39,395 bases of DNA from a virus: IMG/VR virus record IMGVR_UViG_3300032053_000195, positions 1 through 39,395 of that record; one strand, written 5' to 3'. Positions 1-39,395 of this stretch are shown here, in pieces; position 1 is the stretch's first letter; each line of letters begins with the position of its first letter. Both the position numbers and the translations under genes were made by a program. The notes below the pieces were generated by a model. The model saw only the letters and a program-made list of their open reading frames with translations, made no database searches and was not told the DNA's origin.

Positions 1-127
1 AGATGGAAAACCCCCAACAGACGTTGTTGCCGGGCGCTTATGGGAAATCGAACAGCGCCGAAAAAATAGAAACGGAACCCCTGACAAGAATTCCTGAGCC
101 ACCCGAATCCTATATCGAGTTTAAATG
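1..127. repeat. Terminal direct repeat (left copy); circular-genome junction
   Basis: Bases 1-127 are identical to bases 39269-39395. An exact repeat of 127 bp at both ends is what a k=127 de Bruijn assembler produces from a circular (or circularly permuted) molecule. It is therefore read as an assembly signature and not as a phage terminal repeat. One copy should be removed to obtain the 39,268 bp circle. Genes of the rightward early operon cross this point. Confidence 0.95.
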
Positions 128-488
128 TCTGATTTATGGATTAGATGATGAGGAACGCCAACATGCATTGAGGGGGCTCTACAAAAAGAATCCGGAATGG
201 AAAAGAGAGATTGGGGGTTACATGATAAAATTGCTCAATATTAAAAATCATAACGTAAGCTGGGCCGAAATGGCATTGGCCGAGGATCATCTGAGATTTC
301 AGGGATCCGGGATTCCGCCGGTGGAAAAAATTGAGATTAGGCAATCTGACGGGAAAAAACATGGTCAAAGTCAATGGATGCTGATCATTGATTTTGATTA
401 TTGGAGACAAGAGGGGGAACCAAAAAGGAGAAAGATCTACATTCCTCTGGATCCGGAATCCCAGAGATACGACAAAATAAAGAGATAA
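3..488 (+). CDS. Unknown protein between replication initiator and RusA
   Basis: The protein has 161 residues and I do not recognise the family. It is rich in charged residues, has no membrane segment and no Cys pairs; a pattern of alternating hydrophobic residues near the C terminus (QWMLIIDFDYW) suggests a small beta-containing fold. The start is well supported: in the circular genome the ATG (also at 39271) is preceded five bases upstream by GGAGGT. It overlaps the 3' end of the replication gene by 95 bases in another frame, an unusually long overlap, and its stop TAA overlaps the ATG of the RusA gene (TAATG), so the three are probably co-translated. Its position argues for a role in replication or recombination, but that is inference. 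Confidence 0.75.
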   Translation: MENPQQTLLPGAYGKSNSAEKIETEPLTRIPEPPESYIEFKCLIYGLDDEERQHALRGLYKKNPEWKREIGGYMIKLLNIKNHNVSWAEMALAEDHLRFQGSGIPPVEKIEIRQSDGKKHGQSQWMLIIDFDYWRQEGEPKRRKIYIPLDPESQRYDKIKR

Positions 489-925
489 TGGAATATCTAA
501 TCGCTCCCGTTGCCAAACCCAGAATGACGCGAGGTGATAAATGGCGGAAGATCCCACGAAAGCCCGTTGGTAAATATTGGGCATTCTGTCGCCGCTGCCA
601 ACTTCTAAAAATGGAACTGCCCCTTTCAAATGCGAGTGTTACCTTTATCGTTCCGATGGCCGAATCCTGGTCTAAGAAAAAACGCAAACAGTTCGACGGA
701 AAACCCCACCAACCCAAAGGAGGACCGGACCTCGATAATTTTTTGAAAGCATTGGGAGACGCGCTTTATAAAAACGATTCATGTATCTGGGATGTTCACA
801 TCCGGAAAGTCTGGGGATACGAAGGCAAAATAATTATTGACCAAAGCGACATGACGCGGGGAATTTCATATCTGGCCCCAGCATATGAGACGATGGCAAA
901 AGATAAAGGCAAAAAAGGAAGATAA
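488..925 (+). CDS. rusA: RusA-family Holliday junction resolvase
   Basis: The protein has 145 residues, the usual size for RusA. The family endonuclease cuts four-way DNA junctions and in phages resolves recombination or replication intermediates before packaging. The diagnostic motif is GGPDLDNFLKALGDAL at about residues 78-93, with the paired aspartates that bind catalytic metal, followed by KNDSCIWDVHIRKVWG, which carries the later conserved acidic position. The N terminus (APVAKPRMTRGDKW) matches the usual RusA opening, where a basic stretch follows a short beta strand. The ATG overlaps the upstream stop as TAATG. A longer in-frame reading beginning near 401 exists but would overlap the upstream gene and lacks the coupling signal. 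Confidence 0.92.
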   Translation: MEYLIAPVAKPRMTRGDKWRKIPRKPVGKYWAFCRRCQLLKMELPLSNASVTFIVPMAESWSKKKRKQFDGKPHQPKGGPDLDNFLKALGDALYKNDSCIWDVHIRKVWGYEGKIIIDQSDMTRGISYLAPAYETMAKDKGKKGR

Positions 926-929
926 TACT

Positions 930-1091
930 ATGCCCACTTTGAATGCTAATTTCTTTTGTCCATATTGCAAAGGTTTCAATATTCGAAAAACAAAGAAACC
1001 GTTGGCGTCGAGCATTTGCGAAAAGTGCGGGAAGAAAATTGATTTGAACAAGATCAAGGTGAAATATACGGTTCAAAACCTGGGGGGATAG
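930..1091 (+). CDS. Small zinc-ribbon protein (Com-like)
   Basis: This is a 53-residue protein with two CxxC knuckles, CPYC at about residue 10 and CEKC at about residue 31, spaced as in a zinc ribbon and followed by a basic tail. It resembles the many small phage zinc ribbons (for example the Mu Com type) that bind nucleic acid, but no specific function can be given. I start it at the internal ATG at 930, not at the earlier in-frame ATG at 885, because 885 would lie inside rusA and 930 directly follows the rusA stop with a GGAA just upstream. It lies between rusA and the gpZ-like gene. Confidence 0.75.
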   Translation: MPTLNANFFCPYCKGFNIRKTKKPLASSICEKCGKKIDLNKIKVKYTVQNLGG

Positions 1092-1093
1092 AC

Positions 1094-1699
1094 ATGGAAT
1101 TCAAGGCAGAAATTGAAGGCATCGAGGAAGCCAAAAAACTTATCTCGGCTCGCCTAATGAACGAAGTTTTAAAATATACCAATCAGGATCTCGTCAAGGT
1201 TGTTCGAGGGGTAATAAAAGATAAAATCATGGAGGGCTATAATATCAAACCGGGGGATCTCAATACGGCGATGAAAATCAAACAGGGAGCCGACCCACTT
1301 GAACAAATCATCCAGATTAACGATGCCGACAAGAGGGGGATTCCTATATTCAAACTCGCGGGGCGAAAGGCTGTTCAAACCCGCGAGGGGGTTTGGGCAG
1401 AGATCCGGAGAGGAAGGGCGAAAGCATTTACTCAGGCATTCATTCAGGTTATGCCGAGTTCCGGCCACAGGGGCGTATTCGTTCGTTTTCGGGGCGGATC
1501 CGGAAAGGGCGGAAGAATGACACGCAAAGATGTCGGAGGAAAGAATCCGCCCATTCATGAGATTTATGGTCCGCGAATCACGTCGCTCGTGAAGAGCCCG
1601 ATCATGGGCGAGGCAATCAAAAAGGCAATCAATGATAACCTGACCAGGATCTTTAAACAGAAGCTCGCATGGAAGACCGGGGGTTTACTTGGAAAATAA
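1094..1699 (+). CDS. Minor tail protein Z (gpZ)-like
   Basis: The protein has 201 residues and the profile of the prophage minor tail protein Z family (lambda gpZ, about 190 residues). It shows an N-terminal helical stretch (residues 1-60), a central beta region with the pattern GIPIFKLAGRKAVQTREGVW, then AFIQVMPSSGHRGVFVR, and the C-terminal signature NPPIHEIYGPRI near residue 155 that resembles LPI-x-x-LYGPS in the family. In lambda gpZ acts late in tail completion. Here the gene is not in the tail cluster but two genes after rusA and just upstream of the terminase genes, an odd placement. GGGGGGATAG precedes the ATG. Confidence 0.8.
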   Translation: MEFKAEIEGIEEAKKLISARLMNEVLKYTNQDLVKVVRGVIKDKIMEGYNIKPGDLNTAMKIKQGADPLEQIIQINDADKRGIPIFKLAGRKAVQTREGVWAEIRRGRAKAFTQAFIQVMPSSGHRGVFVRFRGGSGKGGRMTRKDVGGKNPPIHEIYGPRITSLVKSPIMGEAIKKAINDNLTRIFKQKLAWKTGGLLGK

Positions 1700-1833
1700 A
1701 ATGGGTCCTTCCAAATTACAACCGGCCATGAGGCGTCAGTGACCGCAAATCTCGTATGCGAGCCAAGATTTTTTTGAGCTTAACATATGAATCTAATTAA
1801 CCATCTTTACTTTAGAGGTAATTTTTAATTAGA
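1700..1833 (+). other. Intergenic gap upstream of terminase; possible cos/pac region
   Basis: These 134 bases separate the gpZ-like gene from the small terminase and are AT-rich towards the right. They contain the short inverted repeat CTCG-TATG-CGAG (about 1753-1764) followed by AAGATTTTTTTG, which could be a weak terminator. The right half (TTAACATATGAATCTAATTAACC) is a plausible initiation or terminase-binding region. Lambda-type terminases usually recognise DNA just upstream of their small-subunit gene, so a packaging site may lie here, but nothing in the bases proves it. Confidence 0.3.
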
Positions 1834-2469
1834 ATGCCACGGCTACTCACACAAGCTCAGTATGCGCGGAAAACGAGATATTCACGGGCGCGAATTAACC
1901 AACTCGTGAAGCAGGGAGTGATCATCCTGAAAAATAGGAAGGTCAATCCGGTGCAAGCCGAAGTTGCAATTACAGCCAATATCGATCGTTCACGTCGGCT
2001 AAGATCAGAAGCTAAACCAAAGATTGGGAAATCTCAACAAATGGAACTTCTTCCGGGTGCATTTAACAATGATCAACAAAAGATTCCATCCCAAAATGGA
2101 TTTAACAACGATCAACAAAAGAACCCGTTCCAAGCTGGATTTAACAATGATCATCTTAGTTCGTTAACCGAAGCGAGACGAGATCATGAACTTTTAAAAA
2201 TAAAGTTGACTGAAGTTCAGCTAAAAATAAAAAGAGGAGAGCTCGTCCCCAAAACGGAGCCAATCAAATGGCTCGTTGCTCTTGGATCTGCGACGAAACT
2301 TGCCTTTCAAGGACTTCCAAAGCGATTAGCGCCGATTGTCCGGCTCTATGATGATGAAAAAAAGATCGAATTGATCATTCGCCGAGAAGTTTACAGAATC
2401 ATCCGTGAATTGGAGAAACCCCTACATGGACCAAAATCTCGCAATCTTGATAAAGCAAATACCAAATGA
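1834..2469 (+). CDS. terS: Terminase small subunit (Nu1-like)
   Basis: The protein has 211 residues. Residues 1-50 form a predicted winged-helix domain (MPRLLTQAQYARKTRYSRAR, then INQLVKQGVI) like the DNA-binding N terminus of lambda Nu1. Residues 70-115 are a low-complexity linker containing three imperfect copies of a 13-residue unit beginning FNND. The C-terminal half (ARRDHELLKIKLTEVQLKIKR and beyond) is a long helix typical of Nu1-like subunits that bind the large terminase. The gene immediately precedes and overlaps terL. The repeated linker is visible in the DNA as repeated TTTAACAAYGATCA and is probably a length-variable spacer. The role is recognition of the packaging site. Confidence 0.85.
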   Translation: MPRLLTQAQYARKTRYSRARINQLVKQGVIILKNRKVNPVQAEVAITANIDRSRRLRSEAKPKIGKSQQMELLPGAFNNDQQKIPSQNGFNNDQQKNPFQAGFNNDHLSSLTEARRDHELLKIKLTEVQLKIKRGELVPKTEPIKWLVALGSATKLAFQGLPKRLAPIVRLYDDEKKIELIIRREVYRIIRELEKPLHGPKSRNLDKANTK

Positions 2470-4384
2470 GGCCTGGCAACGAATATGGAAACTACCGGAT
2501 GACATTTCAATCCCGGACTGGATTGAAAAGAATGTTAAACTTTCTGAAAAAACATCAGCCGAACCAGGGGCATTGCGAATCGAAAGGACGCCCTATACCA
2601 GAGGACCCCTTGTTGCCCTGGGGGATCTATTTATTGAGGAAGTTATCCTGGTTTGGGGAAGGCAGCTCGGGAAAACCATGGGAGTGCTCTGTCCCTTCGT
2701 CTGTTATGTGATCGCCCAGGATCCGGGGCCCGGGACCTTTCTTTTGCCGACCCGGGATAAAGCAAAGGAATATTTTGAAACAAAGCTCGATCCGGTGTTT
2801 CAGGCCTGCGAAGAGATCCGGGACCGGGTGCCGGACAATCCGGATGATTATACGAAACTCCGGATGAATTTTTCGACAATGGTTCTCGCCATGGCCTGGG
2901 CGGGATCGGAAAGCCAGACAACGACCAGATCGAACCGGTATCTGATCGTGGACGAGGCGGACGAAATTAAGAAGGCCGTGGGAGAGCATGCGATCGATCC
3001 GATTCGGGGAATCGAGCAAACCCTAACGACCTACTCAAACCGCAAAGAGATTATGGCGTCATCACCTACCATACCCGAAGGAAATATCTGGCAGGCCCTC
3101 AAAAAGTGCCAATACGTCTTTGAATATTGGATTCCCTGCCCCCATTGCAGACGTCTGCAAATTCTTTATTGGGAGAATGTTCGGTTCGGCGAGGACCATG
3201 ACCCGGTGGTCGTTGAGGAAATCGCCTGGTATGAATGCGAGGCTTGCCAGGGGAAAATACCGAACATGGATAAAATCCGGATGCTCGCAAAAGGAGAATG
3301 GAGAGCACGTCTTACCGCGGATCCATGCGATCAGATCATGAAAAAGGTTCGGGTCAGGATTGAGGATACAATCTCTCTGGATCAGGTGCTCGAAGATATG
3401 CGGGTTAAAAGGATTGGATTTTTTCTTCCCAAATGGTATTCCCCTTTCAGCGGAGGAACATTTGGGGTCATTGCAAAGGAATTCATCGAGGCGAATAAGA
3501 AACTCCAGGAAGGTCAGGATTTCGCGCCGATGCGGAACTGGAGAATTTATAATGCGGCCAGACCCTGGGAGGAGGAGACGATTAAAGAGACTGAACTCGA
3601 ACTGATGGCTAATCGTATCGATGTTCCTTCGTTGATTTGTCCCAAGGAGACCCTTGCCATCACCTGCGGGATCGATCGAAGCGAGAAAGGATTCTGGTAT
3701 GTCGTGACCGCGTGGGTATTCCAACCAGGGACGAACGGATATGCCTCCCACTTGCTTCATTACGGAGTCATGGCCGAGGATTGGGAGCAGCTGGAGAATT
3801 TTGTCCTCAATACGACATATGCCGTTGATGGGTCGGAGACATTACGAAAACCGATTCTCATCACGGGGTTTGATACGGGTGGAGGTGAAGAACAGGAATC
3901 CGCGATTACTCAGACGGCGGAGGGCTATGATTGGTTGAGAAAAATGCGGGCACCAGACAAGAATCTTAGAATCTTCGGGACGAAGGGACTTTCCCGCCCA
4001 GCGAAAAAGAAGGTAAGACAAGGGAAGATTGATAAAATGCCCGGTCCCAAAGGGGAACCGATCGCGGGCGGCCTCTGGATCTGGGAAATGGATACGTCCG
4101 AGCTTAAAAAAGATATGTGGTTCCATTTGCGAAGACAGCCCGATCAAACAGGACGGTTCACGTTTCATTCCGAGACCGATCTGGATTATATGCGACATCT
4201 CCTCTCCGAAAAATATTTGATCGAAGGGGGAAAGTGGACATGGAAGAGGAAAGGCCGGAATCACTGGCTCGATGCGACCATTATCAATTTTGCACTCATG
4301 GACAATGAATGTTACGGCCTCCAGATTATGACACTCACGAAAAAGGCAGCCGAAAGAAGGCAGATTTCAAAGGGAATTGGGTGA
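2426..4384 (+). CDS. terL: Terminase large subunit (GpA family)
   Basis: The protein has 652 residues from the ATG at 2426; a GTG at 2405 would add seven residues. I prefer 2426 because GGAG lies ten bases upstream. The motifs are those of the phage terminase GpA family: Walker A-like WGRQLGKTMG near residue 80, Walker B YLIVDEADEI near residue 180, a zinc-binding pair CPHC...CEAC (about 275-320), and the nuclease-domain acidic motif TCGIDRSE (about 410) with a second acidic stretch ITGFDTGGGEE (about 475). The enzyme cuts concatemeric DNA and pumps it into the prohead through the portal. It overlaps terS by 44 bases in another frame. The family includes the cos-cutting lambda enzyme, so cos-type ends are likely but not shown. 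Confidence 0.95.
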   Translation: MDQNLAILIKQIPNEAWQRIWKLPDDISIPDWIEKNVKLSEKTSAEPGALRIERTPYTRGPLVALGDLFIEEVILVWGRQLGKTMGVLCPFVCYVIAQDPGPGTFLLPTRDKAKEYFETKLDPVFQACEEIRDRVPDNPDDYTKLRMNFSTMVLAMAWAGSESQTTTRSNRYLIVDEADEIKKAVGEHAIDPIRGIEQTLTTYSNRKEIMASSPTIPEGNIWQALKKCQYVFEYWIPCPHCRRLQILYWENVRFGEDHDPVVVEEIAWYECEACQGKIPNMDKIRMLAKGEWRARLTADPCDQIMKKVRVRIEDTISLDQVLEDMRVKRIGFFLPKWYSPFSGGTFGVIAKEFIEANKKLQEGQDFAPMRNWRIYNAARPWEEETIKETELELMANRIDVPSLICPKETLAITCGIDRSEKGFWYVVTAWVFQPGTNGYASHLLHYGVMAEDWEQLENFVLNTTYAVDGSETLRKPILITGFDTGGGEEQESAITQTAEGYDWLRKMRAPDKNLRIFGTKGLSRPAKKKVRQGKIDKMPGPKGEPIAGGLWIWEMDTSELKKDMWFHLRRQPDQTGRFTFHSETDLDYMRHLLSEKYLIEGGKWTWKRKGRNHWLDATIINFALMDNECYGLQIMTLTKKAAERRQISKGIG

Positions 4385-4388
4385 TGAT

Positions 4389-5675
4389 ATGAAAATCTTT
4401 GTGGCGATTTCGCAGTATAAAATCATGAAGGAGGAGCGAGTTCTCGAACTGGCCAAAGAGATCGGTCTGAAAAACTTTAAGGCCTATTCTTTGGAATTTC
4501 ATCCCATGTTTGAGAATTCCCTTGTGGAGATGGTCGAAAGAAATCCCCATCATCAATTTCTCTTTCAGAGGATCCTCGGGACCATCATCGATCGATCCCG
4601 ATCGACGCTCTTAGGCATCTGGAAAAAACTTTATGACGAGGGAGATGTCTATGATTATTTTCTAATTCTTGATGAAGATATCAGCTTCCCTGCGGAAGCC
4701 ATCGACATGATGATCAAGGCAGATCGGCCCATTATTGGGGCGACCTATTCATTCAAAACCGATAGGGGACCGAAAGGCAATATGCCGGTTTCGAAATTTT
4801 TCCATAGAGAAAAAGTACGACCGGACGGAACACTCAAAATTAAATGGCTAAACGGCGGGTTTATTTTTGTGCGGAAGGATGCCCTTTTGAAAATGATCGA
4901 AAACTATCCCGAACTTCGCTGGGAGAGATTTCAGGAGCACGAGGGAGACGATATCGATATCAAGGAGAGCTGGGCGCTCTGGCTTTCTTACATTGAAAGA
5001 GATTTCGGCGTCCGCCAATATCTTTCCGAGGATTATGCTTTTTGCGAACGCGCAAGGAAAATCGGTTACGAGATTTGGTGCCATACGAAGATTCCACTCC
5101 TTCACTGGGAAGGGCCCGTGGCCTATGCAGTGAATTGGCAAAGGATGATCCACAAGGAAAAACCGGACCGGCCGATCATCAACAATATCGAAGGATGGAC
5201 CACCGAGTTAGAATTGGAATGGCTGGAGGATCGGGCAAAAGAGATGACTTCAATCGTCGAGATCGGATGCTGGAAAGGAAGATCTGCCAAAGCATTATTG
5301 GAAGGATGCCAGGGGAAGGTTTGGTGCGTGGACCATTTTAAGGGTAGCTCGGGTAACCAATTTTCAAGCCCGGAGCGAGCGGAGAAAGAAAAAATCTATG
5401 AAAAATTTATGGAGAATGTGGGTCATTACCGAAACCTTGAAATCCTCAAATGCAAAAGTGAAGATGCCGCCAAGAAATTTGTCAATCCGGTAGATATGGT
5501 CTTTATCGATGGGAATCATGAAACCGCGAAAAAAGATATCGAGCTCTGGCTGCCGCGATGCACAAAGCTGATCTGCGGCCACGATTATAACGAGAATAGC
5601 GTCTGGCGAGCGGTCCATGATGTTCTGGGCCAGATCACCGGGGTTTACGAATCGATTTGGTATAAGGAGGTTTGA
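4389..5675 (+). CDS. Glycosyltransferase-methyltransferase fusion
   Basis: The product has 428 residues and two enzyme-like parts. Residues 1-270 look like a GT-A type glycosyltransferase: YDYFLILDEDISFPAEAI carries a DxD-like metal motif near residue 94, WLNGGFIFVRKDAL near 155 and SEDYAFCERARKIGYEIW near 220 match the usual later motifs. Residues 280-428 look like a class I SAM-dependent methyltransferase (Methyltransf_24 type): IVEIGCWKGRSAKALL near 289 is the SAM-binding glycine loop, and VDMVFIDGNHE near 375 is the acidic post-motif. It lies inside the packaging operon, five bases after terL and coupled to the next gene by TGATG. The substrate is unknown (DNA, capsid or host glycan). A TTG at 4377 is an alternative, weaker start. 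Confidence 0.82.
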   Translation: MKIFVAISQYKIMKEERVLELAKEIGLKNFKAYSLEFHPMFENSLVEMVERNPHHQFLFQRILGTIIDRSRSTLLGIWKKLYDEGDVYDYFLILDEDISFPAEAIDMMIKADRPIIGATYSFKTDRGPKGNMPVSKFFHREKVRPDGTLKIKWLNGGFIFVRKDALLKMIENYPELRWERFQEHEGDDIDIKESWALWLSYIERDFGVRQYLSEDYAFCERARKIGYEIWCHTKIPLLHWEGPVAYAVNWQRMIHKEKPDRPIINNIEGWTTELELEWLEDRAKEMTSIVEIGCWKGRSAKALLEGCQGKVWCVDHFKGSSGNQFSSPERAEKEKIYEKFMENVGHYRNLEILKCKSEDAAKKFVNPVDMVFIDGNHETAKKDIELWLPRCTKLICGHDYNENSVWRAVHDVLGQITGVYESIWYKEV

Positions 5676-5845
5676 TGAGAAAAGCAGTCCTGATTCTGGA
5701 TAACGGTATGAAGATCCGGCTCCATCTGAAGGAAAAAGACGTGAGAAGACTCATCAGTCAACCCAAAGGACCTTTCGTCAAACCCAAAAGATGGACCCGG
5801 GCAAAGGACTTTTTGAAAAGAATCTGGAAAAGGAGGCCGGGATGA
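5675..5845 (+). CDS. Small basic protein, unknown
   Basis: This is a 56-residue, strongly basic protein (theme MRKAVLILDNGMKIRLHLKE, then many K/R/W/P) with no recognised family. AAGGAGG lies eight bases upstream of the ATG, the start codon overlaps the upstream stop (TGATG), and its own stop overlaps the next start, so it is tightly coupled at both ends. This is good evidence that it is a real gene despite its size. The basic C terminus suggests nucleic-acid contact, but that is only composition. Confidence 0.65.
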   Translation: MRKAVLILDNGMKIRLHLKEKDVRRLISQPKGPFVKPKRWTRAKDFLKRIWKRRPG

Positions 5846-6024
5846 TCAAATATTACACGGTGAAAGAAACGGCTGATATCTTTAGAAGAACCACCCGGAC
5901 GATCCTCCGTTGGATCGAAGATGGTTATCTCGAATCAAAAAGAGTAAAAGACGGTCATCTCATTTCAGAGCTTGAGATCCATCGAATTTTGGATAATCCC
6001 GCAAAAACGACCCTTCCGGAATGA
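5842..6024 (+). CDS. Small HTH protein (MerR/excisionase-like)
   Basis: The protein has 60 residues and is almost entirely a helix-turn-helix of the HTH_17 or excisionase kind: YYTVKETADIFRRTTRTILR, then WIEDGYLES and a wing VKDGHLISELEI. Such proteins bind DNA as excisionases or small regulators. It is an odd find within the head operon, far from the integrase at 25.5-26.7 kb. AAAGGAGGCC precedes the ATG and the start overlaps the upstream stop (ATGA). It could regulate late transcription or act as the recombination directionality factor; the HTH at 30273-30494 is the competing candidate. Confidence 0.7.
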   Translation: MIKYYTVKETADIFRRTTRTILRWIEDGYLESKRVKDGHLISELEIHRILDNPAKTTLPE

Positions 6025-6040
6025 AAATCACATGACAAAT

Positions 6041-6060
6041 GACGACATTAGACGACATTA
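6041..6060 (+). repeat. Short tandem repeat, two copies of GACGACATTA
   Basis: The decamer GACGACATTA occurs twice in direct tandem in the 172-base gap after the HTH gene. Its position just downstream of a DNA-binding protein makes an operator possible. The gap also contains an imperfect hairpin CTCCCG-N7-CGGGGG (about 6115-6130) before the terminator at 6141. Confidence 0.5.
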
Positions 6061-6140
6061 GGTCATAGACAAGCCTCTTTTTATGTGATTTACTAAGAAC
6101 CATTAAGATCCTCCCGTCTCGAGCGGGGGTTAATTCACGA

Positions 6141-6180
6141 AGCCATCCAGGGCCCTGGCTCTGGATGGCTTTTTCTTTTT
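6141..6180 (+). terminator. Rho-independent terminator
   Basis: AGCCATCCAG (6141-6150) pairs perfectly with CTGGATGGCT (6161-6170) around a GC-rich ten-base loop and is followed by TTTTCTTTTTT. It would end or attenuate transcription between the terminase block and the portal block, so the head genes downstream either have their own promoter or depend on antitermination. Confidence 0.85.
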
Positions 6181-6196
6181 TGGAGGGTTTTATGTA

Positions 6197-6415
6197 ATGG
6201 CCGGAATCACGCTCGCGGAGTCAGAAGCAAAATTAGTTCTCTGGATGAAGGCGGACGATAAGGTCGCCTCTGGGCAGTCCTATTCGATCGGTGGGCGGTC
6301 TTTGAGCCGGGCGGATGCAAAGATGATCCAGGAGAATATCAAGTTCTGGGACCGAAAAGTCAAAGAGCTTAACGACGGCGGAATCAAGGTGATCGCCGTA
6401 ACGCCGGTGGGGTGA
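6197..6415 (+). CDS. Head-tail connector, gpW/DUF6148-like
   Basis: This 72-residue protein carries the pattern SGQSYSIGGRSLSRADAK followed by a helix IQENIKFWDRKVKELN. This is the arrangement of the small head-completion proteins of the gpW/DUF6148 type: a helix, a beta hairpin with GGR, and a second helix. In lambda gpW closes the portal after packaging and readies it for the tail. It lies directly before the portal gene, as W does in lambda, and its stop overlaps the portal start (TGATG). GGAGGG lies nine bases upstream of the ATG. An ATG-TAA minimal reading frame (6192-6197) sits between the Shine-Dalgarno and the true start. Confidence 0.8.
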   Translation: MAGITLAESEAKLVLWMKADDKVASGQSYSIGGRSLSRADAKMIQENIKFWDRKVKELNDGGIKVIAVTPVG

Positions 6416-8043
6416 TGGCCAAACTGAATCTTCCGGAGAAAAATGTCGTTGATCGGGTCATTGAATATTTTGCTCCCATCAGGGCCCATCAACGGTTCAG
6501 GGCACGCTGGATGCTATCCATCGTTGGTTCATATACGGGGGCTTCAACCTCCAAGCGATCGCTTTCCACCTGGAAGCCGCATCAGATCGATGCGGATTCC
6601 GCAATCCTTCCCGACCTTCCCACGCTTCGAGATCGCAGCCGCGATTTAATCCGCAACGCCCCCCTGGCCACGGGAGCGATAAACACAGCCACGACAAATG
6701 TGATCGGGACGGGACTTAAACTTCAAGCCCGCCTGGATCGCGACGTTCTCAAATTCAGCGATCAGGAAGCTGATGCCTGGGAAAAAAAGACGGAGCGCGA
6801 ATTTCGCCTTTGGGCCGAATCGCAGGATTGCGACGCCTGCCGGATCCTCAATTTCGCCTCGATCCAGGAACTGGTCTTCAGGCAGACGCTCGAAAGCGGA
6901 GATGTTTTCGTTTTGCTTCCAAAGATCAAGCGACCTCCCTTGCCCTATGATATGAGACTCCAGATCATTGAGGCGGACCGCGTCTGCAACAAAGACAATG
7001 CCAGGGACACAAACATGCTGGCCGGCGGCATTGAGAAAACGATTGAGGGCATTCCCGTTAAATATCATATCCGCAAGGATCATCCCGGAAATCTTTTAAA
7101 TGCCCAAACCGGAGCGACATGGGACGTGATCCCTGTCTTTGGTGAAAAGACAGGACTCCGAAACATAATTCATCTTTACCGGATGCTGAGGCCAGGCCAG
7201 AGCCGGGGCCTTCCTTATCTCTCTCCGGTTATCGATAGCCTCAAACAACTGGATCGCTATACCGAGGCCGAGATCATGGCTGCCGTCGTGGCGGGAATGT
7301 ATACGGTTTTCGTTAAGACAGAAGGCGGCGGGCAATTCCCGACGAGCATGGTTGGCGACATAAATGTGGATGCAGTTTCCAAGGCGAGCGATGAAGATAT
7401 TAAGATGGGAAGTGGCGCCATTGTTGGTCTGAAAACCGGCGAATCGATAGAGACCGCGGATCCGGGAAGGCCTAATACTTCTTTCGATCCTTTTGTGAAG
7501 GCCATCCTACAGCAGGTCGGGGTTGCCCTTGAGATTCCTTTTGAAATCCTGATCGGTCATTTTTCGTCTTCTTATTCTGCCTCGAGGGCAGCGCTTCTGG
7601 AGGCCTGGCGGTTTTTCAAGGGAAGAAGACATTGGCTTGCCGATAATTTCTGCCAGCTCGTTTATGTGACGTGGCTTTATGAGGCGATTGCAAGCGGAAG
7701 AATAGGAGCACCCGGGTATTTCAGCGATCCGATTATGCAAAAAGCTTATTCGGGGGCTCTCTGGATCGGTGATGCACCATCCCAGATCGATCCAGTCAAG
7801 GAAGTCGATGCCGCGGAGAAGCGGTTGAAGATCGGGCTTTCGACCCTGGATGAAGAAACAACCAATCTTACCGGCGGCGACTTTGAGACGAATTATCCCC
7901 GAATTAAAAAAGAACGGGAGATGATGAAAGAGATAGGGATGGATTTTGAGAAAAAAACGGCAGTCGCGCCATCAACGGAAAAAGAGTTACCCGATCAAGT
8001 TCCGCCTTATGATTTAAAGGCTAACCAAGGAGGTCTTGTATGA
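6415..8043 (+). CDS. Portal protein, lambda gpB family
   Basis: The protein has 542 residues, close to lambda gpB (533). Family traits include STSKRSLSTWKP near residue 45, LRDRSRDLIRNAPLATGAIN near 65, GTGLKLQAR, EADRVCNKDN near 190, RMLRPGQSRGLPYLSPV near 260 and GHFSSSYSASRAALLEAWR near 385, the last being a hallmark of the lambda portal family. Twelve copies form the ring through which DNA enters and leaves the head. The start is the ATG at 6415, which overlaps the stop of the upstream gene; a GTG one codon earlier is also in frame. Its stop overlaps the protease start. Confidence 0.95.
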   Translation: MAKLNLPEKNVVDRVIEYFAPIRAHQRFRARWMLSIVGSYTGASTSKRSLSTWKPHQIDADSAILPDLPTLRDRSRDLIRNAPLATGAINTATTNVIGTGLKLQARLDRDVLKFSDQEADAWEKKTEREFRLWAESQDCDACRILNFASIQELVFRQTLESGDVFVLLPKIKRPPLPYDMRLQIIEADRVCNKDNARDTNMLAGGIEKTIEGIPVKYHIRKDHPGNLLNAQTGATWDVIPVFGEKTGLRNIIHLYRMLRPGQSRGLPYLSPVIDSLKQLDRYTEAEIMAAVVAGMYTVFVKTEGGGQFPTSMVGDINVDAVSKASDEDIKMGSGAIVGLKTGESIETADPGRPNTSFDPFVKAILQQVGVALEIPFEILIGHFSSSYSASRAALLEAWRFFKGRRHWLADNFCQLVYVTWLYEAIASGRIGAPGYFSDPIMQKAYSGALWIGDAPSQIDPVKEVDAAEKRLKIGLSTLDEETTNLTGGDFETNYPRIKKEREMMKEIGMDFEKKTAVAPSTEKELPDQVPPYDLKANQGGLV

Positions 8044-8957
8044 AGCTTCTCGATATCTTGACTGCACCCTGGGCGATTATTCCGGAAAAACTGATCGAGA
8101 TCCAGAATATTTATTTTACCCATCTGCGCGGAGAAAAGATCGATATCAAGGCCATTGAAGCACAGATCGGCAAACCGCTTAACAACAAAAAAAAGACCTA
8201 TCAAATACTTGAAGGCGTTGCCGTCATTTCTGTCGAGGGCGTCCTGGCCAAGCGGGCCAATTTATTCATGGATATATCCGGTGGGACTTCGATGCAGCTT
8301 TTAGAGAGAGATATCAATGCGGCTATGGAGGATCCCGATGTCAAGTCATTATTGTTCTATATCGATTCTCCGGGAGGCACAGTCGATGGCACTCAGGAGC
8401 TGGCAAATCATATCCATAGTCTCAGAGGTCGAAAGCCGATGATTTCTTATGCTGAATCTCTGATGGGCTCAGCTGCTTATTGGATCGGCTCTGCTGCCGA
8501 TGAGATCGTGATGAGCGGCGATACGACTCAAATCGGCTCAATAGGTGTCGTGGCGACTCATATTGATGTCTCCAAGGCTGAAGAAAGAATGGGTTACAAG
8601 ACCACGGAAATCGTGGCGGGCAAGTTTAAGCGAATCGCCTCTCAATATGCGCCGCTCTCTGAGGAAGGCAAGGCCACGATCCAGGATATTGTAGATCATG
8701 TCTATTCAATTTTTGTCCGCGATGTCGCGAACAACCGCGGCGTAAACGAGGAGAAAGTCCTGAGTGATATGGCAGACGGAAGGATCTTTCTGGGGCAAAA
8801 GGCGATTAAGGCCGGATTGGTCGACCGGATGGAGACATTAGATGGGACCATCGGAAGAATGAGCAAACGCGGGACTCCGGAACATACCAAGATGGTTATG
8901 AATAATAGAATTCGGATGCTTCAGGACGAGGAGAGGGAAAAAACTGATGCCTTATGA
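8040..8957 (+). CDS. Capsid maturation protease, S49 (SppA/gpC-like)
   Basis: The protein has 305 residues and is an S49 family serine peptidase of the type that cuts the scaffold and portal in lambda-like heads. SPGGTVDGTQELANHI near residue 110 is the oxyanion-side motif, MGSAAYWIGSAADEIVMSG near 142 contains the nucleophilic serine, and EIVAGKFKRIASQYAPLSEEG near 195 carries the lysine of the Ser-Lys dyad. AAGGAGG precedes the ATG and the start overlaps the portal stop by four bases. Lambda gpC has a C-terminal scaffold region; here the protease ends soon after the catalytic domain and the scaffold is a separate downstream gene. Confidence 0.93.
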   Translation: MKLLDILTAPWAIIPEKLIEIQNIYFTHLRGEKIDIKAIEAQIGKPLNNKKKTYQILEGVAVISVEGVLAKRANLFMDISGGTSMQLLERDINAAMEDPDVKSLLFYIDSPGGTVDGTQELANHIHSLRGRKPMISYAESLMGSAAYWIGSAADEIVMSGDTTQIGSIGVVATHIDVSKAEERMGYKTTEIVAGKFKRIASQYAPLSEEGKATIQDIVDHVYSIFVRDVANNRGVNEEKVLSDMADGRIFLGQKAIKAGLVDRMETLDGTIGRMSKRGTPEHTKMVMNNRIRMLQDEEREKTDAL

Positions 8958-8976
8958 AAATGAACATTCATGACGA

Positions 8977-9717
8977 ATGACGGATCCCGATCAGTATGAT
9001 CGGTTTACCAGGGGTGAGTGCGACCAGAAGCACGACAATAAGTGCATCGATGTGATTTACGGATGGAAGAAGAAAGAAGGCAAGGAAGTTTCCGAAGTCC
9101 AGGCCTTGCGATATTCGATAAAGATATGGACCGAAGGTGAGGCAAAGGCTCACTGTAAGGATCGAGGCGGTTCGTTCGAGGCCGCCAAAAAATCTAACAA
9201 AGGAGGTAAATCCGAGATGAAAGATGAAGTGACGAAGGAAAGTTTTAAGGGGGCTTATCCTGATATTTTCCAGGCGATTCTGGCGGAAGGATTTGATAAG
9301 GGCCTGACTCAGGGAAAAGATGAGGGTAAGAAGGAAGGGGCCGAATCGGAGCGCAAGCGCATCCAGGAGATCGAGGCGCAGCTGATTCCCGGCCATGAGA
9401 AATTGATCATTAGCCTGAAATATGATGGAAAGACCACCGGTCCCGAGGCAGCCGTGATGATCCTTGGGGCGGAGAAAAAACTCCGGGGTGGTATTGTGAG
9501 CAATCTTGCCGCGGACGCAGTTGGACCCATCGCACAGCCTACCCCGCCCGTTGTTGACGGGGAGGGTGTTGATCCCAATCTCCCGGTGGAGGAGAGGGCC
9601 AAGCAGAGATGGGACAAGAGTCCGAAGATCCGCGAGGAATTCAATAATAGCTTCAATTCGTACCTGGCCTTTTTGAAACACGAAGAAGCTGGCCATGTTC
9701 GCATTTTAAAGAAGTGA
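8977..9717 (+). CDS. Probable scaffold protein, long form
   Basis: The protein has 246 residues. Residues 1-72 form a small Cys/Trp-containing domain (SEVQALRYSIKIWTEGEAKA, then HCKDRGGSFEA) of a kind often seen fused to or beside phage head proteases. Residues 80-246 are highly charged and helical (GFDKGLTQGKDEGKKEGAES, then QEIEAQL) with an acidic/Pro-rich middle, as expected for a capsid scaffold that is digested by the neighbouring S49 protease. The ATG at 8977 has no clear Shine-Dalgarno. An internal ATG at 9217 has a very strong one, so two products are likely, as with lambda C/Nu3. Function is inferred from composition and position. Confidence 0.7.
   Translation: MTDPDQYDRFTRGECDQKHDNKCIDVIYGWKKKEGKEVSEVQALRYSIKIWTEGEAKAHCKDRGGSFEAAKKSNKGGKSEMKDEVTKESFKGAYPDIFQAILAEGFDKGLTQGKDEGKKEGAESERKRIQEIEAQLIPGHEKLIISLKYDGKTTGPEAAVMILGAEKKLRGGIVSNLAADAVGPIAQPTPPVVDGEGVDPNLPVEERAKQRWDKSPKIREEFNNSFNSYLAFLKHEEAGHVRILKK
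9217..9717 (+). CDS. Nested in-frame scaffold start (short form)
   Basis: Inside the long form, AAAGGAGGTAAA (9199-9210) ends about seven bases before an in-frame ATG at 9217. Translation from here gives a 166-residue product starting MKDEVTKESFKG, which consists of just the helical scaffold-like part. Lambda makes its scaffold Nu3 in the same way from inside gene C. The AAAGGAGGT also encodes Lys-Gly-Gly, so chance cannot be excluded, but the long form lacks a comparable ribosome site. Confidence 0.55.
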   Translation: MKDEVTKESFKGAYPDIFQAILAEGFDKGLTQGKDEGKKEGAESERKRIQEIEAQLIPGHEKLIISLKYDGKTTGPEAAVMILGAEKKLRGGIVSNLAADAVGPIAQPTPPVVDGEGVDPNLPVEERAKQRWDKSPKIREEFNNSFNSYLAFLKHEEAGHVRILKK

Positions 9718-9740
9718 TCTAAGAACGTGCTTTTAAAGTA

Positions 9741-9757
9741 AACGAAAGGAGGTAACA
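9741..9757 (+). promoter_or_regulatory. Strong ribosome-binding leader, copy 1
   Basis: The 17-mer AACGAAAGGAGGTAACA contains a near-perfect anti-Shine-Dalgarno complement (AAAGGAGGT) and precedes the decoration gene. The identical 17-mer precedes the major capsid gene (10541-10557). Both genes start ATGGGT. The duplication fits the need to make the two most abundant head proteins in similar, large amounts. Confidence 0.8.
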
Positions 9758-9761
9758 AGAA

Positions 9762-10526
9762 ATGGGTACACGATCAACTGACATTGCAAGAAATTTTGAG
9801 CTTGGAACGATCAACGAGATCCCCGTGGTCACCACAGATATCCTCTATGAGGGATCGGCAATCGGCGTAGTAGTGGGATCGGGCCACGCGAGGCCTTTGA
9901 CTTCGGTCGACGTATTCGCTGGTTTTGCCGAAAGCCAGTGTGATAATTCCGCCGGTGCTGCGGCAGCTAAGAATGTTCGGGTGAGAAAATCCGGCCTGGT
10001 TCAGCTTTCCGTGAGCGGTGCGGTGATCACCGATATCGGGCAACCCATCTATGCGACGGATGATGATACCTTTGTTTTTCTTCCAACGGGCGGCGTCTTC
10101 ATCGGCTTCGTTCACAGGTTTGTGAGCTCAGGCATCGTGATTGTGGCTTTCGATGTGGATAGCTTTGTGGATCCCTATGCAGGGAAAACCGCAGCGACGG
10201 TGGCCGACAATACGACTCTTAATGCGACCCATTCCGGGAAGGCACTGTTTGTCACTACAGATGCCAAGGTCATCACCCTGCCTGCGGTTGAAGGCATAGG
10301 GGGAATCAAGGTCGTCAATATCGGCGCTTTTGGGACGGTGTTGGTCGAGGTTGCTCCGAATGCCAATGACATGATCGAGGGACCCGGTATCAGCGGTTCA
10401 GATAACAAGAGCATCGTGAATACCAAGGGCACAGCTCGCCGGGGAGATTATATCGATGTTGAATATGGCGATGCCAACGGCTGGACCATCACCAAGATGA
10501 AGGGTACGTGGGCGAGAGAGACTTGA
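9762..10526 (+). CDS. Head decoration protein
   Basis: The protein has 254 residues. Residues 1-125 resemble the DUF2190/gpD-like decoration fold: a flexible N terminus, then ILYEGSAIGVVVGSGHARPL and VFAGFAESQCDNSAGAAAAK, with SGLVQLSVSGAVITDIGQPI and IGFVHRFVSSGIVIVAFDVD closing the domain. Residues 135-254 are a second beta-rich domain (ITLPAVEGIGGIKVVNIGAF, then VEVAPNAND) resembling repeats found on virion surfaces. The protein likely binds the outside of the expanded capsid. The position between scaffold and major capsid gene is that of lambda gpD. The strong leader at 9741 supports high expression. Confidence 0.85.
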   Translation: MGTRSTDIARNFELGTINEIPVVTTDILYEGSAIGVVVGSGHARPLTSVDVFAGFAESQCDNSAGAAAAKNVRVRKSGLVQLSVSGAVITDIGQPIYATDDDTFVFLPTGGVFIGFVHRFVSSGIVIVAFDVDSFVDPYAGKTAATVADNTTLNATHSGKALFVTTDAKVITLPAVEGIGGIKVVNIGAFGTVLVEVAPNANDMIEGPGISGSDNKSIVNTKGTARRGDYIDVEYGDANGWTITKMKGTWARET

Positions 10527-10540
10527 TGAGTTTTCAATTT

Positions 10541-10557
10541 AACGAAAGGAGGTAACA
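10541..10557 (+). promoter_or_regulatory. Strong ribosome-binding leader, copy 2
   Basis: This is an exact copy of the 17-mer at 9741-9757, placed just ahead of the major capsid ATG at 10562. Confidence 0.8.
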
Positions 10558-10561
10558 CCAG

Positions 10562-11491
10562 ATGGGTGCAAAAGGATTAGGATCAAGAGCGATTATAGGC
10601 GAGTTCTATGCTCGCCTGGAACAAAATGTGGGGGCGGAATGGGTCTCGAAGCTTTCTCCTCCCATTCCGTTCAAGTCGGATCAGGAGTCGGAAACGTATA
10701 AATGGCTCGGGATGACCCCTGCCATGAGGGAATGGATCGGAGGCCGACTGGCTAAAGGATTCCGCGAGAACGGGATTACCGTCGTGAATAAGAAATTTGA
10801 GGCGACGCTCGAGGTTTTACTTGATGAGATCCGGAGAGATAAGACAGGACAGGTAATGACGAGAGTCCGCGAAATGGCGGATCGGGCAAATGCCCATTGG
10901 GCCTCTCTTATCTCCACGCTGATTCTCAACGGGGCAACCGGTGTCTGTTATGACGGCGACTATTTTTACGGAGATGCCCATGCGGAAGGGGATTCCGGGA
11001 CCCAGGACAACAACATCAGCGTCGATGTTACCGTAACGACGGCTCCAACGGCCGCGGAGATGCAGACCTGTATTTTTGCAGCGATTGCGGCAATTGTCGG
11101 TTTTAAAGACGACAAGGCTGAGCCCATGAACGAAAATGCTATAGAGTTTCTCGTCATGGTTGCTCCGAGTCTTTATCCGGTGGCTGCTGCAGCCTGTAAG
11201 GATTTTATTCTTACAACCGGTCTTCCCAATATCATCACGGCGACCGGTTTTAGGGTTCAGCCTGTAACCAATGTCAGGCTTGCAACTTTGACAACTTCTC
11301 TGGATGTATTCCGGTCCGATGGAGAGGTTAAGCCTTTTATTCGCCAGGAGGAATTACCAATCGAGATGAGTGCGGTTGCAGAGGGATCCGAGCTCGAATT
11401 CAAGGAGGACAAGCATCATTACGGGATTATGACGAGCCGGAATGTGGCCTATGGTTATTGGCAGCATGCATGCCGCGTGACGATGACCTGA
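10562..11491 (+). CDS. Major capsid protein, Mu gpT-like
   Basis: The protein has 309 residues, the usual size of Mu gpT (about 305). The N terminus with SRAIIGEFYARLEQNVGAEW, followed by MREWIGGRLAKGF and NKKFEATLEVLLDEIRRDK, matches the gpT family; DGDYFYGDAHAEGDSG near residue 135 is also typical. It forms the icosahedral shell. Combining a Mu-type capsid protein with a lambda-type portal, protease and connector is a mosaic but recurring arrangement. A strong terminator follows 22 bases after the stop, as expected for a highly expressed gene. Confidence 0.92.
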   Translation: MGAKGLGSRAIIGEFYARLEQNVGAEWVSKLSPPIPFKSDQESETYKWLGMTPAMREWIGGRLAKGFRENGITVVNKKFEATLEVLLDEIRRDKTGQVMTRVREMADRANAHWASLISTLILNGATGVCYDGDYFYGDAHAEGDSGTQDNNISVDVTVTTAPTAAEMQTCIFAAIAAIVGFKDDKAEPMNENAIEFLVMVAPSLYPVAAAACKDFILTTGLPNIITATGFRVQPVTNVRLATLTTSLDVFRSDGEVKPFIRQEELPIEMSAVAEGSELEFKEDKHHYGIMTSRNVAYGYWQHACRVTMT

Positions 11492-11513
11492 TTATAACGG
11501 GTCGAGACAATCC

Positions 11514-11542
11514 GGGAGGGATCCTGCGATCCCTCCCTTTTT
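11514..11542 (+). terminator. Rho-independent terminator after major capsid gene
   Basis: GGGAGGGATC (11514-11523) and GATCCCTCCC (11528-11537) form a perfect ten-base-pair stem with loop CTGC, followed by TTTTT. This is one of the clearest terminators in the window and separates the head operon from the tail operon, perhaps allowing partial readthrough. Confidence 0.93.
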
Positions 11543-11554
11543 CGAGGAGGTCAA

Positions 11555-11857
11555 ATGAAGATATATCGCGTCGATGCAAAATCGTATAGTTTTTTTCACG
11601 GCCTGGTACAGCTCACGGAAAAACAGGCCAAACCGAGGGCACATCAGCTCAAGCCGCTGGGAGAAGGTATTTTTGAAATTGTTCAGCCGATAGAATTCAA
11701 AGCGGGTGAAGAGTTGGGCTTTGATGGCGAAGTGAACGCGCGGCTTCTCCAGAATATCACGCCGATTCCAGAGATCAAGGTGGAGCAAAAAAAAGAGGAA
11801 CCGCCAAAGATCTCCGAACCCGGGCCTAAGGAAAAGGGATCGAAGAAAAAGAAATGA
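11555..11857 (+). CDS. Small head/joining-region protein, unknown
   Basis: This 100-residue protein has a folded-looking N-terminal 75 residues with alternating hydrophobics (AHQLKPLGEGIFEIVQPIEF, then KAGEELGFDGE) and a disordered Lys/Pro/Glu tail. I do not recognise a family. GAGGAGGTCAA directly precedes the ATG and the stop overlaps the next gene (ATGA). Proteins with this type of short beta domain and a charged tail are common between capsid and joining genes, where they help head assembly or completion. Confidence 0.7.
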   Translation: MKIYRVDAKSYSFFHGLVQLTEKQAKPRAHQLKPLGEGIFEIVQPIEFKAGEELGFDGEVNARLLQNITPIPEIKVEQKKEEPPKISEPGPKEKGSKKKK

Positions 11858-12153
11858 CCCTGGCCGAAGATCTTCTCACGGATCTCGACACTTTTTTAGA
11901 TACGGATGAATTCGCCGTCATGGCGACGCTCACCGGTGGAGGGACGATCCGCGTGATCCTGACGCCGGCATTCATGGAGGTTCTTGGCGTTGAAAACATG
12001 GAGCTCGAGGTCGAGGCGAAATATTCCGATATCTCAGCCCTGGTCCAAAATTCAACGCTGGTGATTGGAGGCGTCACCTATTATATCATGCAGACTCCGA
12101 TCGATGACGGCACCGGAATTGCCAGGCTTCCATTGTCTAAAAATCAGGTCTGA
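11854..12153 (+). CDS. Head-tail joining protein, gpFII-like
   Basis: The protein has 99 residues. Its order of features (N-terminal helix AEDLLTDLDTFLDTD, then strands FAVMATLTGGGTIRVILTPA, VEAKYSDISALVQNSTLVIG and GVTYYIMQTPIDDGTGIARL) corresponds to lambda gpFII and the Phage_attach family, which seat the tail on the completed head. The size is slightly below gpFII (117). It is coupled by ATGA to the gene before and two bases separate it from the tail-terminator candidate, as FII is followed by Z/U in lambda. Confidence 0.8.
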   Translation: MTLAEDLLTDLDTFLDTDEFAVMATLTGGGTIRVILTPAFMEVLGVENMELEVEAKYSDISALVQNSTLVIGGVTYYIMQTPIDDGTGIARLPLSKNQV

Positions 12154-12155
12154 AC

Positions 12156-12608
12156 ATGACCGATCCGATCCAACAGCAGCTTATCGATACAATCGATACC
12201 CGTTTTAAGACGATCCTCACGACAAACGGTTATGCAACGAGTATTGGGCTGCATGTGACCTGGTGGAAGGAATCTCCCTTAGCCGTTTCGGATCTACCCG
12301 GAATGAATTTAAGAGATTCCGAGGAAACGAGGATCCCGGGATGCGGCATCTATGAAAGATCTCTCAATATTCGGATCGAAGCCTCTGTCTCCGGATCCGA
12401 TTCTCCGAAAACGGCGCGGCTCATAGAAGCGGATATCGAAAAGGCTATTTTTGTCGATAACAGATGGGGCGGCCTTGCGTCCAATACGGAGATCTCGGCT
12501 TCTGGAAAAGAGGCGGCACAGAAACAAAACAAGATCTCGAAAGTGACGCTTTCGATGGAAATTTTATACATGACGAAACGCGGGGATCCTTATACGCGGG
12601 GATTTTAA
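12156..12608 (+). CDS. Probable tail terminator/completion protein (gpU-like)
   Basis: The protein has 150 residues. It starts with a helix (IQQQLIDTIDTRFKTILTTN) followed by strands (HVTWWKESPLAVSDLPGMNL, ERSLNIRIEASVSGSD) and a helix (TARLIEADIEKAIF), a layout common to tail terminator and minor tail U proteins. These cap the growing tail tube and fix its length. The identification comes mainly from fold pattern and position between the joining protein and the tube protein, so it remains tentative. Confidence 0.65.
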   Translation: MTDPIQQQLIDTIDTRFKTILTTNGYATSIGLHVTWWKESPLAVSDLPGMNLRDSEETRIPGCGIYERSLNIRIEASVSGSDSPKTARLIEADIEKAIFVDNRWGGLASNTEISASGKEAAQKQNKISKVTLSMEILYMTKRGDPYTRGF

Positions 12609-12622
12609 AAAGGAGGTGTCAG

Positions 12623-12805
12623 ATGGGATATCGATTGAAAGAAAAATTTCCCAGTTTTCGGGTGACGAGGGAGGGGGAATTTGCCTATCACCGATTCGAG
12701 CATGGCAAGACATATGACAAAGTTCCCCAAGAGGATCAGGATAAATTTGAGAAGATCCTTGTCGAAGAGCCGGACGCCCAGAAAACGAAAGGGGGTAAGA
12801 AATGA
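12623..12805 (+). CDS. Small protein before tail tube gene, unknown
   Basis: This 60-residue, highly charged protein begins MGYRLKEKFPSFRVTREGEF and ends with a Lys/Gly tail. AAAAGGAGGTGTC directly before the ATG at 12623 makes this start much better than the earlier in-frame one at 12464, which would lie inside the previous gene. The stop overlaps the start of the tube gene by four bases. No family is recognised; its coupling suggests a virion or assembly role. Confidence 0.7.
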   Translation: MGYRLKEKFPSFRVTREGEFAYHRFEHGKTYDKVPQEDQDKFEKILVEEPDAQKTKGGKK

Positions 12806-14097
12806 GATCCGAATTTGCAACAGATATTCTTATCGCTGTTTCGGCCAATCTCAAAGAGACGGCGATCAATACGTATCAAACCCTTGATACGGGTATGCTC
12901 TGCGACCTGGCTTCCGTCCCCGTGATCGAGCCTCGCAGGGAAAACAACGCGGACGAAGCCCACGGCAAAGAAGAGCCAGATCTTCTCTATGATCTTGGGG
13001 GCCTCACGAAAATGAGGATGCGGTTTCCGCGATGCCAGGCCCAGCATATGGCCTTTGTGGGTTCTTATGGCCTGGGTGTTAGCTCTTCGACGGGCGCGGG
13101 CGCCACGGGATGGCGAAGAACGATCTTGCCGATTACCGGCGATCTTGATGCGGCGCGCTCCAATCCATCCTTTACGATGGCTGGCCGACTGGGAAAGCAT
13201 CTGGAGAAAAGACGGTTCGCAAGCGCTTTTATCACCGGATTTGACCTGACGATGGACCGGGATAGCTGGATCGTTCTCGAGGCGGACGTAAATGGGACGG
13301 GGAGAAACGAGACCAGTTCCCTCAAGGATTCAATTGCAGCGGCCTTCAATGCAACCTCTCTTGCCCTCACGAAAGCGATTGCGGGATCCACTACCCAGGA
13401 GAGACTGGATAATTGCCAATACGTGCGGGTCCTGGATCCGGTCGGAGGACAATGGATCGATGTTGTCGTAACCGCAGCGTCCGCCGCCACCCCATGTCTC
13501 CTAACGATCGTCGCCCCCGGGGGGGCTGCAACGTCAACGACTTATGAAATCATTTACAATCAGAAGGAAGCCAATGGTTTCGCCTGGTGCTCTTTTCCAA
13601 ATCGGGTTGAAGAATATCCCCTCCGGGTCTCGGATTTTCTCGTCAAGATGGGGGCAAAATGGGACGGGTCCACCCTGACCGGTGGCCATACGATGCAAGC
13701 CGAAATCAATTCCCTCAAGTGGAATTGCCGATGCGGTCCAGTGCCTGATTTTACATCCGGCGGCGGGACTTATCTTTATGCGAACCGGGCCTTGAGAGAA
13801 CCGAGATCCCAGACCGTGACGCTCGATCGCCGGTTCCTCGATATGATCCTTGCCCAGAGATTTTCCGATATCGAATATTTCAGCCTCTATGGGATCGCAG
13901 AGGGAGCGGAATATGAGACCGGCCAGAAATATACGATTGAAATTCTTTGGCCCAGGGTCAGCGTCAAGGGGAGACCGGTTACGGTGGGGGATAAGCAGCG
14001 CCTGGTCGAAGCTGCGGAGTTTGATGTCTTTCAGGACGACAGTTACGGAAGCGCGATTCTTTGGACCAAAAACAAGGTTCAGCATTACGCTCAGTAA
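12802..14097 (+). CDS. Major tail tube protein (probable)
   Basis: The protein has 431 residues. It is predominantly beta (GGLTKMRMRFPRCQAQHMAF, EYPLRVSDFLVKMGAKWDG, RSQTVTLDRRFLDMILAQRF) with an internal insertion at about residues 170-250 that looks like an added domain (AASAATPCLLTIVAPGGAAT). It lies where lambda V lies, ahead of the G/GT chaperone genes, which by convention follow the tube gene. This size is larger than lambda gpV (246), in keeping with tube proteins that carry surface domains. No catalytic motif is visible. The start ATG overlaps the previous stop (ATGA). Confidence 0.75.
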   Translation: MRSEFATDILIAVSANLKETAINTYQTLDTGMLCDLASVPVIEPRRENNADEAHGKEEPDLLYDLGGLTKMRMRFPRCQAQHMAFVGSYGLGVSSSTGAGATGWRRTILPITGDLDAARSNPSFTMAGRLGKHLEKRRFASAFITGFDLTMDRDSWIVLEADVNGTGRNETSSLKDSIAAAFNATSLALTKAIAGSTTQERLDNCQYVRVLDPVGGQWIDVVVTAASAATPCLLTIVAPGGAATSTTYEIIYNQKEANGFAWCSFPNRVEEYPLRVSDFLVKMGAKWDGSTLTGGHTMQAEINSLKWNCRCGPVPDFTSGGGTYLYANRALREPRSQTVTLDRRFLDMILAQRFSDIEYFSLYGIAEGAEYETGQKYTIEILWPRVSVKGRPVTVGDKQRLVEAAEFDVFQDDSYGSAILWTKNKVQHYAQ

Positions 14098-14109
14098 TCG
14101 GAGGTTTTT

Positions 14110-14508
14110 ATGAGCTTGCCAACCGGCGACTTTTTAACCCGGATCATCCGGGATCCGGATACGGAGGAAAAGATCACGGTCAAATACCGGAGGCCTTTTA
14201 CAAGAGAGCGTCTCCGCTATGCTCTTGCCTTATGGGATCCGGAGAAAAAAACGTATCGGCCCGACGAAGAGGTGGACCAGGTGCGGATCGAATGGGGTCA
14301 GAAGATCATCCAGGGAATTGAAATTACATCTGCGAAACAAAATTTGATTTCATCCGATCCGGCCTCCAAATCTTACCGGAAGGATTGGAAACAGTGGCTC
14401 GTCGAGAAATCGCCTCAGATTCTCGAAACGCTGGCCTTTATGGCTTTTCAGGGGATCGATCTGAACAGGGAGATCGGGGAGGGAGAAGCCCCGGAAAAAA
14501 AATCTTAG
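14110..14508 (+). CDS. Tail assembly chaperone G
   Basis: The protein has 132 residues, mainly helical and charged (RRPFTRERLRYALALWDPEK; SPQILETLAFMAFQGIDLNR). It occupies the place of lambda gpG, between the tube gene and the tape measure gene, and ends in Glu-Lys-Lys-Ser directly after a slippery A8 run. TCGGAGG precedes the ATG. Chaperones of this kind coat the tape measure before tube polymerisation. The sequence is not obviously similar to gpG, but the frameshift arrangement identifies the role. Confidence 0.8.
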   Translation: MSLPTGDFLTRIIRDPDTEEKITVKYRRPFTRERLRYALALWDPEKKTYRPDEEVDQVRIEWGQKIIQGIEITSAKQNLISSDPASKSYRKDWKQWLVEKSPQILETLAFMAFQGIDLNREIGEGEAPEKKS

Positions 14509-14786
14509 CAGACATTGAGGTAATTTACGGCTCCAATGTCTGCACGCCCGAAAAAGAAGAAAGCTGTAGGAAGCAAGACACAACGGAGGCGATTCATCAA
14601 TGGGCCTGTTCCGTCTGCAACAAAAAGAAGCGGGAGCAAATTCATCCCTACACCTATCACCTGCTTTGGCTTCGGAAACTGATCAAAGCAGGTATTCGTT
14701 TTTCTCCGGACGATCTTCCCTGTGACACCTGGGAAGACCTGGGAATGGTCAACGAGATGATCGACATTAAGACGAGGATTTTTTAA
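14110..14786 (+). CDS. GT fusion chaperone by -1 frameshift
   Basis: A second reading frame open from 14385 to 14786 lies in the -1 frame relative to G and lacks a convincing start of its own. Ribosomes slipping back one base on the run of eight A (14495-14502) would avoid the TAG at 14506 and read on from ATC at 14502 as ILADIEVIYGSNVCTPEKEE, adding 94 residues and giving a product of about 225 residues. The T part contains CSVCNKKK and ends in DTWEDLGMVNEMIDIKTRIF. Lambda and many siphoviruses make GT in this way. Its stop overlaps the tape measure start (TAATG). Confidence 0.82.
14495..14502 (+). promoter_or_regulatory. Slippery site for -1 ribosomal frameshift (A8)
   Basis: The zero frame reads GAA AAA AAA TCT TAG. 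The stretch A AAA AAA allows both tRNAs to re-pair after a -1 slip, and the new frame stays open for 94 codons. This is the classic site type for G/GT genes. Confidence 0.82.
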
Positions 14787-16399
14787 TGGCGGGCGAATCA
14801 ACCATAGAGATCAAATTTAAAATAAAAGACGACGGTTCGGTTGTCCTGGATAAAATCGGCAGCAAGCTCGACCATACGGGCAAACAGGCCGAGGGGATGA
14901 GCCAGTCCCTGAGCATCATCAAATGGGATTCGATCGTCAATCTGGGAGAAAGAGCTTTCAGAACCGGGGAGCAGATCTACAACATGGCCAGGCAAACCGC
15001 TTCCGCCATCAATGATATTGAACGCATGGCGAAAATCAGCGGTCTTGCATCGGATACTTATCAAAAATTGGCTTATGCGGCGAAGATGAGCGATGTGGAA
15101 GTGGAAACGCTTGGAAGAGGAATGAAGATCCTCGCCGGGCATATGGATGATGTGACAAAGGGAAAGGGTGAGGCCCTTTCACTTTTTGAAAGCATTGGGA
15201 TCTCGGTCAAGAACACCGAGGGCAAAATGAAATCCTTTGATCAGATGTTAGGAGATCTTGCGGATCGATTCAAATCGATGCCCGATGGCGTCCAGAAAGT
15301 CGCTCTGGCAACGGATCTCTTTGGTCGCTCCGGTCAGGAATTAATCCCCATGCTGAATAAGGGCAGCCAAGGTCTAAAAGAATTTTATGCGGAGGCGGAA
15401 AAACTCGGAGTTGTCCTCGATGAAAAGCTTATTAAAAAAGGGGCTGAACTGGAAGATAATTTTAAGAGGGCGGAAGCATGGTGGGGTTCGTTTTTTAAAA
15501 AGATCGTGGTGGGAGCATATGAAGGAATCAAGGCCCTGCAGGAATATCACGCTGTGGCGGGGATGGAAGTTTCGATGACCAAAGGTGTGAGAAAAAAGGA
15601 AGAAAAGACATCCGGAGATATCGGCCGCGGTTTGGAGGGCATAGTCGAATCCGCACCACCTGCCTATACCTATATGCGGCAAAGCGAAGCGGCCTTGAAG
15701 GCGATCGTGTCGGCCAATGAAAAAATCATCGAGCAAAATTATAAACTATCGGATCTTTATGATTATGAGGCCAATGTTTTGAAGGGACAGGCGAAATCGT
15801 TAGAAGATCGGGTGAAGGCTGCTGCGATCATGGAAGAGCTTGGTATAAAGACGAAGATGGGCGCGGAGAGGGAAATCTCCGGCGTTGAGGAGAAGTTCAG
15901 ACTTCTTCAGGGGAAGGGTTATTCTCCCGAGGAAATGGCTGCCGCCAAGGAGAAATTAACGGCTCAGCTTCAGGAGATCGCTAAAAAATATCAGCAGCCT
16001 TCCGGATGGCAGACCGAAGAATATGAAGCCGGGGGGATCAAATGGCACAAGAATATCCGTGAAACAGGAATGGGGGCAGACGTCCAGGAGATGGTCAAAA
16101 AATCGATTGAAGAGCTCGAGAGAATGCAACGAGTTGCATCCGAAGTCACCGCACCCAAAATAATGATGATCGATTATACGCCGGTTCAGAACGCAAACCA
16201 GGCCGTGGAAGAGCTGAAAAAGAAGCTCGATGATCTGGAAAACCGCGTTATTACCATCACCATTGACCAGAGGATCACCGGAGAGGGCATCGAGAAGATC
16301 GAGGAGGGATTGGTGACTCGGTTTGAGAACAAAAGCTCTAGGCTGGGTCAAATTATCCGAAAAAATATTGAGGGAGTCGTCTATTATTCGAATGAGTAA
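14786..16399 (+). CDS. Tail tape measure protein
   Basis: The protein has 537 residues, short for this family, implying a short tail if the usual length scaling holds. Residues 1-190 contain typical tape-measure features: IEIKFKIKDDGSVVLDKIG at the start, a run like IERMAKISGLASDTYQKLAY and then VALATDLFGRSGQELIPML at about 175. The rest is long and helical with coiled-coil potential, ending in beta-prone residues. No lysozyme or peptidase domain is visible. The ATG overlaps the stop of the T frame. It is placed just after GT, as expected. Confidence 0.9.
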   Translation: MAGESTIEIKFKIKDDGSVVLDKIGSKLDHTGKQAEGMSQSLSIIKWDSIVNLGERAFRTGEQIYNMARQTASAINDIERMAKISGLASDTYQKLAYAAKMSDVEVETLGRGMKILAGHMDDVTKGKGEALSLFESIGISVKNTEGKMKSFDQMLGDLADRFKSMPDGVQKVALATDLFGRSGQELIPMLNKGSQGLKEFYAEAEKLGVVLDEKLIKKGAELEDNFKRAEAWWGSFFKKIVVGAYEGIKALQEYHAVAGMEVSMTKGVRKKEEKTSGDIGRGLEGIVESAPPAYTYMRQSEAALKAIVSANEKIIEQNYKLSDLYDYEANVLKGQAKSLEDRVKAAAIMEELGIKTKMGAEREISGVEEKFRLLQGKGYSPEEMAAAKEKLTAQLQEIAKKYQQPSGWQTEEYEAGGIKWHKNIRETGMGADVQEMVKKSIEELERMQRVASEVTAPKIMMIDYTPVQNANQAVEELKKKLDDLENRVITITIDQRITGEGIEKIEEGLVTRFENKSSRLGQIIRKNIEGVVYYSNE

Positions 16400-16402
16400 G
16401 CC

Positions 16403-17953
16403 ATGAAAAAAGAACAAGGTGCCGTTTTTGATCGTAGAATCGGAGCTCTTCCAAATATCACCGTTTCGGTCTACGACCAGGGGACAGAAGATCTTTCAAC
16501 CATTTATTCTGATAACGAAGAAACTCCTCAAGGGAACCCCTTTCAGACCGATTCTCTGGGCCGCTGGGCTTTCTATGTAGCCAATGGACGCTATGATATT
16601 GAATTTAGCGGCGCCACAATCAGCACATTTAAACTAGAAGATATTGTTATTGAAGAAGGCGGCGGCGGGATCAGTGATCATGGGCAGCTGACAGGTCTGG
16701 GTGATGATGATCATACTCAGTATCTTCTTGCCGATGGAACTCGGAATGCCGGCAAACTCATCATCACGGATGGAGCCGGTCACTATCTTCAAATTCCGCA
16801 TCTCACCACCACCCAACGGAACGATCTTACGCCGGTCGAGGGGATGATTATTTACAATTCGACTACGGATCAGTTTGAGCGTTATCAAGCAAGTGCGTGG
16901 GGAGCTTTTGGGGGCGTAAGCGATCATGGGCAGCTGACGGGTCTGGGCGACGATGACCATCCTCAATACCTCTTTGCCGATGGGAGCCGGAATGCCGGCA
17001 AACTCATCATCACTGATGGCGAGGATCACTATCTGCAGGTACCGCAACTCACGACGACCCAGCGGGGTGATCTTACACCGGTCGAGGGGATGATTATTTA
17101 CAATTCGACTACGGATCAGTTTGAGCGTTATCAAGCAAGTGCGTGGGGAGCTTTTGGGGGCGTGAGTGATCATGGGCAGCTGACAGGTTTGGGTGATGAT
17201 GATCATAGTCAATATTTTCTCACGGATGGAACTCGAAATGTCTCAAAAATTATCATCACGGATGGGGCCGGCCATTACATACGAATTCCTCAATTAACGA
17301 CAACGGAACGAAATAATCTTACCCCGGCCAACGGGATGCTTATTTATAACTCAAGTACCGCACAGTTTGAGCGTTATCAAGCAAGTGCCTGGGGAGCTTT
17401 TGGGGGCGTGAGTGATCATGGGCAGCTGACAGGTCTGGGTGATGATGATCATCCCCAATATGTTTTTGCTGACGGGACTCGGGAACTCGCCAAACTTATC
17501 ATCACCAATGGGGCCGATCACTATCTGCGGGTTCCGCAGCTCACTACGACCCAGCGGGGTGATCTCACTCCTATCAACGGGATGCTCATTTATAATTCAA
17601 CCAGTGGACAGTTCGAACGGTATCAGGATGGTGCGTGGGGAGCTTTTGGGGGCGTGAGCGATCATGGGCAGCTGACGGGTCTGGGCGACGATGACCATCC
17701 TCAATACCTCTTTGCCGATGGGAGCCGGAATGCCGCCAAACTCATCATCACTGATGGGGCCGATCATTATCTGCAAATCCCGCAGCTCACTTCGACCCAG
17801 CGGGGTGATCTAACACCGGTCGAGGGGATGCTGATCTACAATTCGACTACGGATCAGTTTGAGCGTTATCAAGCAAGTGCATGGGGAGCGTTTGGGGGCG
17901 GTGATGGCATAACAACAGGCAAGGCAATCGCAATGGCAATGATATTTGGATAG
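16403..17953 (+). CDS. Tail fibre with five 82-residue tandem repeats
   Basis: The protein has 516 residues. Residues 1-85 are a tail-fibre N-terminal domain (LPNITVSVYDQGTEDLSTIY, then DSLGRWAFYVANGRYDIEFS) common in phage fibres that attach to the baseplate. Residues 91-500 are five tandem copies of an 82-residue unit, each starting SDHGQLTGLGDDDH and ending ERYQASAWGAFGGV or close. The DDDHxQY motif is frequent in fibre shafts. A short Gly-rich tail follows. It starts two bases after the tape measure stop. Repeat identity is high at the DNA level, so the number of units could change by recombination. Confidence 0.88.
   Translation: MKKEQGAVFDRRIGALPNITVSVYDQGTEDLSTIYSDNEETPQGNPFQTDSLGRWAFYVANGRYDIEFSGATISTFKLEDIVIEEGGGGISDHGQLTGLGDDDHTQYLLADGTRNAGKLIITDGAGHYLQIPHLTTTQRNDLTPVEGMIIYNSTTDQFERYQASAWGAFGGVSDHGQLTGLGDDDHPQYLFADGSRNAGKLIITDGEDHYLQVPQLTTTQRGDLTPVEGMIIYNSTTDQFERYQASAWGAFGGVSDHGQLTGLGDDDHSQYFLTDGTRNVSKIIITDGAGHYIRIPQLTTTERNNLTPANGMLIYNSSTAQFERYQASAWGAFGGVSDHGQLTGLGDDDHPQYVFADGTRELAKLIITNGADHYLRVPQLTTTQRGDLTPINGMLIYNSTSGQFERYQDGAWGAFGGVSDHGQLTGLGDDDHPQYLFADGSRNAAKLIITDGADHYLQIPQLTSTQRGDLTPVEGMLIYNSTTDQFERYQASAWGAFGGGDGITTGKAIAMAMIFG
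16673..17902 (+). repeat. Five tandem 246-bp coding repeats
   Basis: Units begin at 16673, 16919, 17165, 17411 and 17657, exactly 246 bases apart. Stretches at the unit ends (for example about 16840-16918 and 17086-17164) are almost base-identical, while middle parts differ more, a pattern that suggests recent recombination or gene conversion among units. Confidence 0.93.
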
Positions 17954-17965
17954 GGAGGAAATACA

Positions 17966-18340
17966 ATGGCAGCTCCGAACATAGTAAACGTAACGACAAT
18001 CACAGGCAAGACAGTACCGGTGGCTTTATCTTCAACAAATCCTACGATGATTATTAATAACCCAGCTTCAAGCGGAAAGGTCTTAAAAGTCAACTCGCTT
18101 TATGCGGCGAATGTTGATGGGACTAACGATTGTGACGTAACGGTCTCAGTATATTCTCAAGATGACATAGGCGGAACGGCCTATCCCATAGCGTCGACAG
18201 TATCAGTCCCTGCGGATTCTACCATAATTGTAATTGACAAAGAATCACCAATTTATCTTGAGGAAGACCGGAGCATCGGTGCGATCGCAGGGGCAGCCAA
18301 CGATTTGGTGTTAACTCCAAGCTATGAGGAGATAAGTTAA
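17966..18340 (+). CDS. Virion-associated beta protein, unknown
   Basis: This 124-residue protein is entirely beta-prone (IVNVTTITGKTVPVALSSTN; VTVSVYSQDDIGGTAYPIAS; VSVPADSTIIVIDKESPIYL), without catalytic motifs. It resembles the small beta-sandwich proteins often encoded next to tail fibres and may form a fibre tip or a fibre chaperone. GGGAGGAAATACA precedes the ATG and the stop overlaps the next start (TAATG). No family name can be given with confidence. Confidence 0.75.
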   Translation: MAAPNIVNVTTITGKTVPVALSSTNPTMIINNPASSGKVLKVNSLYAANVDGTNDCDVTVSVYSQDDIGGTAYPIASTVSVPADSTIIVIDKESPIYLEEDRSIGAIAGAANDLVLTPSYEEIS

Positions 18341-19116
18341 TGTCACGGTACATAGGGAAAAAATCTTCAGTCCTTTTGGCGTCGGGAGGAGCCATCATCG
18401 AAGCGGGTGGTTATAGAATACATACCTTTACCGCAAGTGGAAGTTTTCAGGTATTTTCAATCCCAAAAGGAATGCTAAGGCTAAGAGATTATCGACCACC
18501 TACTGTTGAATATTTGATAGTGGCGGGCGGCGGCGGCGGTAAAAGGGGCGGCGGCGGGGGGGGTGGATTTAGGACAGGTTTTCTGGCTGTCACTCCCCAA
18601 GCGTATACCGTTACCGTTGGCGCCGGCGGTGTTGCCAATGGAGGTACGGGCAGTGATTCAGTTTTCGGAGCTATAACAAGCGCAGGGGGAGGCGGAGGTG
18701 CTGATGGAAATGGTAGTGCTGGCGGAAACGGTGGATCAGGCGGAGGCGGATCCTACAACAATGGAGCTGGGGGAACCGCGACACCTCCTGGACAAGGGAA
18801 CAATGGAGGCCAGGGGGGACCCAATGGCGCAACGTATGCGGGCGGCGGCGGCGGGGGAGCTGGCGCAGCAGGAGGTGCTGGAACGCAAACCGTTGCTGGT
18901 AATGGCGGTGCGGGATTAAATTTCCATGGTGTTGGATACGCAGGGGGAGGCGGAGGTGGGGGAGACTCAGGAACAACTTTAGGAACGGCTACCCATGGAG
19001 GAGGAAGTCAAGGTGCGGCGGGGACAGCGAATACCGGAGGTGGGGGAGGAGCAGGCATCGGGGGATCGGGTGCTCAAGGTGGTTCAGGTATCGTAATTGT
19101 CCGCTATCCTATATAG
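18340..19116 (+). CDS. Glycine-rich tail fibre or adhesin
   Basis: The protein has 258 residues. Residues 20-50 show IHTFTASGSFQVF, a motif usual at the start of Gly-rich fibre domains, then VEYLIVAGGGGGK, and residues 60-245 are dominated by Gly-rich loops, ending in GGSGIVIVRYPI, the normal closing strand of this domain type. Such domains form polyglycine-II sandwiches at phage fibre tips and bind the host surface. An insert (SIPKGMLRLRDYRPPT) interrupts the usual link between the first two motifs. The coding sequence has many G-runs, one of eight G at 18556-18563. The start is coupled to the previous gene. Confidence 0.85.
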   Translation: MSRYIGKKSSVLLASGGAIIEAGGYRIHTFTASGSFQVFSIPKGMLRLRDYRPPTVEYLIVAGGGGGKRGGGGGGGFRTGFLAVTPQAYTVTVGAGGVANGGTGSDSVFGAITSAGGGGGADGNGSAGGNGGSGGGGSYNNGAGGTATPPGQGNNGGQGGPNGATYAGGGGGGAGAAGGAGTQTVAGNGGAGLNFHGVGYAGGGGGGGDSGTTLGTATHGGGSQGAAGTANTGGGGGAGIGGSGAQGGSGIVIVRYPI

Positions 19117-19151
19117 GTGGGTTTGGATTGAAAATGTGAGGAGATAAATCA

Positions 19152-19928
19152 TTGGAGATCGTTGCCGTCGTGGTCGAATCTGTTGCCACATATCAGCTCA
19201 AGCTCTATTACCAGAACTACTTCGAATCGGGGACGGTGACAGTCACGTCCGAGAATTCTTCTTTCCCGAAATATCGGCTTTATGACCGCGCCCAGGGCCT
19301 TCTCTTCAAGGGGACTTCACATCCGAATCCTTTTCTGATCAAAACCGACCTGGGAGCCTCCGGGCCATATCCCGCCATCGATACAATCATCCTTGGAGAG
19401 AATCATAATCTGACCGGATTGATTCTCACACTAGCCTATTCGGACAACGACACCGGTTACACGACTGCAAAATCCTGGACGGCCACGGCCGGTATCAACC
19501 GGCAATCTTTTACGCAGGCCCAGCATCGATATTGGCGCCTCTCAATCGCAGCTCCTGCGAGCGATCCGGAGATCGGCGAATTGTTTCTCACAAAGCGCCT
19601 TGCCTTTGAACGAAACCCAAATCTCGGATACGGCTACGGCAAGCGAAAAAATATTGACCGTCTCGAATCTCAGAGCGGTTATTCACAAAAGACCAAATGG
19701 GGCGAGATGAAAAAGCGCAGGACCTATCATCTCACGAAAATGGAGGAAGGCCAGAGGACCGATATAGAGACTTTTGAAACTGCAACCGATTCGATTAAGA
19801 ATTTTTATATTGAAGATCTCGAGGGGAATCTTTTCTTTGCAGAGCTTCCCGAACCTTTACCTGAATTTATCGCTGAGCCAATGGGCCGCTGGGGCCTTGA
19901 TTTCACGGTCCAGGAGGTCCTCGATTGA
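19152..19928 (+). CDS. Distal tail/baseplate protein
   Basis: The protein has 258 residues from a TTG codon; AGGAG lies eight bases upstream and no better ATG is near. The N-terminal part (YYQNYFESGTVTVTSENSSF, FLIKTDLGASGPYPAIDTII and HRYWRLSIAAPASDPEIGEL) looks like a discoidin-type jelly roll as found in sugar-binding baseplate proteins. The C-terminal part has KWGEMKKRRTYHL and a final NLFFAELPEPLPEFIA region like distal tail proteins. It is followed, with a four-base overlap, by the large hub gene, consistent with a distal tail/hub pair. Assignment rests on pattern and order. Confidence 0.7.
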   Translation: MEIVAVVVESVATYQLKLYYQNYFESGTVTVTSENSSFPKYRLYDRAQGLLFKGTSHPNPFLIKTDLGASGPYPAIDTIILGENHNLTGLILTLAYSDNDTGYTTAKSWTATAGINRQSFTQAQHRYWRLSIAAPASDPEIGELFLTKRLAFERNPNLGYGYGKRKNIDRLESQSGYSQKTKWGEMKKRRTYHLTKMEEGQRTDIETFETATDSIKNFYIEDLEGNLFFAELPEPLPEFIAEPMGRWGLDFTVQEVLD

Positions 19929-22609
19929 AGTCTTTCTCCGCCGCACAGATCCCGTTGATCGAACGACCTCACGCCGAACCTCTCTATTTTGCCCATCTCT
20001 ATCTTGATGGGGAGACGTTATATTTTTCCGACCGCAATTTCAAATTCAACGGCCACGATTACGAGGCCTACCTGCTTGATATCCCCGAGACCGTCCATTC
20101 CATCGAACAAACCGGGGGCTACCGCAATATCGATGCCCAATTGACTTTCTGGAATAAGCCGTTCAAATCCTACGGGAAGCTGATCGATTATTTCATTGCT
20201 AACCCCCTGACCCGAAAAGAGATAGACCTTTTTATACTTTATCTTGACAGCGGCCAAATCCCCGGGAGCGATATTTCAACCAAGCTCCATAGACTGGGGT
20301 TCGGGGAAATTAGCGACATTAAAACTCAGACATTCAGTGTAAGACTCTCCTCGATTCTTCATCTTGTCGATCGAAAAAAGATCTTCACACAGATCAACCG
20401 GACCCTCTGGCCCAATGCCGCTCCTGATGCCATCGGAAGATATGAAAACCAGATCATGGGTTCTCTTAGAAATATCCCGTGTCATCCCGTAAGCGTAGGG
20501 GCAATCAGCACACTCTTCTCCGACCTTAGCGCGACGGCGACAGAAATCTATCTCTCGGATGTCGATTATCCAATAGCATTCCCTTCTTCCGGGACCATTC
20601 AGATCGGAATTGAGCAGATCACCTATACGAGCAAAGATTCGGTCAATAAGAAATTGACCGGCTGTACGCGGGGATTCCCGGCCCGGGCCCAGATAAGAGG
20701 CGAGCCGGTCTGGGAAATCAAGGCAAATTATAAATATTTGGCTGCTGGCCACAAGATGAAATCTATCTCCGATGTCTATATCGCCGGCGTGAGGGTGGCT
20801 TCCGGAGATCGAACGGTCAATCTCGATAACAGCGGCAAATCAACAATCACATTTACATCGAAAACACTGCTTAAAAATCAGGGCGCACATTCCCATGGGA
20901 GTAAGATCACGGAGCCCTTCGATCCCGCGGGATCTTCATTTAGTTACGATTCCGATATGGGAGCGTGGGGAGCGGCGGCAAATTTAAAAGATAAGAATGA
21001 GGGAAGCGGCTGTGGCGTAGCAAGAACGGGGGCTCTCGGATCAAATAAAGATGCTTATTTTACCGTAACCTTTCCTTCCTGGGGCGGCATTACGCCCAAT
21101 GCCGTTTACATCTATGTCGTCTGCAATTGGAATCTCGGATTTTTGGCTGGAGAATATTTTAATCTTACGACTCCCGAATCAATACCAATCGGTATTCAAG
21201 GCCAGAGTGTTTCAACTTATACGGCAAAGATAAAACTTGCGAGTACCACACCGCCAACGACCGTCACGCTGAAAGCGCATACAAATTCAGGGAATCCGGT
21301 TAATCTCATTGTGAGCGTCTACGAAATTTGGCTCGTCCTTGAATTCGACAATATCGCGTCCGGCGGCGAAAATTCGGTATGGGGCCAATTAGCGCCTCTG
21401 GTTACCTGCGATGGCGAAGGTTATCAGGATGATGCCTCGGGAAAATATACGGGGGCAGCCAACGCTCTTATCGAAAATCATTCCGATGTCAGACGTTTTT
21501 TGTTGGTTGGACTTCTTGGCCGTCCGATGCCCGAGATCGGGGCCTCATTTACAATAATGAGGACGGATTCTGATCAGAAATTCGGAATGATCTTTTCCAA
21601 AATCGGAATGACGCCTGAAGCGCTTTTTTCATCATTGGATGATCAATCGTGGTATCAGATGAAGGAAGATGCGGGAAAATTTGAGCTGGTCAAAAAATGG
21701 GGATACGAGACCACAGATTCGCTACCAACAGACGGAACGGGTATCACGGCAAGCACTACGTATTCGGGGTCTTATCTGGCTCGCTATTCCTGTGATGACA
21801 ATCTGAGTACTTATTGGATGGCGGCAGCGGAGGCATATCCGTCTTGGCTTAAGGTAGATTTCGGAGCTGGAAACGAAAAAAAGATTGGTCGCCTAAATTT
21901 ACTTCCCTGGTACAATCCAGCGGGCTCCAGGGTGAAAGATTTTATTCTAGCAGGATCGAATAATGATACGGACTATACGACACTGTATTCCGGTCAGCAT
22001 CCAAATACCGGGGATTGGCAGATCGGTGATTTTGGCAATGATATGGCTTTTCGGTACTATAAACTTACGATTATCAATGGATGGGCCGCTGGCGGGACTC
22101 CCTCGGTTTTTGAATGGCAACTTCATGAAATTTTTGATCCCCCTTCGGTCCTTACCATTGATAAGAAAATCTATGTGGGAGATCCGGTTTTTAGTTACAC
22201 CCCGGAAGTGAATATTAAAAATTTAATTCGGGCGGTCTATGATCTCGATTATAGCGGCGTCGGGGGAACAAAAAAGTTTGGCGATTATTTCAAGCAGGTG
22301 GAGAGATCCGATGCTGCTTCAATCACGAAATACGGGGAACTTCCCGAAGATGTTTCTTTCCCTGCGATACAAAGCGATTCAATGGCAGAGGATGTGGCAT
22401 CCTGGCAATTATCTATAAGAAAAGACATCGTCCCGCTCGTTTCTCTTTCTTGCAATCGCAGGGCTAGAATTCTTGAGCGAGGTGATTGTTTTATATTGAA
22501 CGATTGTCCTGTGGCGGCATGGGAAGGGGGAAAGTGGTCTATTCTGGAGATCCAAGAGATCCCAGCGCGCCAGCGATTTGAAATCAAGGCGATTCAAGAT
22601 GTTTCCTGA
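19925..22609 (+). CDS. Baseplate hub/tail tip protein with discoidin-like domain
   Basis: The protein has 894 residues and is the largest in the window. The N terminus (AEPLYFAHLYLDGETLYFSD, then NGHDYEAYLLDIPETVHSIE) resembles phage baseplate hub or tail-tip attachment proteins. A segment near residue 205 (TATEIYLSDVDYPIAFPSSG, then TRGFPARAQIRGEPV) resembles beta domains seen in similar hubs. Residues about 610-740 look like an F5/8 type C (discoidin) carbohydrate-binding domain: SCDDNLSTYWMAAAEAYPSW, LKVDFGAGNEKKIGRLNLLP and FRYYKLTIINGW. The start is TTG with AGGAGG seven bases upstream, overlapping the preceding stop. It likely forms the tail tip that contacts host glycans. Confidence 0.78.
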   Translation: MKSFSAAQIPLIERPHAEPLYFAHLYLDGETLYFSDRNFKFNGHDYEAYLLDIPETVHSIEQTGGYRNIDAQLTFWNKPFKSYGKLIDYFIANPLTRKEIDLFILYLDSGQIPGSDISTKLHRLGFGEISDIKTQTFSVRLSSILHLVDRKKIFTQINRTLWPNAAPDAIGRYENQIMGSLRNIPCHPVSVGAISTLFSDLSATATEIYLSDVDYPIAFPSSGTIQIGIEQITYTSKDSVNKKLTGCTRGFPARAQIRGEPVWEIKANYKYLAAGHKMKSISDVYIAGVRVASGDRTVNLDNSGKSTITFTSKTLLKNQGAHSHGSKITEPFDPAGSSFSYDSDMGAWGAAANLKDKNEGSGCGVARTGALGSNKDAYFTVTFPSWGGITPNAVYIYVVCNWNLGFLAGEYFNLTTPESIPIGIQGQSVSTYTAKIKLASTTPPTTVTLKAHTNSGNPVNLIVSVYEIWLVLEFDNIASGGENSVWGQLAPLVTCDGEGYQDDASGKYTGAANALIENHSDVRRFLLVGLLGRPMPEIGASFTIMRTDSDQKFGMIFSKIGMTPEALFSSLDDQSWYQMKEDAGKFELVKKWGYETTDSLPTDGTGITASTTYSGSYLARYSCDDNLSTYWMAAAEAYPSWLKVDFGAGNEKKIGRLNLLPWYNPAGSRVKDFILAGSNNDTDYTTLYSGQHPNTGDWQIGDFGNDMAFRYYKLTIINGWAAGGTPSVFEWQLHEIFDPPSVLTIDKKIYVGDPVFSYTPEVNIKNLIRAVYDLDYSGVGGTKKFGDYFKQVERSDAASITKYGELPEDVSFPAIQSDSMAEDVASWQLSIRKDIVPLVSLSCNRRARILERGDCFILNDCPVAAWEGGKWSILEIQEIPARQRFEIKAIQDVS

Positions 22610-22621
22610 GAGGTAAGAACA

Positions 22622-22999
22622 ATGAATGAAAAAGATTGCATGGCCCATTCCGGAATTCTGGTGAAGCTTAACGAGATCTGTCGAAGGTTGGACCGTGCTG
22701 ACGGAATCTCGGGCGATCAATGGTCCTGTATCCATCAGAAAATTTCGACGAAAACCCTATTGACGATCACCTCGATTGTCACGATTATCATCCTGGCCGT
22801 GGTCGGATTTATGTGGGATGGACAGCGGAGCATCGCGAGCGAGGTAAAGAGCTTTGAGGAAAAGATGAACGTCATAGTCCAAAAGCATAAGATCGATAAC
22901 CAGGCAGACAACAAGGAACTCTCGCTCAAGATCGATGGGATCAAGGATGAGATAAGGGATCTAAAGATATTTTTTAAAAAGAAAGACGGGAAAGATTGA
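22622..22999 (+). CDS. Membrane-anchored coiled-coil protein, lysis region
   Basis: This 125-residue protein has about 40 polar residues, then one strong membrane segment (LLTITSIVTIIILAVVGFMW, about 46-65), and a C-terminal charged coiled coil ending in KKKDGKD. It is the first gene after the tail tip and opens the lysis region. It could be a holin-like or accessory membrane protein; the topology (single span in the middle) does not match a canonical holin class. AGAGGTAAGAAC precedes the ATG. No family is recognised. Confidence 0.7.
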   Translation: MNEKDCMAHSGILVKLNEICRRLDRADGISGDQWSCIHQKISTKTLLTITSIVTIIILAVVGFMWDGQRSIASEVKSFEEKMNVIVQKHKIDNQADNKELSLKIDGIKDEIRDLKIFFKKKDGKD

Positions 23000-23015
23000 T
23001 CGGTTGTGATCAGCG

Positions 23016-23201
23016 ATGTTTGCAGAAATCGAAATGCTCAGGCAGATCAGGGAGCATTACCGCGACGCTTCGACCGCATGGGTTCATAACAATTTTATCG
23101 TGATGATTCAGATGCTCAAAGAGGCGGTCAAAGACACGGAATTCCTAATCGCCTACATGGAGAGAAAACATGGAACTCGATCTGACTCAAATGAAGGTTA
23201 A
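23016..23201 (+). CDS. Small helical protein, unknown
   Basis: This 61-residue protein is predicted mostly helical (MLRQIREHYRDASTAWVHNN, IQMLKEAVKDTEFLIAYMER). No membrane segment or metal motif is visible. No strong Shine-Dalgarno precedes the ATG at 23016. Its 3' end overlaps the next gene by 32 bases in another frame. It lies in the lysis cluster, but its function is unknown. Confidence 0.6.
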   Translation: MFAEIEMLRQIREHYRDASTAWVHNNFIVMIQMLKEAVKDTEFLIAYMERKHGTRSDSNEG

Positions 23202-23391
23202 GGATTGCCTCCACCGAGCCATCAACAAGATCATCACCGAGATGGTCTCGGTCAAATTCGAGCTTCTCGTCTTTATGGGTTGGGCAGTCTGGTCCGCGAA
23301 GATCGATCCGATCTATGGGATCCCGGCCATGCTTCTTCTTGTCGGAATCAAAGAGGGGGCTGAGGTCATCTCGAAATTCACGGGCAAATGA
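23170..23391 (+). CDS. Putative holin
   Basis: This 73-residue protein has two short hydrophobic segments (FELLVFMGWAVWSA at about 30-43, GIPAMLLLVGI at about 49-59) after a helical N terminus and ends in Lys. Size and topology fit a class II phage holin, which pierces the inner membrane to start lysis. GGAGAG precedes the ATG. Its stop overlaps the next start (ATGA-type), and it lies in a run of lysis-type genes. No sequence family is named, so the call is by topology and context. Confidence 0.65.
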   Translation: MELDLTQMKVKDCLHRAINKIITEMVSVKFELLVFMGWAVWSAKIDPIYGIPAMLLLVGIKEGAEVISKFTGK

Positions 23392-23552
23392 TAATAGGTC
23401 TTGAACCGGTCATCATCTGTCGAAAAAAGCTCGATGAGACTCAGGGCAATCCCTGGATTTGCGAATGCCCGTTTTGTAGAGAAGCAAAGAAAAAATCAGA
23501 CGTGGGTGATGGTGATAAAAAAGAAGAGGAAGATCACGCTCACCCAAATTGA
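23388..23552 (+). CDS. Small Cys-containing protein, unknown
   Basis: This 54-residue protein contains the pattern WICECPFCREAKKK in its middle, a possible half zinc knuckle, and an acidic His-containing tail. Its ATG overlaps the stop of the putative holin gene by four bases, which argues for coupled translation. No family is recognised and no membrane segment is visible. Confidence 0.6.
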   Translation: MIIGLEPVIICRKKLDETQGNPWICECPFCREAKKKSDVGDGDKKEEEDHAHPN

Positions 23553-23567
23553 AGGGAGGTGAGATTT

Positions 23568-23735
23568 ATGTATTATATCGTTGTCGGCATTGTTTGCACT
23601 CTCGCAGGCTTCGTTACAGGTTACTTCGTGATTAAGAATAATCCCAAATATTTGAACCTCGATGATATGGCAAAGGCCAAAAGAGATGAGTTTTTAAAAA
23701 AGGTCGAGGACTGGAAGAAGAGGATTGGTCATTGA
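23568..23735 (+). CDS. Small single-pass membrane protein
   Basis: This 55-residue protein consists of one N-terminal membrane segment (YYIVVGIVCTLAGFVTGYFV, residues 2-21) and a charged helix (KAKRDEFLKKVEDWKKRIGH). GGGAGGTGAG precedes the ATG. Position and shape suggest an accessory lysis protein such as an antiholin or second holin. The stop codon lies within the inverted repeat at 23723-23741. Confidence 0.7.
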   Translation: MYYIVVGIVCTLAGFVTGYFVIKNNPKYLNLDDMAKAKRDEFLKKVEDWKKRIGH

Positions 23736-23810
23736 CCAATCAGACCGGGCGGGGAGGATCAACACGGGATAGCCATTGAAGGGCAATTACTCCTCCCGCG
23801 CCCCGCCCGG
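23723..23810 (+). other. Two consecutive hairpins after small membrane gene
   Basis: GATTGGTC-ATT-GACCAATC (23723-23741) is a perfect eight-base-pair hairpin that contains the stop codon. It is followed by a large GC-rich stem, CCGGGCGGGG (23745-23754) with CCCCGCCCGG (23801-23810), with further pairing of AGGA/TCCT inside. No T-run follows, so the second hairpin is not a standard terminator. It could slow exonucleases or modulate translation of the next gene. Confidence 0.6.
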
Positions 23811-23830
23811 GATAAATAAAAGGTTCATCA

Positions 23831-24241
23831 ATGAAATGGTTCACGATTTATAGATCGCCATCAACACAGAGCGGGACTTTCGGGATGATGCTCGATGAAA
23901 AGATCCCGTTTGCTCTAACTGTGGAGCGTCCATGGCTTGACAACCGCAAGGGAGAGAGCTGCATCCCCGCCGATGAATATATCTGTGAGCGGATTGTTTC
24001 CTCGAAATTTGGAGATACGTTTGAGATCAAGAATGTTCCGAATCGGGATCACATTCTATTTCATAAAGGAAATATTATAGACGATACCCATGGCTGCGTT
24101 ATAACAGGAGAGCAGTTCGAATATCTCGATGGAAAGCCAGCCGTGATAGCATCGGGAAAAGCGTTCTTGGAATTTCATGAAAGGCTCAAAGGAATCAACG
24201 AATTCAAACTTTCTATTATTTGGGCGGGAGGGTCTCCATGA
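23831..24241 (+). CDS. DUF5675-family protein, possible lysis enzyme
   Basis: The protein has 136 residues and matches the DUF5675 pattern: IYRSPSTQSGTFGMML and PFALTVERPWLDNRKGESCI at the N terminus, then RDHILFHKGNIIDDTHGCVI near residue 77. The histidine and HGC arrangement recalls the active site of L,D-transpeptidases, which act on peptidoglycan, but this is only a resemblance. It lies between the holin candidate and the spanin candidates where an endolysin is expected, and no other endolysin is seen in the window, so it may be the cell-wall enzyme. The stop overlaps the next ATG. Confidence 0.8.
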   Translation: MKWFTIYRSPSTQSGTFGMMLDEKIPFALTVERPWLDNRKGESCIPADEYICERIVSSKFGDTFEIKNVPNRDHILFHKGNIIDDTHGCVITGEQFEYLDGKPAVIASGKAFLEFHERLKGINEFKLSIIWAGGSP

Positions 24242-24630
24242 TCAATATATTAAAAAAATTTCCATGGTGGTTTTGGATCGTGGTTATGGTGGGGATCCTC
24301 ATTCTCTGGCAATCCCTCTCGGGATGGGCTCAGTCCCGGAAGCTCTATGATATGATGCTCGATCAATTCCGGGAAGATCAATCCCGGGTGATCAAAGACA
24401 AAGAGGAATGGATCGCCGATTGCGAGAAAGAGATCTCTGAGCTCAATTCAGAACTTCAGGGAGTGAGAAAAGATAAAGAAACCCAAAGGGCCGAGAATGG
24501 CCGGTTGATGGAGGTTATCCGTGGAATTCAAGCGCAGCGCGAGAATATTGTTGTTCCTGATGATCCTGATGGTATTGTCAGGAAGTTTCACGAGCTCGGC
24601 TTTAAGTCAATCCACCGCAGAAAGCAATGA
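24238..24630 (+). CDS. Inner-membrane spanin-like protein (Rz-like)
   Basis: The protein has 130 residues from the ATG at 24238, which overlaps the previous stop (ATGA) and follows GGGAGGG. It has an N-terminal signal anchor (WWFWIVVMVGILILWQSLSG, residues 9-28) and then a long charged coiled coil (EEWIADCEKEISELNSELQG, KDKETQRAENGRLMEVIRG). This is the architecture of an i-spanin, which joins an outer-membrane partner to disrupt the envelope of Gram-negative hosts. The last 110 bases overlap, in another frame, the start of the next gene, just as Rz1 genes start inside Rz. Confidence 0.75.
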   Translation: MINILKKFPWWFWIVVMVGILILWQSLSGWAQSRKLYDMMLDQFREDQSRVIKDKEEWIADCEKEISELNSELQGVRKDKETQRAENGRLMEVIRGIQAQRENIVVPDDPDGIVRKFHELGFKSIHRRKQ

Positions 24631-24964
24631 TCTCTACTGCGGTGAGAAATACGATGAGCAAGGGATCCTCAGGAACCTGATGGATCATCAGTTCACCCTC
24701 GAGTTGATAGAGGCACAGAAACAAGAGATCGCCGGTTTGAAGAAAGAATTAGATCTCGCGGAGAGGGAGAAGCAACTCCAGGGGAAGATCATCGATTTGA
24801 AAGACCGGGAGATCCAGATGTTGAACCACAGTTTTGATCAAATGAAAGAGATCTCCGACCGGGCGTTGAAGTTGGCTGAGCAGTCAAAGCCTAAAACGAA
24901 TTGGGGATTAATCGGTACTGTCCTGATTGCGGTTTTTACCCTGGGCCTCGTGGTCGGGATGTGA
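24521..24964 (+). CDS. Second spanin-like protein, signal peptide plus C-terminal membrane anchor
   Basis: The product has 147 residues from a GTG at 24521 with GGAGGT five bases upstream. Residues 1-30 look like a Sec signal peptide (ARILLFLMILMVLSGSFTSS, then ALSQ), the middle is a charged coiled coil (LIEAQKQEIAGLKKELDLAE, IDLKDREIQMLNHSFDQMKE), and the C terminus is a membrane segment (LIGTVLIAVFTLGLVVGM). There is no cysteine at a lipobox position, so it is not a standard o-spanin lipoprotein. The shape recalls single-molecule u-spanins, but those begin with a lipoprotein signal. It overlaps the i-spanin candidate by 110 bases out of frame. Confidence 0.7.
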   Translation: MEFKRSARILLFLMILMVLSGSFTSSALSQSTAESNDLYCGEKYDEQGILRNLMDHQFTLELIEAQKQEIAGLKKELDLAEREKQLQGKIIDLKDREIQMLNHSFDQMKEISDRALKLAEQSKPKTNWGLIGTVLIAVFTLGLVVGM

Positions 24965-24970
24965 GATCTT

Positions 24971-24987
24971 ACAAGGTTTTTACAAAG
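24971..24987. repeat. Possible integrase arm site, left
   Basis: ACAAGGTTTTTACAAAG resembles ACAAAGGTTTTACAAAA at 25084-25100. The two flank the tRNA-like core in direct orientation at about equal distances, the layout of arm-type binding sites of a tyrosine integrase. Confidence 0.4.
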
Positions 24988-25016
24988 CCTTTTTCATTCT
25001 AACTATTTGATTTTAT

Positions 25017-25060
25017 TGGTTGGGAGGCAAGGATTCGAACCTTACCCTATCCCTTGACTA
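25017..25060 (-). other. attP candidate: 3' end of a tRNA-like sequence
   Basis: On the minus strand this reads as the end of a tRNA: T-stem TAAGG, loop TTCGAAT, T-stem CCTTG, acceptor strand CCTCCCA, A and CCA at 25019-25017. Upstream of the T arm the similarity to a tRNA fades and no matching 5' acceptor (TGGGAGG) is found nearby, so it is not a whole gene. Temperate phages often integrate into the 3' ends of tRNA genes and carry such a piece as attP so the tRNA is rebuilt. It lies between the lysis genes and the integrase-ASCH pair, as expected. Confidence 0.85.
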
Positions 25061-25504
25061 TCAAGCCCCGGCGGGTAGGTTATACAAAGGTTTTACAAAA
25101 TTCATTCCCATATAGATATCGGGAGCATCGAATAAACCCTGTTTTCCTCTGATCCAGGGTGGTTTTTCAAATTTTCGGACATTGTCAATCTTCCAAGCGT
25201 ATCGCCCCGAGCTGAAATCTCCCACCTTTTTCTCAATGGCATCTATCGCGTCGTGGATATAATCGGTTGTAAAGATTGCAGCCAGATCCACGATAGCAAT
25301 GGCTCTACCATAATGCAGATCATCGATTGTCAATTGAAAGGAATGGAGCAAAGAAGCTATTTCGATGAAGGGCAATTTCTTTTTAGCCGCACAGATCAAA
25401 AGCGGTCCCCGGTAAAAGGTTTTCCAGGATCGAGTCTCATATCGTTTCTTCCCGAGGGCGATCAATGTTGCCCAAGGTTCCCAGAGGCTAATTGCCTTGA
25501 TCAT
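25061..25504 (-). CDS. ASCH-domain protein
   Basis: The protein has 147 residues and starts with the signature of the ASCH (ASC-1 homology) domain, ISLWEPWATLIALGKKRYET near residue 4, followed by YRGPLLICAAKK and a later RYAWKIDNVRKFE. ASCH proteins are small beta-barrel RNA-binding or nucleic-acid-modifying proteins; some cleave RNA or act on modified nucleosides. It is the last gene of the leftward operon, with its start overlapping the integrase stop by four bases (ATGA), so the two are translated together. Its 3' end abuts the attP core. Confidence 0.9.
   Translation of the reverse strand: MIKAISLWEPWATLIALGKKRYETRSWKTFYRGPLLICAAKKKLPFIEIASLLHSFQLTIDDLHYGRAIAIVDLAAIFTTDYIHDAIDAIEKKVGDFSSGRYAWKIDNVRKFEKPPWIRGKQGLFDAPDIYMGMNFVKPLYNLPAGA
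25084..25100. repeat. Possible integrase arm site, right
   Basis: ACAAAGGTTTTACAAAA, the partner of the site at 24971-24987, lies within the last codons of the ASCH gene on the other side of the tRNA-like core. Confidence 0.4.
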
Positions 25505-26667
25505 TTCCCCCTCACGATCTGGATGACCTTATCCTCGGTCTGATCGGAATAATGTCTCCTGATGACCTCCGGACTATTTCCGAGAATCTGAGCCGCATCC
25601 TGGATGAGCATCGCTTTCTTTAGCCAACGCGAAGTTGCACTCGAGCGGAGATCCCGGAGCGTCATCGGCCGGGTGCCATATTTCTGATGAGCTTCTTTCA
25701 TGGCTTTGCGCCATCTACCCTCTCGCATATGCCGTGTGTAAGGATAGCCATTGACGTGAAATACAAAAAGAGAGATAGGTAGGATAACCGGCGACAATGC
25801 TCCTGCTGATACCGCGGCCTGTTGTTTCGCCGGGGAGCCACTATCCCTCAGGTAATCTTCGATCTCCGGAATAATTGGAAGACTTCTTTCCTTGTTCGTT
25901 TTTGTTCTTGGTTTTATCTTCCCGTCCACGTAGACGGTGGAGATGGTGATCTCCCGGCTTTCCCAATTAACGGCTGATCGTAGGAGCCCGCTGGCTTCTT
26001 CAGGTCTCACGCCGTAATATCGAATGAAGAGGAAATATCCGAGATCGTCCGATTTGATGAATTCAAAGACCTGGTTAATTTCCTGGTCCGTGAATTTTTT
26101 AGGGCGAGATTGTTGATATTTGATCGCCGGAAATTCGGGGAAGAGGTTGATCGAACGTCTGAAATGATTCAAAAAGCCGTGGAGGGTCATTACAATATTT
26201 TTGATTGTCTTCCCTTTTAGCTTTTTCTTTTCGAGCCACCGGATGAGTCCCTGGATCTGGAGATCATCAATAGTGCGAAAGTCCTGATTCGAAAAAAACG
26301 GCATGAAATATTTTTTCCAGATCCATTCTTTCATTTTATGCCAGGATGAATCATTCTGCTTCCGGTCGAGGTAAAGCTCAAAGGCCTCGTCAAATTTATG
26401 GGGAATCTTATCTTTGAACTTTGAGGGATCGTACCGGTTCTTCGCCGGATCAGGATCATAGAGGGCATTCAGGTGCTCGAGGAAGGCCCAGGCATAAAAC
26501 TCTGCCTTGAGCGGGCGGCCATATTCATCCTTGCTAAACCATTTCCCTCTGAATTGGACCTGGAATCCGTTCTTGCGACGATAAACACCTCCTCTCATCT
26601 TCGCCATCTCCTCCTCGGGAATGACGAAAACCTTATCATGACGCGTCGAGGGAGTCAAGATTTTCAT
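25501..26667 (-). CDS. int: Tyrosine recombinase (phage integrase)
   Basis: The protein has 388 residues. The C-terminal catalytic domain shows the first arginine in YYGVRPEEASGLL (about residue 223), the beta-hairpin lysine in RTKTNKERSLPII, the second arginine box MTLRDLRSSATSRW, and the tyrosine in GNSPEVIRRHYSD near the C terminus. The usual histidine of HxxR is Arg here and that of LGHS is Asn. A core-binding SAM-like helical domain precedes it (HKFDEAFELYLDRKQNDSSW; LIRWLEKKKLKGKTIKNIVM). It joins attP to the bacterial tRNA gene. It lies next to its probable attP and is coupled to the ASCH gene. Confidence 0.95.
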   Translation of the reverse strand: MKILTPSTRHDKVFVIPEEEMAKMRGGVYRRKNGFQVQFRGKWFSKDEYGRPLKAEFYAWAFLEHLNALYDPDPAKNRYDPSKFKDKIPHKFDEAFELYLDRKQNDSSWHKMKEWIWKKYFMPFFSNQDFRTIDDLQIQGLIRWLEKKKLKGKTIKNIVMTLHGFLNHFRRSINLFPEFPAIKYQQSRPKKFTDQEINQVFEFIKSDDLGYFLFIRYYGVRPEEASGLLRSAVNWESREITISTVYVDGKIKPRTKTNKERSLPIIPEIEDYLRDSGSPAKQQAAVSAGALSPVILPISLFVFHVNGYPYTRHMREGRWRKAMKEAHQKYGTRPMTLRDLRSSATSRWLKKAMLIQDAAQILGNSPEVIRRHYSDQTEDKVIQIVRGK

Positions 26668-26736
26668 GACTTCTTACATTTCGAATGCCTTCGGATAAAG
26701 AGACGACTTCCCGAAAGAGAAATTTTAATGGGACCC

Positions 26737-26832
26737 TCATAAACCGGAAGACCAGTAGGGAGGACTGGTGACGATGCAGTTCATAGATTCGTCATCCAAG
26801 GGAAGATATCGAGAATCAGCCTTAATAATCAT
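26737..26832 (-). pseudogene. Remnant of a DNA methyltransferase (SPPYW motif)
   Basis: A 31-codon reading frame with a good ribosome site (GGAGGGGG seven bases before the ATG) encodes MIIKADSRYLPLDDESMNCI followed by VTSPPYWSSGL and a stop. This is the N terminus of a phage-type N4-cytosine or N6-adenine DNA methyltransferase, where an ADSRxLPL strand leads to catalytic motif IV (S/T)SPPYW. A full enzyme would continue for about 200 or more residues; nothing similar follows in any frame before the integrase gene. It is best read as what remains after deletion of a modification gene. Confidence 0.75.
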
Positions 26833-26855
26833 TCAATCCCCCTCCATTTCATTTT

Positions 26856-27143
26856 TCATTTACTTTCGGGTAGATACCCCGCCCCTTGGGGCGTTCTGAA
26901 TTTCACTTTCTTGTTCGGTGCATGTATTGTGAGTACCCTTCCATCTTGTAGATGGATCTCACCATTAGCCTTTCCATGCCCGCAACAACAGGCAGTGGTC
27001 AGGACGCCGCCTTTGTTCAGCGCATCCACGATTGGAGCGATGCAGGCATCTATTTTCTTTATGGCCCATCGTTCCCTTCCGGTATGGCTCAACTCCGCCT
27101 GTATTGGTACTCTCAGTTCCACGTTTGTTCCCCATTTACACAT
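26856..27143 (-). CDS. Conserved phage protein with CCCGHG motif
   Basis: This 95-residue protein has the pattern KKIDACIAPIVDALNKGGVL followed by TTACCCGHGKANGEIHLQDG and RVLTI. I have the impression that this arrangement (helix, CCCGHG, short beta hairpin) is widespread in phage genomes as an uncharacterised family. The Cys/His cluster suggests metal binding or thiol chemistry. GGTGAAATA precedes the ATG. It lies just upstream of the methyltransferase remnant in the leftward operon. Confidence 0.75.
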   Translation of the reverse strand: MCKWGTNVELRVPIQAELSHTGRERWAIKKIDACIAPIVDALNKGGVLTTACCCGHGKANGEIHLQDGRVLTIHAPNKKVKFRTPQGAGYLPESK

Positions 27144-27156
27144 TATTTCACCAGTC

Positions 27157-27345
27157 TTACTTAATTTGACAAAGTTTATTTTTTGTAATATCCCACTCCT
27201 CTTTCGCTTTTTTAAGAGCTCCTTCCAAAAGAAAAATTATCTCATCTGATGTAATACCAGAGGATTTAAATCTACAATTTACAGGTTTTCCATCAATTCT
27301 ATCTGCAATGATTTCTATTCTTATTGTTTGAAACATTTTTGTCAT
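27157..27345 (-). CDS. Small protein, unknown
   Basis: This 62-residue protein (beta stretch MTKMFQTIRIEIIADRIDG, then helix SDEIIFLLEGALKKAKEEWD) has no known family. AGGAGGAAAAG directly precedes the ATG, which is good evidence that it is expressed. Its start lies inside the preceding gene (27299-27526) with a 47-base out-of-frame overlap. No metal motif or membrane segment is visible. Confidence 0.65.
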   Translation of the reverse strand: MTKMFQTIRIEIIADRIDGKPVNCRFKSSGITSDEIIFLLEGALKKAKEEWDITKNKLCQIK

Positions 27346-27526
27346 CTTTTCCTCCTAAAATAATCGCCAACCATATTTTGATTGGCCCTATATGTATTCT
27401 GATGGTCGGTGCAAAAATGCAAGGCCAATATCTTAAAGAAACACCAATTGCTATTTGGTACGGATACCACGTTATCCCACCAACAAAAGGGCCTTTATGG
27501 AAATCCATGTCTTTCGCTTGGCTCAT
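27299..27526 (-). CDS. Small aromatic-rich protein, unknown
   Basis: This 75-residue protein is rich in Trp, Tyr, Ile and Pro (HKGPFVGGITWYPYQIAIGV; YWPCIFAPTIRIHIGPIKIW) and ends in a polar Lys/Asn tail. The alternating hydrophobic pattern suggests a beta sheet more than a membrane helix. The ribosome site (AGAGAG) is weak. It overlaps the following gene by 47 bases. The remaining doubt is whether this or only the overlapping 27157-27345 frame is used; both are kept since each has a distinct plausible protein. Confidence 0.55.
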   Translation of the reverse strand: MSQAKDMDFHKGPFVGGITWYPYQIAIGVSLRYWPCIFAPTIRIHIGPIKIWLAIILGGKDDKNVSNNKNRNHCR

Positions 27527-27550
27527 AATTCTCTCTAAGATGCTCCACAG

Positions 27551-27664
27551 TTAGTCGTTCTCTTCTTTTCCGCAGCGGAGGCATTGATTGATCCAGACGA
27601 CCGGCCCGAGATATCGCTGAAGATCTTCAGATCGTTGCGAAACAATAATCCAATCGGTCTTCAT
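27551..27664 (-). CDS. 37-residue CxxC protein
   Basis: The product is MKTDWIIVSQRSEDLQRYLG followed by a segment ending NQCLRCGKEEND. One CxxC near the C terminus suggests half of a zinc knuckle or a dimer. The ATG overlaps the stop of the upstream gene by four bases (ATGA), so it is probably translated by re-initiation. No family is recognised. Confidence 0.5.
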   Translation of the reverse strand: MKTDWIIVSQRSEDLQRYLGPVVWINQCLRCGKEEND

Positions 27665-28248
27665 AGCAACCCTGCCACGAGCTGGATAAAATTGAACGGC
27701 TCGACTTTTCTCAAATCGATTTCATCCGGATGAGCGATGACAAAGGCGCGGAGATCCTTCGCCTCGATATGATGCATGTCTCCTCCCTGGGCCTCGGTCC
27801 GCCGGGTCCCCTTCCGATTCGAGATCAGCCATCCCCTCTCGATCCAGGCCTGAATCCGGTGATGATCCTTACCCAGGAGCTCTTCCGTCATTCGCATCGT
27901 AAATCCGTCGCTCCGCTTATTGATATGTTCGCGCTTGGCCTTCAATTGAATCGCCGTGGCGCTTCGATAGATGCCACCGTTGATACGCTGAAGGCCCCTG
28001 ATGAAGGCCGTCCATCCCTTCCGGGGATATTTATCGTGGAGGAACTCGATCTCCCGCTCGCTCCAATCCGGATTTTTCTTGCATTGGGAGAGACCCATTT
28101 CGTTGGCCTTACGCTTGATATACCAGCGCGGGTATTTCTCCAGCCCGATGAGACGGAGGATCTTGTTGGTCCGGAGAGTAGTCCCATTGTAATTTTCCTG
28201 GATAATCCGGATCTCATCCGGTGTCAAAAAATATTTTCGCTTAGACAT
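27661..28248 (-). CDS. DNA-binding protein with two HTH/Myb-like regions
   Basis: The protein has 195 residues from the ATG at 28248, preceded by AGGAAA; a start 27 codons earlier would lie deep in the previous gene. Residues 5-50 (FLTPDEIRIIQENYNGTTLR) and 56-105 (DWSEREIEFLHDKYPRKGWT; SATAIQLKAKREHINKR) look like homeodomain or SANT/Myb helix-turn-helix repeats as in phage regulators. Residues 115-195 carry a third HTH-like part (DHHRIQAWIERGWLISNR) and a helix DLRAFVIAHPDEIDLRK. It probably binds DNA as a regulator. Its 3' end is coupled to the 37-residue gene. Confidence 0.75.
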   Translation of the reverse strand: MSKRKYFLTPDEIRIIQENYNGTTLRTNKILRLIGLEKYPRWYIKRKANEMGLSQCKKNPDWSEREIEFLHDKYPRKGWTAFIRGLQRINGGIYRSATAIQLKAKREHINKRSDGFTMRMTEELLGKDHHRIQAWIERGWLISNRKGTRRTEAQGGDMHHIEAKDLRAFVIAHPDEIDLRKVEPFNFIQLVAGLL

Positions 28249-28462
28249 CGGTTTCCTGATCGCGAAGGTAATGGGAACATTCCACTTCTTTACAGGTATG
28301 CGGGTAATGGCATTCCAGCATATGGCCATAGGGACAAATCATACAGGTCAAAGGGTTGAGACCTCCGAGTTTGCACTCCCCCCTTTCAATGGTGAGGATC
28401 CCCGTCGGGAAACGGGAAGTCTTTTCCATCTTCTCAAGATTTTTTCTTGACTCCGGATCCAT
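28241..28462 (-). CDS. Cys-rich small protein
   Basis: The protein has 73 residues with seven Cys in the C-terminal half: GECKLGGLNPLTCMICPYGH, then LECHYPHTCKEVECSHYL. The spacing suggests one or two metal sites or an iron-sulfur cluster. Its start overlaps the ParB gene's 3' end by 29 bases and its stop overlaps the next start by a few bases. A Shine-Dalgarno (AAGGAG) lies about 13 bases before the ATG. Similar Cys-rich proteins are frequent in the early regions of phages; function is unknown. Confidence 0.7.
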   Translation of the reverse strand: MDPESRKNLEKMEKTSRFPTGILTIERGECKLGGLNPLTCMICPYGHMLECHYPHTCKEVECSHYLRDQETDV

Positions 28463-30113
28463 GTTCGTGGCTTTTCTCCTTTTTTGCAGACGTCTGCATT
28501 TTTGTCTTTTTCGTTTTTTGTTTTTTAGAAATCTTGGCTTTTTCCTCTAAATCCTTATGAAGTCGCCTGGCTGCCTTGACAGCCGCGTCCGGATCAAATA
28601 GTTTCTTTCCAGTTTTCCCTTTCTTTTCGGCCTTTGCCTTGATCATTTCTGCCTCAATCTTCTTCGGATCCACCTTATAATGCTCGGCCATAACCAAAAG
28701 AGAATCTTTCTTTTTCTTATCCATCCAGTGCCGAACTTCAATGTTTCGGATGAGGGCCATCTCCATGAGGAGCCTACCAAGCGCTGTCATCCCGCAATTT
28801 CCGATATAAATATTGATCGGAGTTTTCATATCAACACCATACTGAATCTTGAGCGGTTTTAGATCATGTCTCATTAGAATTTTTTTCTGATATTCAGTCC
28901 AGAGTTCGTCAAAGAGTTGCTCGGCAATAAAGGCTAAATCCTCTTTTGAAAGTTCTCCCGGGATGGCTTTTATTATTTCATCGATAATTTTCACTCGGAC
29001 CGTTTGTTCTCGTTTTGTCTTTTCGTTTGCAGCTTTCTGCTTGGCTCTCCATCTGTCTCCCTCGGGAGAGGAATATTGGGGATGATGGATTTTACAGTTT
29101 AGATCCGTACAGATCATAAGGATCTTCCCTTTGTTTTGGCCTTCCGTGATAATCCCTTCACGCGCAGATCCACAACTCCTCTTTTTCTTATCCGTGATTT
29201 CCTGATAAAGATTTGCGGGGATCGGTTTGTCGTCGGGTATCTTCTTCGCCCGATAGTCGAAATCTCCGGAAAGTTTCAATGGCGGGACATCGGTGTCCTG
29301 GGATTTCGTCTCGACCCAGCGATGAATGAATGCATCCACCTTGGCATGGAAACATTTCGGATCCGTACAGGTATCCTTTTTCTTGATATCCGGGAAGAGC
29401 GTGGGTTGAAAACCGGTCCGTTTAGGGCAAGTGGTACAGGATCCGGCCTCGGGTATCAGATCCGGATCTTTTTTGGAAAAACTTGCCGAATTGAGATCGA
29501 GATGAATTTGCCTTTCAATGTGATCGGCCAATTCACGGACTGACATCATCTCATTATCCCAGTCCGATCCTTCGAGGCATTCGTTCAAGGTAGTGGTTTG
29601 ATCCTGCGATTGCAGCCGCGCGATAAGGATCGCATGCCCCGCCGTAATCTTCTCCTCGAGGAAGGCCCTTTGAGCTTCAGGGATGAGATCCGCCAGCTTG
29701 AGCCGTTGATAGACATACGATTCGCTTTTTCCCACCTTGGCCGCGATCGTGGCAACATCATATCCGCCCCGTTTCATCAGATCCCGGAATCCGGAGGCCT
29801 CCTCCATCGGATGTACGTCCTCGCGCTGGAGATTCTCGATGGTGATGATCTCCAGGAATTCGACATCGTTTAACTTGCGGATGATGACGGGCACTTCTTT
29901 TAAACCCGCGGTCAGGGCCGCGCGGTAACGCCGAGTTCCTGCGGCGATCTCATAAAACCCATCTTGTGTTCGGACCAGAAGTGGTGTCAGGATTCCTTTT
30001 CCCCGGATGCTCTCGGTCAGTTCTTTCATCTTCACTTCATCATAACGTTTCCGGGGATTGAGTTTTGATTCCTTGACCTGATCGATCGGGATGAATTGGA
30101 ACGTAATATCCAT
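28434..30113 (-). CDS. parB: ParB-like protein
   Basis: The protein has 559 residues from the ATG at 30113, which follows AGGAGG; another start ten codons earlier lacks this. Residues 1-100 form a ParB/Srx N-domain: QVKESKLNPRKRYDEVKMKE, GFYEIAAGTRRYRAALTAGL and IENLQREDVHPMEEASGF, the last being the conserved ENLQRE box that binds CTP in true ParB. An HTH follows (VATIAAKVGKSESYVYQRLK), then a Cys-containing segment CTTCPKRTG...CTDPKCF at about 240-275. The C-terminal 120 residues are Lys-rich. No parA and no obvious parS array is present. It may regulate transcription or DNA transactions instead of partition. Confidence 0.9.
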   Translation of the reverse strand: MDITFQFIPIDQVKESKLNPRKRYDEVKMKELTESIRGKGILTPLLVRTQDGFYEIAAGTRRYRAALTAGLKEVPVIIRKLNDVEFLEIITIENLQREDVHPMEEASGFRDLMKRGGYDVATIAAKVGKSESYVYQRLKLADLIPEAQRAFLEEKITAGHAILIARLQSQDQTTTLNECLEGSDWDNEMMSVRELADHIERQIHLDLNSASFSKKDPDLIPEAGSCTTCPKRTGFQPTLFPDIKKKDTCTDPKCFHAKVDAFIHRWVETKSQDTDVPPLKLSGDFDYRAKKIPDDKPIPANLYQEITDKKKRSCGSAREGIITEGQNKGKILMICTDLNCKIHHPQYSSPEGDRWRAKQKAANEKTKREQTVRVKIIDEIIKAIPGELSKEDLAFIAEQLFDELWTEYQKKILMRHDLKPLKIQYGVDMKTPINIYIGNCGMTALGRLLMEMALIRNIEVRHWMDKKKKDSLLVMAEHYKVDPKKIEAEMIKAKAEKKGKTGKKLFDPDAAVKAARRLHKDLEEKAKISKKQKTKKTKMQTSAKKEKSHEHGSGVKKKS

Positions 30114-30209
30114 AAAATCCTCCTTTTTGTGGCCGATTGTCATAAAATCGCCTGTGCGTTTAAATTCTGCGTTCTAACGAGACTTGTCCAAAACCCATAC
30201 CTATGTATA

Positions 30210-30282
30210 CCCCCCTTTTCTACAGGGGGGGAACAGGGGGGGAACAGGGGTCTAACTCGCCCCAGCAACCCCCTAACTCGCC
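30210..30282. repeat. G-rich tandem repeat and paired decamer upstream of parB
   Basis: The 159-base gap before parB has two repeat structures. One is an 11-base unit AACAGGGGGGG with about two and a half copies (30222-30250) next to CCCCCC (30210-30215), which can pair with the G-runs. The other is CTAACTCGCC, present at 30252-30261 and again at 30273-30282 (the second inside the HTH gene's stop region). They could be an operator, a G-quadruplex or a transcription pause signal. Confidence 0.6.
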
Positions 30283-30494
30283 GTCTTGTCAATTGTCTCG
30301 GACAAATCGAGGAAAAAGGCCAAAACGTCGCTTTCCCAGAAGAAGCGACGGTCGGAGATCTTGATAACCTTCAGGCCCTTTTTGATCCAATTTGAGACAA
30401 TAAGACTGCCTGCCCGTCCCAAGGGAAGACCCATCCGTTTATCGAGCGTGTCTTCGGTTAGCAGATATTTTAAGGATCGAGGCGAATTGTTCAT
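30273..30494 (-). CDS. HTH protein, excisionase/MerR-like
   Basis: The protein has 73 residues. LTEDTLDKRMGLPLGRAGSL followed by IVSNWIKKGLKVIKISDRRF and FWESDVLAFFLDL is the usual layout of a winged helix-turn-helix of the excisionase kind: helix, recognition helix with a wing, closing helix. The ATG follows GGAGGAGATGAAAAG and overlaps the stop of the DUF5131 gene (ATGA). It is the better placed of two candidate excisionase-type proteins in the genome, in the same operon as the integrase, but a regulator role is equally possible. Confidence 0.72.
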   Translation of the reverse strand: MNNSPRSLKYLLTEDTLDKRMGLPLGRAGSLIVSNWIKKGLKVIKISDRRFFWESDVLAFFLDLSETIDKTAS

Positions 30495-31309
30495 CTTTTC
30501 ATCTCCTCCGGAAATTCCCTTATCATCAAATCTTTTGGGGTTGGGTGTTTCCCTGGCATTTGTTTAAAGAAAAATGATGTCCCTGTTTCCCTACATTGGT
30601 CACGCAATAACCTTGCCCAATCTGAATTCATCGGCCTTGCCTTTGGGCCGGTCTCGCCGCCACAGATAACCCAGTCTAATTTTCCATAAGCGTATAGACC
30701 ATCATCAGAAAAAATTTCATTCTGTTTTAAAACATTGATACAATAAGATGTTGTACTTCCTAATGGAAGATATTTGACAGCAATTTTGATGGCCTCGAGA
30801 TTTACTAATTCCAGCATCGGTTCCACGCTCACAAATCTTTTCGCCGCCGGTATCTGTAAAAGAATCGGTATTCGCTCATCGGCGGTCTGCTGGTTTTCGG
30901 CGGAGACACCGAGATAAATTCCAGGCCATTCCTTGATATCCCAATCTTCACAAGTCTGGAAAAAACTCTTCATTCGGTCTGGTCTTTTAGTAAGAATCAG
31001 GTACCAATGATTTGCATAGGTCATGGCCTGAAAAATATCAATCAACCATTCCCATTTGATATCTTCATGAAATAGATCCCCCATCGAACAAACAAAGATC
31101 CGGGAAGGCCGCTTCCAATGGAGAGGTTCATCTAATCGTTCGGGATGGAAGATCACTCTGAAAGGATCATCCCGGGGATATCCATATCTGCCTTTGAGCC
31201 GGTTGGCCATCTGCTTGGCATAGCAATTCTGGCAACCCTCCGAAACCGGAGAGCATCCGGTGATGGGATTCCAGACTTTATCAGCCCACTCAATCTTCGT
31301 ATTTCCCAT
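30491..31309 (-). CDS. Phage Gp37/Gp68 (DUF5131) protein
   Basis: The protein has 272 residues and clearly belongs to the Gp37/Gp68 family: TKIEWADKVWNPITGCSPVS then EGCQNCYAKQMANRL at the start, IFVCSMGDLFHEDI near residue 70, WYLILTKRPDRM near 103, LGVSAENQQTADERI, FVSVEPMLE and finally DWVICGGETGPKARPMNSDW. The CSPVSEGCQNC cluster near residue 18 resembles the iron-sulfur site of radical SAM enzymes, to which the family is thought to be related. The substrate is unknown; a nucleic-acid modification role is plausible. It is coupled to the HTH gene downstream. Confidence 0.93.
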   Translation of the reverse strand: MGNTKIEWADKVWNPITGCSPVSEGCQNCYAKQMANRLKGRYGYPRDDPFRVIFHPERLDEPLHWKRPSRIFVCSMGDLFHEDIKWEWLIDIFQAMTYANHWYLILTKRPDRMKSFFQTCEDWDIKEWPGIYLGVSAENQQTADERIPILLQIPAAKRFVSVEPMLELVNLEAIKIAVKYLPLGSTTSYCINVLKQNEIFSDDGLYAYGKLDWVICGGETGPKARPMNSDWARLLRDQCRETGTSFFFKQMPGKHPTPKDLMIREFPEEMKR

Positions 31310-31318
31310 GACTTTTCT

Positions 31319-31636
31319 TCACGATTTGAGTTTCTTCATGAAATCATCGGGCAGCGCCAATTCAGGTACGATGATTTTGCTTTGTTCGTTTAACATGGCC
31401 GGGCCCTCCTTTTGAAACTTTGCTTTCGCTTTCTGATAGATCCGATTCGCATTGTGAATCACAACCTCACACTTCTTGCAAACGCTTGCAACGACCGGGA
31501 TCCGGAGCATTCCATCTGGCGGCTGGAGGTAATTGATTATCCCCACCGGGACAGGTTTGAGCTCATCGTCTACATGCTTTCCGCAGAGAACGCAGAATTA
31601 TTGCTGAGATTTCTCTTTTTCATCTTCAATTATCAT
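31319..31636 (-). pseudogene. Zinc-binding protein gene interrupted by one in-frame UAA
   Basis: An ATG at 31636 with AAGGAG just upstream begins MIIEDEKEKSQQ, then a TAA at 31600-31598. The same frame continues for 93 sense codons as FCVLCGKHVDDELKPVPVGI, then later SVCKKCEVVIHNANRI, down to 31319. The two CxxC pairs (one right after the stop, one about 30 residues later) form a coherent zinc ribbon, so the TAA interrupts one gene. A Tyr codon (TAT/TAC) changed to TAA is the simplest cause. Restart at GTG 31546 would yield 75 residues without the first knuckle. An ATG at 31705 is also in frame and would add 23 residues. A separate 38-codon frame from about 31743 overlaps this start. Confidence 0.65.
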
Positions 31637-31742
31637 TGTCTCCTTGTCTGGCGGATGCCCCGTTTTGACGGAGCGGACCGGGTGGACGAGGAAGGAAGCG
31701 CTCATCTCCCCGGGAAGGGGATCGGCCCTCGAAATCCGCCAT

Positions 31743-31913
31743 CTATCTGGATTTTTCTCTATATATTTCCTCGGCCCATTCTTCCATCTTCTCGGTGATA
31801 AAACCTTTTCGCCCCATCATGTCCTCACAATTTTCCAGAAATTTCCATTCACGATCGGTGAGACTATCTCGATCAAGACCTCCGATAATCCAGTTCAGTC
31901 TTTCCGGTATCAT
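31743..31913 (-). CDS. Small helical protein, unknown
   Basis: This 56-residue acidic protein (MIPERLNWIIGGLDRDSLTD; REWKFLENCEDMMGRKGFIT; EKMEEWAEEIYREKSR) is probably all helical. It follows the zinc-ribbon gene with a five-base gap and a weak GGTGGG ribosome site. No family is recognised. The codon pattern and compact spacing in the operon support it as a real gene. Confidence 0.6.
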   Translation of the reverse strand: MIPERLNWIIGGLDRDSLTDREWKFLENCEDMMGRKGFITEKMEEWAEEIYREKSR

Positions 31914-31918
31914 TTCGT

Positions 31919-32128
31919 TTATCCCACCATGAGTTTTAGAATCGCGTTAGCGTCCTGCAAGGAATTCAAACCTACGTACCGGACCTTTACGATGCGATCT
32001 GGAAAGGGAATACAGGGAATCGCGTTGAGGTTATCAATCCGCTGCGTACAGGAAGGGCATTTCATCCCGTCCGCCACGTCATGCCGTTCCCGGTTAATCT
32101 TCTTCAAACATCTCGGACAAAGAATCAT
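31919..32128 (-). CDS. Com-like zinc-ribbon protein
   Basis: The protein has 69 residues from the ATG at 32128. CPRCLKKINRERHDVADGMK followed by CPSC places two CxxC knuckles about 20 residues apart, a zinc ribbon; the remainder (RIVKVRYVGLNSLQDANAIL) is a short beta-helix tail. An earlier in-frame start at 32167 is rejected because it translates the pentamer repeat array. GCGAGGATTTT precedes the ATG, and the final repeat units run right up to it. Small zinc ribbons of this type may bind mRNA or DNA. Confidence 0.75.
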   Translation of the reverse strand: MILCPRCLKKINRERHDVADGMKCPSCTQRIDNLNAIPCIPFPDRIVKVRYVGLNSLQDANAILKLMVG

Positions 32129-32140
32129 AAAATCCTCGCT

Positions 32141-32205
32141 TTGCCTTGCCAAGCCAAGCCGTGCCATGCCTCGCCTTGCCTCGCCAAGCCAAGCCTAGCC
32201 ATGCC
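32141..32205. repeat. NNGCC pentamer array A (13 units)
   Basis: There are thirteen consecutive five-base units of form NNGCC (TTGCC, TTGCC, AAGCC, AAGCC, GTGCC, ATGCC, TCGCC and so on) with strict five-base phase and free first two bases, mostly TT, AA, TC, AT. On the transcribed strand it reads GGCNN. It lies between two small genes just ahead of the ribosome site of the zinc-ribbon gene. Related arrays lie at 32545-32604 and 33336-33405. Confidence 0.92.
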
Positions 32206-32211
32206 CTGAAT

Positions 32212-32475
32212 CTATTTCTTTTCGATCATCATGTGGGGCATCGATTTCTTGATATAGGTTTCTCTGGTCTTTGGATCATCATAAATCAGTTTTACCAGAC
32301 CAAGACGGTTCGTATCGTCATTGGCTTCCGTCGCCTTCATCTTTACGTGGGCATGAACGGCAGCCATGGCGATCTTGACCTTATCGCCTCCTTCTTTGTT
32401 TCCCTTGAGATATTCCAGAACGATCTTTGCTCCTTCTTCAGCCATCCCTCTTGTCATTTCTGAATCTCGATTCAT
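32212..32475 (-). CDS. Small helical protein, unknown
   Basis: This 87-residue protein (RDSEMTRGMAEEGAKIVLEY; KVKIAMAAVHAHVKMKATEA) is probably mostly helical with basic and acidic patches; no Cys or membrane segment. The ATG at 32475 follows AAGGAAAA; a TTG seven codons earlier is less likely. It is flanked on both sides by pentamer arrays A and B. No family is recognised. Confidence 0.65.
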   Translation of the reverse strand: MNRDSEMTRGMAEEGAKIVLEYLKGNKEGGDKVKIAMAAVHAHVKMKATEANDDTNRLGLVKLIYDDPKTRETYIKKSMPHMMIEKK

Positions 32476-32544
32476 TTTGTTTTCCTTTCCGGTCAACCGA
32501 AGTTTGGGCTCCGACTGACCAAAGAGATTTTAAAAACCCTCGCT

Positions 32545-32604
32545 ATGCCTTGCCACGCCTCGCCTCGCCTCGCCTCGCCAAGCCAAGCCTAGCCTAGCCC
32601 TGCC
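32545..32604. repeat. NNGCC pentamer array B (12 units)
   Basis: Twelve consecutive NNGCC units run from ATGCC at 32545 to CTGCC at 32600, with four TCGCC in a row in the centre. Like array A it is followed on the right by CTGAA. It lies between the 87-residue gene and the 191-residue gene. An imperfect inverted repeat (GGTCAACCGAAG...TCCGACTGACC, about 32492-32520) is beside it. Confidence 0.92.
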
Positions 32605-32616
32605 CTGAAGCAATCC

Positions 32617-33192
32617 TTAATTCTTCTTTTCCCATGTTTTTATTCTGAACCTTCCAAATAGGGGCCGGTAAGTACCCAATCCGATCAAGAGGCCACCCAT
32701 CTCAAACCAGTTCCGAAGTTTGACATCATTGATGAGGAGATTTTTATAAAGGGTGATTTGAAATTCTAACGTCCACGGCATTTTGAGTGCCGGCCTTGGT
32801 TTTGCCTCCTGTTTGATAAACCCTCCCCCCGGCATCTTTGTCGTCGGAGCTGCCCTAACGATATAAAACGGACCATTATCGAAATCAGTAAAGAAGACGG
32901 GTTTTTCGTCTTTTCCCCTGAACGGGATCATCTGCGGATTGATAAAGACATGCGAGAAGCCCATTGAGATGTAATCGCCACGTTTTTTCCCCTCAAATTT
33001 TGTCACACAGGAATTTCCCTTCTGGTTAAAGAGAAAGGCCATGACGTTGAGAGAGGGAAACATGATTTGATTCTTCTTTCCTAAATACAACTTTTGTTCC
33101 GGAGGTCTTGGTTCTTTACTGTGATCAAAAAATTGATCAAACAAAATATCCGCCAAACTTTCACCTACAACACGAATTTGAGTCTCTTCCAT
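32617..33192 (-). CDS. Conserved-looking phage protein, unknown
   Basis: The protein has 191 residues. Features are PPEQKLYLGKKNQIMFPSLN near residue 30, FINPQMIPFRGKDEKPVFFT near 82, FDNGPFYIVRAAPTTKMPGG near 104, then the C-terminal FEMGGLLIGLGTYRPLFGRF. The GGLLIGLGTYRPxFGRF ending looks like a glycine-rich loop with an edge strand as in RAMP-like nucleic-acid-binding folds, but I cannot name a family. AAGGTG precedes the ATG. It is flanked by arrays B and C. The well-ordered sequence suggests a soluble enzyme or binding protein, possibly acting on DNA or RNA. Confidence 0.75.
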   Translation of the reverse strand: MEETQIRVVGESLADILFDQFFDHSKEPRPPEQKLYLGKKNQIMFPSLNVMAFLFNQKGNSCVTKFEGKKRGDYISMGFSHVFINPQMIPFRGKDEKPVFFTDFDNGPFYIVRAAPTTKMPGGGFIKQEAKPRPALKMPWTLEFQITLYKNLLINDVKLRNWFEMGGLLIGLGTYRPLFGRFRIKTWEKKN

Positions 33193-33335
33193 TTTTCACC
33201 TTTCTTGTGATGCCCGGAAGTCTATGCTTCGCTTGATCACGTTTAGGTTTTGGAATTCCCCTCAATCTTTAGGGGTCATCGGATAGGTTTCGGGTCTCCT
33301 ATCAACCCCCTGTTTTCTTATATCCGTGCTATGTC

Positions 33336-33405
33336 CCGCCTTGCCTCGCCATGCCTTGCCATGCCAAGCCCGGCCATGCCCCGCCCCGCCAAGCCTTGCC
33401 ATGCC
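33336..33405. repeat. NNGCC pentamer array C (14 units)
   Basis: Fourteen consecutive NNGCC units run from CCGCC at 33336 to ATGCC at 33401. This array has more C-starting units than A and B. The 143 bases to its left (33193-33335), up to the next gene, hold a short inverted repeat CCCCT-N8-AGGGG (about 33258-33276) and no gene I can support. Confidence 0.92.
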
Positions 33406-33410
33406 ACGGT

Positions 33411-33503
33411 TTAATTAACCAACCATCTGATTAGTAAAATGATAATTGCCCAAAAAATGAGCGATGGGATCAGAGCATTTCGAAGACCAATAAAGAATTC
33501 CAT
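33411..33503 (-). CDS. 30-residue membrane peptide
   Basis: MEFFIGLRNALIPSLIFWAI followed by IILLIRWLVN is a single membrane helix with one Arg at each end. GGGGGAAATATAAA precedes the ATG and the gene begins right after the stop of the upstream zinc gene. Small hydrophobic peptides of this kind are common in early phage regions as host-membrane or exclusion factors. The size makes it uncertain. Confidence 0.55.
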   Translation of the reverse strand: MEFFIGLRNALIPSLIFWAIIILLIRWLVN

Positions 33504-33504
33504 T

Positions 33505-33687
33505 TTATATTTCCCCCAAAATCCTCTGCCTCTCCTTGTATTTCTTATATTCTCTCCTGATGTACCTTAATTCGCGGGACCAGCATTTGGAGCAAACCCC
33601 ATGTGTCTCCGATCTATCCGAGAAAGGCTCCTTCTCCCCATACTTCCGATCCCCGATATGATATTTCGAATAACAGACCTGGATCAT
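33505..33687 (-). CDS. Small zinc-finger-like protein
   Basis: The protein has 60 residues: VCYSKYHIGDRKYGEKEPFS then DRSETHGVCSKCWSRELRYI. The pattern with Cys near residue 5, a long loop with His, and THGVCSKCW is familiar from small phage and bacterial proteins with THGICPxC-type knuckles. The C terminus is a basic helix. The ATG overlaps the stop of the preceding membrane-protein gene (ATGA), which indicates coupled translation. The role is unknown. Confidence 0.7.
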   Translation of the reverse strand: MIQVCYSKYHIGDRKYGEKEPFSDRSETHGVCSKCWSRELRYIRREYKKYKERQRILGEI

Positions 33688-33956
33688 TTCGTCGCTTCTC
33701 TTTTTACTATCGGTTTCCCGGTTCCGGTTTTATCCTTGCGGTCCATGGTCTCGAGACTTTCGATCCTCCCGCCATGATCCAGGACCCAGGAGTTGAGCTT
33801 CCGGATCTCTGCGCCGGTCCGATCCGCATTGCGATGGCCGAGAATATAACCTCCTTCGAGGGCGGCGATGGCGACGAGGATGCAGACGATAAACCAGAAG
33901 ATTGTCTCCCGGAGAGCTCCCCATCCTTTTTTTATTTCGAGAAGATTGTCATTCAT
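33684..33956 (-). CDS. Single-pass membrane protein
   Basis: The protein has 90 residues with a 15-residue cytoplasmic part, one strong membrane segment (IFWFIVCILVAIAALEGGYI, residues about 19-38) and a polar tail with KLNSWVLDHGGRIESLETMD. AAGGAGAG precedes the ATG. It is coupled to the zinc-finger gene. No family is recognised; a membrane protein in an early operon may mediate exclusion of other phages or inhibit host functions. Confidence 0.7.
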   Translation of the reverse strand: MNDNLLEIKKGWGALRETIFWFIVCILVAIAALEGGYILGHRNADRTGAEIRKLNSWVLDHGGRIESLETMDRKDKTGTGKPIVKREATK

Positions 33957-33987
33957 ATATCTTTCTCTCCTTAATTCCTTTTATTAC

Positions 33988-34263
33988 TTAGTGAAAACTA
34001 AAAGAACCGAAGAGGATCAAGCCGGAAATGATTAAAACGGCCAATGCCGCTAAGATTAAACACGTCCAATTAAAAGCCACGATCCAATTGACTTTGTTCC
34101 ACCATCGGATCCCGCGATATGGCCGGATTGTCGATATTGGTTTTAAAGGATTTAAAGCCTTGCCCAGCTCGAGACCTTCATTCTTTCTGAAATCTCTGAC
34201 GATCTGCTCCGATAAAGATTCCGAAATACGGTTGGTCGTTTTTTTGTCTATCATATCGTTCAT
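33988..34263 (-). CDS. C-terminal-anchored membrane protein
   Basis: This 91-residue protein from the ATG at 34263 has a polar N-terminal 60 residues (RISESLSEQIVRDFRKNEGL; GKALNPLKPISTIRPYRGIR) and a C-terminal membrane segment (NWTCLILAALAVLIISGLIL). The ATG overlaps the stop of the 22-residue gene (ATGA) with AAGGCG just before, so this start is preferred to one six codons upstream. Single-pass tail-anchored topology is clear; function unknown. Confidence 0.7.
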   Translation of the reverse strand: MNDMIDKKTTNRISESLSEQIVRDFRKNEGLELGKALNPLKPISTIRPYRGIRWWNKVNWIVAFNWTCLILAALAVLIISGLILFGSFSFH

Positions 34264-34328
34264 CGCCTTGAGTTCCCACATCCGCCATCTATCGTGTCCA
34301 ATATGATCTCTGGCTCTTGCATTTTCAT
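34260..34328 (-). CDS. 22-residue coupled peptide
   Basis: The frame reads MKMQEPEIILDTIDGGCGNS followed by two Arg and a stop. Its ATG overlaps the pentapeptide gene's stop (ATGA) and its own stop overlaps the next ATG (ATGA), so a ribosome could pass through all three genes. Whether the peptide itself has a function or merely links translation is unknown. It is too short for composition to help. Confidence 0.45.
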   Translation of the reverse strand: MKMQEPEIILDTIDGGCGNSRR

Positions 34329-35110
34329 TTCTTCTCGGTATTTGCGTTGTCCTCCTTTTTGAGACCGATTTCTTTCAGATCTTTCTCGCCCACGATGGTG
34401 CATCGGAAAACTCTGAATTTGCCATCTGTTGCAATTGGAATAGCGGCAATATCTTTGGCCGTGAATTGCGCGATGAGAATGCGATATCCGGGTACCCAGT
34501 TTTGCATACACCAATTCAGGCTGGCCAAATTGATTCCGGGAGCGCATTGAAGTTGATCGTTAGTATTCGCTTCTGGTACTTCATGGGTTTCTCCTATCTC
34601 ATATTTGATCCCGGCATTGAATGGATCCTCATTATTTGCGTTTATAAGTTTGTAACATCTGATCTTGCCCGGTTGATCTAAAAGAAATAACAATGGCGTG
34701 ACCAAATATTTATTAATTCTTTTCGCCCCAGAGAGATCCGCCCCAGAAAGATTCGCCCCAGAGAGATCCGCCCCAGAGAGATCCGCCCCAGAGAGATCCG
34801 CCCCAGAGAGATCCGCCCCAGAGAGATCCGCCCCAGAGAGATCCGCCCCAGAGAGATCCGCCCCAGAGAGATCCGCCCCAGAGAGATTCGCCGCAGAGAG
34901 ATTCGCCCCAGAGAGATCCGCCCCAGAGAGATACGCCCCAGAGAGATCCGCCCCAGAGAGATCCGCCCCAGAGAGATCCGCCCCAGAGAGATACGCCCCA
35001 CAGAGATACGCCCCAGAGAGATACGCCTTGTTTTTGATGGCCAAATCCCTCGAACCTTCTTCACCTTCGCAAATTAATTGATTTGTAAGTTTGTTTTTAA
35101 TTTGGTTCAT
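34325..35110 (-). CDS. Pentapeptide-repeat protein
   Basis: The protein has 261 residues from the ATG at 35110, preceded by AAAGGAGGAGAA. Residues 1-28 are a charged leader. Residues 29-128 are 20 consecutive pentapeptides of type A(D/Y/N)LSG, which fold as a square right-handed beta helix. Residues 129-261 are a separate globular-looking region (TPLLFLLDQPGKIRCYKLIN; LNWCMQNWVPGYRILIAQFT; FRVFRCTIVGEKDLKE). Some pentapeptide-repeat proteins mimic DNA and inhibit gyrase; others are adaptors. A start 12 codons earlier lacks a ribosome site. It sits between the pilin-like gene and small membrane genes. Confidence 0.9.
   Translation of the reverse strand: MNQIKNKLTNQLICEGEEGSRDLAIKNKAYLSGAYLCGAYLSGADLSGADLSGADLSGAYLSGADLSGANLSAANLSGADLSGADLSGADLSGADLSGADLSGADLSGADLSGADLSGANLSGADLSGAKRINKYLVTPLLFLLDQPGKIRCYKLINANNEDPFNAGIKYEIGETHEVPEANTNDQLQCAPGINLASLNWCMQNWVPGYRILIAQFTAKDIAAIPIATDGKFRVFRCTIVGEKDLKEIGLKKEDNANTEKK
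34727..35026. repeat. Twenty tandem 15-bp repeats (pentapeptide coding)
   Basis: The unit GAGAGATCCGCCCCA is repeated in exact 15-base phase, with the variants TTC/TAC for TCC and a few single changes; about eight to ten central units are identical. Such near-identity indicates recent expansion, and copy number is likely variable. Both strands are open for long stretches because of the repeat, but only the minus strand has a ribosome site and a continuing domain. Confidence 0.93.
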
Positions 35111-35127
35111 TTTTAATTTCTCCTCCT

Positions 35128-35460
35128 TTATGGAATTGACGGCCATTGATTAAGAAAACTCTCTAACCAACTCTTTACGACCGGTCCGACAGTTTGGATT
35201 CCGAAGATAGCCACGGCCGCAATAACGGCGACCAAAATTGCATATTCGACAGACGAGGCCCCCTTATCTTTACCGTTATCGCTAGGAACGATGAATAACG
35301 CCCTGGCGTCCTTAACCAAACCGCCAAAGATCAGTCTTGCCCATCGGAACGCGGAGGTGACCAGGGGGATTCCTCTCGATTGCTTTCTTCTCTCGGGGAG
35401 GGCGCCGAGGAAGGACACCGTTCCCCTGACATAATTTTTAAGATAGACTTTATAGAGCAT
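35128..35460 (-). CDS. Flp-type (type IVb) pilin-like protein
   Basis: The protein has 110 residues. Near residue 67 it has DKGASSVEYAILVAVIAAVA, a near-perfect Flp prepilin core: cleavage Gly, four residues, Glu-Tyr, then a hydrophobic helix. A short C-terminal part follows (VVKSWLESFLNQWPSIP). Known Flp pilins have leaders of about 10-25 residues; this one has 67, including a basic, partly amphipathic stretch (RGTVSFLGALPERRKQSRG). Real Flp pilins build adhesive pili through Tad machinery. No Tad genes are in the window, so it would need host machinery or act otherwise, for example by poisoning host pili to block other phages. It follows the secreted-protein gene. Confidence 0.8.
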   Translation of the reverse strand: MLYKVYLKNYVRGTVSFLGALPERRKQSRGIPLVTSAFRWARLIFGGLVKDARALFIVPSDNGKDKGASSVEYAILVAVIAAVAIFGIQTVGPVVKSWLESFLNQWPSIP

Positions 35461-35504
35461 GGTGAACCTTCTTTAAAAATGCCGAGCGGTTCGGCGGTTA
35501 GAGG

Positions 35505-36269
35505 TTATTTGATTTCGTAATATTCAACCGTATGCGGAGGGTCTGCAACCGAGCTGTTATAGCCCATCGTAGAACCACCGCCCGCACCGCCACCGTATAC
35601 GCTGGATCCACCATTCAAGGCTGATCCCACCACATTGACGCTGCTGCCGATACCAGAACCCTTTATCTTTGTTCTCTGAAAGACTCGGTAACGGATCTTG
35701 GAAGGGTCTACTTTGTATTTGCCGTTTGCCAATACAATCTTCTCATATTTTTCCAGAACGAACTCGGTCAGGTCTTCAAGACAGATCCGGTTCCATATCC
35801 ATCCATTGTAGGATTCAAGTACCCGTTTGACCTTTTCACCCTTGGCCAGACCTTTCAAAAACTCGAATTCTGGCATATTGGCAGTCCAATCAACAAGCCC
35901 TCCGGTGATGAGGGGATACACATTTGTAGGAAGTGTTGGCACGCCCAAAAGTTCTCTCGGGACATTGACCGTTACTTCCTGGACAGGCGCCACGAATCCA
36001 AACTGGGATTGCCCTTGCCCTTGTCCTTGCCGCTGCCCTTGAATATTTGTGTTGGTTGGATTAAAATTGTTTCGAAATTCAGGGGCGTTCACATTCACGT
36101 TCGTATTGATATCCGTGTTTGCGACGCTCTGCGTTTGGCCCTGTTGCAGGTTCGCTCCGGTGACAGGGCTGAACGCTCCTCCTGTACTTGGTCCATCGAT
36201 CGTGACCTGGGCCAGGGCCATGGTGGCCCATCCCAAAATCAGCATCATTGCTAAAACTACCTTTCGCAT
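35505..36269 (-). CDS. Secreted Gln/Gly-rich protein
   Basis: The protein has 254 residues. Residues 1-20 are a clear Sec signal peptide (MRKVVLAMMLILGWATMALA, cleavage after ALA). Residues 21-90 are low complexity, Asn/Gln/Thr-rich with a run QGQRQGQGQGQSQ. A folded-looking middle follows (VPRELLGVPTLPTNVYPLIT; EFEFLKGLAKGEKVKRVLES; ITDLT-like regions) and a C-terminal Gly-rich tail. The GA-rich ribosome region (AAAGGAGAAAACG) precedes the ATG. It lies just before the pilin-like gene; export of both suggests a surface-acting pair. Family and function are unknown. Confidence 0.75.
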   Translation of the reverse strand: MRKVVLAMMLILGWATMALAQVTIDGPSTGGAFSPVTGANLQQGQTQSVANTDINTNVNVNAPEFRNNFNPTNTNIQGQRQGQGQGQSQFGFVAPVQEVTVNVPRELLGVPTLPTNVYPLITGGLVDWTANMPEFEFLKGLAKGEKVKRVLESYNGWIWNRICLEDLTEFVLEKYEKIVLANGKYKVDPSKIRYRVFQRTKIKGSGIGSSVNVVGSALNGGSSVYGGGAGGGSTMGYNSSVADPPHTVEYYEIK

Positions 36270-36315
36270 TCGTTTTCTCCTTTCGTTTCGTTTTTGCCTT
36301 ACCGCTCGGCTTTCG

Positions 36316-36465
36316 TTAAGACTCGTCGAGAATCATTGCGAGGATCCATTTCTGGATCTCGATCTCCTTGTCAGAATCGATCCGTTTGCATTCCTCGGGG
36401 AGGTTTCCGAAGGCTTCGTCTTTCTCGGTGAAAAATTCCCTTACCTGCCTAACAAGATTTTCCAT
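36316..36465 (-). CDS. Small acidic protein, unknown
   Basis: This 49-residue protein (MENLVRQVREFFTEKDEAFG; KEIEIQKWILAMILDES) is mainly helical and acidic. AAGGAGGTACCC gives a very strong ribosome site, a good argument for a real gene. It overlaps the preceding Cys-rich gene by 17 bases. No family is recognised; such small acidic early proteins often bind a host protein. Confidence 0.65.
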   Translation of the reverse strand: MENLVRQVREFFTEKDEAFGNLPEECKRIDSDKEIEIQKWILAMILDES

Positions 36466-36658
36466 GGGTACCTCCTTTTTGAGGCCGGGAAGATTCTTCG
36501 GAAAGGATCAATTCCCAGTGCGGGACCGTTCGTTGTCCCATCTTGCACCTGGGAAAACACATGCCCTGATTAAAAACATTAAAGTCCGGGCAATTCGAGC
36601 AGCTGTGAACCTTTCCTGTTTTCCGCTCACCGATTCGCATCGATTGTTGTTGGATCAT
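36449..36658 (-). CDS. Cys-rich small protein, unknown
   Basis: The protein has 69 residues with the cluster HSCSNCPDFNVFNQGMCFPR followed by CKMG, four to five Cys that could bind a metal, and a basic C-terminal region. GGGGG lies about eight bases before the ATG. It overlaps the neighbour on each side by tens of bases in other frames, as expected in a compact early operon. Function unknown. Confidence 0.62.
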   Translation of the reverse strand: MIQQQSMRIGERKTGKVHSCSNCPDFNVFNQGMCFPRCKMGQRTVPHWELILSEESSRPQKGGTHGKSC

Positions 36659-36821
36659 TCCTGGGCCCCCTTTTTTCTAAATTGAACCTGCATTCCGGAG
36701 CGCCGTTGTTTTGAAAGAGATCCCGGCATTGACGGGAGAGGCAGCGGGCAACACTGATTCGTTTGTTAATCGGTTTTCTTCCCCCTGGCAGCGCTCTCTG
36801 GCAAAATAAGAATTGAACCAT
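36627..36821 (-). CDS. First gene of leftward operon, Cys/Arg-rich
   Basis: The product has 64 residues: MVQFLFCQRALPGGRKPINK, then SVARCLSRQCRDLFQNNGAP and an Arg/Asp-rich end. The ATG at 36821 has AAGGAG seven bases upstream and lies about 30 bases after the predicted PL start site, which makes it the natural first gene of the operon. An alternative frame at 36677-36886 starts inside the promoter and is rejected. No family is recognised; the first genes of such operons are often host-takeover or antitermination factors. Confidence 0.6.
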   Translation of the reverse strand: MVQFLFCQRALPGGRKPINKRISVARCLSRQCRDLFQNNGAPECRFNLEKRGPRNDPTTIDANR

Positions 36822-36857
36822 TCTGAATCTCCTTCTGATGTAATTGATGTGCAATCT

Positions 36858-36886
36858 ATATACCAAATTCTGGTATACTTTGTCAA
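36858..36886 (-). promoter_or_regulatory. Leftward early promoter PL with operator O1
   Basis: On the minus strand TTGACA (36886-36881) is followed by exactly 17 bases and GTATAT (36863-36858), a good sigma-70 promoter that starts transcription near 36851. Upstream lies an A/T-rich stretch like an UP element. The palindrome TATACCA-N5-TGGTATA (36859-36877) covers the spacer and -10 box, so a bound repressor would shut the promoter. The same combination recurs at PR. Confidence 0.85.
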
Positions 36887-36938
36887 GAAAAAAATACAGT
36901 TTTATGGAAAATTTTTGGATGGGGCTAATTGGTGGAAT

Positions 36939-37199
36939 TTATTCGGTTTCTGAGGTGGGACCTGACTTTCCCTTAATAAGCCAGTCAAGACTAAGCCTGA
37001 ATTCTTCGCTGAACATAACCAAAAAACCAGTGTTTATGTGACCTTTTTTGGCCCAATTATGCAAAGTATTCGGAGAAAGACCTTTTAAAACGGCATAGTG
37101 ATTCATGGTTTTGTAGGGAGATTTTTTAATGGTTTCTCTCACCCTCGTGGAGATATCTTTTTTTTGTTTCGGTGTTAAGTCAAATTTTTTGCTTGACAT
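36939..37199 (-). CDS. CI-type repressor, short form
   Basis: The protein has 86 residues from the ATG at 37199, directly beside O2. Residues 30-75 (TMNHYAVLKGLSPNTLHNWA; NTGFLVMFSEEFRLSLDWLI) look like the DNA-binding domain of the phage CI repressor family, in which the closing SLDWLL motif is typical. There is no C-terminal peptidase/dimer domain, so classic RecA-triggered self-cleavage seems impossible. It lies leftward between two operators, as cI lies between OL and OR in lambda. A longer reading to 37307 crosses the promoter and is rejected. No Shine-Dalgarno is visible. Confidence 0.8.
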   Translation of the reverse strand: MSSKKFDLTPKQKKDISTRVRETIKKSPYKTMNHYAVLKGLSPNTLHNWAKKGHINTGFLVMFSEEFRLSLDWLIKGKSGPTSETE

Positions 37200-37221
37200 G
37201 ATATACCAAAGTTTGGTATAT
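37193..37221 (+). promoter_or_regulatory. Rightward early promoter PR with operator O2
   Basis: TTGACA (37193-37198), 17 bases, GTATAT (37216-37221), the same elements as PL in mirror image. The palindrome TATACCA-N5-TGGTATA (37202-37220, extended by one base pair each side) sits in the spacer and -10 box. The predicted start near 37228 is only about three bases before the ATG of the Cro-like gene, so that mRNA is nearly leaderless. The ATG of the CI-type gene also lies within this promoter, reading the other way. Confidence 0.87.
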
Positions 37222-37230
37222 AGCCAGATT

Positions 37231-37449
37231 ATGAACCAAATCGTATTCGCAAAAATGCTGAATAAGAAGAAGATAAACCAGGCGCAATTGGCAAGAAAAT
37301 TGAACATGAGTCCTCAACGGATTTGTGATATTCGATCGGGTCGCCTTGATGGATGGAAATATCGATCCAGGATTTGCCGATACCTTGGAGTTCCGGAAGA
37401 GATCCTATTCCCCGAAGATAAAAAGACTCAAAAATCATGCCAGGTTTAA
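37231..37449 (+). CDS. Cro-like HTH regulator
   Basis: The protein has 72 residues: MNQIVFAKMLNKKKINQAQL, then ARKLNMSPQRICDIRSGRLD and YLGVPEEILFPE, an XRE-type helix-turn-helix with little else. It starts ten bases after the PR -10 box and has no Shine-Dalgarno, so it is probably translated from a near-leaderless mRNA. Divergent from the CI-type gene and first in the rightward operon, it fits Cro. An in-frame start at 37129 would read through the promoter and opposing gene and is rejected. Confidence 0.83.
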   Translation: MNQIVFAKMLNKKKINQAQLARKLNMSPQRICDIRSGRLDGWKYRSRICRYLGVPEEILFPEDKKTQKSCQV

Positions 37450-37539
37450 CTCATGAAAGGTCTTGGAAATAGATGTTTTTTCATGTCAAATCATAAAATT
37501 GGGTAAACGGACAATATGTCAAATAATTGACAGATTTTG

Positions 37540-37713
37540 TCATTTTGCGACTGTTGAAAGAAAGAAACCAACACTCATGAAGCCGGTTAAGATGATATTA
37601 AATCCGCAGAGAATTTTAACCAATAAAGATTCTTCCTTTTTAAAAACCATCGACACCATTCGAATAATTAGATACGTGCTCAATATCAATCCAATTGCTG
37701 AGATGTTGAACAT
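37540..37713 (-). CDS. Two-span membrane peptide, antisense to the early rightward operon
   Basis: This 57-residue reading frame on the minus strand has AAAGGAGATAATTT right before its ATG and encodes two membrane helices: ISAIGLILSTYLIIRMVSMV and LLVKILCGFNIILTGFMSVG. The combination of a strong ribosome site and clean topology is convincing, while the plus-strand frame over the same bases (37463-37738) has no ribosome site or sensible protein. It is oriented against PR, so it would be expressed mainly in the lysogen; a superinfection-exclusion role would fit, but this is inference. Confidence 0.65.
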   Translation of the reverse strand: MFNISAIGLILSTYLIIRMVSMVFKKEESLLVKILCGFNIILTGFMSVGFFLSTVAK

Positions 37714-37748
37714 AAATTATCTCCTTTCTTGGAGGTAAACCATTTGCC

Positions 37749-37949
37749 ATGACGGTTCACGAATTCTGCAAGGCCAGACAGATCACCATCGGGCAGCTCG
37801 CCAAAGAGATCGGCTATAACTATGGGACGCTTAGAAATGTCTCCTCTGGTCATATGCGGGCCGGTCTCAAACTAATCCGGTCCCTGGAACGGATCTCTAA
37901 CGGAAAAATTTCCCTTAAGGATTTACGTCCCGATCTTTATACGACTTGA
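37749..37949 (+). CDS. Small HTH protein (Cro/YdaS-like)
   Basis: The protein has 66 residues: MTVHEFCKARQITIGQLAKE then IGYNYGTLRNVSSGHMRAGL and a tail ISNGKISLKDLRPDLYTT. The HTH followed by ISLKDLRPDLY is typical of small Cro or YdaS-type regulators. GGAGGT lies about 13 bases upstream of the ATG, longer than usual. Its position second in the rightward operon suggests a CII-like or accessory switch role. Confidence 0.78.
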   Translation: MTVHEFCKARQITIGQLAKEIGYNYGTLRNVSSGHMRAGLKLIRSLERISNGKISLKDLRPDLYTT

Positions 37950-37971
37950 TATTGCTTGTCAAGAAAAAAAT
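37936..37971 (-). promoter_or_regulatory. Possible leftward promoter with shared 16-mer
   Basis: TTGTCAAGAAAAAAAT at 37956-37971 is identical to 36880-36895, where it contains the -35 box and upstream A/T tract of PL. Here, on the minus strand, TTGACA is followed after only 15 bases by TATAAA. It could drive antisense transcription towards the membrane-peptide gene at 37540-37713, but the short spacer and missing operator make this weak. Confidence 0.3.
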
Positions 37972-38051
37972 GACACCGAGAATGTAAAAATGTGTACAGC
38001 TGGGAAAAATCAAGTAAAACGGGGTAATTTCATAACAGGGCTGGCCAAGAG

Positions 38052-38510
38052 ATGAAATGTCTATCTTGTGGAGGTTCAATCATTTGGAACCCCGGAAATT
38101 CGGTATTCCCGGCCGAACTAAAATGTCTGAATTGCGGAAGGAGACCCAACATGACAGAAGAAAAAACGAAAAAATGCTCAAATCCGAAGTGCGGAAAGAC
38201 CTTGCCTGCCACCGTCGAATGGTTTGGAAAGAGAACGATTTCACCTGATGGGCTAACGGGTCTTTGCAGGAAATGTCTACAAGACTATTCCAAAAATTAT
38301 CGCAAGGGAGAGACGGAAAAGACCCCAAAAAAGATTCGACGACAGAGCCAGGCAGGTCCGCCCTCCGGGCCGGGGATCCCTATGGGTCGGCGGTCATCTC
38401 GCAAAGAGCCTCTCACCACGGCGTCTCCGGAGGCGATCATTGCGGCCCTTCGGAAGGGCGTGGCCAGAGAGATCATCATCTTAATCGAAGACAGATTTGA
38501 AACGGTTTAG
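38052..38510 (+). CDS. Zinc-binding protein with two knuckle regions
   Basis: The protein has 152 residues. Residues 1-33 form one ribbon (CLSCGG...CLNCG). Residues 42-80 form a second (CSNPKCGKTLPATVEWFGKR...LCRKC), of the type found beside or in HNH-type phage proteins. The rest is basic and Pro/Ser-rich, with a final helix SPEAIIAALRKGVAREIIIL. An internal ATG at 38151 has AAGGAG seven bases upstream, better than the first ATG, so a 119-residue form lacking the first ribbon is likely too. It lies just before the replication gene and probably binds DNA. Confidence 0.75.
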   Translation: MKCLSCGGSIIWNPGNSVFPAELKCLNCGRRPNMTEEKTKKCSNPKCGKTLPATVEWFGKRTISPDGLTGLCRKCLQDYSKNYRKGETEKTPKKIRRQSQAGPPSGPGIPMGRRSSRKEPLTTASPEAIIAALRKGVAREIIILIEDRFETV

Positions 38511-38558
38511 TTCCTATGCAATCACTTGCAAGAATAGGAAATAAAGAAGGTAGATGGT

Positions 38559-39365
38559 ATGAAATCCAAAGATGATTGCTTAAAATGGTTTCCGCTTTGG
38601 AGAGATAAATGGATTTTTGGCTCCACGCGGATCGAACTCCAACATGACGAAAGGGCGATCTGGGTCGATTTCATGGCCCTTGCCTCGATGGATAGTGGTT
38701 TTATCAGGGCGAATACCGTTACGGCCTATCTCGTTCCACAACTGGCCGGACTTCTCTGCTGCAAGGAAGAGCTTTTGTTACGAAGCATAAAGCGTTTCCT
38801 TGAAACGGAAAAAATCAAAGAAACCGATTCCGGAATCTATTATCTTCTCAACTGGCAAGAGTTCCAATTAGGCGGTCGGCAGCGACGGAGGATTGAGGCC
38901 CACGCCAGAGAAATATCCGCAAGAGCGGACGCCATGGCCGGAAAATCGGACGCCATGTCCGAAACCGCGGCCTTAAATATAGATAAGATTAGACTAGATA
39001 AGAGTATAAAAAGAATAGGTCAAAAAAACTCGCCTGATGATTTCTCTCTCTTTTGGTCTTCCTATCCTAAAAAAGTAAAAAAGCAAAACGCGCTTAAGCA
39101 ATGGGAAAAAATTAAAGAGAAGCCAGCCATTGAAATGATCATCGATGCGCTTAATAAACAAATCACTTGCCGGGAACAATTACAACAAGACGGAAAGTTT
39201 TGTCCCGAATGGCAGGATCCGGAGCGATGGATTAAGAATCGTCGCTGGGAAGACGAAATGGAGGTGCAAGATGGAAAACCCCCAACAGACGTTGTTGCCG
39301 GGCGCTTATGGGAAATCGAACAGCGCCGAAAAAATAGAAACGGAACCCCTGACAAGAATTCCTGA
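38559..39365 (+). CDS. Phage replication initiator-like protein (DnaD/replisome organiser type)
   Basis: The protein has 268 residues. Residues 1-100 (LKWFPLWRDKWIFGSTRIEL; HDERAIWVDFMALASMDSGF; then LLCCKEELLLRSIKRFLETE) are a winged helix like the N-terminal domain of phage replisome organisers. After a linker, residues 165-235 (DDFSLFWSSYPKKVKKQNAL; then PEWQDPERWIKNRRWEDEM) match the C-terminal module found in many phage replication proteins, which contacts helicase loaders or ssDNA. No helicase gene is in the window, so it probably recruits the host replicative helicase. It lies in the usual early position. The next gene starts within its last 95 bases. Confidence 0.85.
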   Translation: MKSKDDCLKWFPLWRDKWIFGSTRIELQHDERAIWVDFMALASMDSGFIRANTVTAYLVPQLAGLLCCKEELLLRSIKRFLETEKIKETDSGIYYLLNWQEFQLGGRQRRRIEAHAREISARADAMAGKSDAMSETAALNIDKIRLDKSIKRIGQKNSPDDFSLFWSSYPKKVKKQNALKQWEKIKEKPAIEMIIDALNKQITCREQLQQDGKFCPEWQDPERWIKNRRWEDEMEVQDGKPPTDVVAGRLWEIEQRRKNRNGTPDKNS

Positions 39366-39395
39366 GCCACCCGAATCCTATATCGAGTTTAAATG
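39269..39395. repeat. Terminal direct repeat (right copy)
   Basis: Exact copy of bases 1-127; see the left copy. It shows that the ends join to form a circle. Confidence 0.95.
39271..39395 (+). CDS. 5' part of the gene at 3-488 (duplicated by the terminal repeat)
   Basis: The first 125 bases of the unknown gene next to rusA, cut off by the window end. Here its true upstream context is visible: GGAGGT ends five bases before the ATG, and the start lies inside the replication gene. It is not an additional gene. Confidence 0.85.
   Translation, partial: MENPQQTLLPGAYGKSNSAEKIETEPLTRIPEPPESYIEFK

Follow-up and report, generated by a model that had tools for sequence, protein, structure and literature searches.

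The phage represented by IMG/VR record IMGVR_UViG_3300032053_000195 encodes a 110-aa protein that, on sequence comparison, is shown to be a chimera of a small soluble domain and a divergent Flp-type prepilin segment. This reading follows from the occurrence of the two halves apart in other genomes, together with the absence of any protein joining both among the sequences searched. The window analysed here is the whole record of 39,395 nt, and its exact 127-bp terminal repeat indicates a complete circular map. Judged from its gene content, the virus is a temperate tailed phage, since its genes include those for terminase, portal, protease, capsid and tail proteins, for an integrase, and for a divergent repressor/Cro-like pair. 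A sister phage, IMGVR_UViG_3300031885_000046 (genome G001, locus L005; 40.7 kb), is 96% identical in its capsid protein, 91% in its head protease, and about 90% in its portal. The chimeric gene and a neighbouring Gln/Gly-rich gene both lie on the minus strand between the repressor and the integrase, with a pentapeptide-repeat gene close behind, and the features of this region are as follows.

35128..35460, minus strand: chimeric gene of 110 aa, small domain plus Flp-type prepilin segment (ORF, Flp HMM, and codon usage)
35269..35460, minus strand: small domain, residues 1-64, found free-standing both in the sister phage and in a single bacterial order
35131..35259, minus strand: residues 68-110, predicted mature Flp-like pilin of 43 aa, following the Gly67/Ala68 bond, with Glu at +5 and Tyr at +6
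35470..35495, no strand: left arm (26 nt) of an inverted repeat that brackets the Gln/Gly gene; the arm doubles as a weak terminator-like stem
35505..36269, minus strand: Gln/Gly/Asn-rich, secreted-looking orphan protein of 254 aa, coding frame supported by codon usage
36296..36321, no strand: right arm (26 nt) of the inverted repeat bracketing the Gln/Gly gene
34325..35110, minus strand: pentapeptide-repeat protein directly downstream of the 110-aa gene, likely start ATG 35110 behind AAAGGAGGAG
25501..26667, minus strand: tyrosine integrase (PF00589)

Both ORFs stand as initially annotated, at 35128-35460 (110 aa) and 35505-36269 (254 aa) on the minus strand. Each is preceded by a plausible ribosome-binding site, and the codon-usage score peaks in the annotated frame for the 254-aa ORF and, separately, for each half of the 110-aa ORF. 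The Flp prepilin core recognized in the initial annotation is likewise borne out. Its motif, GASSVEYA at 35228-35262, is exact, and a search of the window with a degenerate DNA pattern for the core gave a single site, with none in 100 shuffles. A local Flp model trained on 19 Flp pilins of cellular and viral-contig origin scored the protein at 38.0 bits; shuffling the C-terminal half 5,000 times gave 10.1 at best, and this model reported no match at E<=10 among the 29,013 other ORFs of the fetched loci. The anticipated match to the Flp/Fap profile (PF04964, Pfam) was indeed found at residues 66-93 (E 2.1e-6), but its 27.8 bits fall 4.4 bits short of the curated cut-off of 32.2, and the protein is therefore termed Flp-like and not a Pfam member.

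Several further observations bear on this half. As in PF04964 pilins, Gly-1, Glu+5, and Tyr+6 are kept (G67-ASSVEY) and followed by a hydrophobic helix with a hydropathy of 2.39, and the Flp part is ~33-55% identical to known Flps. A PDB sequence search with the Flp part returned only two entries, both of them mature Tad pilins aligned from Ala68 with weak E values (0.22 and 0.31). AlphaFold produced a single helix at residues 70-105 (pLDDT about 82), and a Foldseek search with the pilin model gave nothing better than E 6, a lone helix being uninformative in such searches. By motif and profile, the C-terminal ~46 residues of the protein are truly Flp-like. The whole 110-aa pilin, used as a single-protein query, had no relatives in IMG/VR. 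Moreover, named phages yielded no tblastn match to either its Flp core or a generic one, a result without weight because the low-complexity filter probably masks such helices.

The leader differs from those of Flp pilins. At 67 residues it is, as the initial annotation counted, far longer than the short basic leaders of about 13-26 aa in PF04964 pilins, but residues 1-64 proved to be another domain in their own right, which stands alone in the sister phage and in a single bacterial order. For an internal start that would leave a leader of normal length, GTG15 and TTG48 are the only possible codons; TTG48 falls inside the conserved GGLVKD and has no good ribosome site, and it was rejected as the main start. 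In agreement with the original reading, no prepilin peptidase was found in the phage and no Tad gene among its scanned ORFs, and the pilin is therefore not encoded alongside TadA/B/C, a secretin, and TadV.

Residues 1-64 follow the pattern YKVxxKNY..G.LxERRK..RG..WAr..FG..VKD..x-F-VP. The sister-phage counterpart is a free 69-aa protein (L005:13014-13205) with 59% identity to residues 1-64, and it ends in ..IIPSDENKGGHHG and a stop; it has no Flp part, and an Flp gene is absent from that entire contig. A domain profile made from the two phages found homologues in 22 of 395 genomes sampled from the phylum to which a Syntrophus MAG belongs. These homologues are 60-110 aa long and share the pattern YKVF.KNY..KKGEL.G.L.ERRKDLRG.TQ..SGLKWAKL.FG..VKD...IFVVP.E; the cellular copies either stop there or run into a SHOCT-like tail, and never into Flp. 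Two cellular matches that seemed to enter the Flp half (query 2-88 and 2-89) were discarded, as their tails (WL.EKG..T.EEL) are SHOCT-like. Relatives of the small domain are 38-59% identical to residues 1-64, and a 14-member alignment conserves Y3, V5, G19, ERR, RG30, WA41, F45, D51, and P59, to all of which the 110-aa protein conforms. No Pfam or NCBIfam model matches the domain, and it has no solved relative. The best 19-residue mean hydropathy of the free domain is 1.05, too low to span a membrane, versus 2.39 for the Flp part.

The distribution of the small domain is narrow. In 12 of the 395 genomes, all 12 from one order, the whole 110-aa query was matched strongly (at E 2e-8 or better), and when that order was searched separately, 15 of its 17 genomes matched. 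The 60-aa YKVF..ERRKDLRG.. domain (loci L164-L175, L338 and L341, besides window 35269-35460) is multi-copy in some genomes and nearly absent outside its order in the phylum sample. Being nearly confined to one order among the sampled genomes, the domain serves as a pointer to the host lineage, and both phages are most plausibly assigned to hosts of this order, a guess drawn from domain distribution. A Tad locus, which the initial annotation presupposed in the host, is present in a genome of this candidate order (G317), where it runs flp-cpaB-secretin-tadE-tadG-tadZ-tadA-tadB-tadC and its products include RcpC/CpaB, a TadZ-like ATPase, a T2SSE protein (TadA), and two T2SSF proteins (TadB/C).

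The same genome searches matched the Flp half (residues 64-105) to ordinary short-leader Flp pilins at other places. At the junction, the small domain runs to ...DNGKDKG, and the cut separates this from ASSVEYAILVAVIAAVAIFGIQTVG...; directly ahead of the cut, KDKG is reminiscent of the ends of normal Flp leaders (K-D-E-S-G, D-E-E-G). The arrangement looks as if a flp gene minus its start had been joined to the domain gene with the cleavage site kept. Compared with the cellular Flp from one domain-bearing genome, the Flp half shows just 33% identity and is therefore no fresh copy of that protein. Among 47 related phage contigs, none has an Flp gene, and the domain occurs in the sister phage only. 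The fusion is also absent from 29 IMG/VR contigs bearing canonical Flp genes, contigs that were not counted as proof of phage pilins, as many may be host flanks. The fusion is thus known from one genome only.

As to when the gene might be expressed, an immunity-like region lies upstream.

36859..36886, minus strand: pL-like promoter, TTGACA-N18-TATA(TA), with an embedded 19-bp operator palindrome (consensus and symmetry)
36939..37199, minus strand: repressor-like gene of 86 aa between the two operator-promoters (phrog_3037 transcriptional repressor, E 1.8e-5)
37193..37220, plus strand: pR-like promoter with an identical operator (consensus and symmetry)
37237..37449, plus strand: divergent Cro-like HTH gene, start codon uncertain (phrog_3/1468 transcription regulation)

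In phage lambda, cI lies between pL and pR. The likeness here consists of a repressor-like gene flanked by two outward operator-promoters. The operator palindrome, TATACCANNNTTTGGTATA, is present in both promoters, nowhere else in the window, and in no shuffle, and the two divergent promoter-operator modules form a 40-nt mutual inverted repeat at 85%. The leftward module faces the pilin and Gln/Gly genes, and no convincing terminator was found between that promoter and either gene, counts being at chance level. Since a pL-like, operator-overlapped promoter lies upstream of both, the two genes are inferred to be expressed early, under repressor control, in a leftward operon, an argument drawn from consensus and sequence symmetry only.

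The 254-aa neighbour has, as first described, a signal peptide and a (QG)n segment: a Sec-type signal, judged by eye, ends between ..MALA and Q, and QGQRQGQGQGQSQ is contained in the protein. No relative was found in IMG/VR (by short-peptide scan), in plasmids, or in the three nearest phages, and matches to named phages were of E 3 or worse only. The single Gln/Gly match in the 395 genomes (E 0.002) was set aside as a low-complexity hit to an unrelated 533-aa frame, and the structure model (pLDDT 33) was unusable. The 10-nt core of the bracketing inverted repeat occurs twice in the window, both times at the arms, with 0.03 occurrences expected. Segment 35470-36321 is missing from the sister phage, where the gene that precedes the Gln/Gly position (..EIQKWIL.MIL.ES) directly abuts the domain gene. 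Given the bracketing repeat and this absence, the Gln/Gly gene is most likely an independent insertion in the form of a small cassette. The suggestion that it may form a functional pair with the pilin gene is not supported: the Flp part is absent from the 47 related contigs, the neighbour is absent from the three nearest, and it sits in an inverted-repeat segment of its own.

Other features of the phage map deserve mention. Within the pentapeptide-repeat gene, a 15-bp DNA unit is repeated 20 times at 34724-35027 with 95% DNA identity, and for this reason the gene has probably been recently expanded and is variable in length. The C-terminus of its product weakly matches RIIB families, and there is a Qnr-like Pfam match as well. 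A methyltransferase-domain protein (PF13578; 4377-5675) lies between the terminase and portal genes and is 82% identical in the sister phage, which also shares a 569-aa ParB-domain protein (ParB_N plus HTH_ParB; 28434-30143) of the leftward operon. Finally, a degenerate 5-bp repeat, (GGCNN)12-19, forms three minus-strand arrays at 33336-33405, 32545-32604, and 32141-32205 of the window, corresponding in position to arrays at L005:13460-13554, 14276-14350, and 14684-14758. These are interleaved with two conserved genes in both sister phages; no array arose in 200 shuffles, and at least 120 stretches of IMG/VR DNA contain 11 or more GGCNN units closed by a final GGC.

With respect to function, it is tentatively proposed that the host Tad pathway takes up the Flp part and that the assembly of pili is disturbed as a result, a reading that stands first among those considered here while remaining more doubtful than assured. 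The chimera would be made early from the repressor-controlled leftward operon, and its Flp helix would lodge in the inner membrane, leaving the small domain in the cytoplasm. A TadV/CpaA-type prepilin peptidase of the host would then cut, or try to cut, between Gly67 and Ala68, and host Flp would face competition for the peptidase and the Tad platform, either from the 43-aa pilin so released or from the uncut prepilin with its bulky head. Tad pili would be altered or would fail to form, and pilus-dependent rival phages would be shut out. Prepilins generally have a cytoplasmic leader of variable length and a peptidase site at the membrane-cytoplasm border (PMC10191384), and by this rule the small domain would be cytoplasmic and a host peptidase could cut after Gly67.

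Interference with Tad pili is consistent with a real Flp segment that can be aligned, at weak E values, from exactly Ala68 to mature Tad pilins, with a predicted mature length of 43 aa against 45 in Caulobacter (PMC11067988), and with the helix at 70-105. Likewise, the sister phage has the free domain without Flp, the 12 genomes with strong domain matches all fall in one order in which G317 carries a Tad locus, and the immunity region has two operator-promoters. Precedent for the principle is provided by the temperate-phage peptides Tip, Aqs1, and Zip, which shut down type IV pili (PMC11656802). On the other hand, a fusion in a single genome allows no selection test, the Flp match lies below the Pfam cut-off, and a 64-aa folded domain ahead of the cleavage site has no known parallel here; moreover, the host is drawn from domain distribution and the early promoter from consensus and symmetry only.

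A close rival, rather unlikely in itself, is that the Flp helix serves only to hold the small domain at the inner membrane, unprocessed and unrelated to Tad. The soluble domain is the conserved part common to the sister phage, and in its free form it has no helix hydrophobic enough for membrane spanning (1.05 versus 2.39 for the Flp part). Nevertheless, Gly-1, Glu+5, and Tyr+6 would be needless for anchoring, and all three are kept at only about 33-55% identity. It is less probable that the domain gene recombined by chance with a passing flp gene and gained a harmless tail of little function. The restriction to one genome, the absence from 47 related contigs, and the mosaic region with its adjoining inverted-repeat-bounded insertion would accord with such an accident, but the frame is open throughout, both halves suit the phage in their codon usage, and the Flp part is well diverged from the sampled cellular Flps and hence no fresh copy of those.

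Flp pilins are adhesins, and the initial annotation had raised the prospect of a surface trait, for instance adhesion or biofilm formation by a lysogen through a prophage-made pilin and the Gln/Gly protein. The secreted look of the latter and the record of prophage Flp pilins in Vibrio harveyi speak for it, but the position of both genes behind an operator-overlapped promoter, in the repressor's direction and like the lambda pL operon, makes this less likely; no prophage was found, nor any sign of the two genes travelling together, and such conversion is a poor candidate. That two molecules were joined at the fusion by metagenome assembly is very improbable indeed, given the closed circular map, the phage-homologous genes on both flanks, the in-frame join, and the fitting codon usage.

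Interference with the Tad pathway could take a more specific and decidedly speculative form, that of a Trojan prepilin in which an order-specific cytoplasmic domain is delivered early with an Flp segment, the head stalling the peptidase or platform, or the tail poisoning the fibre, so that pilus-dependent phages are barred. If true, this would be the first phage-encoded pilin-mimic inhibitor of Tad pili.

Compared with known systems, the chimera shares with Flp/Tad major pilins (PF04964; Caulobacter PilA) the Gly-1 cleavage motif, Glu+5, Tyr+6, and a single amphipathic helix. It differs in having a 64-aa independent domain in place of a ~14-aa leader (14 aa in the Caulobacter Tad pilin, whose mature length is 45 aa; PMC11067988), in lying outside any Tad locus, and in scoring below the Pfam curated value. 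The initial impression that no phage system of this kind had been described holds in part. Phage-borne Flp pilins are already on record, with genes listed in the V. harveyi prophages phi345 and phiGANI1709 (PMC12482185) and tabulated in the phiLM21-like prophages of Sinorhizobium meliloti (PMC12429752), whereas no report of a phage Flp segment fused to another domain was found in the open PubMed Central literature; compared by description only, those prophage pilins are likewise Flp-type, with no domain fusion described. Tip, Aqs1, and Zip resemble the chimera in proposed role only, being small proteins of temperate phages for which an action on pili has been proposed or shown. Inhibitors of the Tip/Aqs1 type are marked by a PilB-binding core and by binding to the pilus extension ATPase. 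Tip and Aqs1 bind the PilB motor and Zip binds the PilZ-PilB complex, all targeting T4a pili (PMC11656802), and they are thus motor binders and neither pilin mimics nor directed at Tad. Should the chimera prove to be processed by, or to block, the Tad peptidase or platform, it would represent a new phage control of pili, by mimicking the subunit instead of binding the motor, and a tool for probing Tad assembly.
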